Below, piece after piece: positions 1-64,000 of a DNA stretch of 64,000 nt. Made by a program: the position numbers and the translations under genes. Positions within the stretch are counted from its first letter, which is position 1. Every line of letters starts with the position of its first letter. The notes below the pieces were generated by a model. It saw only the letters and a list, made by a program, of their open reading frames with translations, ran no database searches and was not told the DNA's origin. The stretch lies in NCBI GenBank assembly GCA_001683985.1, contig MAEO01000208.1, positions 1 through 64,000 on the forward strand, in the 5' to 3' direction. The DNA comes from Smithella sp. M82. Lineage in GTDB: Bacteria > Desulfobacterota > Syntrophia > Syntrophales > Smithellaceae.

Positions 1-35
1 TCCAGCAAAAAGATATGGGACATAGTTAGCTTTAG

Positions 36-215
36 AAAAGGGGGGAACTCAAGCCCTGCCCTCTTTGCCGAAGAGGGGAATTTCCCCCTTTAGAAAAGGG
101 GGATTAAGGGGGAATTGATGGGGAACTTCCCCCTTTAGAAAAGGGGGATGGAGGGGGATTTGATAAGGATAGTTTTTAAATAACAATATAAACAATAACT
201 TAGATGTGTATTTTC
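36..215 (+). repeat. Dispersed hairpin-rich element, copy A (left end missing)
   Basis: This stretch is built from alternating C-run and G-run blocks (CCCCCTTTAGAAAAGGGGG type) that can fold into several hairpins. It ends with a conserved right terminus whose reverse complement reads ATACACATCTAAGTTATTGT. The same blocks and terminus recur near 4985 and 26138. The conserved left terminus seen in the other copies (GATGAAACCC followed by the TGACGG/CCGTCA palindrome) is absent here, so this copy is truncated or recombined. No coding capacity is credible; open frames through it are low-complexity. Confidence 0.75.
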
Positions 216-232
216 CAATGTAAGGAATCATA

Positions 233-697
233 ATGGCAAAAGTAACATTTTCCAGTAAATGGGGCAGGGTGAAGGCACAAAAGAAATCGGATTCAACTGC
301 TGCAGAGAAGGTAAAATCGGCAGAAGAATTAGTCCGAAAAATGAAAGAAGCTCAAAAACGTTCTGCGGGGGAAGATTACAGAGAAAAGTCACTTGCAATT
401 AATGGTCTTGTTTGCGCTCGTTGCGGCAGGGAATTCCCCGAATCGAAAAGGCAACTTTTGACTGTTCATCATAAAGACGGTAATCACAACAACAATCCCG
501 CCGATGGAAGTAACTGGGAAAATCTTTGCGTATATTGCCATGAAGATGTTCATAGCAGAGAAGTATTGGCGGAATATCTTGGCGGCAGCGCACAGGGGAA
601 GGAAGTCGGTCTTGTGTATGATGATTCTCAGGCATCTGTGGGTTCAGGCATACTTGCCGAAAAATTGAAAAAAGCTTTAGAAAAAAAGGAAAAATAA
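233..697 (+). CDS. yajD: YajD-like HNH nuclease family protein
   Basis: A 154-residue protein. The first half is charged and lysine-rich. The second half carries a zinc-binding HNH core: CARCGREF, then LTVHHKDGNHNNNP, then NWENLCVYCHEDVHS. The paired CxxC motifs would hold a structural zinc and the HH/N/H residues would form the metal-dependent nuclease site. This order matches the YajD family of small bacterial HNH proteins, whose cellular role is not established. The start at 233 follows a TAAGGA ribosome-binding site directly after the right end of repeat copy A, so the element probably supplies its upstream region. It converges on nadE with a short gap. Confidence 0.8.
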   Translation: MAKVTFSSKWGRVKAQKKSDSTAAEKVKSAEELVRKMKEAQKRSAGEDYREKSLAINGLVCARCGREFPESKRQLLTVHHKDGNHNNNPADGSNWENLCVYCHEDVHSREVLAEYLGGSAQGKEVGLVYDDSQASVGSGILAEKLKKALEKKEK

Positions 698-725
698 ATT
701 TAACAGATTATTAATTAACTTTCTC

Positions 726-2801
726 TCATCTCTTTTTCCCATCCTCGGGAATAGTTTCCCAATTTTTAAGCCAGATTTCGGCTTCGCTGTCGCTGGGAGC
801 GCGATAGTCGCCGCGCGGTGAAAGCGACCCGCCGGAACCTACTTTGGGACTGTTGGGAACGCATGATCGCTTATATTGAGAAGTTTTAAAAAATCTGTAC
901 AAATAAACGTAAAGCCATTTTTTTATTTCTTTCAGGCTGTAAGAGTTTCTTTTGTTTTCAGGTATATTAGGCCAGAGTCCTTCTGTTTTGTCTTTCCAGG
1001 CATGATAAGCCAGGAAGGCTACTTTTGATGGTAAATAGCCGAAACGAGTTATGTAGAAATTATTGAAATCCTGAAGTTCATAGGGACCGACGGTATTTTC
1101 TGATTTTTGGCCCGGCTGATTGCCTGCTTTACCGGGAATCAATTCGGGAGATATTTCCGTTTCCAGAACATCAATGAGGATTTTGGAAACTTCTTTCGAG
1201 AATTGATTGGTATTCACAACCCAGCGAATTAAATGTTGGATAAGAGTTTTGGGAACACTGGCGTTGACATTATAATGAGACATATGATCGCCGATGCCAT
1301 AAGTGTTCCAGCCTAAAGCCAGCTCGCTTAGATCTCCGGTACCCGCCACCAGAGCATGACGCATGTTCGCCAAACGGAAAAGATGCGCTGTCCGTTGCCC
1401 GGCCTGAACGTTTTCAAAGGTTATATCAAAAGTTTTTTTGCCTCGTGCATAGGGATGTTTAATATCTTCCAGCATTTGCAAACAGGCAGGTTTGATGTCA
1501 ATTTCATTTGTTTCCACGCCCAGCGCTTTCATCAATTTTAAAGCGTTGTTATAGGTTTTGGCAGATGTAGCAAAGCCGGGCATGGTGTATGCTTTGACAT
1601 TTGATCTTGGTAAATTCAGAGAATCCATTGTCTTTGCCGCCACTATAAGTGCATGAGTGGAATCAAGACCGCCCGAAACACCGATGACAATATTGGATAT
1701 ACCTGACGATTTCAAACGTTTTGATAAACCCTGAACCTGTATATTGTAAGCTTCGTAACAGTGCTGATCGCGCCTGGAAGGATCGGCAGGAATGTATGGA
1801 AAACGGGGATATTCTCTGTTTAATAGAATCTTTCCACTGGGAACGTTTACATTAAATTCCGTTTTACGAAATGATAAAATTTTTTCTTTAAGAGAAGCCG
1901 CATTTTGACTGAAAGTAGTTAAACGCATCCTGTCCTGCGTCAGACGGTCAAGATCTATATCACTGTAGATTATCTGCGCCTGTTGTGAGAAGCGGGCGGA
2001 TTCGGCAAGCACATTACCATTCTCATAAATCATGGCATGGCCGTCCCAGGCCAGATCTGTAGTAGACTCGCCGGGGCCGGCGGCAGCGTAAAGATAAGCA
2101 GCGACGCAGCGGGCCGACTGATTAGAGGCAAGCTGCCGGCGGTATTCGGATTTGCCGATAGTGATGTTGGAAGCTGATAAATTTCCTATCACAGTGGCTC
2201 CGGCCATGGCTGCGAAGCTCGACGGAGGAATTGGCACCCAAAGGTCTTCACAAATTTCCAGGAAAAAACTAAAATTATTAATATTGGAAACTTTGAATAT
2301 AATATCAGCGCCAAATGGAATATTTTCTTGTCCGGCTAATTCTATTTGAGAAGAGAAGGCATTGGAAGCCGGAGTGAATTGTCTTGCTTCGTAGAACTCG
2401 CGGTAATTGGGCAGGTATGTTTTTACGGCCACCCCCAGTATTTGTCCCCGGTAAAATACCACGGCACAATTGAAAAGCCGGCAATCAATCTGAAGCGGCG
2501 CTCCCGCTACAATAATTGTATTGATTTTTTCAGATGCTTTTTTAATTTCTGCAATGGCCTCCAGAACGCCCCGCAGTAAAGCATCCTGGTGAAACAAATC
2601 CTCATTGGAATAAGCGGATAATCCCAATTCCGGGAAAATTGTCAGAATTGCCTTTTGAGAAGATGCTTCTTTGGCCAGTTCAATAGTTCTTCGCGTGTTG
2701 AAAACGGTATCGGCAACCTTGAGTTCGGGAATGCAGACTGCCGTGCGAATAAAACCATGGTTATATAAATTAAAAAATTCAATCTTTTTCTTAGTCGGCA
2801 T
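726..2801 (-). CDS. nadE: Glutamine-dependent NAD+ synthetase
   Basis: This 691-residue two-domain enzyme makes NAD+ from deamido-NAD+ and ATP, using ammonia released from glutamine. The N-terminal ~300 residues are a nitrilase-type glutaminase: the FPELG segment carries the catalytic Glu and the LEICEDLW segment the nucleophilic Cys. The C-terminal part is the adenylating synthetase with the P-loop-like SGGLDST motif near residue 373. The length is right for the long NadE class, as opposed to the ~270-residue ammonia-only form. The gene lies 4 bp downstream of folE2 and is the last gene of a queD-folE2-nadE run. The cytoplasmic role is secure; the neighbours do not suggest a special one. Confidence 0.93.
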
Positions 2802-2805
2802 GATT

Positions 2806-3573
2806 TTATCCTTTCTCTACACAGGCGTAAGCGCTGTGATTGTGGATGCTTTCAAAATTTTCCGCCTCGATACAATACCATGTGAAATTATCGTCTTTGT
2901 TTAGTTTCACTGCAATACTGCGAACAACGTCTTCGACAAATTTCGGGTTTTCATAGGCTTTTTCCGTTACATATTTTTCATCCGCTCTTTTTAAGAGAGA
3001 GTATAGCTCACCGCTGGCGGAATCTTCCACAATTTTTATCAAATCTTCGATCCAGAAAAATTTCCGGAAACGGACTTTTGTTGTTACCATACTGCGCTGA
3101 TTGTGAGCTCCATACCGGCTGATTTCACGGGAACAGGGGCAAACAGTCGTGACGGGAACCATCACTCCCACCAGAAAATCGGACTTCTCCGCGTTGCTTT
3201 CGCCGCAAAACATACAGCGATATTCCATCAGGCTTTTTGCTTTGGAAACAGGGGCCGTTTTTTCCAGAAAATAAGCAAAGTCAATTCCCATATGGGCAGA
3301 TTGGGCGTGAAGTTTCTGCCTTGTTTTTTCCAGAATTGGCCGAAAGGTTTTAATGTTGATCTGGCCTTTAAATTCATTGAGCGCTTCAATAAAACGGCTC
3401 ATATGCGTTCCTTTGAAGTGATGCGGCAGATTCACGTACATATTGATCGTTGCGTTGACAATCTGTGTTCCCTTGTCCCGGTCAAGTACAATAACAGGGT
3501 ATTTTATATTTTTTACGCCTACTTTCTTAATGTCGATATTGCGAAAATCTTTCTGGCTTTGAACGTCAATCAT
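2806..3573 (-). CDS. folE2: GTP cyclohydrolase FolE2 (type IB)
   Basis: A 255-residue member of the FolE2/COG1469 family, which converts GTP to 7,8-dihydroneopterin triphosphate, the first step of folate and queuosine (preQ0) synthesis. Family landmarks are visible: [25 protein letters not shown], the Cys-containing [12 protein letters not shown] segment that carries the catalytic/metal-binding cysteine, and AHNQRS. FolE2 is unrelated in sequence to FolE and accepts several metals, so it is often favoured where zinc is limiting. It lies 14 bp after queD, which uses its product, so the pair forms the entry to the queuosine pathway. Regulation is not visible in the sequence. Confidence 0.93.
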
Positions 3574-3587
3574 ATAATTATAAGAGA

Positions 3588-3965
3588 TTATTGTTGAGCA
3601 GGGATATAAGTAACTGCCGCGTTTTCCGATTCCCAGATTTTAACACGCGCCACATTTACCCCTGATGGTTTGACCTTTGGTTCCATTTCGTCGTATATAT
3701 ATTTAGCAATATTTTCCGCTGACGGATTGATTCCGGAAAAAAAAGGAAGCTCGTTTAAATGTTTATGATCCATTTGTTCCAGAATCTCTATCAGCCATTC
3801 TTTGACTGTCCGAAAATCAATCAACAAGCCCGATTTTTGTAAAGCGCCGGCACAAACAGTCACTTCCACTTTGAAATTATGCCCGTGCAATTCCTCACAT
3901 TTCCCGCCTGTTTGAGCAAGAAGATGCGCTGAAGAAAATGATTTTATAATTGTAACTTCGTACAT
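3588..3965 (-). CDS. queD: 6-carboxytetrahydropterin synthase QueD
   Basis: QueD turns dihydroneopterin triphosphate into 6-carboxy-tetrahydropterin on the way to queuosine in tRNA. The protein starts MYEVTIIKSFSSAHLL. It keeps the zinc-binding histidines (SSAHLL and ELHGHNFKVEV), the Cys in GGKCEELHGH and the late DHKHLNELPFF motif. The start at 3965 is preferred because AGAAGGTGGAA stands 1-11 bases upstream; a longer frame reaching 4004 adds 13 residues with no family counterpart. It is the first gene of queD-folE2-nadE. A short palindrome (ATAGTA/TACTAT, 3985-4001) overlaps the leader and could be a promoter or operator part. No preQ1 riboswitch is seen. Confidence 0.92.
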   Translation of the reverse strand: MYEVTIIKSFSSAHLLAQTGGKCEELHGHNFKVEVTVCAGALQKSGLLIDFRTVKEWLIEILEQMDHKHLNELPFFSGINPSAENIAKYIYDEMEPKVKPSGVNVARVKIWESENAAVTYIPAQQ

Positions 3966-4001
3966 TTCCACCTTCTTTGATTTTATAGTAATATTTACTA
4001 T

Positions 4002-4230
4002 CATATTTTACGAAGAGGGGGAATAATTAATTGCTGCTAAGGTGAAATCTACAGTTTATTGGTGAAAATCACCACTTTTCCGGTGAAGATCATGGCCCGA
4101 ATTTATTGCCGGCCGGATATAGAATAAACGTTTATCCTTGATTTTACGCAAGAAATCAGATTTCGTTGATTCAGACAATATATCTTTTGTAACTGGCATA
4201 TAGATTGCTGTAATAAAGGCAGCGGAGATT
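4002..4230. other. Gene-free stretch before pilin locus
   Basis: No credible gene is visible on either strand between the queD leader and the left end of repeat copy B. It contains a GGTGAAAATCACC-like inverted repeat near 4061-4073 but no T-tract. It may hold the divergent promoter region for queD; no clear -35/-10 pair was found. Confidence 0.4.
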
Positions 4231-4455
4231 AATGAAACCCCCATGACGGTATCCGTCACAAAGGAGCATGAAAATCCCCCCTCACCCCCCTTTAGAAAAG
4301 GGGGGGAACTCAAGCCCTGCCGAGGGGAACTTCCCCCTTTAGAAAATGGGGATCGAGGGGGATTTGATGAGGAACTTCCCTCTTTGGAAAAGGGGGATTA
4401 AGGGGGATTTGATGAGGAACTTCCCTCTTTAGAAAAGGGGAACGGAGGGGGATTT
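4231..4455 (+). repeat. Dispersed hairpin-rich element, copy B
   Basis: The copy starts with the conserved left terminus (ATGAAACCC, then the palindrome TGACGG-TAT-CCGTCA at 4244-4258) and continues through three or more C-run/G-run hairpin blocks of the CCCCCTTTAGAAAAGGGGG type. It lacks the conserved right terminus found in copies A, C and D. It is in plus orientation, upstream of the pilin gene; copy C, in the opposite orientation, lies just downstream of it. No transposase is encoded. Confidence 0.8.
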
Positions 4456-4522
4456 AAAGACGTTCAACAGGTGACATAACAAACAACCAAAAACAAAATA
4501 CTATTATAAAAGGAGGTCTATT

Positions 4523-4927
4523 ATGTTAAAAATTTTCCGTAAAGAAGGACAAAAAGGTTTCACGTTGATTGAGTTGATGATCGTTATCGCGATTATCGGT
4601 ATTCTGGCAGCTATCGCCATTCCGCAGTTCATCCAATATAGAAAAAGAGGCTATGTTGCGACCGTCAATAGTGATTGTAAAAATGCTTACACTGCCGCTA
4701 TAGCATATTTTGCTGATTATCCCGATGCAGCAACAGCACCAACCACAGACCAGTTAAAGGCTAGCGGTTATTCTCAGTCTTCAGGTGTAACTACTACAGT
4801 TACTGATTGGGATAGCCAGAGTAATTTCGCTATTAAATGTACCGGCGCAAATTGGGGTTTGGGTACGCCTGATGCCGTGTATAATGTTGTCAATGGTGAG
4901 CTGACTGTGACTCCGGCGGCTCCATAA
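4523..4927 (+). CDS. pilA: Type IV major pilin (PilA-like), aromatic-rich
   Basis: A 134-residue prepilin with a 12-residue leader ending in Gly. Processing at KG|FTLIELMIV would leave a 122-residue mature pilin with Phe1, Glu5 and the usual hydrophobic helix. The start follows a strong AGGAGGT site. I count 13 aromatic residues in the mature form (10.7%), with no gap longer than 23 residues. Phe1, Phe24, Tyr27, Tyr32 and Phe51 fall at the positions of aromatic residues in Geobacter PilA. Cys40 and Cys94 could form the C-terminal disulfide. The gene stands alone, closed by a perfect 17-bp hairpin, and is bracketed by inverted element copies B and C. Other pilus parts are at 14.8-20 kb. No sigma-54 promoter was recognised upstream. 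Confidence 0.9.
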   Translation: MLKIFRKEGQKGFTLIELMIVIAIIGILAAIAIPQFIQYRKRGYVATVNSDCKNAYTAAIAYFADYPDAATAPTTDQLKASGYSQSSGVTTTVTDWDSQSNFAIKCTGANWGLGTPDAVYNVVNGELTVTPAAP

Positions 4928-4945
4928 ATTGTTCGACTGATAATG

Positions 4946-4984
4946 GATACAAGAAGGGCGTTTTCATAACGCCCTTCTTGTATC
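4946..4984 (+). terminator. Perfect 17-bp stem-loop after pilA
   Basis: The arms GATACAAGAAGGGCGTT and its exact reverse complement enclose the loop TTCAT, starting 18 bases after the pilin stop. There is no T-run after the stem, so it may stabilise the pilin mRNA 3' end as much as terminate transcription. Repeat copy C begins immediately after it. Confidence 0.7.
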
Positions 4985-5266
4985 TGAAAATACACATCTA
5001 AGTTATTGTCGGCTTGTCAGCTTGCCGGCCTGAAAGCTATAATGCAAAAACTATCCTCATCAAATCCCCCTCCATCCCCCTTTTCTAAAGGGGGAAGTTC
5101 CCCTCTTCGGCAAAGAGGGCAGGGCTTGAGTTCCCCCTTTTTCTAAAGGGGGAAGTTCCCCTCTTGGGCAAAGAGGGCAGGGCTTGAGTTCCCCCCTTTT
5201 CTAAAGGGGGGTGAGGGGGGATTTTTATCCTCCTTTGTGACGGATACCGTCATGGGGGTTTCATTA
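4985..5266 (-). repeat. Dispersed hairpin-rich element, copy C (inverted)
   Basis: Read on the minus strand, this copy has both termini: the left end with TGACGG-TAT-CCGTCA (plus-strand 5238-5252) and the right end at 4986 carrying ATACACATCTAAGTTATTGT. Between them are repeated blocks of C-run/G-run hairpins. About 45 bp next to the right end differ from copies A and D, which share a longer AT-rich flank there. Its orientation is opposite to copy B, so the pair forms an inverted repeat around pilA. Confidence 0.8.
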
Positions 5267-5317
5267 AATTTAATTAAGAGGGATTTAATATTTATTGATA
5301 ATAAGGAGGCAGCGGGG

Positions 5318-5761
5318 TTGAAAATTTCATTTTCCGGTATTCTGGGAGGACTTATCTGTATAGGTATAGGATGCTTTTTCCTTGCCGGCAGTTGGGGAAT
5401 CTATTTGGAGCATAACCGCATCCAGGAATATAGCGGGCGAACCGGCGGCCATATAACAAAAAAGCATTTTCGGGTTGCCGCTGACGGCAGCGGCGCTTAC
5501 TATCTGGATTATTGGTTCGTGACTTCCAGGGGAGATAAAATTAATGCCACGAGCGGAATTTCCAGGCAACAGTGGGATACTTTGAAGGTTGATGATACGA
5601 TTGAAGTAAGATATGACTTATCAAACCCGGGACGTAATATCCCTTTATACGGAGGCAATCCGTCGCTGATTTCAGCTTTTTTTATGCTGGTCTTGGGGAC
5701 TGTATTGGCAGTTTTTGGAGCGCTCCGTTTTCCGGCAAGTTTTAAAAAAAAGCATAAATGA
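5318..5761 (+). CDS. DUF3592 membrane protein
   Basis: A 147-residue protein with a transmembrane helix near residues 6-25 (GILGGLICIGIGCFFLAGSW) and another near 118-135. The extracytoplasmic stretch between them carries the DUF3592 pattern: YYLDYWFVTSRGDKI, ISRQQWDTLKVDDTIEVRYDLSNPGRNIPLYGG. Function unknown; the domain is common in small bacterial envelope proteins. The TTG at 5318 is chosen because AAGGAGG lies 8-14 bases upstream. A longer frame starting inside repeat copy C (GTG at 5237) would use the element's own palindrome as coding sequence, which is less likely. It converges on the glycosyltransferase pseudogene. Confidence 0.75.
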   Translation: MKISFSGILGGLICIGIGCFFLAGSWGIYLEHNRIQEYSGRTGGHITKKHFRVAADGSGAYYLDYWFVTSRGDKINATSGISRQQWDTLKVDDTIEVRYDLSNPGRNIPLYGGNPSLISAFFMLVLGTVLAVFGALRFPASFKKKHK

Positions 5762-5779
5762 TTCAATTTATCGGATAGA

Positions 5780-7534
5780 TTAATTCAGTGAAGGAATTAA
5801 CTTATATACAACATAGCCGTTGGCTTCGTAAATTATTTCCGCGGCTTTCTTCATTTGCCTGAATAATCTGTCTGTTTTTTCCGGTGAATAATTATCGTAC
5901 AGATATTTTAAAAGCAAATCCCTGCGCACAAGCAGATGCGTGCATCCGAGTGAATGGAGGTACTTTTGAAAAGTTATTTCATAATTGGAATTTGCAACAA
6001 GATCCCGGATAACATTCATTCCGAAAGATGAATCGTCTTCATATACACGATCGAGATAATATCCTCTTCCTGCGAGAAAAATCAGCCGGATCCTGGCGTC
6101 CCGGGGTGTATATTTATTAATGTATGAAATGGCTGCGTAACTTTTCAGATGGCGGTTAAGGTAGTCATCTTTCGTTTCCATGTTGCAAATATAATTGATT
6201 GGTTGAAGTTTCTGAAAGTAATTTTTTAAATACAGCGCATTTTTAGCTCCAAATGTAATCAGGAGTATTAATACGATACCTGTGAAAAAGCGCATTAATG
6301 GCGATGTTTTATCTTTCGAAGCCGGGAGACTTTCCGGTGAAGCCGGGAGACTTTCCGGCGAAGCCGGGAGACTTTCCGGCGGAGCCGGGAGACTTTCCGG
6401 CGACCGGTTTAAGATGTTCATTATACCCATGACCGTGAGAATGGAAAGAAAGGGTATGGTCGGTAATATATAGCGGATGCGAAGTTCATCGAGAAAAAAA
6501 GTGATAAGAATGAAAAAAACTGAAAAAACAACGAAAAAGATTTTATCTTTTTGGAAAGATTTATTCATGAAGGCAAAAGGAACCATAATAATTAATAACG
6601 GATTCAAAACACCATCAAAATATTGGTCGGAATAATCCCGTCCCTGGAAAAAAAAACGCAGAGGAATTATCAATATTTCCCAAAAATTTTCACCATAAAG
6701 CATCGCCCGGCGCCTGAACATGCCCATGTAGGCGTCACCGGAAACCATGTTATAAGTATTTCCTTCATTCGTGATAGTGTCCAGGCCTGTGTTAAGTAAT
6801 CCTTTAAATAAAGGAAACAGGGGATTGCCGGTCAGGATTAGGTTTTTTATAAGCCAGGGAGAAAATATAAGAAAAGAAATTAAAAAAAATATGCCGCCAT
6901 ATTTGACTGCCGGTCACTGCTTTTTTGTGTCGCGTGAATAGAAAAAAATAATTGCCGACGCAAGTAGAAACCAGGCAACCAGAGCATTGTATTTTGTTCC
7001 CAAAGCCACACCCATGGTGACGGCTGAAATAATAAGCCATTTGTTTTCATTGTAGTCACTGCTGCGTCAACGAAGATAAGCAAGAATGCCGGCTGTTGTA
7101 AAAAAAATCAAACCGAGATCAACATAGGCAACAGTTGACATACGCATAACCATAGGGGTGCTTAAAAAGATGAGAACTCCCAGCAATCCCCAGACACGAC
7201 CAAATTTTTTGCGGAGATAATAAAAAATAAGCCATGATGTTCCAATGCCAAAACCCATATGGATAAAATGGGGAATGATATCATTATGAAAATAAAGCGG
7301 TATGAGGTAAAGCAGGTCAATATTCATGGGATAATAAGAGAACACGGACCATTTTATTTCATATATCCCGCCGTTTAATATCCAGAGCTTGGGAATAGCC
7401 AGGTGATGAATGAGGGCATCGGTAGCTGTAGGTGGCAGCATGCATAATATGATTAACGTAACTAAGAGGGAAAGAATTGCTATACTCAAAAGGATTTGAA
7501 TAAAAATATTTAGTCTAAAGCGCTTATTAATCAT
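5780..7534 (-). pseudogene. ArnT/PMT-like membrane glycosyltransferase with two in-frame TGA codons
   Basis: One continuous reading frame of 584 codons runs from 7534 to 5780 but is interrupted by TGA at 7069-7067 and 6916-6914. There is no frameshift, and the sequence between and after the stops still reads as a multi-spanning membrane protein: N-terminal helix, then PPTATDALIHHLAIPKLW with the loop-1 Asp typical of GT-C enzymes, then many hydrophobic segments. It ends in a soluble tail with YLHSLGCTHLLVRRD. The family transfers sugars from polyprenyl phosphates on the outer membrane face. Each TGA could derive from CGA (Arg) by one transition. A proline-rich 7-residue tandem repeat lies at 6318-6401. 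Probably a young pseudogene; readthrough cannot be excluded. Confidence 0.75.
6318..6401 (-). repeat. 21-bp coding tandem repeat (four units)
   Basis: Four near-identical head-to-tail 21-bp units occupy 6318-6338, 6339-6359, 6360-6380 and 6381-6401, differing at one or two bases. On the coding strand of the glycosyltransferase they encode a Pro-Glu-Ser-Leu-Pro-Ala-containing heptapeptide repeat in a loop between membrane helices. The 21-bp period keeps frame, so unit number could vary without breaking the protein. Confidence 0.9.
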
Positions 7535-7752
7535 TTATCAATTATCATCCTGAAATGAGCAGTTTTAATGAAAATTACACAAAATGACATACTTATATGC
7601 CGTTTTTTTTTTAAAATTAAAATATATAAAGAAGCGTTTTGTATGTCAAATGAATATAAGCATACTATTTGAGTGTTTATAAAAAACAGCATCAGGATAT
7701 TCGTATTTTTTAAAAAAACAGTAATTTTTACCTGAGAAATATTTTATTTTTC

Positions 7753-7800
7753 TTGACTTTTAAGGTTTATTGGTTTACTTATTGCCTGACTGTTGGTCAG
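7753..7800 (+). promoter_or_regulatory. Promoter and TetR-type operator before the fad regulator
   Basis: TTGACT (7753-7758) and TACTTA (7776-7781) are spaced by 17 bases. They are followed by the palindrome CTGAC-TGTTG-GTCAG at 7786-7800, placed over the expected transcription start. The inner 13-mer TGACTGTTGGTCA matches three sites near the acyl-CoA dehydrogenase genes (45368, 47623, 47780). An autoregulated TetR operator is the simplest reading. Confidence 0.6.
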
Positions 7801-7822
7801 ATATTGACCGTGGTTTCAATTA

Positions 7823-8482
7823 ATGCTCATTTCAGGCAGGAAGAGGGTTGCTTTGGGACTTCAGGAACGTAGAGAAAAAGAAAAAGATAACCGCAAAAAG
7901 CTAATTCTCAAATCAGCGCGCGCTCTATTCTTTAAAAAGGGTTTCAATAACGTTACTGTTGATGAAATAGCCAAAGCTTCCGAATTGGGCAAGGGTTCAA
8001 TTTATCTCTATTTTAACAGCAAAGAAGAGATTTACGCGCAAATCCTGCTGAAGGATATTGATAATTTTAATCAGCATATAGCTGTCTTATTTGAAGAAAA
8101 AAAGACAGTGGACAATTTGCTGTTGGAATTTTCCTGCCTGTATGTTGATTTTTTTCTCAATGAACCGGAATTATTCAGAATACTTATGACCTACATGTTA
8201 CAAGCGACCAAAGTAAATTTAACAGAAGAGCTCAATTCTCAAATATTAACTGCTAATGCCAAGGTAATAGATGTCATTGGAAAAATATTTCAGGAAGCGG
8301 CATCAAAAGAATTTTCCGCAGATATTAGTCTAAAACAAAATAGGAATGCAATCTGGGGTTTGCTCAATGGAGTAATTTCTCTGTACATTTTTTTAGGAGC
8401 GCAGGAAAAACGAAGGGAAAGAATTCATTCCACAATTAAATTAGCATTGGAGGTATTTATCAAAGGCTTAAAACAAGCATGA
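7823..8482 (+). CDS. TetR-family transcriptional regulator (probable fatty-acid regulator)
   Basis: A 219-residue repressor-type protein. The N-terminal TetR helix-turn-helix spans roughly residues 24-70 (ILKSARALFFKKGFNNVTVDEIAKASELGKGSIYLYFNSKEE); the rest is an all-helical ligand domain. An ATG at 7823 lacks a clear Shine-Dalgarno; a TTG at 7853 preceded by AGGAAGAGG is an equally good start and keeps the whole DNA-binding domain. It lies 56 bp upstream of the fadB/fadA-like pair. A palindrome at 7786-7800 precedes it, and three similar palindromes stand near the acyl-CoA dehydrogenases, so control of beta-oxidation by acyl-CoA is a reasonable inference. Ligand and targets are not shown by the sequence. 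Confidence 0.88.
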   Translation: MLISGRKRVALGLQERREKEKDNRKKLILKSARALFFKKGFNNVTVDEIAKASELGKGSIYLYFNSKEEIYAQILLKDIDNFNQHIAVLFEEKKTVDNLLLEFSCLYVDFFLNEPELFRILMTYMLQATKVNLTEELNSQILTANAKVIDVIGKIFQEAASKEFSADISLKQNRNAIWGLLNGVISLYIFLGAQEKRRERIHSTIKLALEVFIKGLKQA

Positions 8483-8538
8483 TAAATATTTGTAGTTATC
8501 CAAAAGTATAATGTAAGGAAAGGCAAAGGAGGAAAGAC

Positions 8539-10965
8539 ATGTCATTCGAGATCAAGAAAGCTGCCGTTTTAGGCGCGGGAGTTATGGGGGCGGGTATCGC
8601 GGCCCATTTAACGAATGCCGGCATTGAGTGTTATCTGCTGGATATCATCCCTTTCGAACTTACCGAGGACGATAAGAAGAAAGGACTAACGGAAAAGAGC
8701 CCGGCCTGGCGCAACCGTTTCGCCGCCAATGGATTGGCCGGAGTAACCAAATCAAAGCCGGCCAGTTTCTATTCCAAGGCGAACGCGTCAATGATTACCA
8801 TAGGTAATTTCGAAGACGATTTGAATTTATTAGCCGATTGTGATTGGGTATGCGAAGCTGTTGTCGAAAATCTGAAAATCAAGCAGGAACTTTTTGCCAG
8901 GGTGGAGAAAGTTGTTAAACCAACTTGTATAATTTCTACCAATACTTCCGGCCTTCCCATTAAAGACATTTCCGCTAAATTCAGCGCTAATTTAAAGAAA
9001 CATTTTCTGGGCACCCATTTTTTCAATCCCCCCAGATACATGAAGTTAATGGAGATTATTCCCGGTGCGGATACGGATAAAACAGTAGTCGAGTATATGG
9101 CAAAATTCAGCGAGGAAGTCCTGGGTAAGGGCGTTGTTATATGCAAGGATGTTCCCAATTTTGTCGGCAACCGTGTCGGCGTCTATGATTTGTGTAATGC
9201 CGGCAGAATCATGATCGAAAAAGGCATGAGTATTGAAGAAGTTGATGCTATCGTCGGCAAGGCAGTCGGTCGTCCCGGTACAGCCATCTTCGGAACAATA
9301 GATCTGGTTGGCATTGATATCGGCACGCATGTTGCCCAGAATCTCTATGACGCTGTTCCCGACGATGAATGCCGCGATACCTTTGCCCCCACGGAATTTG
9401 CCAAAAAAATGATAGCCAATAAATGGCTGGGCAATAAAACCAAGGGTGGTTATTATAAAAAAGTAAAGGACGAAAACGGCAAGAACGTTAAATACGCCAT
9501 CAACTGGAAGACCGTGGAATATGCCGTGGCCCAGAAGCCGAAATTCGCGTCTATTTCCGAAGCTAAGAAGTGGGCCGATTCCGGTGTTGCCGTTAGTATG
9601 AAGATAGCTTTCAATGGAGACGATGCTGCGGGCGACTATCTACGTGAATATATGTGCAACAACTTCATCTATGCTGCCAACCGTATTCCTGAAATATGCG
9701 ATACCATCGTTGAGATAGATAATGCCATGAAGTGGGGTTACAACCATCAACTCGGCCCCTTTGAATCATGGGATGCAATCGGTGTTAAAGAAGCCGTTGA
9801 AGTAATGAAAAAGCTGGGCAAAAAAGTTCCCGCCAAGATCGAAGAAATGCTGGCAAAGGGCTGCGCTTCCTTCTACAGGAAAGAAAAAGACGGCAGCAAG
9901 TCCTACTATGATTTCAAGAAAAAGGGCTACGTAAAATTGAAAGAGAATCCGAAGATCATCATTCTGCCCGAACTCAAAGAAAGAAAGAAAGTTGTTAAAG
10001 AAAATGCCGCTGCCTCGCTCGTGGATATTGGAGACGGTGTTGCTTGTCTGGAATTCCATACCAAGATGAATTCTGTCAATGCCGACATGATTCAGATGAT
10101 TTCGGATAGCTGCGATATCGTCAACAAAGACTTTTGGGGAATGGTTGTGGCCAATCATGATCAGCGTATGTTTTCTGCCGGCGCCGATATTTTTGCTGTT
10201 ATCTGCGCCATTAGTGAAAAACAGTGGACTGAATTGGAAAAAATGGTTGCCGGATTACAGAATGCCAATATGAAGATGAAATATCTGCCCAAGCCTGTTG
10301 TGACGGCTCCGGCAGGCATGGCTCTGGGCGGCGGATGTGAAATGGCCATGCACGGCGACTATTGCCTGGCAAACGGCGAAACCTATATAGGGCTTGTTGA
10401 AGTCGGTGTCGGTGTTATTCCCGCCGGCGGCGGCTGCAAAGAACTGGCTTTGCGTATGACGGAAGGAATTCCCGCGGGAGTTGTGGAATCCGGTCTGAAC
10501 ATGCAGTATCACTACGGCAAAGCTTTCGAAAATATTGCTACGGCGAAAGTTGCGACCAGCGCTCAGGAAGCTCAGGAATTAGGTTTCATCCGCAAGGGCA
10601 GCATCATTAACATGAACCGCGACATGCAGATTTATGAAGCCAAACAGATTGTTCTGGGTATGTCCAAGTTCTACAAACCGCCGAAACCCGCTCTTATTCC
10701 GGTAATGGGAGAAAATCTGCGCGGTGTCGCGGCGGCGATAATTGCTAACATGAAAGCAGGCAGGTATGCTTCTGAATACGATGCTCATATCGCTATGAAG
10801 ATTGCTCATGTATTGGGCGGAGGAATTTGTCATGAAGGAACCTTTGTAACGGAGCAGGAGATTCTGGACCTGGAAAGAGAAGCTTTCATGAGCCTCTGCG
10901 GTGAACAGAAAACGCAGGATAGAATATCTGCCATGCTGTCAACCGGCAAGCCCCTGCGCAATTAA
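8539..10965 (+). CDS. fadB: 3-hydroxyacyl-CoA dehydrogenase / enoyl-CoA hydratase fusion
   Basis: This 808-residue bifunctional beta-oxidation enzyme hydrates enoyl-CoA and oxidises 3-hydroxyacyl-CoA with NAD+. The order is dehydrogenase first: Rossmann motif GAGVMGAGIAAHL at residues 11-23, catalytic-His segment GTHFFNPPRYMKLMEI, C-terminal 3HCDH domains to ~430. A crotonase domain follows at about 500-720, with FSAGADIF and GMALGGGCEMAMHGDYCLA forming the oxyanion hole and Glu-containing GLVEVGVGVIPAGGG. This order is the one seen in FadN/FadJ-like proteins of Gram-positives and deltaproteobacteria, the reverse of E. coli FadB. AAAGGAGG precedes the start. It forms an operon with the thiolase 86 bp downstream. 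Confidence 0.92.
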   Translation: MSFEIKKAAVLGAGVMGAGIAAHLTNAGIECYLLDIIPFELTEDDKKKGLTEKSPAWRNRFAANGLAGVTKSKPASFYSKANASMITIGNFEDDLNLLADCDWVCEAVVENLKIKQELFARVEKVVKPTCIISTNTSGLPIKDISAKFSANLKKHFLGTHFFNPPRYMKLMEIIPGADTDKTVVEYMAKFSEEVLGKGVVICKDVPNFVGNRVGVYDLCNAGRIMIEKGMSIEEVDAIVGKAVGRPGTAIFGTIDLVGIDIGTHVAQNLYDAVPDDECRDTFAPTEFAKKMIANKWLGNKTKGGYYKKVKDENGKNVKYAINWKTVEYAVAQKPKFASISEAKKWADSGVAVSMKIAFNGDDAAGDYLREYMCNNFIYAANRIPEICDTIVEIDNAMKWGYNHQLGPFESWDAIGVKEAVEVMKKLGKKVPAKIEEMLAKGCASFYRKEKDGSKSYYDFKKKGYVKLKENPKIIILPELKERKKVVKENAAASLVDIGDGVACLEFHTKMNSVNADMIQMISDSCDIVNKDFWGMVVANHDQRMFSAGADIFAVICAISEKQWTELEKMVAGLQNANMKMKYLPKPVVTAPAGMALGGGCEMAMHGDYCLANGETYIGLVEVGVGVIPAGGGCKELALRMTEGIPAGVVESGLNMQYHYGKAFENIATAKVATSAQEAQELGFIRKGSIINMNRDMQIYEAKQIVLGMSKFYKPPKPALIPVMGENLRGVAAAIIANMKAGRYASEYDAHIAMKIAHVLGGGICHEGTFVTEQEILDLEREAFMSLCGEQKTQDRISAMLSTGKPLRN

Positions 10966-10977
10966 AAAATAACATGT

Positions 10978-11012
10978 CCGGTGGCTAATTGAATTAAGTT
11001 ATCAGCCGCCGG
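10978..11012 (+). other. Stem-loop between fadB and fadA
   Basis: CCGGTGGCT (10978-10986) pairs with AGCCGCCGG (11004-11012) with one G-T pair, enclosing a 17-base AT-rich loop. It is followed only by CTTTAAC, so it is more likely a partial attenuator or mRNA-stability element than a full terminator. Confidence 0.45.
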
Positions 11013-11051
11013 CTTTAACATATAACAAAATCCTGTAAGGAGGAAAATAAT

Positions 11052-12245
11052 ATGAGTGAAGCTGTCATTGTCGCATCCGTAAGGAGCGCCGGCGCAAGAT
11101 ATAGAAGAGGCGGTCTGTCCGAAACGAGGGCAGATGTTTTTGCTGTCCAGGTTATTAAAGGTTTGCTGGCGAAAGTTCCCCGGCTTGATCCTAACGATAT
11201 AGATGATTTGATTGTCGGCTGTGCATTCCCTGAGGCTGAATGCGGAATGAACCTGGGTAGAGTGCTGGCTGTCGGAGCCGGATTACCGGAACCGGTATCC
11301 GGCATGACTGTCAACCGTTTTTGTTCGTCCGGTGTTCAATCCATTGCTGATGCCACTGCTAAGATTCGCGCGGGCTGGTCGGAAGTTATTATTGCCGGTG
11401 GTGTCGAATCTATGACTCACATACCGATGGGCGGCGGTATTTTCCGTCCTGATCCCGATTGGAATTTCGCTGCAATGCCCAATGTTTATATTAACATGGG
11501 CAACACAGCGGAAAACGTTGCTGCAAATCATGGAGTTTCCCGTGAAGACATGGATAAATTCGGTATGGAAAGTAATCGCCGGGCTTACGAGGCCATTAAG
11601 GCCGGTAAATTCAAGGAAGAAATCATTCCTGTTACGGCTTATAAATACAAGAAGGATAAAAATGGAAAGCGCATTCGCACCGAATTTATATTTGATACCG
11701 ATGATGGAGTAAGATGGCCGGTTAATCTTCAGGATATGGGGAAACTGAAATCACCCTTCAAGCAGGGTGGAAACGTTACCGCCGCCAACTCTTCGCAAAT
11801 GACCGATGGCGCTGCCTTTTCGCTTGTTATGTCAGCAGAAAAAGCCAAAGCCCTTGGCGTGAAACCCATAGCCAAACTGACGCACTATGCTGTGGCAGGC
11901 TGCAAACCGGAAGAAATGGGCGTTGGTCCAAGATATGCCATTCCCAAGGCGCTGAAACTTGCCGGTTTGACGACAAAAGATATAGAATTGTTCGAAATAA
12001 ACGAAGCCTTTGCATCTCAGGCGCTTTATTGTATCAGAGAACTTGGCCTGGAAGACAGGCTCAATGCCGGTGATATTAATCCCAATGGCGGCGCTATTGC
12101 ATTAGGTCATCCATTGGGTTGCACGGGCGCCAAACTGACTGCTCAGCTGCTTCATGAGATGAAACGTCGCGGCAACAAACGCGGTATCGTTGCCATGTGT
12201 ATCGGCGGTGGTATGGGAGCTGCTGCAATATTTGAAATGCTGTAA
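11052..12245 (+). CDS. fadA: Acetyl-CoA acyltransferase (thiolase)
   Basis: A 397-residue thiolase that cleaves 3-ketoacyl-CoA with CoA in the last step of beta-oxidation; in syntrophs the reverse reaction may also run. The nucleophilic Cys91 sits in [10 protein letters not shown], the His motif is [18 protein letters not shown], and the second active Cys is in [12 protein letters not shown] near the C-terminus. NEAFASQ is also intact. The length is normal for the family. A strong AAGGAGG site precedes the ATG. It is co-oriented with the upstream fusion enzyme, so the two probably work as a loose FadB2A2-like pair, and a strong hairpin ends the unit at 12281-12322. Confidence 0.93.
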
Positions 12246-12280
12246 ATTGCCCCTTCCAGCTTCCAGCTGTAACTCTATAC

Positions 12281-12322
12281 AACCCCTCCGCTGTCCTCCT
12301 CCTGGAGGATGGCGGAGGGGTT
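12281..12322 (+). terminator. Terminator after fadBA
   Basis: AACCCCTCCGC (12281-12291) pairs exactly with GCGGAGGGGTT (12312-12322), and CCTCC/GGAGG extends the stem inside. A T-rich stretch (TAATTTTTAT) follows about ten bases later. Confidence 0.7.
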
Positions 12323-12478
12323 GGCCTCAATAATTTTTATAAAAAATATGATCAATTTATTTGCCGGTTACATAATATTATTTGGATTTGATCAAAAATT
12401 GTTGAATATATAAGCCCCCCATGCTAAAACTTTTTTCCTTGAAATAGGAAATACTTTAAGTTATAGCAAACTTCGCTT

Positions 12479-12553
12479 GGGCGGTTAGCTCAGCGGGAGA
12501 GCGCTACCTTCACACGGTAGAAGTCACTGGTTCAAATCCAGTACCGCCTACCA
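12479..12553 (+). tRNA. tRNA-Val (anticodon CAC)
   Basis: A complete cloverleaf of 75 bases with CCA encoded. The acceptor stem is GGGCGGT/ACCGCCT, with a G-T first pair. The D arm is GCTC...GAGC, and the anticodon stem CTACC/GGTAG has loop TTCACAC, giving anticodon CAC for GUG codons. The T arm is ACTGG-TTCAAAT-CCAGT. The discriminator base is A. It stands alone between the fad operon and the SDR gene. Confidence 0.96.
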
Positions 12554-12640
12554 TTTATTTTAAGGGGTTATGGTTTGCGCTGTAACCTCTTTGAAGTTTG
12601 TAGTATGAAGTAAAATACAGTGAACATAAATAAGGAGTTC

Positions 12641-13429
12641 ATGATGAATGTAAAAGATTTGTTTGATTTAAAAGGCAAGGTGGCCATCGTTACAGGCGGC
12701 GGCAGAGGTATCGGCAAGTTTATGGCTACAGGATTGGCCGAAGCGGGATCGAGTGTAGTAATTGCGTCGCGCAAGTTAGAGAACTGCGAAAAAGAGGCAA
12801 ATGAATTGGAAAAACGGGGAGTCAAATCCCTTGCTGTCAAATGTGATATGGCCCAAAAGGAAGATATTGAAAATCTGGTTAAAACTACAATGGATAAATT
12901 CGGTACTATTGATATCCTGGTCAATAATGCCGGACTAACCTGGGGCGCTCCGACACTGGATTATCCGCTGGACAAATGGGAAAAAATCTTTGATGTCAAT
13001 GTCAAAGGTGTGTGGGTTATATCCCAGATGGCGGCCCGTATCATGAAAGAAAAAGGCGGGGGAAAGATGATAAATATTTCATCCATCTATGGCTCGCGAG
13101 GTTCCAATGAAGAAGAGCATCCTGCCATTGCCTATAATCCTTCCAAATTTGCCGTAGAAGGTTTGACGAAAACGCTGGCTTTAAAACTTGCCCGTTACAA
13201 AATCTATGTCAATTGTGTAGCTCCGGGATTCTTTAAAACCGATATGATGTCCTATATATTCAAGCCGGAGAATAAGCAAATTCTTGACCTTACCATAGCT
13301 GCCATTCCACTAAAAATGTATGGCGATGAGGATGAGATTAAAGGTCTAACGGTCTTTTTGGCATCCAAGGCTTCTGATTACATTACCGGCGGTATATTCC
13401 CGGTAGACGGCGGATTATCCGCACAGTGA
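12641..13429 (+). CDS. SDR-family oxidoreductase
   Basis: A ~262-residue classical short-chain dehydrogenase. The NAD(P) motif TGGGRGIGKF lies near residues 18-27, NNAG follows at about 95, and the catalytic Ser/Tyr/Lys occur in ISSIYGS and YNPSK. It ends with ITGGIFPVDGG, the usual C-terminal signature. The R/K residues after beta-2 (ASRKLE) favour NADP(H). Substrate cannot be told; gluconate 5-dehydrogenase-like and 3-oxoacyl-reductase-like members look alike. Two ATGs stand at 12641 and 12644; AAGGAG at 12632-12637 fits the second slightly better. An upstream GTG at 12620 would overlap the ribosome-binding site and is rejected. Confidence 0.88.
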   Translation: MMNVKDLFDLKGKVAIVTGGGRGIGKFMATGLAEAGSSVVIASRKLENCEKEANELEKRGVKSLAVKCDMAQKEDIENLVKTTMDKFGTIDILVNNAGLTWGAPTLDYPLDKWEKIFDVNVKGVWVISQMAARIMKEKGGGKMINISSIYGSRGSNEEEHPAIAYNPSKFAVEGLTKTLALKLARYKIYVNCVAPGFFKTDMMSYIFKPENKQILDLTIAAIPLKMYGDEDEIKGLTVFLASKASDYITGGIFPVDGGLSAQ

Positions 13430-13435
13430 AAAGGA

Positions 13436-13552
13436 ATGATTGCCTCAGATAGGCTCAAAGATGCCCTGGCGCATCCGGAAAACTACCGCAACCTTCTTGT
13501 CCGGATATCACATATATCAGTTAAAATAACTTTCTGCTTTCCGGAAGTTTGA
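13436..13552 (+). pseudogene. Possible glycyl-radical-enzyme C-terminal remnant
   Basis: A 38-codon frame directly after the SDR gene reads LKDALAHPENYRNLLVRIS in its first half. This resembles the C-terminus of pyruvate-formate-lyase-type enzymes (DAxxHPExYxNLxVRVSGY). The radical Gly-Tyr and everything after it are replaced by unrelated sequence (HISVKITF), so it cannot be functional. The match is short and the identification tentative. The remaining bases to 13613 show nothing else. Confidence 0.35.
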
Positions 13553-13613
13553 TCCGCCAACTTTTTTCTCTGCGGCAATCTTCCTGTAAAAAACTCTAAT
13601 TCCCATATAATCT

Positions 13614-14753
13614 CTATTTTGTTTTTGCCGCCATTTCTTCCTGAATTTTAAGAAATTCTTTGACAGTTCTGTCAATCACCTCTGCCACTGTCGGAATATC
13701 ATGAATGATGCCCTGGACCTGTCCTGAGAGGTAAAATCCTTTATCCAGGTCGCCGGTCTCTGTAGCTTTTTGAATATCAACGTAAGCCTGAGCCATGTGC
13801 ATGAGATTCATTGCCGTTCGGGGAACTTTAAGGATTTTATCCATTAAAGATTTCTTTTCTTTCGGTTTTGATGAGGCATTGGACTTTGCCGGCGCTTCTT
13901 TGGGCTTCTCGGATTTTTCACCTTTGGGGCCGGAAGAAGCTGTCGTTGCCAGTTTCATCCAGGGAATATCCAGCGCCTCGGCAATTGCAAATGATGCCTT
14001 GAATCCTTTGCGAAGATTACGGCCCTGTTTGTATGCTCTTTCAGCAGAAGGAGTTTTTAAAACTCTGCAATATAGCGCATCGAATCTGTTGGAATATATT
14101 GTATCTTCTATGCCGCTTTCCAATTGTTTTTTCTTGCAGAAGTCATGAACCGGACTTTCCTTTGTGATGGAAAGTCTTGTTCCCATTCCAATACCTTCGG
14201 CGCCCAGGGCAAAAGCAGCAGCCATTCCCCGCCCATCGGCGATTCCACCTATTGCGACCGCCGGTATTTTAACCGCATCCACTACAGCAGGAACCAGAAC
14301 CATTGTCGGGATTTGACTGCCGTGAGCCGCAGCTTCATAACCGGTTACCTGCAGGGCATCCGCTCCTGAATTTTGAGCAGCCAAAGCATGCTGAACTGTC
14401 GTTACCGTGGTTATTACTTTGCCGTTATATGCGTGAACTTTCTTGATCAAATCTTCACCTTTGCCGAGAGATATATTAAGAACGGGGACTTTTTCTTCAA
14501 TGGCTGCCATAGCGTTTTCGTGCGATCTTGGCATCAAAAGAGTAATGCCTGCTCCGAAAGGTTTGTTGGTAAGCTGTCTTATTCGTTTGATTGATTCTTT
14601 TGTTTTGGCCGGACTTAAAGGACCGGTGGCAAGATAACCGATGCCTCCGGCGTTACAGACAGCGGCGACAAGTTCCGGTACGCTGATCCAGCTCATGCCG
14701 GGAAGAATGATAGGATATTCAATTCCGAACAATTCCGTAATTTTTGTTTTCAT
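13614..14753 (-). CDS. NAD(P)H-dependent flavin oxidoreductase / nitronate monooxygenase family
   Basis: A 379-residue TIM-barrel FMN protein of the 2-nitropropane dioxygenase/FabK-like group. The start TELFGIEYPIILPGMSWIS gives the first FMN contact. VTTVQHALAAQNSGADALQVTGYEAAAHGS and IAVGGIADGRG-type segments (here VAIGGIADGRGMAAAFALGAEGIGMGTR) form the phosphate-binding loops. The C-terminal ~120 residues include a Lys/Pro-rich linker (KGEKSEKPKEAPAKSNASSKPKEKK) before a helical tail, which makes it longer than the usual ~330. In this fatty-acid context an enoyl reductase-like or CoA-linked role is possible, but the substrate is unknown. A good GGAG site lies before the start. Confidence 0.85.
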   Translation of the reverse strand: MKTKITELFGIEYPIILPGMSWISVPELVAAVCNAGGIGYLATGPLSPAKTKESIKRIRQLTNKPFGAGITLLMPRSHENAMAAIEEKVPVLNISLGKGEDLIKKVHAYNGKVITTVTTVQHALAAQNSGADALQVTGYEAAAHGSQIPTMVLVPAVVDAVKIPAVAIGGIADGRGMAAAFALGAEGIGMGTRLSITKESPVHDFCKKKQLESGIEDTIYSNRFDALYCRVLKTPSAERAYKQGRNLRKGFKASFAIAEALDIPWMKLATTASSGPKGEKSEKPKEAPAKSNASSKPKEKKSLMDKILKVPRTAMNLMHMAQAYVDIQKATETGDLDKGFYLSGQVQGIIHDIPTVAEVIDRTVKEFLKIQEEMAAKTK

Positions 14754-14837
14754 AAAATCGCTCCTTTTTTATTCCAGAGAGTATTTTTAATCTAAAAACT
14801 GATTATACAAATTTGACTGTTAGTTCCATAAATCCAG

Positions 14838-17800
14838 CTATTCTATCCGCGTGTCCCTCCAGAAAAGAATATTTGTCCGATTTATCAGGCTTTGAGAAGT
14901 TATATTGGCGCGTTGAGTCTGACCATCTATGCCTCCTCCTCCGCTGGTTGTTACATACAGATCAGGAGTTGGGTTAGATCCCGGTTTCATGGAAACAACC
15001 GGGGCGGATGGAATGCCTGTTCCTATAGTCATGGCGCGCGGGAGCGTTTCTGAAGGCTCAGCTCCCACAATATTGAGAGCTCCTGCGCCGGTCGTATAGT
15101 TTATTCCATATAATTTGGCTGTTCCGCCCTGTGCACAGGGATCGTTTCCCGCTGGTGGCGTATAAGTGGTAAAATAAACTACACCTCCAAAAACTGTCGG
15201 TTCGGCAAGCATTTTTTCGCCTTGTCCCGTAAGGTTGATGTAATAACCATAAGCAGATCCTGAATATGTTGATTCTTCGGAGGTTATATTCTCTATGTCA
15301 CTGATGGTTCTGGTACTGGTGAAATCCGTGTCCTTCAGGGCGAAAAATTTTTCCTGAGCATTCGGGCTGGTAGGATCAAGTTTGTCCCCGGTTCCCCAAT
15401 AAACCCAGATGTTGCCGATGTCATCTTTGGCCACGGAGGCAGAAGTGAAGACCGGACGAATACCCGATGAACTGTTTGATTCGAAGAGACGTCCGCCGGT
15501 CCAGTTGGATGTGCCGCAGGATGTGCCGTCCGTTGCCCTGCAAAATTTGAAACGCCACATATTGCTGCCGATGTCGCCTAAATAGGCCGTGTCGATAAAT
15601 CCATCGTTGTCAATATCAACAATCGCCGGAGTTGCCGGCATGGGGTTATCGAGGGAAGAATTATTCGCCCTGGTAAAGCTCCACAGTAAATTTCCATTGA
15701 CGAGATCAAAAACAAATATTCCCTTGCCGCTGTCTGCCGCGCCGGGAGATGAATATCCTCCGCCGATAAAAGCCACCCATTTTTCGTTACCGTTAACCAA
15801 AAGTCGGCCGATCATCGGTGAGCTCCATGGTGCGCCCATATATGCCTGAGAAGAGGATAAACCCAGGCGCAGCCACTTGCCGGTTGAACCTGTCGGTCCG
15901 CATAAGACAGGATTCAAAGGGCTTGTTATATTAAGGCAATGATAACCGCAATAGTATTGATAAGTAGTTGTATATGTCTGGTTAAATCCAGAATCGCAAG
16001 ACGGAGAAGAACTCCACAGATTCGTTCCGGCGCCCTGTCCTTCTCCGAACAGCAGGATTGTTTGCCAGTCGGAAGCGCTTTTTGCCGTTCCGCTGCCCGC
16101 TGTTTCAGGCACCCAGACATCGGCAACACTTACCGGGCCGTCAACGTAACTTTGATGCGTCAAATTTGTCGGATGAGTGTTGTGCGCAATCATTTTCAGG
16201 CGTGACAAAAGGTTGGGCGGAATAAAACTCCACGCCTCCGTTCCATCGCTGGTTCTGAAAGCGTGCAACTGCCCGTCATTGGCGCCGACCAAAACAACTC
16301 TTCCCGAGTAGGGACTGGAAGCGCGAACGTGGGTTGATCTGTGCGTGGCAAAGGCATGATTTGCATCCCGGATATCTTCAAAGTAAGGAGAAGGTGTGCC
16401 TACTGTAATTGGTTTGGAACGGAAAATATCACCCAGTTTCCAGTTTTCTATGTTATAAGCGCTTTCACCGCGGAAGAAACCGACCACCTCACTGCGACGA
16501 TTATCCGTCGTAACGGCCAGATCAGTATTGGTCAGGTTCGCTGTTGTAAAGTCGATAATTGTTCCCGTTTCACTGACAGTTTTATATGTTTTCATATTGC
16601 GGACGGAGGCGCTTGTATTCATTAAAACCGTTCCCGCGTCCCACAATTCGCTGCCCCTGCTTCCATCTTCATTAATTGTGTATTTTCTTAAATGACCATA
16701 CCAGAAGGGATCATTGGAAATCGGTTGAATAGCGCCTTCATAGATAAAGTTTTCATCCACAGTTCTGTTTAACTGAACGGAGGCTTGCGAAAAAGAGTAA
16801 TTGGCTTCGCGAATAATGTTAAAAGCTGTTTTAAGTTGAGCGGCAATTTGATCACTGTCGGTGGCGATAAAAGCGTATCCGGAAAGAGGAAGGTTGCCCG
16901 GATCATTGGATGTGGCAAAGCAGTTTGTACTGCTGCCGTCACAGGCGCCGGTAGTTTCCGATGTTCCGCAGGATGTTACCGCAGCAGGATTGTAGGCGGA
17001 TGTATTGCCTGAGTTTGCAACCAGGGGATTATCCGTTCCGCCGAAATAGGCCATCCAGTGTAGAGTGTTTTCCAGATAATCAGGCATTGATTTGCCAAAA
17101 CCGATGACAAAAAGTCTGTATCCGGCATCAGCCAGCGCTTTGGCTTTGGCAACCGCTTCGCGGCGTCTTTTATACATATCGGCTTGTGTTTCCGTGCCGT
17201 CGCCGCTGCAGGCATAAGTATCCGCTCCGTCTGTGATTATGATGGCGAACTTCTGACGGCAGGCTCCGGCCAGGCCGTCTGCAGTTTTGTGGGCATCGAG
17301 ATAGAGTTTTGCTTCGTTGAGCGAAGCGGCAAGCGGCGTGCCGCCATTGGCGCATTCGCTGTTTATGCAACGTGTTGATGTTGAACAATAGGAGGCGCAG
17401 GTACTGCTGATAGTACAACCGGTTGCTTTTGTGGTATTACAAAATATGGTAGAATACGACTGTCCGATGGCTTTGGTGAGCTTGTTGTATCCGGATAAAT
17501 AATCCCCGCCTGTGTCGTTGCCATTATAAAATCTCATATAGCCGATTCTGACACCCAGACTGGTCTCGTCGGCAGCGTTGACTCTATTGTCGCCGTTGTC
17601 GTCCAGAATGCCGAATATAGCCCGTTTGGCAATAGCCAGACGGCTGCAATTGGTCGTATGCCCGGCGCCGGAAGAAGAGTAAAAGGGCGCGGTACAGGAA
17701 GAATTTCCCCATATATAGGTTTCTCCTTCAGGATTCCAATCCATACTGCCGCTTAAGTCTAAGATTAAAAGTGCGTCGGGAGCAAGCGAACTGCTAAAAA

Positions 17801-17897
17801 GGGCGGCTTCATCAGTCTCGTCCTCAGCGCGGGCCACGCCACATGTAAAACAAAGGCCTATGATAAACGCCGCAATAATTAATTTTTTTGCTGACAT
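14838..17897 (-). CDS. pilY1: PilY1-like type IV pilus assembly/tip protein
   Basis: 1019 residues. A signal peptide (about 1-24, ending GVARA) shows export. The N-terminal part is a von Willebrand A-like domain with the MIDAS motif DLSGSMD near residue 46, and an EF-hand-like loop (DDNGDNRVNAAD) near 110. The C-terminal half is the PilC/PilY1 beta-propeller with WAFIGGGY, LLWSF and a calcium loop DIDNDGFID near residue 760 followed by YLGDIGSNMWRFK. PilY1 proteins sit at the pilus tip or outer membrane, promote extension and adhesion, and can sense surfaces. It is the last gene of the riboswitch-led minor-pilin operon, 12 bp after pilX, the standard place for it. Confidence 0.9.
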   Translation of the reverse strand: MSAKKLIIAAFIIGLCFTCGVARAEDETDEAALFSSSLAPDALLILDLSGSMDWNPEGETYIWGNSSCTAPFYSSSGAGHTTNCSRLAIAKRAIFGILDDNGDNRVNAADETSLGVRIGYMRFYNGNDTGGDYLSGYNKLTKAIGQSYSTIFCNTTKATGCTISSTCASYCSTSTRCINSECANGGTPLAASLNEAKLYLDAHKTADGLAGACRQKFAIIITDGADTYACSGDGTETQADMYKRRREAVAKAKALADAGYRLFVIGFGKSMPDYLENTLHWMAYFGGTDNPLVANSGNTSAYNPAAVTSCGTSETTGACDGSSTNCFATSNDPGNLPLSGYAFIATDSDQIAAQLKTAFNIIREANYSFSQASVQLNRTVDENFIYEGAIQPISNDPFWYGHLRKYTINEDGSRGSELWDAGTVLMNTSASVRNMKTYKTVSETGTIIDFTTANLTNTDLAVTTDNRRSEVVGFFRGESAYNIENWKLGDIFRSKPITVGTPSPYFEDIRDANHAFATHRSTHVRASSPYSGRVVLVGANDGQLHAFRTSDGTEAWSFIPPNLLSRLKMIAHNTHPTNLTHQSYVDGPVSVADVWVPETAGSGTAKSASDWQTILLFGEGQGAGTNLWSSSPSCDSGFNQTYTTTYQYYCGYHCLNITSPLNPVLCGPTGSTGKWLRLGLSSSQAYMGAPWSSPMIGRLLVNGNEKWVAFIGGGYSSPGAADSGKGIFVFDLVNGNLLWSFTRANNSSLDNPMPATPAIVDIDNDGFIDTAYLGDIGSNMWRFKFCRATDGTSCGTSNWTGGRLFESNSSSGIRPVFTSASVAKDDIGNIWVYWGTGDKLDPTSPNAQEKFFALKDTDFTSTRTISDIENITSEESTYSGSAYGYYINLTGQGEKMLAEPTVFGGVVYFTTYTPPAGNDPCAQGGTAKLYGINYTTGAGALNIVGAEPSETLPRAMTIGTGIPSAPVVSMKPGSNPTPDLYVTTSGGGGIDGQTQRANITSQSLINRTNILFWRDTRIE

Positions 17898-17909
17898 AAA
17901 ACATCCCTC

Positions 17910-18395
17910 CTATCTGAACATAGTGGTAATTTCGACAGGACCGTAGCCCATCCCCACATCTATCTGTACCTGGCTTCCATAATTAGTATTTTCGCCGGTT
18001 ACTCTGACGTTGAAAATCATTTGTCCCCATTGCTGTCCACCCCCGATAGCGTAGCCTTTTAATGGCAGCATGTCGGCGCCGGAAGTCGGACGGGTCGCGT
18101 TACTGATTGAATAGATTGAAGCCGGATCGGAGGAATCAACGACTTGCCCGGTTACCCCGGATGTGCTATCCGGTGTAAAGCTTTGAGAGAGCATATTAAT
18201 GCCTGCTTCAGCCGCAATCAGCGCCTTTTTTTCCCCCACAATTCGGGTGGTGATTTGCAAATCGCTTGTAGGTACGGAAATGGCCAGAAACCCCAATGCC
18301 ATGAGAATCAAAATAGCAAAGAGAGCTATAACAAGAGAAAATCCATTCTGATTTTTCGTATTTAGTATGTCTTTTATTTCACTTAATGATAACAT
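17910..18395 (-). CDS. pilX: PilX-like minor pilin
   Basis: A 161-residue prepilin-like protein. The leader is unusually long (about 18 residues) and ends in NG before FSLVIALFAILILMALGFLA. As in other PilX proteins, the Glu5 of ordinary pilins is replaced (Ile here). The remainder is a small exported domain with no recognisable motif. PilX belongs to the minor-pilin tip complex that primes pilus assembly together with PilV, PilW, FimU/T and PilY1. It overlaps pilW by 17 bp and precedes pilY1 by 12 bp, which indicates translational coupling. The start is supported by that overlap more than by a ribosome-binding site. Confidence 0.85.
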   Translation of the reverse strand: MLSLSEIKDILNTKNQNGFSLVIALFAILILMALGFLAISVPTSDLQITTRIVGEKKALIAAEAGINMLSQSFTPDSTSGVTGQVVDSSDPASIYSISNATRPTSGADMLPLKGYAIGGGQQWGQMIFNVRVTGENTNYGSQVQIDVGMGYGPVEITTMFR

Positions 18396-19077
18396 GGTTC
18401 CTCGGAATTACACTTGTAGAATAAAATGCCCGTTTTCTCTGTCCGGTATGCATATCGGGATTCTCTGTTTCCACCCACAGAGTGATGTCTATTCTGGCAA
18501 TATTCGGAATCCCTGCCGGTAATGATGAAGCCGCTATTTCCGTTCCCAGTGCGTTGAAATACCGGAAAACCGGAACTGCAACGGTATTAATTACACGAAC
18601 CGCCCGGGGGTTGCCCGGCAGATCTCCCAAAAAAGGCTGATTACCGCTTGTACAATTGGTTGAACGGCTGATATATTGGTTGTTCGCATCATAATTATAA
18701 TTGATTACTTCGTTGGCGAAATCGCCGATACTGGAGCTTCCGTCAAGGTTCATCTCGATTGTAAGGGAGGAATCCGTCGCCGCCTGAATACCTTTATAGC
18801 TCTGATTGGTGGAAGCAGTGCAGGTGCCGGAAGATACCCAGAAGTTGCCGCCTTCGAAATCGGGCCGGGGATTGTATGAGGCCATCTGGATTTCCATGGA
18901 CATCATTTCCAGGGCCGTGCGGGCATCCTGATAAGCCGCAACTCTTCTTTCAATGGTAAAAGTGGATTTCTGTCCCATATTAACCAGTGAATAAATTGCC
19001 GAGAGGATTATAAGTCCCAAAACAAGTGCGATTAAAATTTCCACTAATGTATAGCCTTTCTTGTTTTTCATATACAT
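18379..19077 (-). CDS. pilW: PilW-like minor pilin
   Basis: A 232-residue prepilin with a short basic leader, cleaved at KKG|YTLVEILIALVLGLIILSAIYSL, and Glu5 present. The body includes the PilW-like helix region ERRVAAYQDARTALEMMSMEIQMASYNP and later beta-strands with two Cys (CTASTN...SRSTNCTSG) that may form a disulfide. PilW is one of the minor pilins of the priming complex. It overlaps pilV by 10 bp and pilX by 17 bp, so the whole set is co-translated. Length and order fit PilV-PilW-PilX operons of Pseudomonas and deltaproteobacteria. Confidence 0.88.
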   Translation of the reverse strand: MYMKNKKGYTLVEILIALVLGLIILSAIYSLVNMGQKSTFTIERRVAAYQDARTALEMMSMEIQMASYNPRPDFEGGNFWVSSGTCTASTNQSYKGIQAATDSSLTIEMNLDGSSSIGDFANEVINYNYDANNQYISRSTNCTSGNQPFLGDLPGNPRAVRVINTVAVPVFRYFNALGTEIAASSLPAGIPNIARIDITLWVETENPDMHTGQRKRAFYSTSVIPRNHVIIK

Positions 19078-19505
19078 CCAAAACGAAAAGATTCCTGTCT
19101 TGTAACGATGATGTTATCTGTAATGCCTCTTGTATTGACAGGCGGCCAGGTTACCGTTACTGTAACTTTCCATGTATTTGCCCTGCCGGTAACAGCGCTT
19201 ATAACAGTCTGAATATTAAAACTTAAATCACCTGACTGAGCCGTTTGCTGATCGCTGGAATACACCACTTCATTAAATGTTCCCGTCGTTACCGTATTGC
19301 ACGGATTCATAATCCAAATCTCATTGGTCATGATTTCATTATTGAGTATCATAATTGCCCGTCCCAGATAATCAGTATGTGCGCTGGTTTTCCACGAAGT
19401 TGGCTGCAGGGACATAAAAGCAATCAGACCGACAGAAACAAGCAATACTGCAATAATCGGTTCGACCAGGGATATTCCCTTATTTTTACATATTATATTG
19501 TACAT
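19068..19505 (-). CDS. pilV: PilV-like minor pilin
   Basis: A 145-residue prepilin with the cleavage region KG|ISLVEPIIAVLLVSVGLIAFMSLQ, Glu5 retained and a Pro next to it. The family usually has a start similar to 'SLIEVLVALLVLSVGLLGLAGLQ', which this resembles. Two cysteines occur in the body (MNPCNTV, FRFGCI). It overlaps fimT by 20 bp and pilW by 10 bp. It should act in the type IV pilus initiation complex in the inner membrane and periplasm. Confidence 0.87.
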   Translation of the reverse strand: MYNIICKNKGISLVEPIIAVLLVSVGLIAFMSLQPTSWKTSAHTDYLGRAIMILNNEIMTNEIWIMNPCNTVTTGTFNEVVYSSDQQTAQSGDLSFNIQTVISAVTGRANTWKVTVTVTWPPVNTRGITDNIIVTRQESFRFGCI

Positions 19506-19950
19506 ACGTTCTCGCCGTTATTTGTACAGTAATAGTAGCAGTGGATCCCGCTAAGTTTGTTAAAACTAAATTTCCCATTGTTGCCGTTCCACGTCTTTGA
19601 AAACTGACAATGGAACCACTATTAAAATTGACGCTGCTGAAGGAAATGCCTTTTCCGAAAGATGTTAACGACTTTGTCCAAATTGTATTTCCGGTATCGG
19701 TTCGCGAGAGAGCGTAATTGTTATCGGCCACGTTGAAAATGAGACGATAGGCATTAAGATTTTCCTCAATAGCCCGTTGCCTTGTATTGAAAATATCAGC
19801 CATGACTTCCCTGGCAGCTGTTCGCAGGTTGATATTGTTTGAATAATTCTGCCAGGCCGGAATGGCAAAAGTCGAGATGATTGTCATCAAGACGATGACG
19901 ATAAGGACTTCGACTAAGGTATACCCGTTTTGAATGCTTGTTCTTTTCAT
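19486..19950 (-). CDS. fimT: FimT/FimU (GspH)-like minor pilin, first gene of operon
   Basis: A 154-residue pseudopilin. The leader MKRTSIQNG is followed by YTLVEVLIVIVLMTIISTFAIPAW, with Glu5 and the Pro22 kink. The motif LRTAAREVMADIFNTRQRAIEENL matches the helix that follows in GspH/FimT proteins. The C-terminal half is beta-rich with FQRRGTATMGNLVLTN, close to the 'F...G' GspH signature. FimT members can bind DNA for uptake in competent species, which is not testable here. Upstream, the leader RNA carries a c-di-GMP riboswitch, so this gene and the four behind it are expected to be controlled together. Confidence 0.87.
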   Translation of the reverse strand: MKRTSIQNGYTLVEVLIVIVLMTIISTFAIPAWQNYSNNINLRTAAREVMADIFNTRQRAIEENLNAYRLIFNVADNNYALSRTDTGNTIWTKSLTSFGKGISFSSVNFNSGSIVSFQRRGTATMGNLVLTNLAGSTATITVQITARTYVQYNM

Positions 19951-20087
19951 ACTGTCCTTTCACTTCTGCAGACTACAGGAAAATTCTTTGACCTGCAACG
20001 CATAAAAAGCCTACATTCATTTTTTTTGTCTTAAATTGTTTGAGAAGGGGTATCCAGATATGCAAGACTGCTTAATTCAATTAAGTA

Positions 20088-20190
20088 GAGATGCCCGGCT
20101 GTTCTGCCACCCTATCTCACAATTAAGACTTAGGCCAGTAACTTTGCGTCCCGTCTTTTCAGTACGGTTTGCCTTTATCAGGCTTTCAAC
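20088..20190 (-). ncRNA. GEMM-I (c-di-GMP-I) riboswitch
   Basis: Read on the minus strand from about 20190, the RNA has the GEMM-I core in order: AAAGGCAAACC, a GAAA-type tetraloop arm (GTACTGAAAAGACGG), GGGACGCAAAG, a short arm closed by GGCCTAA, then a second hairpin GGTGGCAGAACAGCC and the 3' closing GGGC. These are the conserved nucleotides that bind cyclic di-GMP. By alignment with the Vibrio Vc2 aptamer the base equivalent to G20 is G, which favours c-di-GMP over cGAMP; this alignment was made by eye. It lies about 140 bases before fimT. A perfect CTTAATT-G-AATTAAG hairpin (20069-20085) follows and might be part of the switch. Confidence 0.88.
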
Positions 20191-20426
20191 TATATTTTAA
20201 TTAATAAAATGCCAAAGTCAAGAGATATTTTAAAATAAATCAATAATTATTGGTTAATTATGATATTTTAAACTGGTAAAAAATGGTCCATGATTCAAAC
20301 GGAAACATGCAAAATTATTGACTTTAAAAATATTAATGATGAAAATATGCTGAAATTATTGATAAATCATCATTGCTGTTAATTATTTACTTAATAAAGT
20401 AACTGAATTTTCTATGTATTTTATGA
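20191..20426. other. AT-rich gene-free region
   Basis: No gene is visible between the riboswitch and the usher remnant. It should contain the minor-pilin operon promoter (minus strand). AT-rich direct-repeat-like runs (AAATTATTGA...) occur around 20312-20365, but no clear -35/-10 pair was identified. Confidence 0.4.
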
Positions 20427-21029
20427 ATTTCTGATAGTATTTTTCATAATATTCCGATAGATTACAGTATATCCGACGTTAATAAAACCATTTCTCCGTC
20501 GCTACGGAGCGGCTCCTGCGTTTACTTTGATGTACGACAGATACGGGCGCTTACGGGAACATTTATGCAAAAAGAAGGTAGGAAAGAACCACTGGAATTT
20601 GTCGAGATATCCCTGAAGGCAGCTGAGAAGAATTTGGCGTATCCCACCGGAAAAGGCGGGGAGTTTTACATTGAAAATAGTTTATCTGTGGATACCGACA
20701 CAGATGGTTCCGATAACCAACATAATCAGAGTTGTAGCGCTATCGCAAATTTGAGGAAATCTGGTGGAAATACAATTTTGCCAGGCATTTATAGAGCTAC
20801 AGTGGAATATGAAGGTGGTAAGTGCGAGTTTAACGTTACCTTTCCCAATAAAGAAGAAGCGATTATTGATCGGGGAGAAATTCAGTGTGTTGTTTCACAA
20901 GCTTCTATGTCGAAGTATTCTATACAAATGCCGGAAGGGAATAATAATCAGCCCGGAAAGGCTCAATCTGTTAACGAAGAGAAACAGACAGTGAAGATGT
21001 TTCTTTTTGCTTTTCCTGATGCTGAATAA
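20427..21029 (+). pseudogene. C-terminal remnant of a fimbrial outer-membrane usher
   Basis: An uninterrupted frame follows a TGA at 20424. It reads NIPIDYSISDVNKTISPSLR, SGSCVYFDV, ALTGTFMQKEGRKEPLEFVEISL, then GEFYIENSL, LPGIYRATVEYEGGKCEFNVTFP and ends near GEIQCV. This order matches the C-terminal two beta-domains of FimD/PapC-type ushers (P-x-x-x-SG...V-x-F; G-x-F...; G-x-Y-x-A-x-V...G-x-C-x-F). The ~600-residue barrel and plug of an usher are absent upstream. An ATG at 20565 would give a 154-residue protein, but it lacks a convincing ribosome-binding site. No chaperone or subunit gene is nearby. Identification rests on pattern similarity; the fragment is unlikely to work. Confidence 0.55.
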
Positions 21030-21071
21030 GTAATCTAATCTTTACGTAAAAGTGAATCAGTGTTTTTTGAA

Positions 21072-21527
21072 TTAATCGCTAATACGGGTATAAGTTTTCC
21101 AGCCTTCTTTCATGCCAACCTGTTTATACATCACACGCATTTGATTGTTGGGAAATTTTAAATAGTACTGGTAACTTCCTTTTTTGATTTTCCGGACATC
21201 CACTTTCGATGGTTCCTTTCCTTTCCATTCGCTGTTTAGGGTGATGGAACGTGCATACGTGTCGTATGAAATAAGTTGTTTGTTGTCTACTTTAAACTTG
21301 CCTTTAATTTCTTCGACGGCCACGTTATTATTAAAATTTGTTGCCTCAAAAGTGCCATCGGAATTGTAACGTGCTCTTTGCTTAGCCAGAAACGGTTGTC
21401 CTCCGTAATCAAGTTTGAACTCGATTTCATAAAGACCGGGATTTATCGAAGGCAGATCCTTATCGCCACAGGATATGAATGTTAAAAATGTAACGATGAT
21501 TAAGAAGCAATATAACATTTTTTTCAT
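21072..21527 (-). CDS. Hypothetical lipoprotein
   Basis: A 151-residue protein with a lipoprotein signal: MKKMLYCFLIIVTFLTFISC, the lipobox being FISC with Cys20, followed by GDKD. The rest (INPGLYEIEFKLDYGGQPFLAKQRARYNSDGTFEA...) has alternating hydrophobic and charged residues and looks like an all-beta fold, perhaps a lipocalin-like sandwich. No family was recognised. The Asp at +3 after Cys does not decide inner versus outer membrane here. It is monocistronic, divergent from thiN, and has no informative neighbours. Confidence 0.7.
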   Translation of the reverse strand: MKKMLYCFLIIVTFLTFISCGDKDLPSINPGLYEIEFKLDYGGQPFLAKQRARYNSDGTFEATNFNNNVAVEEIKGKFKVDNKQLISYDTYARSITLNSEWKGKEPSKVDVRKIKKGSYQYYLKFPNNQMRVMYKQVGMKEGWKTYTRISD

Positions 21528-21734
21528 AGATATTTCGCTCCCTTGAAAGTACTACATTAATGCGCGCTAAAAAAAACAAACAAATGTATATTTGTCAAGA
21601 AGTAATTCGGAAGTAATTAAACAAATTGCTTTTTGCCGGTTAATGTAATAAATTTTTCTATAATTAAAAAAATTGATCCAGGCAATATAAGGCAGTTATG
21701 TTCCAAATAACTATTTTTATTTAAGGAAATTCTT

Positions 21735-22406
21735 GTGTGTCAAACGGTAATCATAGTTAGCGGCGGCCGTCTGGTTGATCCTGTATTTTTTAATAAGAAG
21801 ATTGCGGGAATGAAGAACAGACTGGTTATTTGCTGCGATGGCGGGGCTCGTAATTTTCAGTATCTGGGAATTAAACCCGACGTGGTGATCGGTGATATGG
21901 ATTCGATTGACCCTGTTCAACTGGAGAATTACTCTGCACAGGGAATAAAAATTATAAAATATTCGGCGAATAAAGATTTTACCGATACGGAACTGGCGCT
22001 CGACTATGCTCTGAAGTTTAATCCTGAAGAAGTATTTATCTGGGGCGCGCTGGGTGGCAGACTTGATCACACCCTGGCCAATGTGTTCTTGCTTTTTAAA
22101 GGACAGGAAAAAGGAATTAATACATATTTGGTTGACGAATATGGAGAAGCTTTTATACTTGATAAGAAAGCTGTTTTTATAAACGAAACAGGGAAAACAG
22201 TTTCTCTTCTTGCGCTCAGTCCTAAAGTTACAGGAATAACTCTCAGTGGTTTTCTTTATCCCCTGGAGAAGGGTACTTTGAAAATGGGTGAGACCCGCGG
22301 CGTTAGTAATATTGTTAATGAAGACCGTGCTGCTATTAGTGTACGGTCGGGGAAACTTCTTGTCATTGGATACCGGCAAAAGGATATTTTCCCGGAAGCG
22401 CTTTGA
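21735..22406 (+). CDS. thiN: Thiamine pyrophosphokinase
   Basis: A 223-residue enzyme transferring pyrophosphate from ATP to thiamine to give TPP. Family signatures are clear: the N-terminal VIICCDGGARN-type segment (here LVICCDGGARNFQYLGIKPDVVIGDMDSI), the KDFTDTELAL motif for substrate and Mg2+, and GALGGRLDHTLANVFLL. The C-terminal beta-domain shows GVSNIV. The start is a GTG at 21735 with AAGGA eight or so bases upstream. Only 3 bp separate it from thiD and a further ~40 bp from the ThiC-family gene, so a thiamine synthesis and salvage operon is likely. No TPP riboswitch is recognisable in the 200 bp leader. Confidence 0.92.
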   Translation: MCQTVIIVSGGRLVDPVFFNKKIAGMKNRLVICCDGGARNFQYLGIKPDVVIGDMDSIDPVQLENYSAQGIKIIKYSANKDFTDTELALDYALKFNPEEVFIWGALGGRLDHTLANVFLLFKGQEKGINTYLVDEYGEAFILDKKAVFINETGKTVSLLALSPKVTGITLSGFLYPLEKGTLKMGETRGVSNIVNEDRAAISVRSGKLLVIGYRQKDIFPEAL

Positions 22407-22409
22407 TTT

Positions 22410-23225
22410 ATGGAACCGGTTAAAGTATTATGTATAGGCGGTTCCGATTCCAGTGGAGGCGCTGGAATTCAGGCGGATTTAAAGGCTGTAAGCGCCTGCG
22501 GTTGCCATGGACTGAGTGTGATTACAGCAGTGACAGCGCAAAACTCCCATGGAGTTCAGCACATCCATCCCGTACCGCAAAAATTTATTTTGGCGCAATT
22601 GGATTCGGTGCTTAGCGACATCGGCGCCGATGCTGTAAAAACAGGAATGCTTTTGACAGGAGGAGCGGTTGACTCTGTTGTTAGGAAGGTAGAAGAATAT
22701 CGTCTGGAAAAATTGGTAGTTGACCCGGTAATGATTGCCAAGGGTGGGCGATCTTTAATGCAAGGTCGGGCCAGGGAAGCGCTTGTCAAAAAACTGCTGC
22801 CACAGACGTTTGTCCTGACACCGAATGTCCCCGAAGCGGAAGTTTTGGCACAGTGCAGAATTAGAACGGTTGCCGCGATGGAAAAAGCGGCTGTTGTAAT
22901 TCACAAATTGGGCGCCCAAAATGTGCTGATAAAAGGAGGGCACCTTCAGGGAAGTAAATGGTTGGGGGCGTACGATGTACTTTTTGACGGTGATCATTGT
23001 TATAAGTTTTCTTCTCCGTGGATTGATACACGTGATACTCATGGTACCGGATGCACTTATGCGTCGGCGCTGGCATCAGCTCTTGCGCAGGGGAAAAATA
23101 TTATTGATGCCGTTTGGCAGGCGAAAGATATGGTTACTGCAGCTATTAAAAATGGTTTAATTCTGGGCAAGGGATATGGGTCGGTCAACATTTTGGGGAA
23201 AATTATAACTAATAGGCGCGGATAA
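22410..23225 (+). CDS. thiD: HMP / HMP-phosphate kinase
   Basis: A 271-residue ribokinase-fold kinase that phosphorylates hydroxymethylpyrimidine and its monophosphate in thiamine synthesis. It opens with CIGGSDSSGGAGIQADLKA. It keeps VVDPVMIAKGG and ends with the anion-hole/catalytic motif DTRDTHGTGCTYASALAS, the Asp of GTGC-type kinases being replaced by Thr-Gly-Cys as is usual for ThiD. The length is normal. It starts 3 bp after thiN and precedes a ThiC-family gene that would make its substrate, so the three genes form a short pathway unit. Confidence 0.93.
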   Translation: MEPVKVLCIGGSDSSGGAGIQADLKAVSACGCHGLSVITAVTAQNSHGVQHIHPVPQKFILAQLDSVLSDIGADAVKTGMLLTGGAVDSVVRKVEEYRLEKLVVDPVMIAKGGRSLMQGRAREALVKKLLPQTFVLTPNVPEAEVLAQCRIRTVAAMEKAAVVIHKLGAQNVLIKGGHLQGSKWLGAYDVLFDGDHCYKFSSPWIDTRDTHGTGCTYASALASALAQGKNIIDAVWQAKDMVTAAIKNGLILGKGYGSVNILGKIITNRRG

Positions 23226-23268
23226 ATTTCGCGATTTGAGAAGTTGTTTTAATGCTTTGGAGGATGTC

Positions 23269-24540
23269 ATGACACAATTGGAAAAAGCCCGTAAAGGCTT
23301 AATTACTAAAGAAATGAAAATAGTGGCTAAAGAAGAAGGGGTGACACCCGAATATATACGCCGGGGGATCGCAAAAGGGACAATAGTTATTGTGCGCAAT
23401 GTAAAACATACAATCATCAAACCGTTGGCCATCGGGGAAGGCTTGCGCACCAAAGTAAATGCCAATATCGGCACTTCCAGGGATCATGTAGATTTCAATC
23501 TGGAACTGAAAAAACTTAAGGTTGCCATTGCTGCAGGCGCCGATGCGGTGATGGATCTTTCTACCGGCGGAAATCTGGCCATGATTAGAAAAAAAATTAT
23601 GAGTAAGTCAAAAGTGGCAATAGGGACAGTGCCGATTTATCAGGCAGCGGTTAAGATGGTACAAAATCGTAAGGCAATATCGGAGATGACAGCCGAAGAT
23701 ATATTCGATGTCATCGAAGAGAACGGCAAAGACGGAGTTGATTTTATTACCGTTCACTGCGGCGTGACCGGAATGAGTGTTGCCGCTCTAAAAAAACAAA
23801 AAAGGGTTTTAGGAATTGTCAGTCGTGGCGGCGCTATGATTGCCAATTGGATGAATTGCAACAGGAAAGAAAATCCTTTATATGAGGAATATGATCGTCT
23901 TCTGGAAATAGCCCATCGCTATGATATGGTTTTGAGCCTCGGAGACGGACTGAGGCCGGGAGCTATAGATGACTCTACCGATCAGGCGCAATTGCAGGAA
24001 TTGATAATTTTGGGAAAACTGGCAGCCCGTGCCCGTACTGCGGGAGTTCAGGTAATAATCGAAGGTCCCGGACATGTTCCCTTAACTGAAATTGAGGCCA
24101 ATATCGGGTTGCAAAAGAAAATTTGTCAGGGTGCGCCATTTTATGTGCTTGGTCCTTTGCCTACTGATATTGCGCCCGGCTATGATCACATTACCTCTGC
24201 CATTGGCGGGGCGATTGCCGGAGCAGCCGGAGCCGATTTTCTCTGCTATGTGACTCCCGCCGAGCATTTACGACTGCCTACGCTGGCCGATGTTCATGAT
24301 GGAGTCATCGCCACACGAATCGCCGCGCATATAGCCGACATTGCCAAAGGCGTAAATAAAGCACGTGAGAAAGATAGAAAAATGTCCCAGTGCCGAAGTA
24401 ATTTTGATTGGCAGGGACAGGTAGATTTATCTATAGATCCATCCAAAACGGGTTCACTTTTAGAAAAAAGTAAGAGCGCCGGGGATGAGGGTTGCACTAT
24501 GTGCGGAGAATTGTGCGCCATCAAATTGGGGAAAAAATAA
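23269..24540 (+). CDS. thiC: ThiC-family radical SAM enzyme (HMP-P synthase, or BzaF-type)
   Basis: A 423-residue protein of the ThiC superfamily, which rearranges aminoimidazole ribotide by radical chemistry. The C-terminal cluster motif CTMCGELC (CX2CX4C) binds the [4Fe-4S]. GADAVMDLSTGGN, HCGVT, SLGDGLRPG, GPGHVPL, and CYVTPAEHL are family motifs. The long N-terminal extension of proteobacterial ThiC is missing, as in anaerobe ThiC and in the paralog BzaF, which makes 5-hydroxybenzimidazole for cobamides. The thiN-thiD context favours thiamine, yet BzaF cannot be excluded by eye. The ATG at 23269 is chosen because GGAGG precedes it by five bases; a frame extending to 23236 has no such site. 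Confidence 0.85.
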   Translation: MTQLEKARKGLITKEMKIVAKEEGVTPEYIRRGIAKGTIVIVRNVKHTIIKPLAIGEGLRTKVNANIGTSRDHVDFNLELKKLKVAIAAGADAVMDLSTGGNLAMIRKKIMSKSKVAIGTVPIYQAAVKMVQNRKAISEMTAEDIFDVIEENGKDGVDFITVHCGVTGMSVAALKKQKRVLGIVSRGGAMIANWMNCNRKENPLYEEYDRLLEIAHRYDMVLSLGDGLRPGAIDDSTDQAQLQELIILGKLAARARTAGVQVIIEGPGHVPLTEIEANIGLQKKICQGAPFYVLGPLPTDIAPGYDHITSAIGGAIAGAAGADFLCYVTPAEHLRLPTLADVHDGVIATRIAAHIADIAKGVNKAREKDRKMSQCRSNFDWQGQVDLSIDPSKTGSLLEKSKSAGDEGCTMCGELCAIKLGKK

Positions 24541-24619
24541 TTATCAATGCCTCCGCTTCGTCATTCTGTCGGGGGACGGAATCCAGGAACGTTTAATGAT
24601 TTTCGGCGGATAAAAAATA

Positions 24620-25954
24620 ATGGGAAACGACAATCGTCGGAATGCGGAAGCAGTCGTCCGTCTTTTGAAACAATCGGGTCATGAAGCTTATTTTGTCGGC
24701 GGTTGTGTGCGTGATTTTATCCTCGGCTCTGTTTCCGGCGATTACGATATTGTAACCTCGGCGCGTCCCGATGAAATAATTTCCCTGTTTCCCAACACCC
24801 TGGCCGTTGGAGCGAAATTCGGTGTTGTTGCCATTATTGCAGATAATTATCTTTACGAAGTCGCTACCTTTCGCGGAGATGATGTTTACGCAGACGGCAG
24901 ACATCCGTCTCGAATCTATTTTTCTTCAGCCAGAGAAGATGTGTTCCGGCGCGATTTCACAATCAACGGACTTTTAATGGATCCGGAATCAAATAAAATA
25001 ATTGATTATGTGGACGGTCGCGCCGACATTGAAAAAAAAATTATCCGCACAATTGGTGATCCCGAAAAGCGATTCAATGAAGATTTTCTGCGGATGTTGA
25101 GGGCCGTTCGTTTTGCCGCCAATCTTAATTTTACTATAGAACCGTTAACAATGCGGGCGATCAAGAATAATGCAACAAAAATAAAACAGATCAGCGCCGA
25201 ACGTATACGTGATGAACTCGGTAAGATTTTGACGCGTGGCGGCTCACGCGGCGGCTTTGAATTAATGGCGGAAACGGGCGTCTTGAAAGCAATTCTTCCT
25301 GAAGTTGATAAAATGAAAGGAGTGGAACAACCGCTTCGTTTTCATCCGGAAGGCGATGTCTGGCAGCACACATTGAGTATGCTGGAGTTGTTGCCTGAAA
25401 ACGGGGGAACCGGTGAAAATCTTTGCCTGGCCTGGAGCGTATTATTACATGATGTCGGTAAGGCTGCAACAAGAACTGAAGATGAAAATGGTGTGCATTT
25501 TTACGGACATGTTCGGCAGGGAGAAAAAATCGCTGACGATATAATGGAGCGGTTGAAATTTTCCAATGCACAAAAGGAAACAGTGCTTAATCTCATTCGC
25601 CATCATATGGTTTTTATGAATGTTCAGAAAATGCGTCCGGCCCGTCTCAAACGATTCTTACGTATGCCGGATTTTGGTTTGCATCTGGAGTTACACCGGC
25701 TGGATTGTCTTGCCAGTCACGGCATGCTGGATAATTATGAATTCTGTCAGGATCGGTTAAGATCTTTAAACCAGGACGATTTGCATCCTAAACGTTTGTT
25801 GACCGGTGATGATTTAATTGAAATGGGTTTTAAACCGGGAAAGATTATGGGGATGATTCTACTTGCTTTGGAAGAAGAACAGCTTGAAGGTAGAATTATG
25901 ACAACTAAAGAAGCCAGAGATTATGTCCGCAATAAATGGATGAAACCCACATGA
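24620..25954 (+). CDS. cca: CCA tRNA nucleotidyltransferase / poly(A) polymerase family with HD domain
   Basis: 444 residues. The nucleotidyltransferase head contains YFVGGCVRDFILG, the metal-binding GDYDIVTSA and the RRDFTINGLLMD motif, followed by the RNA-binding segment EDFLRMLRAVRFAANL. A C-terminal HD phosphohydrolase-like domain (HDVGKAAT, with HFYGHVRQGEKIA and RHHMVF) follows near 255-370. This layout is that of class II CCA-adding enzymes. In deltaproteobacteria A-adding and CC-adding activities may be split between paralogs, so exact specificity is open. Its last codons and stop (M-K-P-T-TGA) are supplied by the left end of repeat copy D, so the native C-terminus may have been altered by insertion. 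Confidence 0.9.
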   Translation: MGNDNRRNAEAVVRLLKQSGHEAYFVGGCVRDFILGSVSGDYDIVTSARPDEIISLFPNTLAVGAKFGVVAIIADNYLYEVATFRGDDVYADGRHPSRIYFSSAREDVFRRDFTINGLLMDPESNKIIDYVDGRADIEKKIIRTIGDPEKRFNEDFLRMLRAVRFAANLNFTIEPLTMRAIKNNATKIKQISAERIRDELGKILTRGGSRGGFELMAETGVLKAILPEVDKMKGVEQPLRFHPEGDVWQHTLSMLELLPENGGTGENLCLAWSVLLHDVGKAATRTEDENGVHFYGHVRQGEKIADDIMERLKFSNAQKETVLNLIRHHMVFMNVQKMRPARLKRFLRMPDFGLHLELHRLDCLASHGMLDNYEFCQDRLRSLNQDDLHPKRLLTGDDLIEMGFKPGKIMGMILLALEEEQLEGRIMTTKEARDYVRNKWMKPT

Positions 25955-26138
25955 CGGTATCCGTCACAAAGGAGCATGAAAATCCCCCCTCACCCCCCTT
26001 TAGAAAAGGGGGGAACTCAGGCCCTGCCCTCTTTGCCCAAGAGGGGAACTTCCCCCTTGAGAAAAGGGGGATGGAGGGGGATTTGATGGGGATAGTTTTT
26101 AAATAACAATATAAACAATAACTTAGATGTGTATTTTC
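25939..26138 (+). repeat. Dispersed hairpin-rich element, copy D (complete)
   Basis: A 200-bp copy with both conserved termini. The left end GATGAAACCCACATGACGG contains the palindrome TGACGG-TAT-CCGTCA at 25952-25966. The hairpin blocks of C-runs and G-runs occupy the middle. The right end is the reverse complement of ATACACATCTAAGTTATTGT followed by TTTTC. It lies exactly between cca, whose stop it provides, and the NlpC/P60 lipoprotein, whose leader it provides. Confidence 0.85.
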
Positions 26139-26147
26139 AGAGGAAAA

Positions 26148-26927
26148 ATGAGAAAATACAAACTGACCGCGCTCTTTATTCTTATTTCCTTGCTTGTATT
26201 ATCATGTTCTCATGCTCGCCGGACTGCACGTTGGGTACCACAGACTTGCCCGAAACCGGTGAGGCAAAAACCGGTGCTGGGTTTGATGGGCTATACAATT
26301 CAGGCGGGAGCGTTTAAAAAAGTGGAAAATGCGGTGCGTTTGACGGAAAGATTGAAAAATTATCACGGCCTCAATGCCACATATTTTCTTGCTTCGGACA
26401 AATTCTTTAAAGTCCGATTCGGTAATTTTGCGACAAAGGACTCGGCCGAAAAAAGAGCTCAAAGCCTGAAAGAAGCGAACATTATCGAAGAGTTTTATAT
26501 CGTACAGCCTGAAGATTATTCGGTTGCCGGACAAAAACGATACGGTACTGATTATTTGAGGGAATCTTTAGTGAAGACTGCAAAAGATTTCCTCGGTGTT
26601 CCTTATCTTTGGGGGGGCGCTTCTTCCGATGACGGATTTGATTGCAGCGGACTGACAATGACAGTGTACCAACTGAATGGTCTGAATCTTCCCCGTAATT
26701 CGCAAGAACAATTTAATACAGGTGATGCCGTAAATAAAAATGATTTGCAAAAAGGTGATCTGGTATTTTTCTCTTTAAAGGGCAGAAACAGCGTTTCTCA
26801 TGTCGGTATTTATATCGGAGATGGAAAATTTATTCATGCTTCATCTCAAGGCGGAAAAATCAAGGTTGATTCTCTATCTTCAAATTATTTCACAAATCGG
26901 TATATCGGCGGGAGAACTTATCTATAG
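26148..26927 (+). CDS. SPOR-NlpC/P60 lipoprotein (peptidoglycan endopeptidase)
   Basis: 259 residues. The lipoprotein signal ends in LLVLSC (Cys20 from the ATG at 26148). A SPOR domain lies near residues 48-125 (YTIQAGAFKKVENAVRLTERL...FKVRFGNFATKDSAEKRA), binding denuded glycan strands. An NlpC/P60 cysteine peptidase follows at about 140-258, with catalytic DCSGL, SHVGIYIG and the third polar residue in HASS. It would cut stem peptides of murein at the cell surface, perhaps at division. The ATG at 26148, five bases after AGAGGA, is preferred to the in-frame ATG at 26127, which lies inside repeat copy D and would spoil the signal peptide. Confidence 0.9.
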   Translation: MRKYKLTALFILISLLVLSCSHARRTARWVPQTCPKPVRQKPVLGLMGYTIQAGAFKKVENAVRLTERLKNYHGLNATYFLASDKFFKVRFGNFATKDSAEKRAQSLKEANIIEEFYIVQPEDYSVAGQKRYGTDYLRESLVKTAKDFLGVPYLWGGASSDDGFDCSGLTMTVYQLNGLNLPRNSQEQFNTGDAVNKNDLQKGDLVFFSLKGRNSVSHVGIYIGDGKFIHASSQGGKIKVDSLSSNYFTNRYIGGRTYL

Positions 26928-27127
26928 CAGACAACGATGATGAATAGTTTGTGGAGACAATTATTTCTGGTTTTGTATAAAAATGTTTTAAATAATAAAT
27001 AAATATTTTAGCCCATGATGAAAGCAGAAAATGTTTTTAAGTAAAACGTTTATAAAGTTCAGTTGCTATGGAATAAAAAAGTATGCCGATTATTTTTTCA
27101 ACAATAGCTTTTTAGGAGCATTTAAGG

Positions 27128-28207
27128 ATGAACATAAAAAATAAAAGTAAAATTGAGTTCAAGAATTTGCTGGTAACCGGTGGCTGTGGATTTATCGGAA
27201 GTAATTTTATCCGTTATTTGATTAACAATAAAAATTATTCCGGCAAAATAATTAATGTCGATTGTTTAACGTATGCCGGAAATCCGGAAAATCTGGCTGA
27301 TATAGCCGCTGATTATTCTTCACGATATATTTTTCAAAAAGTGAACATATGTGATTTAAAAAAACTGGAAAAGATATTTTCAAAATATGATATTGATGCC
27401 GTCTGCCATTTTGCTGCCGAGTCGCACGTTGACCGTTCTATAAAAGCTCCGGGTAATTTCATTCAAACGAACATTATTGGAACATTTAATCTTCTTGAAG
27501 TATCTAAAGCACGCGGGGATGAATTCAGGCTCTTCCATCATGTCAGTACCGATGAGGTTTACGGCAGTCTCGGAGCCAAAGGCTTTTTCCGTGAAAATAC
27601 GCCATATCGTCCCAATAGTCCGTATTCGGCTTCCAAGGCGGCTTCCGATCATCTTGTACGCGCTTACTGTAAGACATTTTCCTTGCCCGTAACTATTTCA
27701 AACTGCTCGAATAATTACGGCCCATACCAGTTTCCGGAAAAACTGATTCCGCTTATTATTCTTAATGCTCTCGAGGGAAAGCCCCTTCCTGTCTACGGCG
27801 ACGGGAAAAATGTGCGTGACTGGCTTTATGTGGAAGATCATTGTGAAGCAATCTGGAGAATTATGACAACAGGGGATAAAGGCGAAACATACAATATCGG
27901 TGGTAATGCGGAAATGGAAAATATTTTAATTGTGCAAATGATCTGCGATATTCTTGATGAAATAAAACCTGCCGGAAATGGACGGCCGCGACGCAATTTG
28001 ATTGCCTTTGTCAAAGATCGTCCCGGACATGATCGCCGATACGCAATTGATTTTTCCAAATTGAAAAAAGAGTTAAATTGGTCTCCGAAGGAATCTTTTG
28101 ACTCCGGACTGCGAAAAACCATCAATTGGTATTTACATCATAAAAAATGGATAAAAAATATTAAGAACGGTACCTATCTGAAATGGATTAAAGAACAATA
28201 CGGCTAA
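27128..28207 (+). CDS. rfbB: dTDP-glucose 4,6-dehydratase
   Basis: A 359-residue extended SDR that makes dTDP-4-keto-6-deoxyglucose for rhamnose and other deoxysugars of surface polysaccharide. NAD motif [14 protein letters not shown] begins near residue 18. [11 protein letters not shown] carries the Thr and the catalytic Asp-Glu pair of the dehydratase, and [12 protein letters not shown] the Tyr-x3-Lys. [19 protein letters not shown] and [19 protein letters not shown] are diagnostic. Length and motif order are complete. It stands apart from rfbA, rfbC and rfbD, none of which is in this window, so its sugar pathway must be completed elsewhere. Confidence 0.94.
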
Positions 28208-28348
28208 AATTATTTTATCAGAAGTTATTAGTTGATAATTCACAAATAAAACAGGTTTTCGAATCTATTTATCTTGAGGCATACCAAAGTGAATATGATA
28301 AGGAATCTTTCCTGTGTTTGCAAGGAAAGGAATGATTAGGGATTTGTA

Positions 28349-29953
28349 ATGAAAGAAACCGTCTTTGTTATCAGTGGTATTATTTTATTCCTGATCGGTA
28401 TGATTAATCTTTCCTCTGCCGTTCGAAAAATAATTGATGTCCGTATAAAAGAATTCATCCGATATGCGGTACAAAAACCATTATACGGACTTCTTGCCGG
28501 TATAATTTCGACAATCATTTTCCAAAGCTCTTCTGCTTCTACGGCGCTGACTGTCGGTTTGGTGAGCGCGGGATTAATCAGCTTTTATAATTCTCTCGCA
28601 ATTATCCTGGGCGCTGATATCGGCGCTACTTTGACTGTTCAATTTGTTGTCTGGCATTTCACGGATATTTCACCGCTTATTATTTCCATAGGTGGGCTTT
28701 TGTGGTTAATTCGCCGTGGCAAATGGGAGATTACGGGCAAGATAATTTTTTATTTCGGATTGCTTTTCTTCGGTTTGGGAATGATTAGTCATGCTATAGA
28801 GCCTTTAAAAGATTCTCCGGTTTTCTTGCATATATTTACACAAACTCAAAATCCATTCTTAGGCATTGGTCTGGGAATTGTAGTTACCGGTGTTGTTCAT
28901 GCTTCCGCTATACCTATCAGTATTATGGCGCTGTTAGCGCAGCATAATTTGGTTTCTCTGGAAAATGCTCTTCCTGTGATAATGGGAGCAAACATCGGCG
29001 CTACCGTTACGGCGCTACTCGCCGGAACAGCAGCAACAGTAAGCGGAAAAAGAACTGCCATATCTCACTTGATCTTCAAATGCGTCGGCGTTCTTATATG
29101 TTTTATTCTGATGCCGTATTTACTAATCGTATTAAAAAACCTTTCTGCTAATGTTGCTCAGCAGATTGTTCTGGCACATTTTATACTTAATTTTGTTATT
29201 ATGATCACTTTTGTTTTTTTTCTGAAACTTTTTGCAGCTGTAATGCAGAGAATCTTAAAAGGGGAAGAAGAAACATTGCCGATCTGGCCGGAATATCTTG
29301 ATCGCAGAAATCTGTCTGATGAAGAAAAAGCCCTTGATAACGCACAAAAAGAATTACAGAGGGAGATCAACCTTACGCGGAAAATGTTTTTAATTACTAA
29401 AAGGATGATATTTTTCGTTGAAAAGGGCAGGCAGAGAGATGTTTCTTATATAGAGATGGTGGTAAATAACTTACGCTTGCAGATCGTAAGGTTTTTATGG
29501 AAAATATCCGCACAAAATAAATCGACTCAACTATCCAAAAAGATTTTTGCTTTCACGGCAATCGCCGGTGATATTGAAAGCATGGGCAATCACGTGGTCT
29601 GGATAGCCGAATTAGCCGAACGAAAAGCCGAAGGGAAAATAAAGTTTACCGAGATGGGCAAGCAGGAATTGCAGGAGATCACATCTTTGGTAAGTCAGAA
29701 TATTGATGAAGCTATGTCTTTAATTGAAATATCCGACAAGGGAAAAATAGTCAGCGTCATTCAAAGAGAGGAAAAAATTGATGAGAAAGTTAAAGAAGCC
29801 CGCAATAATCATCTCAAGAGATTTCATAATCGTCTTTGCAGTACAGAGGCAGGACTGATTTTTGTGGAAATGCTAATTCATCTGGAACGAATTTCCGATC
29901 ATTGCAATAATATTGCCGAATATATTCTGGATATTAAAGAAAGATCAGAATAA
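28349..29953 (+). CDS. Na+/phosphate cotransporter family protein with PhoU-like domain
   Basis: 534 residues. The N-terminal ~310 residues form the two inverted Na/Pi repeats, with the QSSSASTALTVGL motif in the first and GVVHASAIPISIMAL in the second (QSS reduced to HAS), plus GADIGATLT and GANIGATVTALL. The C-terminal ~200 residues are a cytoplasmic helical PhoU-like domain. It belongs to the YjbB/NptA group, which moves phosphate with sodium, often outward. The HAS in place of QSS in repeat two is a departure from the consensus substrate-binding motif. There is no pho gene nearby and only a weak ribosome-binding site. Confidence 0.88.
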   Translation: MKETVFVISGIILFLIGMINLSSAVRKIIDVRIKEFIRYAVQKPLYGLLAGIISTIIFQSSSASTALTVGLVSAGLISFYNSLAIILGADIGATLTVQFVVWHFTDISPLIISIGGLLWLIRRGKWEITGKIIFYFGLLFFGLGMISHAIEPLKDSPVFLHIFTQTQNPFLGIGLGIVVTGVVHASAIPISIMALLAQHNLVSLENALPVIMGANIGATVTALLAGTAATVSGKRTAISHLIFKCVGVLICFILMPYLLIVLKNLSANVAQQIVLAHFILNFVIMITFVFFLKLFAAVMQRILKGEEETLPIWPEYLDRRNLSDEEKALDNAQKELQREINLTRKMFLITKRMIFFVEKGRQRDVSYIEMVVNNLRLQIVRFLWKISAQNKSTQLSKKIFAFTAIAGDIESMGNHVVWIAELAERKAEGKIKFTEMGKQELQEITSLVSQNIDEAMSLIEISDKGKIVSVIQREEKIDEKVKEARNNHLKRFHNRLCSTEAGLIFVEMLIHLERISDHCNNIAEYILDIKERSE

Positions 29954-30141
29954 GACCGTTTACAATTAATTGCGCAATCTGTCAGCGGCTTCAGGCGAAT
30001 CCAAAGCCATATTATCTAATAATACCATCCCTATAATCAGTGCAAATTCGGTACACTGCAAATACGTATTGAACTAATCAGCAATATCTTCTATAATTAA
30101 CATGTAAGATTATTTGAACATTTACGTAAGGAGGCATCAAG

Positions 30142-30660
30142 ATGAATAAGAGAATGAATGCCCTTAAATTCGCTCTGGAAAATGAACAGAAAGAGAGGGA
30201 GTTTTATCTGGCTAACGCCCGCCGGACAAAAAATTTAGCCGGTAAGAATATGTTCAAACAAATAGCAGATGAAGAAAAAGAACATTACGAAATGTTAAAG
30301 AAACTTCATGATCAGTGGGAAAAGAAAGAGAAATGGCCGGCAACAGTGTCTCTGAAAGTAAGAAAATCATCGGTTGGCAATGTTTTGAAATCAATGTCAG
30401 GCAAAAAGGCTGCCCGCATAACTGGCAATGAAGATGATTTAAAAGCGATTCGAACCGCGATTGATTTTGAAGCTAAAGGTGCAGCACTTTACACTAAACT
30501 GGCAAAAAGCAGCGCCGATCCTAAAGAAAAAGCTTTTTTTAACTTATTAGCCAGCATCGAACGGGAACATTTTCTTTCTTTACGTGATACGGAAGAATTT
30601 CTGACCGACCCTGCATCATGGTTTCAGAACATGGAAAAAACCACACTGGACGGAGGTTGA
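30142..30660 (+). CDS. Rubrerythrin-like ferritin-fold diiron protein
   Basis: 172 residues with two tandem half-ferritin units. ENEQKEREFY and DEEKEHYEML give the first pair of iron-ligand helices; DFEAKGAALY and SIEREHFLSL give the second. The four-helix bundle would hold a diiron site through the Glu residues and the ExxH motifs. The C-terminal rubredoxin domain of classic rubrerythrin is missing; the protein ends in DPASWFQNMEKTTLDGG, a tail common to rubredoxin-less members. In anaerobes such proteins reduce peroxide. An AAGGAGG site precedes the start. It is monocistronic and converges on the ABC-F gene. Confidence 0.88.
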   Translation: MNKRMNALKFALENEQKEREFYLANARRTKNLAGKNMFKQIADEEKEHYEMLKKLHDQWEKKEKWPATVSLKVRKSSVGNVLKSMSGKKAARITGNEDDLKAIRTAIDFEAKGAALYTKLAKSSADPKEKAFFNLLASIEREHFLSLRDTEEFLTDPASWFQNMEKTTLDGG

Positions 30661-30676
30661 AAAAAATCTATTTTGC

Positions 30677-32617
30677 CTATAGTTTTTCCAGTTTTTCATT
30701 TATTTCTGTCCAGATATTGTAGACGTTGTCTAAATCAGCATTGATATCTTTTAATTCCATATTAATCTTTTTGATTTTCACCGAGTCTTTGAGCGCTTGC
30801 GGATTACACAGCGTCGTTTCATGCTCCAATTTTTTAGCTTCGAGGGCTGCCAGCTTTTTTTCTGTTGCTGCCAGCTCTTTTATCAGTGGGGCGCGTTTTT
30901 GATATGTCCTGTTTCGTTCTTCCGCTTCCAAACGTTTTTTTTCTTTGTTGCTGATTGTCTGATCTTTATTCAATATCTGTGAAGCCTTATCGTTTGCTGC
31001 CGGGGGGATTGATTGGCTGCGTTTTTCAATAAAATAAGAATAATTACCAAGATAATAGTTGACGGAACCGTCTTTTAATTCAAAAACTTTATTAACCAGA
31101 TTATCCAGAAAGTAGCGGTCATGTGAAACAATGGCCACAGCGCCGTGATAATTAATCAAAGCGTTTTGGAAAATATCTTTAGTCTTTAAGTCAAGATGGT
31201 TGGTCGGTTCATCGAGAATCAGAAAATTCGTATCCATAAGCATAATTTTTAATAAAGCAAGACGCGATTTTTCTCCGCCGGAGAGGATAGCGATAGATTT
31301 ATAAATATCATCACCGGAAAACAAAAAAGCGCCCAGCAGGTTGCGTTTATCCTGATCAGATGCTTTTGCCGGCACGGAATTTATTTCTTCCCAGATAGTC
31401 TTATCATAATTCAGATTTTGCGAGCTTTCCTGGGAAAAGAAAGCCATATTCACGCCGTCTCCATATTTTATGGAACCACGAGATGGTTTTTCGGAAAGAC
31501 TGAGCAGTCGGGATAAAGTTGATTTACCGGAACCGTTGACTCCGACGAAAGCAACCTTATCGCCGCGGAATAGAGTGAAGTTGATATTATTAAATACATT
31601 TAAATTGTCATAGCTGTGTCCCACATCCGTTACCTTGACTACTTCCTTTGCGCTTTTTTTGCCTTCTGGAAACTTCATGTCAATGCTTTTGTTTTTTGCT
31701 TCGGCAGTTATCTCGGAAATTTTCTCCAGCATTTTTATTCTGCTTTGGACTTGCGCAGCTTTTGTGTTTTTGTAACGGAATCGTTCCACAAACTCCTCAA
31801 TTTTTTTGATTTGCGCTTTTTGCAGTTCCATTTCTTTTATCAGAGCGGCCCGTCGTCTTTCCTTTTCGTTCAGATAATAAGAGTAATTTCCCTTGTAAAT
31901 GTGAATTTTACATGAAGACAGTTCCGCAATCTGCAGCGCGATCTTATCGAGGAAGAAACGATCATGAGAAATAACAATGATTGTTCCGGGGTAATCCTTA
32001 AGATAAGATTCCAGCCACTCCATGCTTTCCGTGTCCAGATGATTGGTCGGTTCATCCAGAAGCATTATGTCGGGTTTCGCCAGAAGAATCGAGGTCAGCA
32101 AAATGCGCATTTTCCAGCCGCCGGAAAATAAGGCGCAATCGCGGGTAAAGTCACTTTCTCTAAATCCGAATCCTTTAAGTATCTGTTTGGCTTTGGATTC
32201 GAAAGCATATCCATCCAACATGCTGAAATGCGCCAGCGCATCGGAATACTTTTGTGAAATTTCACTGTATTCATTCGTATTTTGTTTTATTTGCGAAAGC
32301 TTTTGTTCCAAATCTCTGATGGATTCTTCAATAGCGGAAATTCCGCTTTTCTTTTTTAAAAAATTTATCAGAGGCATTGATTCCAGTTCCACCAGATCCT
32401 GCGGCAAATAACCAAATACTTTTTGTTTTCTGCCGGGAATTTCTATTACTCCGGAATCAGGATGAACTTGATCCATTATTACCCGAAACAAAGTTGTTTT
32501 ACCGGTACCATTTTCGCCGACAAGACCAATGCGGTTTTGGGGATGAATTGTCCAGTTGATATTGTCGAACAGTATTTTATCTGAAAAAGACAGACTGATA
32601 TTGCGAAAATAAATCAA
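30677..32617 (-). CDS. ABC-F family ATPase (Uup/YheS type)
   Basis: 646 residues with two ABC cassettes and no membrane segments. The first has GLVGENGTGKTTL near residue 32, FSGGWKMR and LLDEPTNHLD; the second has GVNGSGKST, LSGGEKSRLALL and LILDEPTNHLD. Between them is the charged P-site tRNA-interaction linker rich in Lys/Glu. The C-terminal ~100 residues are a coiled coil (KKRLEAEERNRTYQKRAP...). ABC-F proteins act on the ribosome and modulate translation; some confer antibiotic resistance. Linker length and coiled coil suggest a housekeeping Uup/YheS-like or EttA-related member, but the subclass is not certain. Confidence 0.9.
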   Translation of the reverse strand: MIYFRNISLSFSDKILFDNINWTIHPQNRIGLVGENGTGKTTLFRVIMDQVHPDSGVIEIPGRKQKVFGYLPQDLVELESMPLINFLKKKSGISAIEESIRDLEQKLSQIKQNTNEYSEISQKYSDALAHFSMLDGYAFESKAKQILKGFGFRESDFTRDCALFSGGWKMRILLTSILLAKPDIMLLDEPTNHLDTESMEWLESYLKDYPGTIIVISHDRFFLDKIALQIAELSSCKIHIYKGNYSYYLNEKERRRAALIKEMELQKAQIKKIEEFVERFRYKNTKAAQVQSRIKMLEKISEITAEAKNKSIDMKFPEGKKSAKEVVKVTDVGHSYDNLNVFNNINFTLFRGDKVAFVGVNGSGKSTLSRLLSLSEKPSRGSIKYGDGVNMAFFSQESSQNLNYDKTIWEEINSVPAKASDQDKRNLLGAFLFSGDDIYKSIAILSGGEKSRLALLKIMLMDTNFLILDEPTNHLDLKTKDIFQNALINYHGAVAIVSHDRYFLDNLVNKVFELKDGSVNYYLGNYSYFIEKRSQSIPPAANDKASQILNKDQTISNKEKKRLEAEERNRTYQKRAPLIKELAATEKKLAALEAKKLEHETTLCNPQALKDSVKIKKINMELKDINADLDNVYNIWTEINEKLEKL

Positions 32618-32854
32618 AAACCACTCCTCCGAAAGTTTGCGGTTATATTGGCAAATTTACTTTAAAACTTCAAGGGTAATCGCTGATTATATAAATGTTG
32701 TTCTTAATAAGAAATATAATGTTTCTGAATACCGGCTTCTTAAAAGAAAAAAAGAAAGAACCCAAGAAAGAACCCAACACTTGCTAAAAATTATTTGTAG
32801 TGATAATCTCACACCATATTTCCAAGTATCTAAAATAATCGGGAGACAAACAAC

Positions 32855-33667
32855 TTGATTACCAACAAGATAATTCAGATAATGAAATCATTTGTTGAGA
32901 AATTGGAAAAAGGGGAAAATGCTCGAATATTAAAATATTTTCTTATAAGCGCCTTTTTTGTTTCCATTATATTTGTTGTTTTTTTGATTTATTTTTTCGT
33001 GAAATATGCTCCGGTTATACTGAGTTTATATGAACAAAGATATATATATAAAAGGATTATAACAGTCTCTGTCGATTCCAGCATCCCGGTTTCAGCGTCT
33101 ATCGATCACACGTTCCATATCCCCATTAAGAATGAATTCGATTATGCTGTACCCGTAAAAACGGTCATCAAATTACCGGTAGATAAGGAATTTAAAGTTA
33201 CTTTTGATAAACCTTTAAATATTCCCATTGATCACGTTTTTCATGTAGATGAGAAAATCAATGTCAAGACAGAATTTCCTTTTGAAACCAAACTTGCCAT
33301 CAAGATTCTTGGTGTAAACATGAACGTGCCTGTAAAAGGTGTAATTCCTTTGAACATGGTGATTCCTCTAAAGCATGATTTTCATATTAAGGATACCCTT
33401 GCGGTAAAACCTCAAGCGGCTCTTCCTGTCCCCGTTAATAGTATCTTTGATGTACCTGTTGATTTTATATTACGGGGGAAATTGCCTATTGACGGAATGA
33501 TGTCTGTACCGATTAAAGATAAGGTCAATGCGGATGTGATGTTGAGAGACAAGCTTCCGGTAACACTACAATTTAGTTCTTTTTTCGATCAGAAAAAGGT
33601 TATGGGAAGCGATAATGTCAAGCAAAGTATACCGGTTTTTCCAAAGGAAAATGTAAAAAATCAATAA
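32855..33667 (+). CDS. Single-pass membrane protein with repeated Pro-Val beta motif
   Basis: A 270-residue protein that I do not recognise. A transmembrane helix lies near residues 28-50 (YFLISAFFVSIIFVVFLIYFFVKY). The outer part is a string of short repeats of the type IPV-x-(6-8)-F-x-V/IP: SIPVSASIDHTFHIPI, AVPVKTVIKLPVDKEFKV, NIPIDHVFHV, NVPVKGVIPLNMVIPL, LPVPVNSIFDVPV. This suggests an extended beta-helix or beta-sheet facing the periplasm. It starts with TTG at 32855 behind GGGAG; an internal ATG at 32882 has no site. A ~73-codon frame just upstream is doubtful and was left out. Neighbours give no clue. Confidence 0.65.
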   Translation: MITNKIIQIMKSFVEKLEKGENARILKYFLISAFFVSIIFVVFLIYFFVKYAPVILSLYEQRYIYKRIITVSVDSSIPVSASIDHTFHIPIKNEFDYAVPVKTVIKLPVDKEFKVTFDKPLNIPIDHVFHVDEKINVKTEFPFETKLAIKILGVNMNVPVKGVIPLNMVIPLKHDFHIKDTLAVKPQAALPVPVNSIFDVPVDFILRGKLPIDGMMSVPIKDKVNADVMLRDKLPVTLQFSSFFDQKKVMGSDNVKQSIPVFPKENVKNQ

Positions 33668-33771
33668 CAATATAACATATAACGCACCTTGTTGTCACAA
33701 AAAAGCGCTCATAGCGAAAATGTAACAGTCTCAATTGACTTTATAAAGATCTTTGCAGCAAACTGAAGCAT

Positions 33772-34584
33772 TTATTTATCTATAGTATTAAAGGAAATAA
33801 AGCCTAACAAATCTTTAATAAAAGCATCACGTGCCTGACTAATAAAACCGTGACTGCATCCTTTATATTCTATTAATTTTGCGCCTGGTATACGCTTGGC
33901 CAAAATCAGGGAGTTCTGCGGCGGAATAAGAGGATCATCGGTCCCGGCAGCGATCAGAGTGGGATTTTTTATTTCAGGAAGACGATCAAAGGTATCGGCT
34001 TTTGCGCAGGCTATAAATTGGCGCACGGCATTTGCAGCGCTGATTGGCGCCCGTAAATAACGTTCTTTGAAATTTTCCACATAATCTTCATTTGTTTCAA
34101 GGAATTCTTTTGTAAACATCAGCTTTAGTGTTCTATCAAACAGGCCGTCAAGTCCTCCGCTGCGATCCGTCATTATCTTCATAACCTCATCGCTTGCCTG
34201 AATCATGTGTTGACCGCCGCAAAACGTACAGGCGAGGATAAGATTGTTTATTCTTTCGGGATATTTAATTGCCAGTTCCTGGGCAATCAAGCCGCCCATA
34301 GACATTCCCAGAATATTAGCTTGTCCTATTCCTTTCGCATCCATCAAAGCGATAGTGTCATCAGCGAACATTTCACAGGTAAACGTTCCTTCATCGGGAG
34401 CAATCGTGCGTCCGGAGCCTCGATTATCAAACATTAGGACGTGATGCTTTCCGGAGAGTGCGTCTATAAATTCCTGATCCCACCAGTCCATATTGGCGGT
34501 AAAACCCATGATGAGGACGATCGGATCCCCATTGCCCACGGACCTGCAGCAAATTTTGAGATCTCGCACAGCTATTTGTTCCAT
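33772..34584 (-). CDS. Alpha/beta hydrolase
   Basis: A 270-residue hydrolase-fold protein. The oxyanion region is VLIMGFTANMDWW, the nucleophile elbow is GMSMGG (Ser near residue 94), the acid lies in AAGTDDPLIPP and the His in GCSHGF. FDNRGSGRT is typical of the carboxylesterase / 3-oxoadipate-lactonase-like group. No lid or substrate motif fixes the substrate. It lies downstream of der with a 65-bp gap and may be the last gene of the rnc-era-der run. A GGAGG-type site precedes the start. Confidence 0.85.
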   Translation of the reverse strand: MEQIAVRDLKICCRSVGNGDPIVLIMGFTANMDWWDQEFIDALSGKHHVLMFDNRGSGRTIAPDEGTFTCEMFADDTIALMDAKGIGQANILGMSMGGLIAQELAIKYPERINNLILACTFCGGQHMIQASDEVMKIMTDRSGGLDGLFDRTLKLMFTKEFLETNEDYVENFKERYLRAPISAANAVRQFIACAKADTFDRLPEIKNPTLIAAGTDDPLIPPQNSLILAKRIPGAKLIEYKGCSHGFISQARDAFIKDLLGFISFNTIDK

Positions 34585-34649
34585 TTTTGCCTCCTAACAT
34601 AATACAAAATAATTCTGATCCATTCTCCCGGATAGAAATACCCGGATAA

Positions 34650-35969
34650 TTATCTTTTCTTACGGAAAATAAGTTTCAACGGCACGCTGTCAAAACCTAA
34701 TTCTTCGCGAATTTGATTGGCCAGATAACGTTCATAAGAAAAATGAATTCCTTTGCTGTTGCTGACAAAGAAAACAAATGTCGGCGGTTTGATGTCTGTT
34801 TGTGCGGCATAATAAATATGCATTTGTTTGTTTTGATAGCGCGGCAAAGGATTTTTACGCACTGATTTTTCCACCATGTCATTTAACTGCGATGTGCCGA
34901 CTCTTTTTGTGTACTGGTTGTAAACTTCGTTAATCAAATCGAAAATTTTAGGCGCTCTCTGCCCGGTAACGGCAGAAACAAAAATAATCGGCGCAAAATC
35001 CAGAAATTTAACTTTATCCTTGATATCTTCGACGAATTTTCCGACGGTAGAATTATCTTTCTCAATCTTATCCCATTTATTTATCACAATAATGCAGGCT
35101 TTCCCGCGTTCATAGGCGAGGCCGATGATTTTAGTGTCCTGATCCGTAAGTCCTTCTTCGGCATCTATTAATATCAATGCGATGTCACAACGATTGATTG
35201 ATTTAAGAGCCTGAACAACGCTGTATTTTTCCAGTGTCCGGCTGATTTTGTTTTTCCTGCGAATACCCGCCGTGTCGATTAACAAATAATCTTTACCGTG
35301 AATCTTAACCGCTGTATCAATTGCGTCGCGGGTCGTGCCTGGTGTGGGATTGGCAATGCTTCTTTCTTTGCCCAGGATTTTGTTGACAAGCGATGATTTG
35401 CCGACGTTGGGTTTGCCGACAATGGCTATCTTAATCAGGGCGCTTTTGTTGTCTTTATCGTCTGCTGTGCGGGGAAAATCACTGATAATAACGCTCAGTA
35501 ATTCATCAACACCAATGCCATGCTGTGCTGAAATCGGATAAATTTCATCAATGCCCAGACGATAAAAATCGGTAAGCATTTCTTTGTGACGGTCTCCGTC
35601 AGCTTTATTGGCGACATAAAAAACATTTTTACCTTTGTTTCTTAATTGTTTGGCAATTTCTATATCCGACGGGGTGAGACCGTCTTTTGCATCCATTAAA
35701 AAAATAATAACATCCGCTTCTTCAATAGCCAGATTAGTTTGCTCGCGCATTTGCACAAGAATCTTTTCTTCCGATGCGGGCTCAAATCCACCGGTATCAA
35801 TAACAGTAAAAGTTTTATCCCGGAAAACACAATCCATATAGTTGCGGTCGCGTGTAGCGCCGGGCTCATCAATTACGATGGCCTTTTGCTTTCCGGCAAT
35901 TCTGTTGAAAAGCGTTGATTTGCCGACATTAGGACGGCCGACAATGGCTATAATCGGTTTTGCTTTCAT
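34650..35969 (-). CDS. der: Ribosome-assembly GTPase Der (EngA)
   Basis: 439 residues with the tandem G domains unique to Der. The first has GRPNVGKST near residue 10, DTGG and NKAD; the second has GKPNVGKSS near residue 185, DTAGIRR and NKWD. A C-terminal KH-like domain ends with the basic tail LIFRKKR. Der binds the 50S precursor and is essential in many bacteria. It lies 9 bp downstream of era in the same orientation, so both ribosome-assembly GTPases are co-expressed behind rnc. Confidence 0.95.
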   Translation of the reverse strand: MKAKPIIAIVGRPNVGKSTLFNRIAGKQKAIVIDEPGATRDRNYMDCVFRDKTFTVIDTGGFEPASEEKILVQMREQTNLAIEEADVIIFLMDAKDGLTPSDIEIAKQLRNKGKNVFYVANKADGDRHKEMLTDFYRLGIDEIYPISAQHGIGVDELLSVIISDFPRTADDKDNKSALIKIAIVGKPNVGKSSLVNKILGKERSIANPTPGTTRDAIDTAVKIHGKDYLLIDTAGIRRKNKISRTLEKYSVVQALKSINRCDIALILIDAEEGLTDQDTKIIGLAYERGKACIIVINKWDKIEKDNSTVGKFVEDIKDKVKFLDFAPIIFVSAVTGQRAPKIFDLINEVYNQYTKRVGTSQLNDMVEKSVRKNPLPRYQNKQMHIYYAAQTDIKPPTFVFFVSNSKGIHFSYERYLANQIREELGFDSVPLKLIFRKKR

Positions 35970-35978
35970 TTTATATTC

Positions 35979-36869
35979 TCAATGTTTTAACAAGCCGAAC
36001 TCTTCGAGCATTTTTTCAGAACTGGTCCATTCCTTTTTTACCTTTACAAACAATTCCAGATAAACTTTGGCGCCGAACAATCTCTCCATCTCCAGTCTGG
36101 CCTGAGCGCCTATTTTTTTGAGCATCGCTCCTTTTTTGCCGATCATAATTGCTTTCTGGGAATCTTTTTCCACATTAATTGTCGCGCTAATTCGGATTAA
36201 ATTATTTCTCTCATTTTCCTTAAACGAATCAACCTCAACTGCGGTGGAATAGGGGATTTCCTGCTTGGTGAAAAGGGTTATTTTTTCACGTATGAACTCC
36301 GCGGCAATGAATCTTTCAGTTGCGTCGGTGATAATTTCGTCAGGGTAATATTTGGGTCCTTCCGGAAGAGTTGCTATAATGGCATTCAATAAATTATCGA
36401 TGCCATCGCCTTTCAACGCAGAAACAGGAATAATTTCCCGATAGTTATAAAGATTCCGGAATTTATCAATCAGGGGAAGCAGAAATTTTTTCTCAATAAG
36501 ATCAATTTTATTGATAACCAGAAAAACAGGCGTCTTGACCTGAGCCAACGATTCTATTAAAAAAAGGTCATGGGGATGAACGTTGCTATCGGCTTCAACG
36601 AGCATTAACAATACATCAACACTGTTGATTGTTTCCCTTGTTGTTTGCACCATGGCGCGATTCATAGCAGTTTTAGGTTTGTGCATTCCGGGCGTATCCA
36701 GAAAGATAAGTTGTGCATCGGGGAAATTTCTAATGCCGGTTATTTTGTTTCTTGTCGTTTGCGGTTTATCGGTGGTAATGGAAATTTTATCGCCGATAAC
36801 AGCATTAAAAAGCGTAGATTTTCCGGCGTTCGGACGGCCGATAATGCCGATAAATCCTGATTTAAACAA
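35979..36869 (-). CDS. era: GTPase Era
   Basis: A 296-residue GTPase for 16S rRNA maturation and 30S assembly. The G domain carries GRPNAGKST (residue ~10), ITTDKPQTTRNKI as switch I, DTPGMHKPK and NKID. The C-terminal KH domain (residues ~200-290) has MIGKKGAMLKKIGAQARLEMERLFGAKVYLELFVKVKKEW, the rRNA-binding element. All parts are intact. It lies in an rnc-radical SAM-era-der run; rnc-era linkage is conserved across many bacteria. Confidence 0.95.
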   Translation of the reverse strand: MFKSGFIGIIGRPNAGKSTLFNAVIGDKISITTDKPQTTRNKITGIRNFPDAQLIFLDTPGMHKPKTAMNRAMVQTTRETINSVDVLLMLVEADSNVHPHDLFLIESLAQVKTPVFLVINKIDLIEKKFLLPLIDKFRNLYNYREIIPVSALKGDGIDNLLNAIIATLPEGPKYYPDEIITDATERFIAAEFIREKITLFTKQEIPYSTAVEVDSFKENERNNLIRISATINVEKDSQKAIMIGKKGAMLKKIGAQARLEMERLFGAKVYLELFVKVKKEWTSSEKMLEEFGLLKH

Positions 36870-36888
36870 TTCTATTATCTCCCTTGAA

Positions 36889-37980
36889 TTATATAATTCC
36901 CGGAATGTTCAGATTAAAAGATTTTCCCGATTTTATAGTTAAGGAAATCTTGCCTCTTGGTTGACCGGTCAGTGATTTTACAATTAAATTTGCGTGCGGG
37001 TAAAGAGTTTTTATTGCTGATATATTTGCGTTGTTCAAACCACGGAAACTGGAAGTATCACGGTTGGACACGACAAAAGAAAGTTCTTCGGTATCGGGAG
37101 CGACTTTTTCCAAAAATTTGATTGTGTGATTGTAAAAAACAGAAGATAGGACAAGGTTGCCCAGTGCCGGATGAATCGGACCAGCCAGTACCGATCCGTC
37201 TTTTATCATTTCCGGAGTCAAATGCAGGCCCATTCTGATGATGCGGATTCCTGCCATGGATAACTTTTCCCAGGCCATACGGCATAATTCAACAGCTTCG
37301 GAAAGTTCCAGCGGTTTGTATTCCCCTCTCCGGAATTCTTTAGCAAGAGCGGTGCCGCTTAATACAACAACCGGATGAATCCTTACGGTATCAGGTTTGA
37401 GTTCGATTGTCTTATCAAGGGAGTAAATAAAACCTTCTTTTGTGTCTTTGGGCAAACCGGCCATGAGATGCAAACCGGTTTGGAATCCGTTGTTCTTTAA
37501 GATAGTCAAAGCCTTGATTATTGAATCAGCGTTATGGCCTCTTTGAGCAGAAAACAGCACTTCATCGACAAAAGACTGAGCTCCTATTTCTACTGTCGTG
37601 ACGTTATATTTTTTCAACAGTGACACGTTAGCTGCCGAAATATAATCTGGTCTGGTTGAAATTCTCAAGGAATTAACGATTCCTTTTTGAATAAAAGAAT
37701 ATGCCCAGGAAAGAAGATCCTCTTGGTAGAGAGGATCAATTCCCGTAAAGCTACCGCCGTAAAAGGCTATTTCTTTTTTTTTTGATTTATCTTTGTTCCA
37801 TGCCAAATGCGAGTTAATATACGTGTCGAAAAAATCTTTAGTTATTTTTTGTGGGAAGTTGCCGGCAGTAATTTCCTGATTACAGAAGATGCAGCGGTGA
37901 GGACATCCGCTGTTCATGATAAAAACAGGAATAATAAAAGGATTGTTGTTGGTTTTAGATTCATGACTGATTTTCTTCAT
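36889..37980 (-). CDS. Elp3/YhcC-like radical SAM protein
   Basis: About 363 residues. The cluster motif is CPHRCIFC (CX3CX2C) near residue 30 from the ATG at 37980. It is followed by IAFYGGSFTGID, a glycine-rich SAM-binding segment, and GLHLMAGLP, both typical of the Elp3/YhcC-like group (COG1243/COG1242 type). The acetyltransferase domain of true Elp3 is absent. Function is not established; relatives act on tRNA or are uncharacterised. The start at 37980 overlaps rnc by 20 bp; an upstream in-frame ATG at 38025 would overlap by 65 bp and adds a lysine-rich stretch. It is sandwiched between rnc and era. Confidence 0.8.
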   Translation of the reverse strand: MKKISHESKTNNNPFIIPVFIMNSGCPHRCIFCNQEITAGNFPQKITKDFFDTYINSHLAWNKDKSKKKEIAFYGGSFTGIDPLYQEDLLSWAYSFIQKGIVNSLRISTRPDYISAANVSLLKKYNVTTVEIGAQSFVDEVLFSAQRGHNADSIIKALTILKNNGFQTGLHLMAGLPKDTKEGFIYSLDKTIELKPDTVRIHPVVVLSGTALAKEFRRGEYKPLELSEAVELCRMAWEKLSMAGIRIIRMGLHLTPEMIKDGSVLAGPIHPALGNLVLSSVFYNHTIKFLEKVAPDTEELSFVVSNRDTSSFRGLNNANISAIKTLYPHANLIVKSLTGQPRGKISLTIKSGKSFNLNIPGII

Positions 37981-38680
37981 TTTGCAGTATTTCCCAAGCT
38001 TTTTGGGCGGCTTGTTTTTCGGCATCTTTCTTGCTTTTGCCGGCGCCGGTTTCCGTTAGTTTGTTCACAATAACTACTTTTACTTCAAATTTTTTATTAT
38101 GATCCGGTCCTGTAGAACCTGTAACCATATAAAGCGGGGTTGTTTTATACTTTTTCTGACAGAACTCCTGCAGGGCAGTTTTATAGTCGAAATATTCGGA
38201 ACAGGAAATGTCATCTTTCAATAACGGCTCAATTAATCTTGTTACAATGGTTTTTACGTTGTTAAAGTCGGAATCAAGATATACTGCAGCAATAACTGCT
38301 TCGAAAGCGTTAGCTAAAAAAGAATCCTTGGTGCGGCTGCCCGAGCTTTCTTCGCCGTGACCCAGTAAAAGACAGTTGCCAATTTGTAAGTTACGTGCCA
38401 GTTCGGCCAACTGTTTCTCGTTTACCAGTGCGGCACGAATTTGGGTAAGTGTGCCCTCCGGATAAGTAAGGTATTTCTTAATAATCAGATCACTGACACA
38501 AGCGCCCAAAACAGAATCACCCAAAAATTCAAATCTTTCATTATCGGAAAGATCCTGTAGCTTATTTTCATTGACATAGGAACGGTGAGTAAGAGCAGTA
38601 GAAAGAAGATTGATTTCTCGAAAACGATAAGCGAGTTTTTCTTCCAAATCGTATAAAGTTCTGAGCCTGCTTTGATCCAT
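37961..38680 (-). CDS. rnc: Ribonuclease III
   Basis: A 239-residue dsRNA endonuclease for rRNA and mRNA processing. The signature NERFEFLGDSVLG lies near residue 47, and the second acidic patch is ANAFEAVIAAVYLD. The C-terminal double-stranded RNA-binding domain (~160-235) includes GSTGPDHNKKFEVKVV and AGKSKKDAEKQAAQKAW. Complete and of normal length. It is the first gene of the rnc-radical SAM-era-der unit. It may also act in processing structured RNAs such as the CRISPR transcript, though Cas12a processes its own. Confidence 0.95.
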   Translation of the reverse strand: MDQSRLRTLYDLEEKLAYRFREINLLSTALTHRSYVNENKLQDLSDNERFEFLGDSVLGACVSDLIIKKYLTYPEGTLTQIRAALVNEKQLAELARNLQIGNCLLLGHGEESSGSRTKDSFLANAFEAVIAAVYLDSDFNNVKTIVTRLIEPLLKDDISCSEYFDYKTALQEFCQKKYKTTPLYMVTGSTGPDHNKKFEVKVVIVNKLTETGAGKSKKDAEKQAAQKAWEILQNEENQS

Positions 38681-38937
38681 TGACGATTTTTCCTTTTATC
38701 TAAATCCGTTAAATGATCTTCTATTTATGTAAAATTATAGATCATGTCAGATTTTTAATTATTTTAATGCGATATTTGACATTTGATTTAAAGAGTAAAC
38801 AAAATACCACTGTTTATATAAATACGAAAAAACATGCAGATAAGCAACATGTAAATTCTGCATAATAAATAATAATGGATTTCGCAATAAAATTACGATA
38901 AATTGTACAACAAAACAAATACAAAGGAGACCTTATA
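38681..38937. other. Intergenic region, divergent
   Basis: AT-rich sequence between the divergent rnc operon and the small membrane protein. It should hold both promoters. No hairpin, repeat or small gene was recognised. Confidence 0.4.
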
Positions 38938-39279
38938 ATGGATGCAGTTACGGGATATATATCTGCGCACCCGGGAGCGCTCGTAATGATTGTTGTTTTT
39001 ATCATTATAGTAATGCTGCATTTTATTTTTAAAAGCTTCTTTAAATTAGCCCTGATCCTTCTAATAATTTTATTGGCTGTGTCCGGTTATTACTATTTGA
39101 AAGATCCGGATAAAATGCCGGAGAAAATTAACCAATCAATAAACATGCTGAAATCCGGCATGAGTGAAATAGTAAATAAAAGTAAGGGCTTTTTTAAAGA
39201 CAGTAAGGAGTTGTATAAAGAAGGTAAAGAAGTTCCGGGTGATTTCAATAAAATGCTTAAAGAGTCAGAGCAAAAATAA
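38938..39279 (+). CDS. Small membrane protein, unknown function
   Basis: 113 residues. Two adjacent hydrophobic helices (about 14-32 VMIVVFIIIVMLHFIF and 35-52 LALILLIILLAVSGYYYL) are followed by a charged helical tail: KINQSINMLKSGMSEIVNKSKGFFKDSKELYKEGKE. It is probably inner-membrane with a cytoplasmic or periplasmic amphipathic tail. No family was recognised. AAAGGAGA before the ATG makes expression likely. It is a single gene with no informative neighbours. Confidence 0.7.
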   Translation: MDAVTGYISAHPGALVMIVVFIIIVMLHFIFKSFFKLALILLIILLAVSGYYYLKDPDKMPEKINQSINMLKSGMSEIVNKSKGFFKDSKELYKEGKEVPGDFNKMLKESEQK

Positions 39280-39383
39280 AGAGTCTGTAATGTATCCTGT
39301 AATTCAATCCGATTCTCTGGAACTCGCCCGGGATGATATTGAAGCTCTCAAAAAACTTTACAAATTTCATTAACCGGGAAAAA

Positions 39384-39794
39384 TTAAAAAAGATTTATTT
39401 CCATGGCGCGAACGGGACAGGCCGAGACGCAAAGTTCGCAGCCATTGCATTTTTCGGCATCAAATAAGACTTTAAAAGATTCTTTTTCAAAAGCCAGCGC
39501 TCCCGTGGGACAAAAAGCGGTGCAGGCGCCACAGTGAACGCATTTATCAACGTTTTGGCTTACGCTTTTGGACAGAGGCTCTACTTTAAGCCCCATTTCT
39601 TTTAAAAAACGAATTCCCTGATCAAAATTTTCCTTTAAACCGCTGAGTTCCAGAACTATAACGCCTTCGCGGCGTGGAAAAATCCTTGCTTTTAAAATAT
39701 TAAACACCAGATCATATTGCTTAACGAGATGATAAATTACAGGCTGTTGAACTATGTCCGGAGTGTAGCGGATAATAATTTTTTTCGAATACAT
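39384..39794 (-). CDS. NIL domain plus 2[4Fe-4S] ferredoxin protein
   Basis: 136 residues. Residues ~1-75 form a NIL domain, the ferredoxin-like fold also found on MetN-type ABC proteins, with the motif RIFPRREGVIVLELSG. Residues ~80-135 carry two clusters, CVHCGACTAFCPTGAL and CNGCELCVSACPVRAM, each a classic CX2CX2CX3CP set. NIL-ferredoxins occur in sulfate reducers, syntrophs and methanogens, where they are linked to homocysteine or sulfur-transfer chemistry. No such partner gene is next to it here. Cytoplasmic. The start has no strong ribosome-binding site. Confidence 0.88.
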   Translation of the reverse strand: MYSKKIIIRYTPDIVQQPVIYHLVKQYDLVFNILKARIFPRREGVIVLELSGLKENFDQGIRFLKEMGLKVEPLSKSVSQNVDKCVHCGACTAFCPTGALAFEKESFKVLFDAEKCNGCELCVSACPVRAMEINLF

Positions 39795-39901
39795 AATATT
39801 ATCAGTCTGATGGAATTCGCGTAAAAGACTAAAATATCAGGCAAGGATTGTCAAGGTAATTTAAGGCGAACTGCCGTTGTCGTTAAAAAATATCTTGTTT
39901 A

Positions 39902-40384
39902 TCAAGTGTCCGTAAGAAGTTTTTTCCAATCAAGGACCGGAAAAATTTTATGTAGAGAATGATCATCCTCTACCAGATGATATTCAAGATTGCTGAAATA
40001 TTTGGCGGCAATTTGTTTCACATTGTGAGGATTGATGACATCATCATCGGAACCATGATATAAAATGACAGGAATCATTAATTGCTTACAAATACCGGAC
40101 TTGAATTCGGGAAGATTTAAAGCCGGTGCCAGCAATATCAATTTTTTTACCTTGCTTTCATTTTCCATGGCATAGCGTACTGCCATTAACCCTCCGTAAC
40201 TTGAACCTACTATTATGAGGTCATTTTCCCCGGCAAGAATTCCATTGAGTTTGTTCATGCGCGCAATAAAGTCTCCCGTATAATCTTCGATAATCATTTG
40301 CGGAAAATTATGAGAAAAAAATTGTCCTTTGTCGCCCTGTGCTGTGCTTTCCAAACCGTGAATAAAAACCAGAGTATCTCCCAT
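39902..40384 (-). CDS. Small alpha/beta hydrolase (YqiA/esterase-like)
   Basis: A 160-residue minimal hydrolase. It starts MGDTLVFIHGLESTAQGDKGQFF. It has the nucleophile elbow VGSSYGGLMA (Ser near 63), the acid in HGSDDDVINPHN and the His in EDDHSLHK. The compact length without a lid fits the YqiA/UPF0227-like esterases. Substrate unknown. It is divergent from the DUF1015 gene with a short gap. Confidence 0.82.
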   Translation of the reverse strand: MGDTLVFIHGLESTAQGDKGQFFSHNFPQMIIEDYTGDFIARMNKLNGILAGENDLIIVGSSYGGLMAVRYAMENESKVKKLILLAPALNLPEFKSGICKQLMIPVILYHGSDDDVINPHNVKQIAAKYFSNLEYHLVEDDHSLHKIFPVLDWKKLLTDT

Positions 40385-40476
40385 AGGTTCTTCCTTTTTA
40401 TCAATTTTATATTGTGTAGATTATGACAGTATGTTATCAGTTCCACAACAAAAGTAAACAAGAGAGTTTATTAATT

Positions 40477-41718
40477 ATGGCAATAGTTATACCTTTTAAA
40501 GCGGTACGACCGCAACAAAAATACGTTTCTCAGGTAGCAGCTCTTCCTTATGATGTTATGACCAGGAAAGAAGGTCAAAAAATTGTTGCCGGGAACGCTT
40601 TGAGTTTCCTGCACGTGGAAAAATCGGAGATAGATGTGCCCGATGGAACGATAAGTAATCATGAAATTATATACCAGACAGCGAAACGCAATTTTATCCA
40701 AATGTTGGAAAAGGGTGTTTTTATACAGGATGAATCACCTTGTTTTTATATTTACAGGCAGAAAATGGGTTCTCAGGTACAAACAGGAATAGTAGGGTTG
40801 ATGAGCGCATCCGAATATGATGCGGGAAAGATAAAAAAACATGAATTGACCAGAAAAGATAAGGAAGAAGATCGCATCAGGCATGTCGCTACGGTCAACG
40901 CGCAAACAGGCCCTGTGTTTATAAGCTATCGGGAACGCAAGAATTTGAATACGATTGTAGATGAAATAACGTCAAGTCATCCGGAATATGATTTCGCTGC
41001 CGAAGACGGCGTTCAACATACGGTTTGGATTGTAAACGACGCAAAACAAATCGAAGAAATCAGCAAAGAATTTTCTGAGGTCGAATCTCTTTATATTGCC
41101 GATGGGCATCATCGTGCCGCCGCCGCCGCTACGATTGCCAGAGTAAGACGTTCCAAGGATAAATCCGTTGTTTCTGTGAAAGAATATGAATCTGTACTGG
41201 CGGTATTTTTTCCTCACACACAACTTAAGGTTATGGATTATAATCGTGCAGTCAAAGACTTAAACGGTCTGACATCGGAAAAGTTTATTGAAAAAATCAG
41301 CGCTTTTTTTACAGTTACAGAAAACTTTACAGCCCGGTCGCCACAAAAACTTCATGATTTGGGGATGTATCTGGAAGGGAAGTGGTATAAGATAACAGTT
41401 AAAAAAGGTGTTTATAACGAAAATGATCCGGTAGCTAGTCTGGATGCAGCCATATTGCAGGAGCATTTGCTTTTTCCTGTCTTGGGTATTAAAGATCCGC
41501 GAATAGACGATCGCATAAAATTTATCGGCGGTATAAGAGGGATGGATGAACTGGAAAAACTCGTCAACAAGGATGGGTTTGCCGTGGCATTTTCTCTCCA
41601 TCCCACGACCATGGAACAGATAATAAAAGTTGCCGATGCCGGAGCAATAATGCCGCCAAAGTCAACCTGGTTTGAACCGAAACTGCGCAGCGGTATTTTT
41701 GTCCATAAACTGGATTAA
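40477..41718 (+). CDS. DUF1015 family protein
   Basis: About 413 residues. The start MAIVIPFKAVRPQQKYVSQVAALPYDVM is the normal N-terminus of this family (PFKA.RP......V...PYDV). YIADGHHRAAAA near residue 205 is its most conserved motif, and VGLMSASEYDAGKIKKHELTRKDKEEDR is also characteristic. It ends with MPPKSTWFEPKLRSGIFVH, conserved in the family. Function unknown; the His-rich motif suggests a phosphotransfer or metal site. An in-frame ATG at 40423 adds 18 residues unlike the family and is rejected. Transcribed alone. Confidence 0.88.
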   Translation: MAIVIPFKAVRPQQKYVSQVAALPYDVMTRKEGQKIVAGNALSFLHVEKSEIDVPDGTISNHEIIYQTAKRNFIQMLEKGVFIQDESPCFYIYRQKMGSQVQTGIVGLMSASEYDAGKIKKHELTRKDKEEDRIRHVATVNAQTGPVFISYRERKNLNTIVDEITSSHPEYDFAAEDGVQHTVWIVNDAKQIEEISKEFSEVESLYIADGHHRAAAAATIARVRRSKDKSVVSVKEYESVLAVFFPHTQLKVMDYNRAVKDLNGLTSEKFIEKISAFFTVTENFTARSPQKLHDLGMYLEGKWYKITVKKGVYNENDPVASLDAAILQEHLLFPVLGIKDPRIDDRIKFIGGIRGMDELEKLVNKDGFAVAFSLHPTTMEQIIKVADAGAIMPPKSTWFEPKLRSGIFVHKLD

Positions 41719-41895
41719 TCCTACTCAGACATTTATCTGTATATACGTGAAATTATTGGTAATTTTTCAATATCCGTTAAAGAGTGGTTTCAGGCTAATA
41801 TTGCTGTAATATCAAGTAGTTGTGCAAAAGCAGGGCGATTTATCTGTCGGAGTAGTATTAAAAGATTGTTTTGTTTAGAATGCGACTTGGTAATT

Positions 41896-42648
41896 ATGGA
41901 AGAAGAGACTCTGGATACAATTCTCGATGGACGTTTAAGGGTTTTGCAGCCAAAACGAGGATACAGATTTTCTCTGGACTCGATTCTGCTTGCTCATTTT
42001 GTGTCTTTGAAATCACGCGCTCGTGTTATCGATATCGGGTGCGGCAGCGGAATTATCCTTTTAATTGTAGCAAAGCGTTTTCTTCAGGTAAATTTAACCG
42101 GTTTGGAAATTCAGAAAAATCTTGCAGTTCTTGCCGAAAAAAATACACGGATAAATAATCTGGATGATCGCGTTAAAATACTTTCCGGAGACGCGCGTAA
42201 TATAAGAAATATGTTTCCGGCGCGTTACTTTGGCACAGTAATCTTCAATCCTCCTTATCGGAAACTGAAGTCCGGCAGAATAAATCCTCATCCGGAAAAG
42301 GCTATTGCGCGACATGAAATAAAAGGTTCTTTGAAAGATTTTTTAACAGCGGCAAAGTATTTACTTAAGCCGGCGGGAATAGTTTTTACTATTTATCCGG
42401 CCAAACGATTAATTGAATTGGTCTGTGCTTTTCGGGATAGCGGCATTGAACCGAAAAGAATGAGACTGGTTTTTTCTGATAATTTTTCCGAAGCGGAATT
42501 TGTTCTGGTGGAAGGGACGGCCGGTGGTCGTGAAGAATTAAAAATAGAATCACCGCTTTTTATCTACGATAAAAACAAAAAATATACAAAAGAAACGGAA
42601 AATATCTTTACCGAACTTTCTTGTTTTCCATCTGACGGCGACGGCTGA
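41896..42648 (+). CDS. trmN6: tRNA1(Val) A37 N6-methyltransferase-like protein
   Basis: A ~250-residue class I SAM methyltransferase. It opens with ETLDTILDGRLRVLQPKRGYRFSLDSILLAHFV, typical of the TrmN6/YfiC family. The SAM motif is VIDIGCGSGIILL and the catalytic motif for N6-adenine methylation is NPPY. ISGDA-like (ILSGDARN) marks the acidic loop. Start choice is uncertain: 41896 gives the family N-terminus, while the frame reaches 41866. Its 3' end overlaps the convergent DciA gene by 41 bp. Whether it acts on tRNA-Val as in E. coli is inferred from the family. Confidence 0.85.
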   Translation: MEEETLDTILDGRLRVLQPKRGYRFSLDSILLAHFVSLKSRARVIDIGCGSGIILLIVAKRFLQVNLTGLEIQKNLAVLAEKNTRINNLDDRVKILSGDARNIRNMFPARYFGTVIFNPPYRKLKSGRINPHPEKAIARHEIKGSLKDFLTAAKYLLKPAGIVFTIYPAKRLIELVCAFRDSGIEPKRMRLVFSDNFSEAEFVLVEGTAGGREELKIESPLFIYDKNKKYTKETENIFTELSCFPSDGDG

Positions 42649-43105
42649 TTTCCAATAGCATAATACGTTCGAATATGGCTGCCAGTTCCCGGTCGGATAA
42701 AGCTTCGGTGCAGTCGGCTATCATTTTTTTGTCTCTTTCTTTCAGCGCTGATCTCCTTGTTGAAGAAATATTTTTTGCGGTTTCCAATTGTATTGGCGCG
42801 TAACCGACCGCAAAACGGATTTCTTTTACGATGTTTCTTTTTGCAAGCTCGTTTAATTTATTGCGAATTTCTTCTTTCATGAAGTGAAGTTGCTGTACCC
42901 AAACAGAGGAAACTGTTTTAATAAATAACGTGCCGCCGCGAAAACAATCAGGTTGTGTTTTTGAGGCAATTTGCGGTCCCACAGCTTTTGGCCAGAGTTT
43001 TAACAGGGCATTTTCTTCAATTTTTGAATTCATGCCTTTTTTCTTTAAAACAGAAGATAATACTTCGCCAATTGATTGCAATTTGTTTTGTTTTTTTCTG
43101 CGCAT
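42608..43105 (-). CDS. DUF721/DciA-like protein
   Basis: 165 residues. The DUF721 core is at residues ~8-100: IGEVLSSVLKKKGM, LWPKAVGPQIASKTQPDCFRGGTLFIKTVSSVWVQQLHFMKEEIRNKLNE. DciA proteins load the replicative helicase in bacteria lacking DnaC. A charged C-terminal extension follows, ending RRRQMENKKVR. The family match is clear; a helicase-loading role is inferred from the family. The 3' ends of this gene and the methyltransferase overlap, so each coding end lies within the other's antisense. Confidence 0.82.
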   Translation of the reverse strand: MRRKKQNKLQSIGEVLSSVLKKKGMNSKIEENALLKLWPKAVGPQIASKTQPDCFRGGTLFIKTVSSVWVQQLHFMKEEIRNKLNELAKRNIVKEIRFAVGYAPIQLETAKNISSTRRSALKERDKKMIADCTEALSDRELAAIFERIMLLEISRRRQMENKKVR

Positions 43106-43261
43106 TTTTATCTTTTGTCATAAATCAGATAATTGGTCAAGAAGCTGAAATAAATATTCATAAATCAAAATCCGATTCTAAATCAAAGATGATATCGAGG
43201 ATGCCAGGAAAATGCCCGGCGTACGCCGAGCCAGGCACGCTAAAGCAATTTAACTGATATA

Positions 43262-43298
43262 GAAAAGAAAAGCGGGGAGGTTTTGATGCCGCCCCGCC
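43262..43298 (-). terminator. Terminator of first acyl-CoA dehydrogenase gene
   Basis: On the minus strand a GCGGGGC...CTCCCCGC stem is followed by TTTTCTTTTC. It lies about 25-65 bases after the stop of the gene at 43327 and has the form of a rho-independent terminator. Confidence 0.8.
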
Positions 43299-43326
43299 AT
43301 CCAAGAGTTGCTGTTTTTAGGTATGT

Positions 43327-45201
43327 TTATTCACCGACAAAAGATTCAAGGGGAATGTTCATCGCACTCTGTTCATCTTTTTTCAGATTTTCCGTTTTGG
43401 CCGGAACTAATGCTGTAATGCGATTAATGAAGAATCTGGCGCCTTCAATTTTACCTCGATAGAAGGCTTTCTCCTTTTCAGTTGTTGAGGGATCAAAGAA
43501 TTTTTTAAGGGCTTCATTTGCCATTCTGAGATGCAGCCAGCCTACAAGGGCGTCACCCAGGCAGTTAAGATAATCGCAGGCGCCAATCAAAGGAACGAAT
43601 GGTGTTGTGCCGATCATCTTGGAGAAATCCTTGGCTGTTAATCCGCAGGCCGTCAAAGCGTCTTTGACTATGGCTGCTTCTCCTTTAAGGGCGTCGATCT
43701 TCTCGGCTTCGTCAATAGCATCTTTGGTTATATTTAGCAGATTGGTAAAGTAAGCGCCTTTTTTCATGCCCAGCTTGCGTCCCAAAAGGTCCAGAGCCTG
43801 GATACCATTGGTACCTTCATAAATTGCGTTGATTTTCTGATCTCTCATCATCTGTTCAACCGGATACTCGCGGCAGTAGCCGTAACCGCCGTAACTTTGC
43901 ACGGCCAGATCGCAACCGACCATGCCCATGTCTGTAGCGTAGGCTTTGACTATAGGGGTGAGAATTTCGATCATGCCTGCCCAATACTCTCTTTCTTTTT
44001 CCAATTCTTCTTTATTGGCGTTGGGGTCTAAAACCGCAGAGAACATCGCGTTGAACATATTGTCCATGCAGAAAAAGCAGAGCAGACACAGGGCGCGGAG
44101 ACCTTCTGAAATGGATTTCATTTTGAGCAACATTCTGCGGATATCGGGATGATCAATGATTGGCACTGAAGGAGCGTTTTCATCCTTCAAGGCCATAGCG
44201 ATGACGTTTTGTCCCTGAATTCTTTGTTTGCAATAATCGAGTGCATGAAGGTAAGACGCGCCTGCAAGCGCCGCGCCAATCAAACCGACGTTCTGACGCT
44301 CTTCGTTCATCATGTGAAACATAATCGGCATACCCTGGCCTTGTTTACCCATCAGATAACCGACACATTTGCCGTTGTCACCGAAATTAAGGGTACAGGT
44401 GGCGCTGCCGTGAATGCCCATCTTACTCTCAATGCCGCTGCAGTATATATCATTCGGTTCTCCGAGTTCGCCTTTTTCATTGAATCTGATTTTAGGAACC
44501 ATAAAAATGGAAATACCCTTGGTTCCTTTCGGATCGCCTTCAATTCTCGCCAGAACAGGATGAATGATGTTCGGGGTCAGATCCTGATCGCCTCCCGAAA
44601 TGAAACTCTTGGTTCCGACGATGGAAAAAGTTCCGTCAGGATTTCTTTTAGCGGTAGTCTTTAAAGCTCCGAGATCGGTGCCGGCGCCCGGTTCGGTCAG
44701 ACACATCGTGCCGGCCCATTCACCGGAATACATTTTCTGCAGGATGATATCACGCAGAGGATGCTGAAAAAAATCCTCCATCAGCCTTGCCGCGCCGTGA
44801 GTAACGCCGGGATACATCATAAAGGCCGGATTACAGGACAGCATCATACCGCCACAAGCCGCTGCTATCATTGCCGGGAATCCCTGACCGCCAACTTCCG
44901 GCTGATCGGCCATGGCTACGTAACCTGCTTCACAATAAAGTTTCCATAATCTCTTGTAAGCTTCCGGTGTTGTTACTTTGCCGTCTTTATACGTTGCTTC
45001 GACAGGTTTACGGTGAACTTCGTCAGGATAGGTAGGAGCAATTTCCTGCTCCGCAAATTTTGCAGCCTGATCCAGCGCCATGCTGCATGTATCGACATCA
45101 AAGTCCACATAACGGCCTTTACCCAGTAAGGTTTCTTTTATTTTAAATACTTCAAACAATTGGAATTTAACATCTCTTAAATCAAACCAAAGACTCGCCA
45201 T
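43327..45201 (-). CDS. Acyl-CoA dehydrogenase (large type), copy 1
   Basis: A 624-residue flavoprotein that oxidises acyl-CoA to enoyl-CoA and passes electrons to ETF. Motifs: GTMCLTEPGAGTDLGALKT and TFSIVGTKSFISGGD in the FAD/substrate region, and the active-site Glu in IYEGTNGIQALDLLGRKLG. The extra C-terminal helical domain makes it ~620 rather than ~380 residues, as in other large dehydrogenases common in syntrophs. It is closely similar along its length to the next gene upstream, so the two are tandem duplicates. AGGAGG precedes the start. A TetR-type palindrome (45368-45380) sits upstream and a terminator follows, so it can be its own unit. Confidence 0.92.
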   Translation of the reverse strand: MASLWFDLRDVKFQLFEVFKIKETLLGKGRYVDFDVDTCSMALDQAAKFAEQEIAPTYPDEVHRKPVEATYKDGKVTTPEAYKRLWKLYCEAGYVAMADQPEVGGQGFPAMIAAACGGMMLSCNPAFMMYPGVTHGAARLMEDFFQHPLRDIILQKMYSGEWAGTMCLTEPGAGTDLGALKTTAKRNPDGTFSIVGTKSFISGGDQDLTPNIIHPVLARIEGDPKGTKGISIFMVPKIRFNEKGELGEPNDIYCSGIESKMGIHGSATCTLNFGDNGKCVGYLMGKQGQGMPIMFHMMNEERQNVGLIGAALAGASYLHALDYCKQRIQGQNVIAMALKDENAPSVPIIDHPDIRRMLLKMKSISEGLRALCLLCFFCMDNMFNAMFSAVLDPNANKEELEKEREYWAGMIEILTPIVKAYATDMGMVGCDLAVQSYGGYGYCREYPVEQMMRDQKINAIYEGTNGIQALDLLGRKLGMKKGAYFTNLLNITKDAIDEAEKIDALKGEAAIVKDALTACGLTAKDFSKMIGTTPFVPLIGACDYLNCLGDALVGWLHLRMANEALKKFFDPSTTEKEKAFYRGKIEGARFFINRITALVPAKTENLKKDEQSAMNIPLESFVGE

Positions 45202-45367
45202 ATACTCCTCCTCACTATTATATTAGCTGTATTTTGCCCGATTATGACCGAGCGTCAATCCTTATACAGATTATCTTTCCTCTGTCAATATATTTGCGAT
45301 AATATTAGAAAAAAATATTTACCCCATATTCTTTTGTCGCCTTAAGTCTATAAAATGATAGTATAAG

Positions 45368-45380
45368 TGACTGGAGGTCA
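45368..45380. promoter_or_regulatory. TetR-type palindrome upstream of acyl-CoA dehydrogenase copy 1
   Basis: TGACTGGAGGTCA, with flanking AG...TT as at 47621 and 47778, lies about 170 bp before the start of the gene at 45201. It matches the tetR operator 13-mer TGACTGTTGGTCA in ten of thirteen positions. No clear -35/-10 pair is assigned. Confidence 0.5.
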
Positions 45381-45531
45381 TTATCGAATTGGCCGGGGAG
45401 CCATAAGGTGGAATACAGGGGAGAATCGGGATTCATTCTACCACGGCGCTACGCGCCTGGTATAGTTCGCCTTACGCTTCAAACTTCGTTGCACTCGTTT
45501 TCAACTTGGCTCACTATCAGCAAGTCTCATT

Positions 45532-45567
45532 AAAAAAGGCGGGGAGGTTTTAAAAAGCCTCCCCGCC
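45532..45567 (-). terminator. Terminator of second acyl-CoA dehydrogenase gene
   Basis: A perfect 10-bp stem GGCGGGGAGG/CCTCCCCGCC encloses TTTTAAAAAG. On the minus strand it is followed by TTTTTT. It lies about 25 bases after the stop at 45592, so it ends that transcript before copy 1 begins. Confidence 0.88.
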
Positions 45568-45591
45568 CAAAGTTTTTCTTTCTAAGAATAC

Positions 45592-47439
45592 TTATTCAAC
45601 AACAAATTGGTCATCTGTAATATCCATACAACTCTGCTCATCCTTCTTGATGTTTTCCAGATGAGCGGGCACAAGGCCGGTGATGCGGTTAATGAAGAAT
45701 TTGGCGCCACGGATCTTGCCCATATAGAAATTTTTATCCTGTTCACCTGTTGCTTCAAAATATTTTTTAGCAGCAACATTGGCCATTTTGAGGTGCAGCC
45801 AGCCGACAATCGCATCTCCCAGAGCGTTCAGATAGTCGCATGCTCCAATCAGCGGTACATAAGGCGTTGTGCCGATCATCTTGGAGAAATCCTTGGCTGA
45901 TAATCCGCAGGCAGTCAAAGCGTCTTTGACGATAGCTGCTTCGCCCTTGAGGAGGTCGAGTTTTTCGGCTTCGTCAATAGCGTCTTTGGTTATATTTAGC
46001 AGATTGGTAAAGTAAGCGCCTTTTTTCATGCCCAACTTGCGTCCCAGCAGGTCAAGAGCCTGAATACCGTTGGTGCCTTCATAGATCTGATTGATTTTAT
46101 TGTCTCTCATCATCTGCTCAACAGGGTATTCACGGCAGAAACCGTAACCGCCGTAACACTGTACGGCCAGTTCGATACTTTCCTGTGCCCTGTCTGTGCT
46201 GTAGGCTTTGACGACCGGTGTCAGTACTTCAATCAAACCACTCCAGTATCCTTTCTGCTCTTCGTTGCCGTCCACCAATGCGTTGAACATATTATCCATG
46301 CAGAAATAACAGAACAAGCATAAAAGGCGCAGACCTTCAGAAATGGATTTCTGTCTGAGCAGCATTCTGCGGACATCCGGATGCTTGATGATAGTCACTT
46401 GCGGCGAGTCTTCGATCTTCATCGCCATGGCGATAACATCCTGTCCCTGGAATCTCTGCTTGGCATAATCAAGAGCATGCAGATAAGCGGCCATTGCCAG
46501 AGAAGCGCCCATCATGCCGACGCCTTGACGCTCTTCATTCATCATGTGGAACATGATCGGCATACCCTGTTTCTCTTCGCCCATCAGGTAACCGATGCAC
46601 TTGTTGTCTGAACCGAAGTTCAGTGTACAGGTGGCGTTACCATGAATACCCATCTTGCTTTCGATATTACCGCACTGGACATCGTTGGGTTCAAGCAATT
46701 CGCCTTTTTCATTGAATCTGATTTTGGGAACCATGAAGATGGAAATGCCCTTTGTTCCTTTGGGATGACCTTCGATTCTGGCCAGAACGGGGTGAATTAT
46801 ATTGGGGGTCAGATCATGATCGCCGGCGGAGATGAAGCTCTTTGTGCCAACAATGGAGTAGGTGCCATCAGCATTTTTTTTAGCAGTTGCTTTTAAAGCT
46901 CCGACGTCGGAACCGGCGCCCGGTTCTGTCAGACACATCGTGCCGGCCCACTCACCAGTATACATTTTTTCCAGTACAACGTTGCGCAGAGGATTATCTT
47001 TGGGCAGGAAGTCTTCCATCAATCTTGCCGCGCCATGGGCAAGACCGGGATACATAACAAAAGCCTGGTTGCAGGCCAGAAACATATTCGCGCAAGCAGC
47101 AGCGATAACAGCGGGGAATCCCTGGCCGCCAACTTCCGGCTGGTCAGCCGTGGCCATATATCCGGCTTCACAATAAAGTTTCCAAAGTCTTTTATAAGCT
47201 TCAGGTGTTGTTACTTTTCCATCTTTAAATGTTGCTTCGACTGGTTTACGATGAACTTCATCAGGATAGGTGGGAGCAAGCTCCAATTCGGCAAATTTTG
47301 CCGCCTGGTCAAGAACCATATTGCATGTATCGACATCAAAGTCCACATAACGGCCTTTGCCCAGTAATGTTTCGCCTATCTTCAATACTTCAAACACTTG
47401 GAATTTAATATCCCTTAAATCAACCCACAGACTCGCCAT
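45592..47439 (-). CDS. Acyl-CoA dehydrogenase (large type), copy 2
   Basis: A ~615-residue paralog of the gene at 43327, with the same architecture. It has GTMCLTEPGAGSDVGALKA, YSIVGTKSFISAGD, the active-site IYEGTNGIQALDLLGRKLG, and the C-terminal helical domain. Whole blocks are identical between the two (for example KKGAYFTNLLNITKDAIDEAEK). The ATG at 47439 is chosen because a full AAGGAGG precedes it and it gives the same N-terminus (MASLWVDLRD) as copy 1; the frame extends upstream to 47523 without support. Two identical TetR-type palindromes stand 184 and 341 bp upstream. Different chain-length preference for the two copies is plausible but unseen. Confidence 0.92.
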   Translation of the reverse strand: MASLWVDLRDIKFQVFEVLKIGETLLGKGRYVDFDVDTCNMVLDQAAKFAELELAPTYPDEVHRKPVEATFKDGKVTTPEAYKRLWKLYCEAGYMATADQPEVGGQGFPAVIAAACANMFLACNQAFVMYPGLAHGAARLMEDFLPKDNPLRNVVLEKMYTGEWAGTMCLTEPGAGSDVGALKATAKKNADGTYSIVGTKSFISAGDHDLTPNIIHPVLARIEGHPKGTKGISIFMVPKIRFNEKGELLEPNDVQCGNIESKMGIHGNATCTLNFGSDNKCIGYLMGEEKQGMPIMFHMMNEERQGVGMMGASLAMAAYLHALDYAKQRFQGQDVIAMAMKIEDSPQVTIIKHPDVRRMLLRQKSISEGLRLLCLFCYFCMDNMFNALVDGNEEQKGYWSGLIEVLTPVVKAYSTDRAQESIELAVQCYGGYGFCREYPVEQMMRDNKINQIYEGTNGIQALDLLGRKLGMKKGAYFTNLLNITKDAIDEAEKLDLLKGEAAIVKDALTACGLSAKDFSKMIGTTPYVPLIGACDYLNALGDAIVGWLHLKMANVAAKKYFEATGEQDKNFYMGKIRGAKFFINRITGLVPAHLENIKKDEQSCMDITDDQFVVE

Positions 47440-47622
47440 AAAATCCTCCTTACTTTTTTCTATTTGTTTGGTTATATTTCTTGCTCGTTTATGAGTGAGC
47501 GTATATCTAAAATAATTTCTCAAACCACTTTGTAAATATTTAAAATCAGGTGGTTTTAATCCGTTCGAAAATTACCCTTGGTAACGTATTAGTTATGAGC
47601 GTTAGAACCGGATAAATATTAG

Positions 47623-47635
47623 TGACTGAAAGTCA
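47623..47635. promoter_or_regulatory. TetR-type palindrome 1 upstream of acyl-CoA dehydrogenase copy 2
   Basis: TGACTGAAAGTCA is a palindrome with 5-bp arms and a 3-base centre. It lies in the context TTAGTGACTGAAAGTCATTT, which is repeated exactly at 47778. It is the same class as the site in front of the tetR gene. Confidence 0.6.
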
Positions 47636-47779
47636 TTTTTAGGTTTTTATACATCTCAAAAGCCACTCTGTCAACATATTATTAATTTTAGAAAGAATTA
47701 TTTTGATGCTCTTGTATAATTATCGTATATTAATTAATAATATTAATATATTATGGCGATTGATAAAATGAAAATTTAG

Positions 47780-47792
47780 TGACTGAAAGTCA
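47780..47792. promoter_or_regulatory. TetR-type palindrome 2 upstream of acyl-CoA dehydrogenase copy 2
   Basis: A second exact copy of TGACTGAAAGTCA, 157 bp from the first and in the same flanking context. The 157-bp spacing is close to 15 helical turns, so looping between the two bound repressors is possible. Confidence 0.6.
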
Positions 47793-47804
47793 TTTTTTGG
47801 ACAA

Positions 47805-47847
47805 ATTATTACACAAAAAGAAACCTGTGCACACAGTGCACAGGTTC
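47805..47847 (-). terminator. Terminator of the RsbRD-N-like gene
   Basis: An 11-bp perfect stem AACCTGTGCAC/GTGCACAGGTT with a 3-base loop (47823-47847). On the minus strand it is followed by TCTTTTTGTG. It lies about 55 bases past the stop at 47901. Confidence 0.8.
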
Positions 47848-47900
47848 CTGATGTATTTTATGTTATAAATTTTTATGCTAGCTTAATTAAGCAGATAATA

Positions 47901-48335
47901 TTATTTTTTATCGAAATAATACTGCGTGATTTCATACACAGCATAATCCATCATAAGCATAACCCTCATAATACTATCGATAGCCTGATTGTGTTCCAAA
48001 GCGTCAATGAAAATTGCCTGGAAATCTGCATAAAGCCACATGTGACGGCGCATTAAGATTAATCCATAAATGGCTTCCTGCAAAGGGAGACCGAGCTCGT
48101 GGCATTTTTTAGCATATTTTTGAAAATATTTTTTGGTATTTTCAAGTCGATCATCAGGAACCAGTAAATTTCGCAGATTATTGTAAAAATCTACTGCATA
48201 GATTTTTAATTTTTCTTTTTTTATACTTTGGTAATGTGTTGTTCTTTTATTTTTTTGAACCTCCATTGCCCAGTGCTCGGCAATCTCCTCGGCGTTTTGT
48301 TCAGCGACATCAAGAAGTTTAATAGATTCTACCAT
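47901..48335 (-). CDS. RsbRD N-terminal-like helical protein, paralog 1
   Basis: A 144-residue all-helical protein: LLDVAEQNAEEIAEHWAMEVQKN at the start, a middle FYNNLRNLL, then GLPLQEAIYGLILMRRHMWLYADFQAIF and a helical end with MRVMLMMDYAVYEITQYY. The layout resembles the globin-like RsbRD N-terminal sensor domain (RsbT co-antagonist family), without the STAS domain. That assignment is by general pattern and is tentative. It is 67 bp downstream of a clear paralog and has its own terminator. Two stand-alone copies with no STAS or kinase partner suggest sensor or adaptor proteins. Confidence 0.6.
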   Translation of the reverse strand: MVESIKLLDVAEQNAEEIAEHWAMEVQKNKRTTHYQSIKKEKLKIYAVDFYNNLRNLLVPDDRLENTKKYFQKYAKKCHELGLPLQEAIYGLILMRRHMWLYADFQAIFIDALEHNQAIDSIMRVMLMMDYAVYEITQYYFDKK

Positions 48336-48401
48336 AAGAATACTCTCCTTTTCTATAAGATCAAATCTGATATAAAAACAGAATGTGTTATTGATTAAAA
48401 A

Positions 48402-48854
48402 TTATTTCTTACCTTTCTTAATAAGTTCCTGATACTCTTTAGTTACCTCGTAGGCTGCGTAATCAAACAATAATATTGTTCGGCCAAGAGTATCAAGAGC
48501 CTGCCGTTGATCGATGCCTGAACTGAATATTGCCTGAAACTCTGCATATAACCAGATATGCCGTCTCATAAGTATTAATGCATAAATGGTCTCTTTCGCC
48601 GGAATACCCATGGCATAACTTTCCTGAGCATAACTTTGAAAGTATCTTAATACATCATCTGTTATTTTTTCATCAAGAAACATTTTACTGAAATTTTGAT
48701 AAAATCGAACACATTGATAGATGATTGCTTCTTCATCCAAGCTTTTATATGTTGGTGTTTTAGCATTTTTCTGAACATCCTTGGCCCAGACTTTTGCTAT
48801 TTTTTCCGCGTGATTTTCTGCCAATTCTAAATATTTTATTGCGTACGTTTTCAT
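48402..48854 (-). CDS. RsbRD N-terminal-like helical protein, paralog 2
   Basis: A 150-residue paralog of the preceding protein. Shared features are ELAENHAEKIAKVWAKDVQKNAKT-Y near the start, FYQNFSKMFLDEKITDDVLRYFQSYAQESYAMGIPAKETIYALILMRRHIWLYAEFQAIF, and the C-terminal LLFDYAAYEVTKEY. The invariant ALILMRRHxWLYAxFQAIF block marks the shared core, perhaps a ligand pocket. The start has an AGGAG-type site. The two genes are likely one transcript. Function unknown; the RsbRD-N suggestion carries the same caution. Confidence 0.6.
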   Translation of the reverse strand: MKTYAIKYLELAENHAEKIAKVWAKDVQKNAKTPTYKSLDEEAIIYQCVRFYQNFSKMFLDEKITDDVLRYFQSYAQESYAMGIPAKETIYALILMRRHIWLYAEFQAIFSSGIDQRQALDTLGRTILLFDYAAYEVTKEYQELIKKGKK

Positions 48855-49020
48855 TATTAATCTCCTTTCCAGAGTAAATTAGCTTGAATGTTTGATACTA
48901 ATATAAATCATGATGCGGGAATTGACAATAGATTTTTAACAATTATCAGTAAAAAGATTATGCCATAAAATGTAATAACAGGCGATAATGTAGCCTGAAA
49001 AAGGCATCTGCCGTATGTTT

Positions 49021-49044
49021 ACAAGACTTGTGTCTTGTTTTTTT
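49021..49044 (+). terminator. Orphan rho-independent terminator
   Basis: ACAAGAC (49021-49027), loop TTGT, GTCTTGT (49032-49038), then a run of Ts. The polarity is plus-strand, but the gene to its left is on the minus strand, so it may end a small RNA starting around 48950. Confidence 0.7.
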
Positions 49045-49059
49045 ATGGCGAAGATTTTC

Positions 49060-49088
49060 TTGACATGAAAAAACAGAATTCTTATAGT
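49060..49088 (+). promoter_or_regulatory. Sigma-70 promoter for the hydrolase gene
   Basis: TTGACA (49060-49065), 17-base spacer, TATAGT (49083-49088). Transcription would start near 49095, about 60 bases before the ATG at 49157. Confidence 0.75.
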
Positions 49089-49156
49089 CCATTCTTGGAA
49101 AGGTTATATTTTATCAATATTAAAACGTGCAGAATAGTTAGCAGAGGGGTAAAATA

Positions 49157-50094
49157 ATGAATGTCAAACATTTGTTCCAGGGGCTTTTATGATTGCCGTA
49201 ACGTCTGGTTGTACTTCGTTGGGAATGACGACCATACCATTGGATAAATTAAAAGCGAAATATGCAGACGTCAATTCAAAAATAATCGAGATTGACGGCA
49301 TGAATATTCATTACAAGGATGAAGGGCAGGGGCCTGCATTGATTTTGTTGCACGGAGCATGCGCATCATTGCATACATGGGACGGATGGACTGACCGTCT
49401 CAAAAGCCATTATCGCGTCATCCGGCTGGATATTCCGGGATTCGGACTGACAGGACCTGCTCCTGATGCATCCTACTACAAAATAGATAAGGCCGTCAAT
49501 CTGTTCGAAAGAATCGTAGATGAGATGAAACTTGATAAATTTTATTTGGCCGGCAATTCGCTGGGAGGTTATATCTCTTGGAATTACACACTCAAACATC
49601 CGGAGAAGGTTGAAAAACTTATACTCATAGATTCTGTCGGATTTCCACAACCGTTGCCCGGACTTCTTGCCTTTGCCACTAATCCGATAATAAAGCCGTT
49701 TGCCAGATATATGATGCCGCGTTTTATGATAAATGGCGCTGTCAAACAGGGTTATGGAGATAAATCAAAAGTCTCTCAAGAACTCAAAGATCGCTATTTT
49801 GAACTGGCCATGAGAGAAGGGAATAAAAGTTCATATGTTGATGTATTTACAGAAATGAGAAGAGTGTTTAAAAATGAAAATCTTTCCGGCGGAATAAAAG
49901 ATTTGAAACCGCCGACGCTGGTTATGTGGGGCGCCAGGGATGAATGGATACCTTTCAAGTACTTTGCGATGTGGAAGAAAGAACTACCTTCAGCAAAATT
50001 TATTCAGTATGAAGGCGCCGGTCATACTCCGATGGAAGAAATACCTGATGAAACTGCACGTGACGCAGATTTATTTCTTTCTGGCAAGTTATAA
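49157..50094 (+). CDS. Alpha/beta hydrolase, likely lipoprotein with a frameshift in the signal peptide
   Basis: The enzyme part reads from 49189 (301 residues): LILLHGACASLHTWDGW as oxyanion region, DIPGFGLTGPAP, nucleophile GNSLGG, acid in WGARDEWIPF and His in GAGHTPMEE. The intact open frame starts at 49189 with MIAVTSGC. A better start is the ATG at 49157, nine bases after GAGGGG, giving MNVKHLFQGLL; it reaches TGA after 11 codons. One extra T in the CTTTTA run would join the two as a lipoprotein signal ending VTSGC. So either a single-base indel (real or sequencing) hit the signal peptide or translation begins at 49189. Substrate unknown; similar to epoxide-hydrolase/BioH-like esterases. 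Confidence 0.75.
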
Positions 50095-50145
50095 AAGTAT
50101 TGTTGACGGAAAATCGCGGACAGTTAATCATTAATCTAAACTAAA

Positions 50146-50757
50146 CTAAATTTCTATACTCTGTCCGGGATCCAGAACATGTACCTGTGATGTCTTAATC
50201 GATAGCAACTTTTCCGCATCCTTTTTAGTGCCGGCAACCTCGCCATAATGTATTGGGATCACGTGTTTTGGTTTTATGTCATAAACCGCTTGTATTGCCG
50301 AGGCTGCATCCATTGTATATGTGCCGCCAACAGGCAGACATGCGACATCAACCTTTAACCCTTCCATCTCCGGTATTCTGTCGGTATCGCCTGAGCAATA
50401 GATACGCTTCTCTCCTATCGTGACAACATAACCCACCCAGCCGTTATTTTTTGGATGAAACTGTTTGTCGACATTATAGGCAGGAACAGTTTCTATTATG
50501 ATATCTTTTACTGTAACTGATTTTCCGGGGATAATCTTATTTTTTGCCAGAGGAATATCTTCCGTGCCAACGACAATTGTATCGGCGGAAGAAAGATCCT
50601 TTATATCATCAGCCGAATAATGATCGAAATGACTATGGGTTATCAGAATAATATCGGCCTTTGGACCTTTGACCTTCCATGGATCAATATATATTATTTT
50701 TTGTCCGTGTTCTATCTTTATGCTTGCATGTCCAAGCCATGTAATCTTTACTGCCAT
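50146..50757 (-). CDS. MBL-fold metal-dependent hydrolase (UPF0173/UlaG-like)
   Basis: A 203-residue metallo-beta-lactamase-fold protein. It begins VKITWLGHASIKIE, with the metal motif THSHFDHYSADD (HxHxDH) near residue 40, CSGDTDRIPEM carrying the bridging Asp, and IPIHYGEV with a late His. This is the pattern of the UPF0173/UlaG-like group that binds one or two divalent metals. Substrate unknown. It converges with the hydrolase at 49157 and has a clear AGGAGG-type site upstream. A bidirectional-looking hairpin lies beyond its 5' region at 50925. Confidence 0.88.
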   Translation of the reverse strand: MAVKITWLGHASIKIEHGQKIIYIDPWKVKGPKADIILITHSHFDHYSADDIKDLSSADTIVVGTEDIPLAKNKIIPGKSVTVKDIIIETVPAYNVDKQFHPKNNGWVGYVVTIGEKRIYCSGDTDRIPEMEGLKVDVACLPVGGTYTMDAASAIQAVYDIKPKHVIPIHYGEVAGTKKDAEKLLSIKTSQVHVLDPGQSIEI

Positions 50758-50924
50758 TGTGATATCCTCCTTTGCAATAATTTTATAAACTTCTACGTAT
50801 TTCCATTATCATACATTAATTGTTTAGTGCAACAGTTTTTAGCTATATACAACGTCATAAATAATTGCGCATGACTATCATTGTCGGGAAAAAACACCCG
50901 GTAGCAGAGTATAGAGCTAAAAAT

Positions 50925-50952
50925 AAAAAACCCGTGTAATAACGGGTTTTTT
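50925..50952. terminator. Bidirectional hairpin terminator
   Basis: AAAAAACCCGT pairs with ACGGGTTTTTT around a short loop. A-run and T-run flanks allow function on either strand. It lies directly before the permease promoter, so it insulates that unit. Confidence 0.75.
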
Positions 50953-50954
50953 AT

Positions 50955-50983
50955 TTGACATACATAGAAGATTTTCTTATATA
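50955..50983 (+). promoter_or_regulatory. Sigma-70 promoter of the APC permease
   Basis: TTGACA (50955-50960), 17-base spacer, TATATA (50978-50983). It lies about 50 bases before the ATG at 51035 and immediately after a terminator hairpin. Confidence 0.8.
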
Positions 50984-51034
50984 CTTCAACCCGAAAAACA
51001 ATGATAACACATAAATTACAGAAGGACTGATATT

Positions 51035-52495
51035 ATGAAAGGTTTGTTTGCACGGAAACCGCTTAAACTTATTGTAAAAGAGCCGGAGTATGAACAACAT
51101 AAACTAAAAAGAGTTCTCGGACCATGGGAACTCATCAGTCTGGGGATAGGAGTTATCATTGGTGCAGGAATTTTTGTTTTATCGGGTCAGGCCGCAGCAA
51201 CTTACGCCGGTCCGGCAATTATTCTATCGTTCATTATTTCCGCAACAGGATGCGCTCTGGCCGGTCTTTGCTACGCGGAATTTGCTTCGATGATTCCGAT
51301 TTCCGGCAGCGCGTATACGTATGCCTATGCAACACTGGGCGAATTTCCGGCCTGGATAATCGGCTGGGATCTCGTTTTGGAATATCTTTTCGGTGCATCA
51401 ACGGTTGCAGTGGGCTGGTCGGGATATGTGGTGAGCTTTCTGAAAGATTTCAATATCAACATTCCCGCAATTTTCTGTCAGTCTCCGTTTTCCTATTCAG
51501 TTACGGATGGCTGGAGTGCGACCGGAGCAATTTTGAATTGTCCGGCAATTTTTATCGTGGGAATTATGACAACACTGCTGGTTATCGGCATTCGCGAATC
51601 GACCCGGGTTAACAATTTTATCGTACTTGTCAAACTGACAGTCATTGTTCTTTTTATCGGAGTGGGAATTTTTTTCATCAGATTTGCCAATTGGACGCCG
51701 TTTCTACCTGAAAATACCGGACATTTCGGGTCGTTCGGCTGGAGTGGCGTTATACGTGGCGCAGGTGTTATCTTTTTTGCCTATATCGGTTTTGATGTGG
51801 TTTCCACCGCGGCTCAGGAAGCGCGCAATCCTCAGCGCGACATGCCAATCGGCATACTGGGATCGCTTGTTGCCTGCACGATTATTTTTATCCTGATGAC
51901 AGCCGTGCTCACCGGCATAATGAAATATACTCAACTCGCCGTTCCGGATCCTATCGCGGTTGCGGTTAATGCCGCAGGTCCCGGTATAGCGTGGCTTCGA
52001 CCGTTCATTAAAATCGGCGCCATTGCCGGATTGAGTTCTGTAGTACTGGTGTTGCTTATGGCTCAGTCGCGTGTTTTTTTCGCTATGGCGAGGGACAGCC
52101 TGCTTCCCAAAGCATTTGCCCGTGTACATCCGCGTTTCAAAACGCCTTATATACCAACAATCCTTACAGGATGTGTCGCGGCAATTGTATCAGGCCTTTT
52201 CCCCATCAATATCCTCGGAGAACTGGTTTCCATAGGAACCTTGCTGGCATTTACCATTGTATGTATAGGCGTGCTTGTTCTGCGCTATCGTTATCCGGAA
52301 TATCCGCGTGTTTTTCGCACACCGTGGGTGCCGTTTGTTCCTGTTGCGGGCGCCGGCGTAACTCTTCTTCAGATGATATTTCTGCCGTTTGATACGTGGC
52401 TTCGTCTTCTTGTCTGGATGGCAGTAGGTTTTTGCATATACTTCTTTTACAGTCGAAAACACAGCAGATTAAGAATTTTATCGCCGGAAGAGTAA
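51035..52495 (+). CDS. APC-superfamily amino acid permease (CAT-like)
   Basis: A 486-residue inner-membrane transporter with about 12 hydrophobic helices. It opens with LKRVLGPWELISLGIGVIIGAGIFVLSGQAAATYAGPA, the GxG(I/V)xxGxGIF motif of helix 1. FASMIPISGSAYTYAYATLGEFPAWIIGWDLVLEYLFGAS follows, then FFAYIGFDVVSTAAQEARNPQRDMPIGI, all typical of the cationic amino acid transporter branch. Substrate is not decided by sequence. It has its own strong promoter and an AGAAGGA site. The next 1.4 kb has only gene remains. Confidence 0.92.
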   Translation: MKGLFARKPLKLIVKEPEYEQHKLKRVLGPWELISLGIGVIIGAGIFVLSGQAAATYAGPAIILSFIISATGCALAGLCYAEFASMIPISGSAYTYAYATLGEFPAWIIGWDLVLEYLFGASTVAVGWSGYVVSFLKDFNINIPAIFCQSPFSYSVTDGWSATGAILNCPAIFIVGIMTTLLVIGIRESTRVNNFIVLVKLTVIVLFIGVGIFFIRFANWTPFLPENTGHFGSFGWSGVIRGAGVIFFAYIGFDVVSTAAQEARNPQRDMPIGILGSLVACTIIFILMTAVLTGIMKYTQLAVPDPIAVAVNAAGPGIAWLRPFIKIGAIAGLSSVVLVLLMAQSRVFFAMARDSLLPKAFARVHPRFKTPYIPTILTGCVAAIVSGLFPINILGELVSIGTLLAFTIVCIGVLVLRYRYPEYPRVFRTPWVPFVPVAGAGVTLLQMIFLPFDTWLRLLVWMAVGFCIYFFYSRKHSRLRILSPEE

Positions 52496-52579
52496 TAAAA
52501 AAGCCGGAAACAGAAGCGGATCTTAAACATTATTTTATAACGCTATTTTATTTAATTGACTTTCCAATCCATTCTCAAA

Positions 52580-52711
52580 TTGTACCTCATAAAAGAATTC
52601 CAAAGACTGCAAGATGAAAAACGTAAACAACTTGGCTGGGATATCAAACGCAATCTGGCTAAAATTAATTTAATTGATATTAAAATTTCAGCTAATTATG
52701 ATATAATATAA
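52580..52711 (+). pseudogene. C-terminal scrap of a KilA-N-type protein
   Basis: A 43-codon frame reads YLIKEFQRLQDEKRKQLGWD and then IKRNLAKIN, similar to the conserved YLIKEFQRLK...W...R.L.KINY block of KilA-N domain proteins of phage origin. Sequence before and after is lost, and no start exists. The assignment is from memory of the motif and tentative. It is the first of several dead genes before the CRISPR locus. Confidence 0.4.
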
Positions 52712-52733
52712 TAAAGGTTATTGAGGTGGGGGG

Positions 52734-53032
52734 ATGAATATAAATAATCGGGAAACCATCCTACAAGAGTTACGCAGGATTAAACCTGATCTGGAAAAGC
52801 AATATGGCGTCACAAAATAGGCATTTTCGGATCTTTTGCCCGCAACGAGATTCGTGACGACAGCGATGTGGATGTGATTGTGGAGATGAATGAACCTGAT
52901 TTATTTTACATGGTGCACATTAAAGAAGCGTTGGAAGAAAAATTCAAAATGCCCGTAGATGTGATTCGTTATCGGGCGATGATGAACAAATATCTAAAAG
53001 CACGGATTGACCGCGAGGCCGTCTATGTATGA
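52734..53032 (+). pseudogene. MntA-like nucleotidyltransferase antitoxin, frameshifted
   Basis: The frame from ATG 52734 (behind a G-rich AGGTGGGGGG run) reads ETILQELRRIKPDLEKQYGV and stops at TAG. One base missing in the A-run of ACAAAATAGG breaks it. In the next frame the protein continues IGIFGSFARNEIRDDSDVDV, the GSF-x(8)-SDxD nucleotidyltransferase motif of MntA antitoxins, and on through DLFYMVHIKEALEEKF to REAVYV. MntA AMPylates the HEPN toxin HepT. The HEPN gene remnant overlaps its end by 8 bp, the usual arrangement. Restoring one A would make a full ~98-residue protein. Confidence 0.85.
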
Positions 53033-53147
53033 CAAATTGCTCCTCAAGGAAAAACCGGAACAGATCATGGATGCCGTTGAGCGTATAAACAGACGCTTTG
53101 TAGGCATCTCAACGCCAAATGATTTTCTGGCAGCCGATATCTCATAA
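53025..53147 (+). pseudogene. HepT-like HEPN toxin, truncated
   Basis: A 40-residue frame, MYDKLLLKEKPEQIMDAVER then INRRFVGISTPNDFL, matches the first helix region of HEPN/DUF86 toxins. It stops after AADIS. The catalytic RxxxxH (Rx4-6H) motif and the remaining ~70 residues are absent, so it cannot be toxic. That the toxin is lost explains why the partner antitoxin could decay by frameshift. Confidence 0.75.
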
Positions 53148-53425
53148 ATATTATCAGATTCCGAATAATATTTTCTCATAGGACACGCTATGGGGGGGGT
53201 GGCGAAAGACTAAAATATACCGAATTAGGTAATAACGTTTTAATCGGGTAATTAATTAGGTAATGATTGTAGGGCGTGTTCCCCGAACGCGCCTCTTCAA
53301 AGAGAAAAGTTCAAAAAGTATTAGAGGTGAATCTTTGCGGAGAAAAAATATTTTGTGGGATATCAAATGGGGGGTGGCGATATGATAATATTGCCGGTAA
53401 AAACTGGAGGGCAATATGACGAAAA

Positions 53426-53626
53426 TTGCCGATCAAAACACATAACATCATTATGATGATGTTATGCAAAGACAAAAATCAAACGATTGCAGAGTATGCG
53501 CGGCGTCAGAGCCGAAAACCCATAGGCGTAGCTAAATATCACATAGTGTCGAAGTTGCCTGTCGCGCTCAGAAAAGAACTGCCGGCTCCGGAGCAGATAG
53601 CAAAATTAATGGATGACCTTAAATAG
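53426..53626 (+). pseudogene. C-terminal fragment of a DUF1016 (YhcG/PDDEXK) nuclease
   Basis: About 62 recognisable residues: IIMMMLCKDKNQTIAEYARR then KPIGVAKYHI and LPVALRKELPAPEQIAKLM. This is the conserved end of the DUF1016 nuclease family (IxLxLCKxKxxTxxEYALR...PIGVAxYxxxxxLPxxLxxxLPxPEE). The catalytic PD-(D/E)XK domain and the N-terminal part are missing, and a stop is right upstream in frame. DUF1016 proteins are found in defence islands. The fragment is dead. Confidence 0.8.
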
Positions 53627-53628
53627 CA

Positions 53629-53775
53629 AATTCCCCCTTTTGCAAAGGGGGCAGGGGGGATTTTATGATATGTAGGGACTGATCTTCGATCAGTCCGAAA
53701 GAAATTGTCATTCCCGCGTGCACCTGGCGGGAATCCAGAAGCACATGTAGGGCGAGGTAGCCGAACACGCTGCGT
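53629..53775. repeat. Extragenic palindromes between DUF1016 remnant and cas12a
   Basis: A mini C-run/G-run hairpin related to the blocks of elements A-D (53629-53662) is followed by a perfect 9-bp stem GGACTGATC-TTC-GATCAGTCC (53676-53696). Next is a GTCATTCCCGCG...GCGGGAATCCA palindrome (53708-53738), and then a TGTAGGGCG segment. These are repeat types commonly scattered between genes in deltaproteobacteria. No coding content. Confidence 0.6.
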
Positions 53776-53842
53776 TATTTCAATTATCATGCGCAATAAA
53801 TATTTTCATCGGACATTAAATGGGGGTGGACGTAGTTTAGAA

Positions 53843-53891
53843 TTGACGAAAATAATAGACTAAAAGTTCAGTATAATTATATTTAAGGGGA
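53843..53891 (+). promoter_or_regulatory. Possible promoter and ribosome-binding site of cas12a
   Basis: A perfect -10 hexamer TATAAT lies at 53872-53877. The only -35-like TTGACG (53843-53848) is 23 bases away, too far for a standard sigma-70 promoter, so activity may be weak or need an activator. AGGGGAG (53885-53891) is the ribosome-binding site, ten bases before the ATG. Confidence 0.45.
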
Positions 53892-53901
53892 GACTTTTAT
53901 T

Positions 53902-56900
53902 ATGAAGACACTATTTGAAAATTTTACAAATCAATATTCGGTAAGCAAGACTTTACGTTTTGAATTAATTCCGCAGGGCAAAACAAGAGATTTTATTGAA
54001 CAGAAAGGTCTGCTGCAACAGGACGAAGATCGTGCGGAAAAATATAATAAAGTAAAAAAGACGATTGATGAATACCATAAAAATTTCATTGAAAAATCAC
54101 TGAACGGTTTGAAATTAGAAGGGCTTGAGCAGTATAAGACTTTATATCTAAAGCAGGAAAAAGACGATAAAGACAAGAAGTTGTTTGATAAAGAAAAAGA
54201 AAATCTTAGGAAACAGATTGCGAATGCTTTTAGAAACAATGAAAAGTTTAAAACGCTCTTTGCCAAGGAATTAATAAAGAACGATTTGATGAATTTTGCC
54301 TGTGAGGAAGACAAAAAAAACGTAAAAGAATTTGAAGCTTTTACAACTTATTTCACCGGTTTTCACCAGAATAGGGCAAACATGTATGTAGCGGATGAGA
54401 AACGAACGGCTATTGCGAGCCGGCTTATACATGAGAATCTGCCCAAGTTCATTGATAACATCAGGATATTTGAAAAGATGAAAAATGAAGCGCCCGAGCT
54501 TCTTTCCTCTTTTAATCAAACATTAAAGGATATGAAAGATGTTATCAAGGGCACAACATTGGAAGAAATATTTTCACTGGATTATTTCAATAAGACACTT
54601 ACACAATCGGGGATTGACATATATAATTCCGTAATCGGCGGCAGAACACCCGAAGAGGGAAAAACCAAAATCAAGGGTCTGAACGAATACATCAATACGG
54701 ATTACAATCAGAAGCAGACAGACAAGAAAAAAAGACAGCCCAAGTTCAAGCAACTCTACAAACAGATATTGAGCGACAGGCAGAGCCTGTCATTTATTGC
54801 GGGGGCATTCAAAAATGATACTGAAATTCTGGAAGCAATAGAAAAATTCTATGTAAATGAATTGCTGCATTTATCCAGTGAAGGCAAATCAATCAATGTA
54901 TTGGATGCAACCAAAAATGCTGTAAGCAATCTTGAATCTTTCGACCTGACTAAGATTTATTTCAGAAGCGGCGCTTCATTGACCGATGTTTCCAAAAAGG
55001 TATTTGGAGACTGGAGCATTATTAACAGGGCTTTAGATAATTACTACGCAACAACCTATCCCATCAAGCCAAGAGAGAAATCAGAGAAATACGAAGAGCG
55101 GAAAGAGAAATGGCTCAAGCAGGACTTTGACATTAACCTGATACAGACAGCAATCAATCAGTATGAAAACGAAACAGTAAAAGAAAAAAACAGTGGGAAG
55201 GTCATCGCTGATTACTTTGCGAAGTTCTGCGATGACAAAGAGACTGATTTAATTCAGAAGGTCAATGAAGGCTATATAGCTGTCAAGGATTTGCTGAACA
55301 CCCCTTATCCTGAAAATGAGAAGCTCGGGAGCAATAAGGATCAGGTAAAACAGATAAAGGCATTTATGGACAGCATAATGGACATTATGCATTTTGTAAG
55401 ACCGCTGAGCCTGAAGGATACCGATAAAGAGAAAGACGAAACATTCTATAGTCTGTTTACACCTCTATATGACCGTTTGACCCAAACCATCGCACTCTAC
55501 AATAAGGTGCGTAACTACCTGACACAGAAACCATACAGCACGGAAAAGATAAAACTGAACTTTGAAAACTCCACATTGCTGGGTGGATGGGATTTAAATA
55601 AAGAAACAGACAATACAGCCATTATACTGAGGAAAGATAATCTTTATTATCTGGGCATTATGGACAAGAGCCATAACAGGATATTCAGAAACGTACCTAA
55701 AGCGGATAAAAAGGATTCCTGCTACGAGAAAATGGTTTACAAGCTTCTGGCTGGAGCAAATAAAATGCTGCCGAAGGTATTCTTTTCGCAGTCACGGAGA
55801 CAGGAATTTAGTCCGTCGGCGAAACTGCTGGAAAACTACAAGAATGAGACGCACAAAAAAGGTGATAATTTCAACCTGAATCATTGCCATGAATTAATTG
55901 ATTTTTTCAAAGACTCAATCAACAAACACGAGGACTGGAAAAACTTTGATTTCAGGTTTTCAGCCACGTCCGCCTATGCTGATTTGAGCGGATTCTACCA
56001 CGAGGTGGAACATCAGGGCTATAAGATAAGTTTCCAGAGCGCAGCCGATTCCTTCATTGACGATTTGGTCAATGAGGGGAAGCTCTATCTCTTCCAAATA
56101 TACAACAAGGATTTCTCGCCTTTTAGTAAAGGCAAGCCCAACCTGCATACGCTTTACTGGAAGATGCTTTTCGCAGAGGAAAATCTGAAAGACGTTGTTT
56201 ACAAACTGAACGGCGCAGCCGAGATATTTTATCGCAAATTGTCAATTGCCGCAAAAAACAGAACCGTACATAAAGCAAAAGAGATTCTGCAAAATAAAAA
56301 TCCTGATAATCCAAAAGCTACGAGCAAATTTGACTATGATATAATCAAGGATAAACGATACACGCTTGATAAATTCCAGTTTCATGTGCCGATTACCATG
56401 AATTTCAAGGCTGAAGGCATATTCAATATGAACCAGAGGGTCAACCAGTTCCTCAAGGCCAACCCCGATATTAATATCATCGGAATAGACAGGGGAGAAA
56501 GGCATCTGCTTTACTACACCCTGATAAATCAGAAAGGTAAGATTCTCAAACAGGACACCTTGAATGTCATTGCCAATGAAAAGCAGAAAGTTGACTATCA
56601 CAACCTGCTGGACAAGAAAGAGGGTGATAGAGCTACGGCAAGGCAGGAATGGGGCGTAATTGAGACCATTAAAGAACTGAAGGAAGGTTATCTGTCGCAG
56701 GTCATCCACAAACTGACCGATTTGATGATTGAAAACAACGCCATCATTGTGATGGAAGATTTGAACTTCGGTTTCAAGCGAGGAAGGCAGAAGGTGGAGA
56801 AGCAGGTTTACCAGAAGTTTGAGAAAATGCTGATTGATAAACTCAATTACCTTGTCGATAAGAATAAAAAAGCAAATGAACTGGGCGGTCTGCTCAACGC

Positions 56901-57654
56901 CTTCCAGTTAGCGAACAAGTTTGAAAGTTTCCAGAAAATGGGGAAACAGAACGGATTTATTTTTTACGTGCCTGCGTGGAACACAAGCAAGACTGACCCT
57001 GCCACAGGTTTCATTGATTTCCTGAAACCCAGATATGAGAACCTGAAGCAGGCAAAGGACTTCTTTGAGAAGTTTGATTCCATCCATTTCAACAGCAAGG
57101 CAGATTATTTTGAATTTGCTTTTGATTTTAAAAACTTCACCGAAAAGGCAGACGGTGGAAGAACGAAATGGACAGTCTGCGCCACCAATGAGGACCGGTA
57201 TGCCTGGAACAGGGCGTTAAACAACAACAGGGGCGGTCAGGAAAAATACGATATCACAGCAGAACTGAAATCCCTGTTTGACGGAAAGGTGGACTATCAA
57301 AGCGGCAAGGATTTGAAACAGCAGATAGCAAGTCAGGAATCTGCCGATTTCTTCAGGACATTAATGAAATATTTAAGTGTCACTCTTTCATTGCGGCACA
57401 ACAACGGAGAAAAAGGTGAGGCAGAGCAGGATTATATTCTTTCGCCTGTTGCAGATAGTATGGGAAAATTCTTTGATTCAAGGAAAGCAGGTGACGATAT
57501 GCCCAAGAATGCCGACGCCAACGGCGCTTATCATATCGCGCTTAAAGGTTTATGGTGTCTGGAACAGATCAGCAAAACGGACGACTTGAAAAAAGTAAAG
57601 TTAGCCATTAGCAATAAAGAATGGCTTGAATTTGCGCAAACACTAAAAGGATAA
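53902..57654 (+). CDS. cas12a: Cas12a (Cpf1), type V-A effector
   Basis: A 1250-residue RNA-guided DNA endonuclease, very similar to the Smithella Cas12a in length and in long blocks from the N-terminus (NFTNQYSVSKTLRFELIPQG) to the end. The RuvC triad is intact: Asp863 in IIGIDRGERHLLYY, Glu952 in IIVMEDLNFGFK and Asp1205 in NADANGAYHIALKGL. The Nuc-domain Arg is probably Arg1165 in LSLRHNNGE. The protein would process its own pre-crRNA through the AATTTCTACTATTGTAGAT handle and cut T-rich-PAM DNA; both are family knowledge. It heads the cas operon; the next gene starts six bases after its stop. Its base composition is closer to the chromosome than that of the A-rich gene after it. Confidence 0.97.
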   Translation: MKTLFENFTNQYSVSKTLRFELIPQGKTRDFIEQKGLLQQDEDRAEKYNKVKKTIDEYHKNFIEKSLNGLKLEGLEQYKTLYLKQEKDDKDKKLFDKEKENLRKQIANAFRNNEKFKTLFAKELIKNDLMNFACEEDKKNVKEFEAFTTYFTGFHQNRANMYVADEKRTAIASRLIHENLPKFIDNIRIFEKMKNEAPELLSSFNQTLKDMKDVIKGTTLEEIFSLDYFNKTLTQSGIDIYNSVIGGRTPEEGKTKIKGLNEYINTDYNQKQTDKKKRQPKFKQLYKQILSDRQSLSFIAGAFKNDTEILEAIEKFYVNELLHLSSEGKSINVLDATKNAVSNLESFDLTKIYFRSGASLTDVSKKVFGDWSIINRALDNYYATTYPIKPREKSEKYEERKEKWLKQDFDINLIQTAINQYENETVKEKNSGKVIADYFAKFCDDKETDLIQKVNEGYIAVKDLLNTPYPENEKLGSNKDQVKQIKAFMDSIMDIMHFVRPLSLKDTDKEKDETFYSLFTPLYDRLTQTIALYNKVRNYLTQKPYSTEKIKLNFENSTLLGGWDLNKETDNTAIILRKDNLYYLGIMDKSHNRIFRNVPKADKKDSCYEKMVYKLLAGANKMLPKVFFSQSRRQEFSPSAKLLENYKNETHKKGDNFNLNHCHELIDFFKDSINKHEDWKNFDFRFSATSAYADLSGFYHEVEHQGYKISFQSAADSFIDDLVNEGKLYLFQIYNKDFSPFSKGKPNLHTLYWKMLFAEENLKDVVYKLNGAAEIFYRKLSIAAKNRTVHKAKEILQNKNPDNPKATSKFDYDIIKDKRYTLDKFQFHVPITMNFKAEGIFNMNQRVNQFLKANPDINIIGIDRGERHLLYYTLINQKGKILKQDTLNVIANEKQKVDYHNLLDKKEGDRATARQEWGVIETIKELKEGYLSQVIHKLTDLMIENNAIIVMEDLNFGFKRGRQKVEKQVYQKFEKMLIDKLNYLVDKNKKANELGGLLNAFQLANKFESFQKMGKQNGFIFYVPAWNTSKTDPATGFIDFLKPRYENLKQAKDFFEKFDSIHFNSKADYFEFAFDFKNFTEKADGGRTKWTVCATNEDRYAWNRALNNNRGGQEKYDITAELKSLFDGKVDYQSGKDLKQQIASQESADFFRTLMKYLSVTLSLRHNNGEKGEAEQDYILSPVADSMGKFFDSRKAGDDMPKNADANGAYHIALKGLWCLEQISKTDDLKKVKLAISNKEWLEFAQTLKG

Positions 57655-57660
57655 ATTATT

Positions 57661-60600
57661 ATGGAAACAATATTATACCAACGAACAAGATCAATACGGT
57701 TTAAATTAGAACCTATTGAAGCAGAAGAAATAGAAAAAGAAATTACTGTAATCAAAACCCAAGACAATGACGGCTTGGTGCAAGACTGCATATTCTTGGT
57801 TAATAAAGGCAATGAACTTGCAAATAAGCTAAGTAAACTTATTTGTCGTGATTACAACTGTGATGAACAAAACAATATCTCATTAAAACTTAGAAAAGAT
57901 GTGGATGTAAAGTATGTTTGGCTGAGACTTTATACAAAAAATGAATATTATGATTGGAGTGAACCCAATAACAAAACAAAAATATATTCATTAGCTGAAA
58001 TACCTTATTTATCAGAAAAATTTGTGCATTGGTTTGCATCATGGAAAAGGGATTTGGCCATATTAAATGAACAAATAACAAAAAAAACAGAGGAGCAACA
58101 CAATTTAAACAGAAGGGCAGATATAGGTTTGATTATACAATCATTATCCAAGCGCAACAGTTTTCCCTTTATAAAAGAGTTTATAGCAGCAATGAATCCT
58201 AAAAATGCATCTAAAATAGAGATAGAAGAAATCGTAAAAGAAATTGATGAGCTGCTGAATAAGTGCGAAAAAGGATTTTTACCCACCCAATCATCGGGTT
58301 ATCCGATTGCTCGTGCAAGTTTGAATTACTATACTATTTTCAAGAATCCAAAAGATTTTGACAAGGAAATATTGGAATTAAGCGGTGAAAAATTCTGTAA
58401 CGACAATCAAAATGAATGCGAAATATTGAAAGCATTTTTTACGCATTGTTTTGATGTGGATGGGTTTTGTGGAATGTTCTTGGATGTAAAAAAATTAGAA
58501 AACATCTGCTCAAAGTTAAATAGCATAAAGAATTATCAAGAAAATGATAAGCAACTTATCGCAGAAGCCATAGACAATAAAATTAAGCTACTAAACGAAG
58601 AAAAAGACAATAGCAAAAAAAAGAAAGCAAAAAAAATAATTGAACAACTTGAAAATGATAAAAAAATAGTGTGCAACTTTTGGGAACTTCAGGAAAACTT
58701 TTATGTTCAAGAAAGAAATTCTTCCAAAAATAATAACAATAAATACTGCCTCAATAAAAACTATTTTTTGATACAACAGTTATGCCAAAGCATGAAATTA
58801 TTCAAGGCAAGAGAAAAAGCAAGGTTTAACGAAGCTGTACAAAATAATAAGGACTTACCTTATGGTCAGTTGAATCAGTTTTTTCTGTTTTCAGCTATAC
58901 AAATCGGTAATGAAAATGACAAAAGAAAAACTGACAATGAGGTGTTTGATGATTTTATGAAGCACAATAAAGAGCTACATGATATTTCCGATAAAATTAG
59001 CACGCTTAAACAAAACAAAAATTTGGATGAAAAAAATAAAAAAGAATTAGATAAAATATGTACCCAGAAAGATCAAATAGCAAAAAGCAGAGGCAAATAT
59101 TTTACAGATTTAGATCATAATAAAACCTATTTTTCCAATTATGTTAAGTTCTGCAATGTATATAGAGAAGTTGCTTTAAAAGCTGGGCAGCTTAAAGCCA
59201 GAATTAAAGGCATAGAAAAGGAAAAAATAGAATCCCAGCGATTAAAATATTGGTCAGTAATTATTGAAGAGAATAAAAAGCAATATGTCGCTTTTATTCC
59301 TAAAAGTAATGACTATGCAAAAAAAGCTTATGAGAATTATTCAAAAATATATACTAATGATAATTCAATAAACACTTGTCAGTTACATTATTTTGAATCA
59401 CTTACACACAGAGCTTTAGAAAAACTTTGTTTCAGCGGTGTACAAGAAAGAACAAATACCTTTCAACCTGAAATAAAAAAGGAATTATCAATAGAGAAAT
59501 TTCCAAACTATTACGAAAAAGGATATTTCATTAAAGGTGAATATTTTTTCAATGATAAAAAAACAGGTATAAAAGATGAATCCAAACTAATCCAATTCTA
59601 TAAAGATGTACTAAATACGCAATATGCCAAATCAGCGCTTAAAGGCATCCCGTGGGAGCAATTAAAAAAAACTGTTTTAGATATTCAGTTCGAAAATTTT
59701 GATGGATTCCGCCAAGCTCTTGAAAAGTTCAGCTATGTAAAGCATATTAAAACAAAGAAAGATTTATTGAATGAATTATCAAAAGAATATGATGCTCAAA
59801 TATTTGAAATTACCTCTTTAGATTTAAAACGGCAAATCAAAGAGGACGCAAATCTTAAAGAACACACAAAAATATGGATGGAATTTTGGAGCGAAAACAA
59901 CCAAAGTAATAATTACTTGATCAGAATAAATCCGCAATTAACCATCACTTGGCGTGATAGCAAAGAAAGCAGAGAGAAAAAATATGGAGAAGAAACTTCT
60001 TTATATGATGTGAATAAAAATAACCGATTTCTAAAACCGCAATATACAATTTCCTTTACCATTACCGAAAACGCCACAACACAAACAATGAACACAGCAT
60101 TTAAAGATGCGCAAACTAAAAAAGATCAGATTCATGAGTTTAATAAACAATTATTCCAATCATATCAACCTCAATATTTTTTTGGAATAGACGTAGGAAA
60201 TATAGAATTGGCCACCCTGTGTATTATTAATCCTGAAAAAGATTTGAATGAAGAAAAGATGTCAAAAGAATCTTTACAATATTTTGATGTTTATAAGTTG
60301 AAAAAAGACCAATATAATTTCTCTAAGCCCTATCACTTCAAGACGAGGAATGAAACCAGGGAAAGAAAAGCAATAGATAATCTTTCTTATTTTGCAATCG
60401 AAGAAAATTACAAACAAACATTCAATGACGATAATTTTGAAGCGTGTTTTTCTGATTTATTTGAAAAACCGGTTAACACTTGTGCCATTGATCTTACAAC
60501 GGCAAAGGTTTTAGGTGATAAGATATTTCTCAATGGCGATATCAAAACTTATCTTTCGTTAAAAGAACGAAACGCAAGAAGGAAAATTTGTCAAATCATT

Positions 60601-61314
60601 GAAAAACATCCGAACGCTAAACTTCTGATTAATGGAAATAAAATTTTCTTTCAGGAAAGTACATCATGTGAAAGAACCTGCCTTTGCCAAGAACCTATTT
60701 ATTATTTTAATGATAAATATGATAGAGAAGTACAAACTTTGGCAGATATAAATAATAGACTTGAAGATTATATTAAAGATAAAGATAAATCCGAGCTGAT
60801 AGAAGAGAGTAAAATAAATCACCTCAGAGCCGCCATTGCTGCAAATATGACTGGCGTTATCTATCATCTTTTTGAAAAATACCAGAGCTTAATTGTTTTG
60901 GAATATTTAACGATTTCAGATATAGCAAGTCATAAAAAAGGCTTAAAAGCTTTTGAAGGAAACATAACACGTCCATTACAAATTGCATTATTTCGTAAAT
61001 TTTTAAAAAGCAGTCTTGTTCCACCTGCATTGAGTGAAATTATTCAATTGAGAGAAAAAGCAAAGGATAGAATAACAAAAATAGGGATAATAAATTTTAT
61101 TGATAAAACTGCTACTAGCGTTTCTTGTCCAAATTGTCTTGGTAAATTTGAAAATTATAATGATAATAAGAGAAAAGGATTTTGTTTATGTCCTGATTGT
61201 GGTTTTGATACAAGAACTGACCTTAAAGGATTTGAAGGCTTAGACGGCCCCGACAAAGTTGCCGCTTTCAATATTGCCAAAAGAGGATTTGAAGACTTGC
61301 AAAAGCACAAATAA
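57661..61314 (+). CDS. cas12a2: Cas12a2-like RNA-triggered effector nuclease
   Basis: A 1217-residue second effector. The N-terminus (TRSIRFKLEPIE) mirrors the Cas12a wedge start (KTLRFELIPQ). RuvC I is FFGIDVGNIELATL (Asp844), RuvC II is LIVLEYLTISDI (Glu1081) and RuvC III is GPDKVAAFNIAKRGF (Asp1198). Between II and III, where Cas12a has its Nuc domain, there is a zinc ribbon with Cys1156/1159 and Cys1177/1180. Size, triad positions and ribbon agree with Cas12a2, which binds Cas12a-type crRNA, recognises target RNA and then degrades RNA, ssDNA and dsDNA indiscriminately, causing abortive infection. It lies between cas12a and cas4, coupled to both. Codons are much A-richer than those of cas12a, suggesting separate origin. 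Activity is inferred. Confidence 0.85.
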   Translation: METILYQRTRSIRFKLEPIEAEEIEKEITVIKTQDNDGLVQDCIFLVNKGNELANKLSKLICRDYNCDEQNNISLKLRKDVDVKYVWLRLYTKNEYYDWSEPNNKTKIYSLAEIPYLSEKFVHWFASWKRDLAILNEQITKKTEEQHNLNRRADIGLIIQSLSKRNSFPFIKEFIAAMNPKNASKIEIEEIVKEIDELLNKCEKGFLPTQSSGYPIARASLNYYTIFKNPKDFDKEILELSGEKFCNDNQNECEILKAFFTHCFDVDGFCGMFLDVKKLENICSKLNSIKNYQENDKQLIAEAIDNKIKLLNEEKDNSKKKKAKKIIEQLENDKKIVCNFWELQENFYVQERNSSKNNNNKYCLNKNYFLIQQLCQSMKLFKAREKARFNEAVQNNKDLPYGQLNQFFLFSAIQIGNENDKRKTDNEVFDDFMKHNKELHDISDKISTLKQNKNLDEKNKKELDKICTQKDQIAKSRGKYFTDLDHNKTYFSNYVKFCNVYREVALKAGQLKARIKGIEKEKIESQRLKYWSVIIEENKKQYVAFIPKSNDYAKKAYENYSKIYTNDNSINTCQLHYFESLTHRALEKLCFSGVQERTNTFQPEIKKELSIEKFPNYYEKGYFIKGEYFFNDKKTGIKDESKLIQFYKDVLNTQYAKSALKGIPWEQLKKTVLDIQFENFDGFRQALEKFSYVKHIKTKKDLLNELSKEYDAQIFEITSLDLKRQIKEDANLKEHTKIWMEFWSENNQSNNYLIRINPQLTITWRDSKESREKKYGEETSLYDVNKNNRFLKPQYTISFTITENATTQTMNTAFKDAQTKKDQIHEFNKQLFQSYQPQYFFGIDVGNIELATLCIINPEKDLNEEKMSKESLQYFDVYKLKKDQYNFSKPYHFKTRNETRERKAIDNLSYFAIEENYKQTFNDDNFEACFSDLFEKPVNTCAIDLTTAKVLGDKIFLNGDIKTYLSLKERNARRKICQIIEKHPNAKLLINGNKIFFQESTSCERTCLCQEPIYYFNDKYDREVQTLADINNRLEDYIKDKDKSELIEESKINHLRAAIAANMTGVIYHLFEKYQSLIVLEYLTISDIASHKKGLKAFEGNITRPLQIALFRKFLKSSLVPPALSEIIQLREKAKDRITKIGIINFIDKTATSVSCPNCLGKFENYNDNKRKGFCLCPDCGFDTRTDLKGFEGLDGPDKVAAFNIAKRGFEDLQKHK

Positions 61315-61875
61315 ATGGAACCTTACATAACTTTATCATTCTTGAATGATTTTATATTTTGTCCGCGTTCGATTTATTTTCATCAATTATACGGCGGGCT
61401 GAACTATGAATTGTATAAACAAAAGCCGCAAATAGCAGGCGCGGCGGCGCACAAGCCTATCGCAGATAAAAGTTACAGTACCAGAAAGAATGTTTTGCAG
61501 GATGTCGAAGTATTTTCAGAAAAATACAACATCTGCGGAAAGGTTGACGTGTTTGATTGTGAGGCGGGCAAACTAACTGAAAGAAAACGTGAGATAAAAA
61601 CAATCTATGACGGCTATGTCTTTCAGGTTTACGCGCAGTGTCATGCATTAAGAGAAATGGGTTATACGGTCAATGAAATTGTTATTCACGATCTGACGCA
61701 TAATAAAAACTATCCGATCCCGCTTCCTGAGAATGATGCGCAAATGCAGTCAAAGTTTGAAAAACTGATTCAAGAAATTAATTGTTTCAAAATTGATGGT
61801 GCAGCATTTGAACCGAACAGATCGAAATGTGAGCGATGTATCTATTCGCAACTATGTGATGTTTCCCCATGTTAA
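61315..61875 (+). CDS. cas4: Cas4 exonuclease
   Basis: A 186-residue RecB-family nuclease that trims prespacers and helps select PAM and orientation with Cas1-Cas2. Four Cys for the [4Fe-4S] are present: Cys16 (FIFCPRSIYF), and Cys172, Cys175 and Cys181 at the C-terminus (CERCIYSQLC). Nuclease residues appear as His46 (AAAHK), Asp78 (GKVDVF), Glu89 and Lys91 (LTERK) and the FQVYAQ motif at 103-108. It begins at the base after the cas12a2 stop and overlaps cas1 by 7 bp. The protein looks intact although its partner Cas1 is not. Confidence 0.93.
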   Translation: MEPYITLSFLNDFIFCPRSIYFHQLYGGLNYELYKQKPQIAGAAAHKPIADKSYSTRKNVLQDVEVFSEKYNICGKVDVFDCEAGKLTERKREIKTIYDGYVFQVYAQCHALREMGYTVNEIVIHDLTHNKNYPIPLPENDAQMQSKFEKLIQEINCFKIDGAAFEPNRSKCERCIYSQLCDVSPC

Positions 61876-62178
61876 GCTACCCTGATTTTAAAGAGAAAAC
61901 GATAGTTGTCGTCTTTACAAACGAAGGCCAGCGGTTTTCATTTCAAAACGATAATTTGATTGTAACTGATGCAGATGAAAAGGTGATTCTGCAAACAACC
62001 TGCTACCGCATGCTGGCTTTATGGATTGTCGGGCATTGTGTTGTAACTTCCGGCTTGCTCGAGCGAAGCAAGAAATTTGCTTTCCCGATTTAAAAGTTAC
62101 TATCGCGCATTCATACGGCAAAAACAAATAAACGATTATCCTGTTTTTATCATCAATGAGTCTGTAAACAGGGCGTAG
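61869..62178 (+). pseudogene. cas1: cas1 with a large internal deletion
   Basis: The first ~74 residues are the normal Cas1 beginning (KTIVVVFTNEGQRFSFQNDN, then TCYRMLALWIVGHCVVTSGLLERSKKFAFPI), ending in TAA at about 62091. In another frame, from about 62083 to the TAG at 62178, the sequence reads KSYYRAFIRQKQINDYPVFI, which resembles the extreme C-terminus of type V Cas1. So about 200 or more central residues are gone and the frame is changed. The lost part contains the metal-binding Glu/His/Asp of the integrase, so this cannot insert spacers. cas2 begins four bases after the C-terminal remnant, as it would in an intact operon. Confidence 0.88.
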
Positions 62179-62182
62179 CTGT

Positions 62183-62455
62183 ATGCTTTTAGTGTCGTAT
62201 GATATCAGCAACGATAAATTGCGAACGCGCTTTGCAAAATATTTAAGCAAATATGGAAACCGCTTGCAATATTCGGTTTTTGAGATTAAAAATAGCGATA
62301 GAATTATTGAAAATATTACAACCGAAATAGAAGAATATTATAGCGGTAAGTTTGAACAGACGGACAGTGTCATAATATTCATTTTAAGTAAAACTTGTGA
62401 AATAATAAAATTCGGTTATGCTAAAAATAGCGATGAGGACTTGATAATAATGTAG
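62183..62455 (+). CDS. cas2: Cas2
   Basis: A 90-residue ferredoxin-fold protein that dimerises and bridges two Cas1 dimers in the integration complex. The start MLLVSYDISNDKLRTRFAKYLSKYGNR has the conserved Asp7 after beta-1. LQYSVFEIKNS and DSVIIFIL are the following strands. Length is normal. The ribosome-binding site is poor, so expression probably relied on coupling to cas1, whose original stop is kept four bases upstream. Without Cas1 it has no known integration role. Confidence 0.93.
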   Translation: MLLVSYDISNDKLRTRFAKYLSKYGNRLQYSVFEIKNSDRIIENITTEIEEYYSGKFEQTDSVIIFILSKTCEIIKFGYAKNSDEDLIIM

Positions 62456-62594
62456 CCGCTGGTTTATTTGCAAACCGGGGTCTTAATGTCAAAATATGGC
62501 TGATTTTATGGTATTTCAGCAACTTAGGCTTAAGCGTGAAATAGAATTGTGCTTATTAAACAACTACATAGCCAGATGCTATAAGTTGTTATCT
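62456..62594 (+). promoter_or_regulatory. CRISPR leader
   Basis: 139 bp of AT-rich sequence between cas2 and the first repeat, on the expected (upstream) side for a Cas12a array. An inverted repeat AACAACT (62559-62565) / AGTTGTT (62584-62590) ends four bases before the first repeat. No anti-repeat or tracrRNA-like pairing to the repeat is visible, in line with type V-A. Confidence 0.7.
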
Positions 62595-64000
62595 GTCTGA
62601 CAGACAGATTGAATTTCTACTATTGTAGATACTGCTTGACTCAGCAATAATTCTTGGTCTGACAGACAGATTGAATTTCTACTATTGTAGATATACAAAA
62701 CATCCCTATACGATTCAAGTCTGACAGACAGATTGAATTTCTACTATTGTAGATCGCGACAAAACTGGTTGGAAATTATTGTCTGACAGACAGATTGAAT
62801 TTCTACTATTGTAGATTTAGTTGACTTTGTAGTTCTATCAATGTCTGACAGACAGATTGAATTTCTACTATTGTAGATTAATCAATATCGTCCAGAGTGG
62901 AAATTGGTCTGACAGACAGATTGAATTTCTACTATTGTAGATTTTAACAAAACCTGTCCAGTTAATGAAGTCTGACAGACAGATTGAATTTCTACTATTG
63001 TAGATTAGAAAAATATTACATTCCATTTTTGTCTGACAGACAGATTGAATTTCTACTATTGTAGATCAATAAACTTTAATGATTATCCCAATAGTCTGAC
63101 AGACAGATTGAATTTCTACTATTGTAGATAGCGTGAATCGGTTTATATCGCGGAAGTCTGACAGACAGATTGAATTTCTACTATTGTAGATTCTTTTGCT
63201 CTGACTAATACAGATAGTGTCTGACAGACAGATTGAATTTCTACTATTGTAGATATTCGCGCAGATATTCCGGTATGCCTGTCTGACAGACAGATTGAAT
63301 TTCTACTATTGTAGATATGATACAGCCCCGACACAGGCCGCTTTGTCTGACAGACAGATTGAATTTCTACTATTGTAGATCATTGGATAAATACTGCCAT
63401 CATCAGCGTCTGACAGACAGATTGAATTTCTACTATTGTAGATCCTTGCTACATTTTCTTTATTCATTTGTCTGACAGACAGATTGAATTTCTACTATTG
63501 TAGATGATTTGTGGTCCGGAACGGCCTGCTCGTCTGACAGACAGATTGAATTTCTACTATTGTAGATTCGAGTGATGCAATGCGAGACTTTTTCTCGTCT
63601 GACAGACAGATTGAATTTCTACTATTGTAAATTTTGGTTTGGGGGGCATCCGCCCCCCTGTGTCTGACAGACAGATTGAATTTCTACTATTGTAGATCCT
63701 TGGAAGTTAAACATATCTTTGATGGTCTGACAGACAGATTGAATTTCTACTATTGTAGATATCGCCTCGCCTGCTGTAATCATTTTTGTCTGACAGACAG
63801 ATTGAATTTCTACTATTGTAGATAATGCTAATGCTTTCATTTTTTCATAGTCTGACAGACAGATTGAATTTCTACTATTGTAGATGTCCGGATTCTCAAC
63901 CAGTTGTAGGGGAGGTCTGACAGACAGATTGAATTTCTACTATTGTAGATTTTGGTTTGGGGGGGCATCCGCCCCCCTGCGTCTGACAGACAGATTGAAT
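62595..64000 (+). CRISPR. Type V-A CRISPR array, at least 22 spacers, open at the window end
   Basis: Twenty-two full 36-bp repeats and the first 20 bases of a 23rd, with 22 spacers of 25-30 bp (mostly 26-27). The repeat starts GTCTGACAGACAGATTG, where GTCTG-A-CAGAC is a perfect small palindrome, and ends AATTTCTACTATTGTAGAT, the Cas12a handle with stem TCTAC/GTAGA. Transcription is from the leader to the right, giving handle-then-spacer crRNAs. All complete repeats are identical except number 17 (63597-63632), with G to A at 63630. Spacers 17 (63633-63661) and 22 (63951-63980) are near-identical. Open frames over the array are repeat artefacts. The array continues beyond 64000. Confidence 0.99.

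Follow-up and report, generated by a model that had tools for sequence, protein, structure and literature searches.

The window analysed here is a 64,000-nt stretch of Smithella sp. M82 DNA, taken from a contig of 75,880 bp (C184); the genome was rated 100% complete and its assembly consists of 235 contigs. A type V CRISPR locus with all genes on the plus strand lies at the end of the window. It starts with an intact cas12a (cpf1; 53902-57654, 1250 aa; TIGR04330, 1473 bits at a cut-off of 300), followed by a second effector gene with an intact ORF (57661-61314, 1217 aa), for which the closest solved proteins are Cas12a3 nucleases, and by an intact cas4 (61315-61875, 186 aa; TIGR04328 cas4_PREFRAN, E 3.9e-63, 212.7 bits at a cut-off of 70). 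Next come the remains of cas1, an intact cas2 (62183-62455, 90 aa; PF09827, E 6e-16; TIGR01573, 43.3 bits at a cut-off of 24.5) and the CRISPR leader (62456-62594). The array begins at 62595, reaches the window end at 64000 and continues for 81 bases on the same contig, up to contig position 64081. It comprises 24 repeats of 36 nt and 23 spacers of 25-30 nt. The repeats are identical in 23 of 24 cases, the remaining one having a single change, and end in a TCTAC-N4-GTAGA stem (AATTTCTACTATTGTAGAT in 23 of the 24, with one single change). Cas12a, the type V cas4 and cas2 beside the array, and the repeat stem place the locus in type V-A, whereas an intact cas1 is missing. It was filed as a degenerate V-A locus, since only positions 1-71 and 290-316 of the Cas1 profile remain and no other copy exists.

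The intact counterpart of this locus is found in Smithella SCADC (JQDQ01000121, L026/L032 of genome G008), with cas1 at L026:11481-12461 on the minus strand. Both loci share the order cas12a, Cas12a3-like effector, cas4, cas1, cas2, leader and array. The amino acid identity is 90-95% for Cas12a (94.5%), Cas4 and Cas2 (90%), and the leaders are clearly alignable. In SCADC, however, cas1 is intact (326 aa) and the array has 40 repeats. The crRNA-forming 3' part of the repeat is identical in both Smithella loci, whereas the 5' part differs (GTCTGACAGACAGATTG vs GTCCAAAGGACGGATTA). The two arrays have not a single spacer in common. The second effectors are only about 43% identical (window 57672-61124 vs L026:13016-16210), whereas Cas12a, the last ~190 bases of the effector gene, cas4 and cas2 are 86-95% identical between M82 and SCADC. 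From this pattern, recombination inside a conserved locus seems to have exchanged the central part of the effector gene.

The sequence-only reading had described cas1 as gutted by an internal deletion. Profile matches and the alignment with SCADC agree with this and give one continuous loss of 671 bp relative to the intact SCADC gene (981 bp, 326 aa), leaving 310 bp of cas1 sequence (61869-62178). The 5' remnant (61869-62093, plus strand) consists of codons 1-74 and closes in a TAA stop (62091-62093) made at the junction. It matches positions 1-70 of the type V Cas1 profile TIGR04329 (317 positions) with an E-value of 2e-23 and has 94.6% amino acid identity to SCADC Cas1. The 3' remnant (62092-62178, plus strand) holds about 28 C-terminal codons and a TAG stop, matches profile positions 292-316 of 317 (E 2e-5; 290-316 in the search of the whole genome) and is 82-85% identical to SCADC Cas1 at the amino acid level. 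As 671 is not divisible by 3, it reads in the +1 frame with respect to the 5' remnant. The earlier description of ~74 N-terminal and some C-terminal residues surviving in different frames was thus exact according to ORFs and profile matches. Residues 75 to about 298 (SCADC numbering) are gone, the catalytic core among them. In SCADC Cas1, the deleted part contains the motifs EGVSS (~161), YHQFF (~222) and DLVEPFR (~235). Matched by motif rather than by alignment, the DLVEPFR region should hold the catalytic glutamate equivalent to Francisella E242, mutation of which almost abolishes integration (PMC13034035). The gap between the old cas1 stop codon and the cas2 start codon is 4 bases and, as a speculation, the lost cas1 termination may cut cas2 translation if the two genes are coupled.

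The junction was placed at 62092-62093 (plus strand) by a three-way alignment with both SCADC arms. No direct repeat or microhomology beyond 0-1 shared nt was found at the breakpoints in the SCADC allele; this comparison speaks against a deletion between direct repeats or microhomologies. The locus is known from a single draft assembly in 235 contigs and, hence, an assembly or amplification artefact was considered, in which case the organism itself would not carry the deletion. However, there is no breakpoint repeat which an assembler could have collapsed. Apart from the deletion, the genes are ordered and spaced normally, as in SCADC, and both flanks lie on one contig. An artefact is therefore regarded as very unlikely.

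The age of the deletion was estimated from the substitutions separating the remnants from SCADC cas1. For the 5' remnant, with 27 synonymous changes against 4 nonsynonymous ones, dN/dS is 0.024; the 3' remnant gives 0.10. The intact neighbours give 0.087 (cas4) and 0.094 (cas2); hence, the remnants are no worse. As the remnants still show purifying selection, the deletion is taken to be recent. With 8 nonsynonymous changes at about 233 sites, the time without constraint is capped at about 14% of the branch of the M82 lineage, assuming that this branch equals half of the pairwise dS and ignoring recombination. The dS values against SCADC range from 0.23 (cas12a) to 0.98 (5' part of cas1), so recombination probably occurs at the locus.

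The second effector had been taken for an RNA-triggered suicide effector. A PDB search with the window protein alone returned two Cas12a3 proteins only. Using a profile of five relatives, the Cas12a3 chains scored 900 and 846 bits, compared to 68 bits for Cas12a2 (8d49), which rules out Cas12a2 and makes the protein Cas12a3-like. In a tree without a Cas12a4 reference, the window effector has a long branch, lies close to SCADC and does not fall within the core Cas12a3 group. D844 and D1198 are invariant in the alignment of the five relatives; E1081 is conserved with SCADC, but variable in the five-way alignment. Cas12a3 nucleases, the closest solved relatives of the M82 protein, cleave tRNA tails after RNA recognition and halt growth without DNA damage (Dmytrenko et al. 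2026, PMC12851939), and a member from Smithella sp. M82 was characterised in the same study. RNA-triggered activity is accordingly attributed to M82 by homology: the M82 effector would be of the RNA-triggered type, and the earlier designation is sharpened to Cas12a3-like by the profile scores.

Based on these data, we consider it highly probable that a single recent deletion of 671 bp removed the cas1 core from a V-A locus with Cas12a and a Cas12a3-like effector, by way of the ordinary, repeated loss of adaptation modules. The deletion took out the catalytic core and left the neighbouring genes intact. Its most likely cause is the recurrent adaptation-module loss in V-A systems, which may be neutral or reflect a general cost of acquisition, and it would not be a response particular to the RNA-triggered effector. 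Thus, the loss of cas1 probably represents ordinary decay and not a special adaptation.

The sequence-only reading had suggested a possible adaptive shut-down: where an RNA-triggered effector arrests growth, self-spacers are costly, so that losing acquisition would be favoured by the lower risk. A Cas12a3-like effector is indeed present at the locus, and type V-A acquisition captures some chromosomal spacers (PMC9419969). All 23 spacers were searched against the genome and only the array itself was matched above chance level, the best match outside the array being 82% over 34 nt across two joined spacers. The absence of a self-matching spacer argues against such a shut-down. Furthermore, the state of cas1 was compared between relatives of the effector and other Cas12a loci. 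Effector relatives were not detected in genome or viral contigs using the window protein alone. Using a two-sequence alignment, 15 loci were obtained in genome contigs, including that of SCADC, and none in viral contigs. L035 and L038 (contig ends) and L042 (frameshifts) were left out, resulting in 12 assessable loci. The cas1 frameshift of L042 was not scored as a loss, because the adjoining cas4 has a frameshift as well and sequencing errors are the probable reason. An intact cas1 is present at 11 of the 12 other assessable loci (SCADC, L033, L034, L036, L037, L040, L041, L043, L044, L045 and L046). In the published set, cas1, cas2 and cas4 are present at most Cas12a3/Cas12a4 loci (PMC12851939). 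The one exception is L039 (Parcubacteria), which has lost cas4 and cas1 but keeps about 27 repeats and part of cas2; this relative would fit a shut-down. Its Cas12a is divergent and was matched only in pieces. At L045/L060 (a Spirochaetaceae MAG), cas4 adjoins the effector and cas1-cas2 follow on that contig at a distance of about 20 kb; the adaptation module may have been split by an insertion, or a second locus may be present.

For a base rate, Cas12a was sought in 393 genomes of the order to which the Bacteroidales genome G168 belongs; 16 of them gave a match and 14 were assessable. An intact type V cas1 is present in seven of these (G310, G317, G360, G377, G489, G549 and G556) and lacking in the other seven (G233, G300, G303, G327, G375, G376 and G400). 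Loss is therefore more frequent among the Bacteroidales Cas12a loci than in the effector family, opposite to the prediction of an adaptive shut-down. Fisher's exact test for cas1 loss in the effector family versus Bacteroidales gives p = 0.036 when the window is left out, p = 0.10 when it is included and p = 0.24 if L042 is also scored as a loss, for two small samples which differ in taxonomy, the base rate being from draft genomes of another phylum. With samples small and taxonomically unlike, and a second effector conceivable elsewhere in the genomes of the G3xx/G4xx Cas12a loci, the survey serves as a check on the self-spacer claim and not as proof of the opposite. In this survey, cas1 loss is not commoner alongside the RNA-triggered effector, which weakens an otherwise attractive adaptive explanation, and we now regard it as highly improbable. 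If it were true, an adaptive immune system would have been made fixed to avoid autoimmunity.

The Bacteroidales loci L064-L069 and L073 resemble the M82 locus in that Cas12a and, mostly, the array are kept and cas1 is lost by internal deletion. They differ in belonging to another phylum and in that the deletions usually take more than cas1: repeated deletions removed cas1 together with parts of cas4 and cas2. In L068, codons 1-70 of cas4 are fused straight to codon 11 of cas2, and in L073 codons 1-33 of cas4 are joined to codon 48 of cas2. L067 has only codons 1-29 of cas4, beside an array of 39 repeats, whereas L069 has an internally deleted cas1 and retains Cas12a. This recurrence suggests that the loss of the adaptation module, with Cas12a kept, is common in type V-A, affecting about half of the Bacteroidales Cas12a loci sampled.

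Acquisition in type V-A systems cannot do without its core of Cas1 and Cas2 (PMC9419969), and integration stops in Cas1 active-site mutants (PMC13034035). Another type V Cas1 elsewhere in the genome, a check proposed along with the earlier reading, was sought by a profile search of the whole assembly. None was found: apart from the remnants themselves, only two matches were obtained, both much weaker (98 and 119 bits, at a cut-off of 300). One of these belongs to a type I-C locus on C39, together with cas7, cas4 and cas2. The other is type III-like and is found on C192, where its neighbours are two Cas2-like genes as well as a protein resembling Csm6/Csx1; its contig carries a different repeat, containing TCGCAATCCCTTCGTGAATCAGGTCTTT. 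Both type labels were read from the neighbouring proteins. Acquisition in trans, by either of these Cas1-Cas2 pairs or by a type V Cas1 on a plasmid that the assembly does not include, would agree with two intact Cas1 genes having Cas2 neighbours, a well-preserved leader and repeats, and an array without decay, but is the least probable of the alternatives and can hardly be upheld, as neither Cas1 is of type V, the repeat at the type III-like locus is unrelated and V-A integration requires that the system's own Cas1 recognise motifs at the repeat ends (PMC13034035).

As type V-A acquisition needs both Cas1 and Cas2, the M82 locus should not acquire spacers. The earlier claim that spacer acquisition should be off here is well supported by the destroyed cas1, a genome without another type V Cas1 and the published requirement for Cas1. 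Without Cas1, the array would gain no new spacers. The use of the stored spacers is expected to go on, because effectors and array are intact; the 23 spacers would still be transcribed and be usable by both effectors. A long-standing 'frozen memory', as it was termed earlier, is contradicted by the dN/dS values of the remnants: these have not drifted, so any freeze would have lasted for a short time only.

Deletion or truncation of cas1 at partly kept loci is known from the I-B system of Bacteroides fragilis (PMC5704556) and the I-C system of Streptococcus mutans UA159 (PMC9522601). These are other CRISPR types and, unlike in M82, the effector genes were lost as well in B. fragilis. Compared to the core group of Cas12a3 loci, M82 is distinguished by the long branch of its effector and by the lack of a working cas1. 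The locus provides a recent and well-delimited case of a dual-effector type V system that lost cas1 and, with the intact orthologue from the same genus, a clean before/after pair. The question of cas1 loss with Cas12a kept is testable at scale.

Protospacers for the array were not found in phage records. Three near-identical spacers (nos. 17, 22 and 23 at 63633-63661, 63951-63980 and, beyond the window, C184 64017-64045) encode a strong GGGGGG/CCCCCC hairpin, with a crRNA fold z-score of -4.4. Allowing for up to 3 mismatches, this hairpin spacer matches only its three array copies in the genome, and a source was not found in viral contigs. The first and last bases are not the same in the three spacers, which would fit an independent uptake of each from variants of a single repeated element.

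Follow-up and report, generated by a model that had tools for sequence, protein, structure and literature searches.

A stable hairpin spacer present three times in a dual-effector type V-A CRISPR array of Smithella sp. M82

The CRISPR array studied here holds one strongly self-complementary spacer more than once, and one of the copies stands behind the only variant repeat of the array. How could the same hairpin have entered the array repeatedly, and what would the corresponding crRNAs be able to do? The window, that is, the whole stretch of DNA that was analysed, comprises the first 64,000 of the 75,880 bases of its contig, from an assembly of 235 contigs, and its end cuts through the array. 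The original prediction described a near-duplicate pair, spacers 17 and 22 (s17 and s22), which is real but incomplete, a third copy (s23) being located just past the window end. The relevant features are listed below; G001 is a relative with a related V-A locus.

53902..57654, forward strand: cas12a (TIGR04330)
57661..61314, forward strand: second effector, Cas12a3-like (PDB sequence matches)
61315..61875, forward strand: cas4, V-A subtype
61869..62182, forward strand: cas1 remnant (alignment to the intact cas1 of G001)
62183..62455, forward strand: cas2
62456..62594, forward strand: leader, 139 bp, between cas2 and repeat 1 (whole-length conservation with the G001 leader)
62595..64000 within the window, 62595-64081 on the contig, forward strand: type V-A CRISPR array, 24 repeats of 36 bp and 23 spacers
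63597..63632, forward strand: repeat 17, the sole variant repeat
63633..63661, forward strand: s17, hairpin spacer, 29 nt, G6, last base T
63951..63980, forward strand: s22, hairpin spacer, 30 nt, G7, last base C
63981..64000, forward strand: repeat 23, first 20 bases, to the window end
contig 64017-64045: s23, third hairpin spacer, beyond the window
contig 64046-64081: terminal repeat, after s23

On sequence grounds the locus is type V-A, placed there by its effector and array despite adaptation genes that are not intact. The cas12a product reaches 1473 bits with TIGR04330 (cut-off 300), while the second effector matches Cas12a3 chains in the PDB (21we and 9hlx, E 2.9e-111 and 2.6e-101) and no other PDB chain at E <= 0.001, which points to a Cas12a3-like product for 57661-61314. 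RNA-triggered cleavage of tRNA tails, an activity by which Cas12a3 is recognised, is putative for this protein. A Cas12a3 from Smithella sp. M82 is named in excerpts of PMC12851939. The Cas12a handle lies at the repeat ends, exact in 23 of the 24 repeats and with one mismatch in repeat 17, and a genome-wide search that tolerated as many as 3 mismatches to the 19-nt handle yields 24 matches, all within this array; Cas12a and the Cas12a3-like effector probably share these crRNAs. Among 395 genomes sampled from the phylum the V-A handle pattern occurs in two, Smithella sp. M82 included. In G001 the locus runs in the order cas12a, Cas12a3-like gene (so named by its resemblance to the second effector of the window), cas4, intact cas1 (326 aa), cas2 and a 40-repeat array.

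Solitary V-A sequences were also observed elsewhere. A virus record labelled Methanosarcina virus MetMV (MK170447.1, 14841-14876, L038) carries, in a stretch devoid of annotated genes, a 36/36 copy of the G001 V-A repeat, which may be a Racr-like RNA anti-CRISPR, a class described in PMC10651486, or may reflect a virus infecting a bacterium of this genus. A V-A-like handle, CTAATTTCTACTTTTGTAGAT, stands alone in an unannotated stretch of a Microviridae sp. genome (MG945527.1, about 2276-2299, L049), and a lone degenerate V-A handle is present in a relative of the same family (G017:C36:43489-43518, L045). Within the array, each full repeat of the scanned stretch (e.g. 63534-63563) includes a sigma-70-like consensus match (CTGACA-18-TATTGT, 9/12), and such matches might act as promoters inside the array.

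The adaptation genes bear directly on when the spacers could have been acquired. Both cas4 and cas2 were found, but cas1 is not intact, so the full cas4-cas1-cas2 set is absent at the locus. With respect to the intact cas1 of G001, 671 bp are lost between 62092 and 62093, the flanks of the deletion being identical at 193 of 224 and 320 of 363 positions, and what is left is an N-terminal reading frame in which a stop is soon met. Given this loss, adaptation at the locus is probably dead and the array frozen, although two further Cas1 matches in the genome (contigs C39 and C192) may allow help in trans. The leader aligns over its full length with the V-A leader of G001, whereas the sequences after the last repeats of the two arrays do not align. 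With this conserved leader on the cas2 side, s17 would normally be younger than s22 and s23. The proposal that s22 serves as a back-up for crRNA 17 was therefore rejected on the order of the spacers, a back-up gained after the failure of s17 not being the natural reading; moreover, the copies number three, not two.

The majority sequence of the three hairpin spacers is TTTGGTTT-G6-CATCCG-C6-TGC, from which each copy departs by a single change: the last base from C to T in s17, one extra G in s22, and the first base from T to A in s23. Base by base, then, s17 and s22 differ solely in G6 versus G7 and in the last base (T or C), exactly as originally described, and the strongly structured guide foreseen for them is borne out by predicted stems of 7 bp (s17) and 8 bp (s22), each closed by a loop of 4 nt. 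To judge this likeness, all pairs were compared among 62 spacers, namely those of this array and of the related V-A array of G001. Similarities above 0.75 are confined to the three intra-trio pairs and one identical G001 pair, which indicates that the resemblance is not due to chance; the G001 pair consists of spacers 25 and 38 (L044, G001:C120), 26 nt long, 13 units apart and each in a different spacer neighbourhood. The trio also has the most stable folds of the 62 spacers (-18.2, -17.0 and -17.0 kcal/mol, the next being -5.5) and a GC content of 66-70%, against a mean of 38% (range 16-62%) for the other 20 spacers of the array; excerpts of PMC8478413 give a range of 10 to 70% for 727 natural Cas12a spacers. 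Their lengths are 29, 30 and 29 nt, whereas the other 20 average 26.75 nt (sd 1.07), and irrespective of length each copy stops three bases beyond the C-run. In the array, s17 lies five units from s22, s22 adjoins s23, and no neighbour is repeated.

Just one base change exists across the 24 repeats, the one that the original prediction had singled out: in repeat 17, G is replaced by A at 63630 (base 34 of 36), and a C-G pair in the stem of the crRNA handle becomes C/A. Its announced effect on the stem is also recovered in silico, where the mutation destroys the handle stem: the predicted energy of the isolated 19-nt handle goes from -4.8 to -0.5 kcal/mol, and in local folds repeat 17 has a probability of 0.00 of forming the full stem, where the other 23 repeats have 0.59-0.96. 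When the entire array is folded, the repeats other than 17 range from 0.18 (repeat 18) to 0.95. Isolated crRNAs with 24-nt guides also give low handle values for crRNA 5 (0.08) and crRNA 3 (0.33), so a poor folding score is not peculiar to crRNA 17, while the loss of an actual stem pair is found in crRNA 17 alone. For full-length guides 22 and 23 the handle probability is 0.95 and 0.94, and most of guide bases 1-8 stay unpaired (0.81 and 0.71), most of the remaining guide being paired. The models thus depict crRNAs 22 and 23 as having good handles, fairly free seeds and a guide that would fold from about base 9, and both should be weak guides for Cas12a on DNA and for the Cas12a3-like effector on RNA. 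Structure within Cas12a arrays is reported, in excerpts of PMC6610086, to lower crRNA abundance and activity.

Where the hairpin came from was addressed by searching for its source at several levels. In its own assembly no further copy was found with up to 1 mismatch in a 16-mer, and self-targeting was rejected on this basis; among 296 relatives, allowing up to 3 mismatches over 25 nt, neither a protospacer nor a hairpin family emerged. The 18-nt palindrome occurs in six IMG/VR stretches, four of which represent one shared context, and none of the six has the flanks of a hairpin spacer; looser hairpin patterns returned 0, 1, 10 and 0 IMG/VR stretches with no protospacer among them. The genome_contigs collection gave five loci with a best alignment score of 24 for a spacer of 29-30 nt, and plasmid BLAST three partial matches only (E 5), neither including a protospacer. 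Phage BLAST provided weak leads: two Inbricusvirus phages have an intergenic hairpin that matches over 25 nt (92%, E 0.05), and two microviruses have hairpins of 18-19 nt. As for the rest of the array, the 20-nt cores of s12, s16 and s21 (3 of the 23 spacers) have no exact IMG/VR match, the entire array showed no recognisable protospacer in phages, and against 99 relatives it matched only V-A repeats (with at most 3 candidates scored per genome). The searches thus gave no protospacer from which to read a PAM. At the search sensitivities employed, no member of the one family of hairpin DNA suggested as origin of the spacers was found in the host assembly, among the 296 relatives or in the collections of viruses, phages, plasmids and genomes.

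The host genome has hairpins of its own. Outside the array, the pattern GGGGG-N4-10-CCCCC is found only as GGGGGAAGTTCCCCC, in three places. Dispersed hairpins of the form CCCCCTTTTCTAAAGGGGG, with variants, are abundant and often clustered about 58 bp apart (e.g. C80:15804-15938 and C107:24450-24587); a pattern of this type gives 121 matches in the genome if nested matches are included, while reversing the order of the arms gives 10. As sources of the spacers these host hairpins were rejected, GGGGGAAGTTCCCCC being the sole G/C match and the CCCCCTTTTCTAAAGGGGG family differing in sequence.

The explanation that we favour, with a probability of roughly 0.5, is that the trio represents three separate captures of one protospacer site. 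Such a site would have a T-rich seed and, after it, a G6-7/C6 hairpin, and, before the loss in cas1, would have been sampled on different occasions from slightly differing templates of an invader that kept returning, giving s23 first, then s22 and then s17. A later mutation of the repeat ahead of s17 would have crippled processing and loading of crRNA 17, and the loss of 671 bp from cas1 would have frozen the array. According to excerpts of PMC13034035, V-A Cas4 trims single strands 3'-to-5' and selects a TTTN PAM. The seed-side limit of the spacer would then be set by the PAM and the far limit by the hairpin, which, we infer, would halt trimming by Cas4. Such a stop would reconcile shared ends with separate capture, whereas under a length ruler alone, with no hairpin stop, sharing of both limits has P 0.04-0.05.

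What argues for separate capture over copying within the array is the number and placement of the changes, with the caveat that all tests between the two are post hoc and small. The three spacers show 3 changes in 88 nt and the repeats 1 in 864 nt (Fisher P 0.003, or 0.024 without the G-run indel), a comparison that G-run slippage and possible homogenisation of the repeats may weaken. The two substitutions occupy the first and the last base of the spacer, which random placement would give in 1 of 406 cases and which looks like a constant core taken with varying flanks, and s17 stands among unrelated neighbours, five units off. The alternative, which has real weight although we hold it somewhat below even odds, is a single capture of the hairpin spacer with subsequent copying inside the array, through recombination between the 36-bp repeats or replication misalignment, followed by one change per copy. 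It is the simpler account of spacer limits that are identical in all three copies, fits the tandem position of s22 and s23 and a trio in which a single step separates each member from the majority sequence, and has a parallel in the identical G001 pair; moreover, palindromes may promote slippage, and the changes in s17 and in repeat 17 are both transitions. Excerpts of PMC8047081 likewise take individual repeated spacers or blocks to suggest duplication and discuss repeat recombination and misalignment, but also state that the terminal unit rarely joins rearrangements, and copying would have to accommodate a rate of change in the spacers far above that of the repeats, substitutions confined to the spacer ends, the lack of any identical copy, and extra deletions to leave s17 where it is without copied neighbours. 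Separate capture, in turn, calls for a hotspot, since one site would have been taken three times with no other visible site of the same invader, and is weakened by the adjacency of s22 and s23, as in a tandem duplication, and by the collections searched having yielded no protospacer. The two separate acquisitions originally proposed are therefore plausible but unproven, and fall short in that there are three copies and that duplication explains their identical limits more simply.

Two further explanations carry much less weight. A difference between G6 and G7 is a common type of sequencing error, and short reads in a repetitive array, here within an assembly of 235 contigs, could produce a false copy or a false G-run length; nonetheless, a false copy should be identical, and the observed three different changes, two of them substitutions, in distinct spacer contexts make an artefact improbable. 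A role of the hairpins in stopping transcription or in other signalling within the array, in place of guiding, is in keeping with their very stable folds and their location in its distal part, yet can hardly be credited: six more spacers follow s17, the handles of repeats 22-24 still form in silico, and an intrinsic terminator was rejected because the GC stem has no T-run after it on either strand and a terminator scan found 0 sites in L012 1500-2400.

If the spacers were captured separately, the trio is a natural case of one structured site captured repeatedly, and with it one could test for a role of DNA hairpins in defining the limits of V-A spacers during adaptation. A more specific, and rather unlikely, proposition is that a stable hairpin of the invader stops Cas4 trimming, so that the same site is recaptured with its far end set by the stem and not by the Cas1-Cas2 ruler, creating a hotspot of poor guides and possibly a decoy that favours the invader. 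For studies of crRNA processing, the locus also provides a natural comparison between a hairpin guide with a broken handle and two near-identical guides with good handles, carried in one transcript that is probably read by both Cas12a and the Cas12a3-like effector. The trio is a real, well-defined curiosity of a known kind in a dual-effector V-A locus, and hairpin-anchored capture is worth testing.

Compared with known systems, the trio is a tidy case of known CRISPR behaviour and not a new mechanism. As in the repeated spacers covered by excerpts of PMC8047081, one spacer recurs in one array between perfect repeats, but here there are three copies, each with its own single change instead of being exact, and the recurring spacer is the only strongly palindromic one of the array. 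It also resembles the structured or GC-rich spacers that disturb Cas12a arrays (excerpts of PMC6610086 and PMC8478413) in being self-folding with 66-70% GC, while differing from them in that the fold does not leave the spacer, local folds predict that the adjoining handles remain intact, and it is a repeat mutation that damages crRNA 17. With the V-A loci with Cas12a3, as presented in excerpts of PMC12851939, the locus shares a Cas12a3-like second effector together with cas4, cas2 and an array, whereas here a full-length cas12a adjoins, as in G001, and cas1 is a remnant. Finally, relative to V-A acquisition in Francisella novicida, as far as excerpts of PMC13034035 describe it, cas4, cas2 and the V-A repeat are alike and cas1 is broken here.
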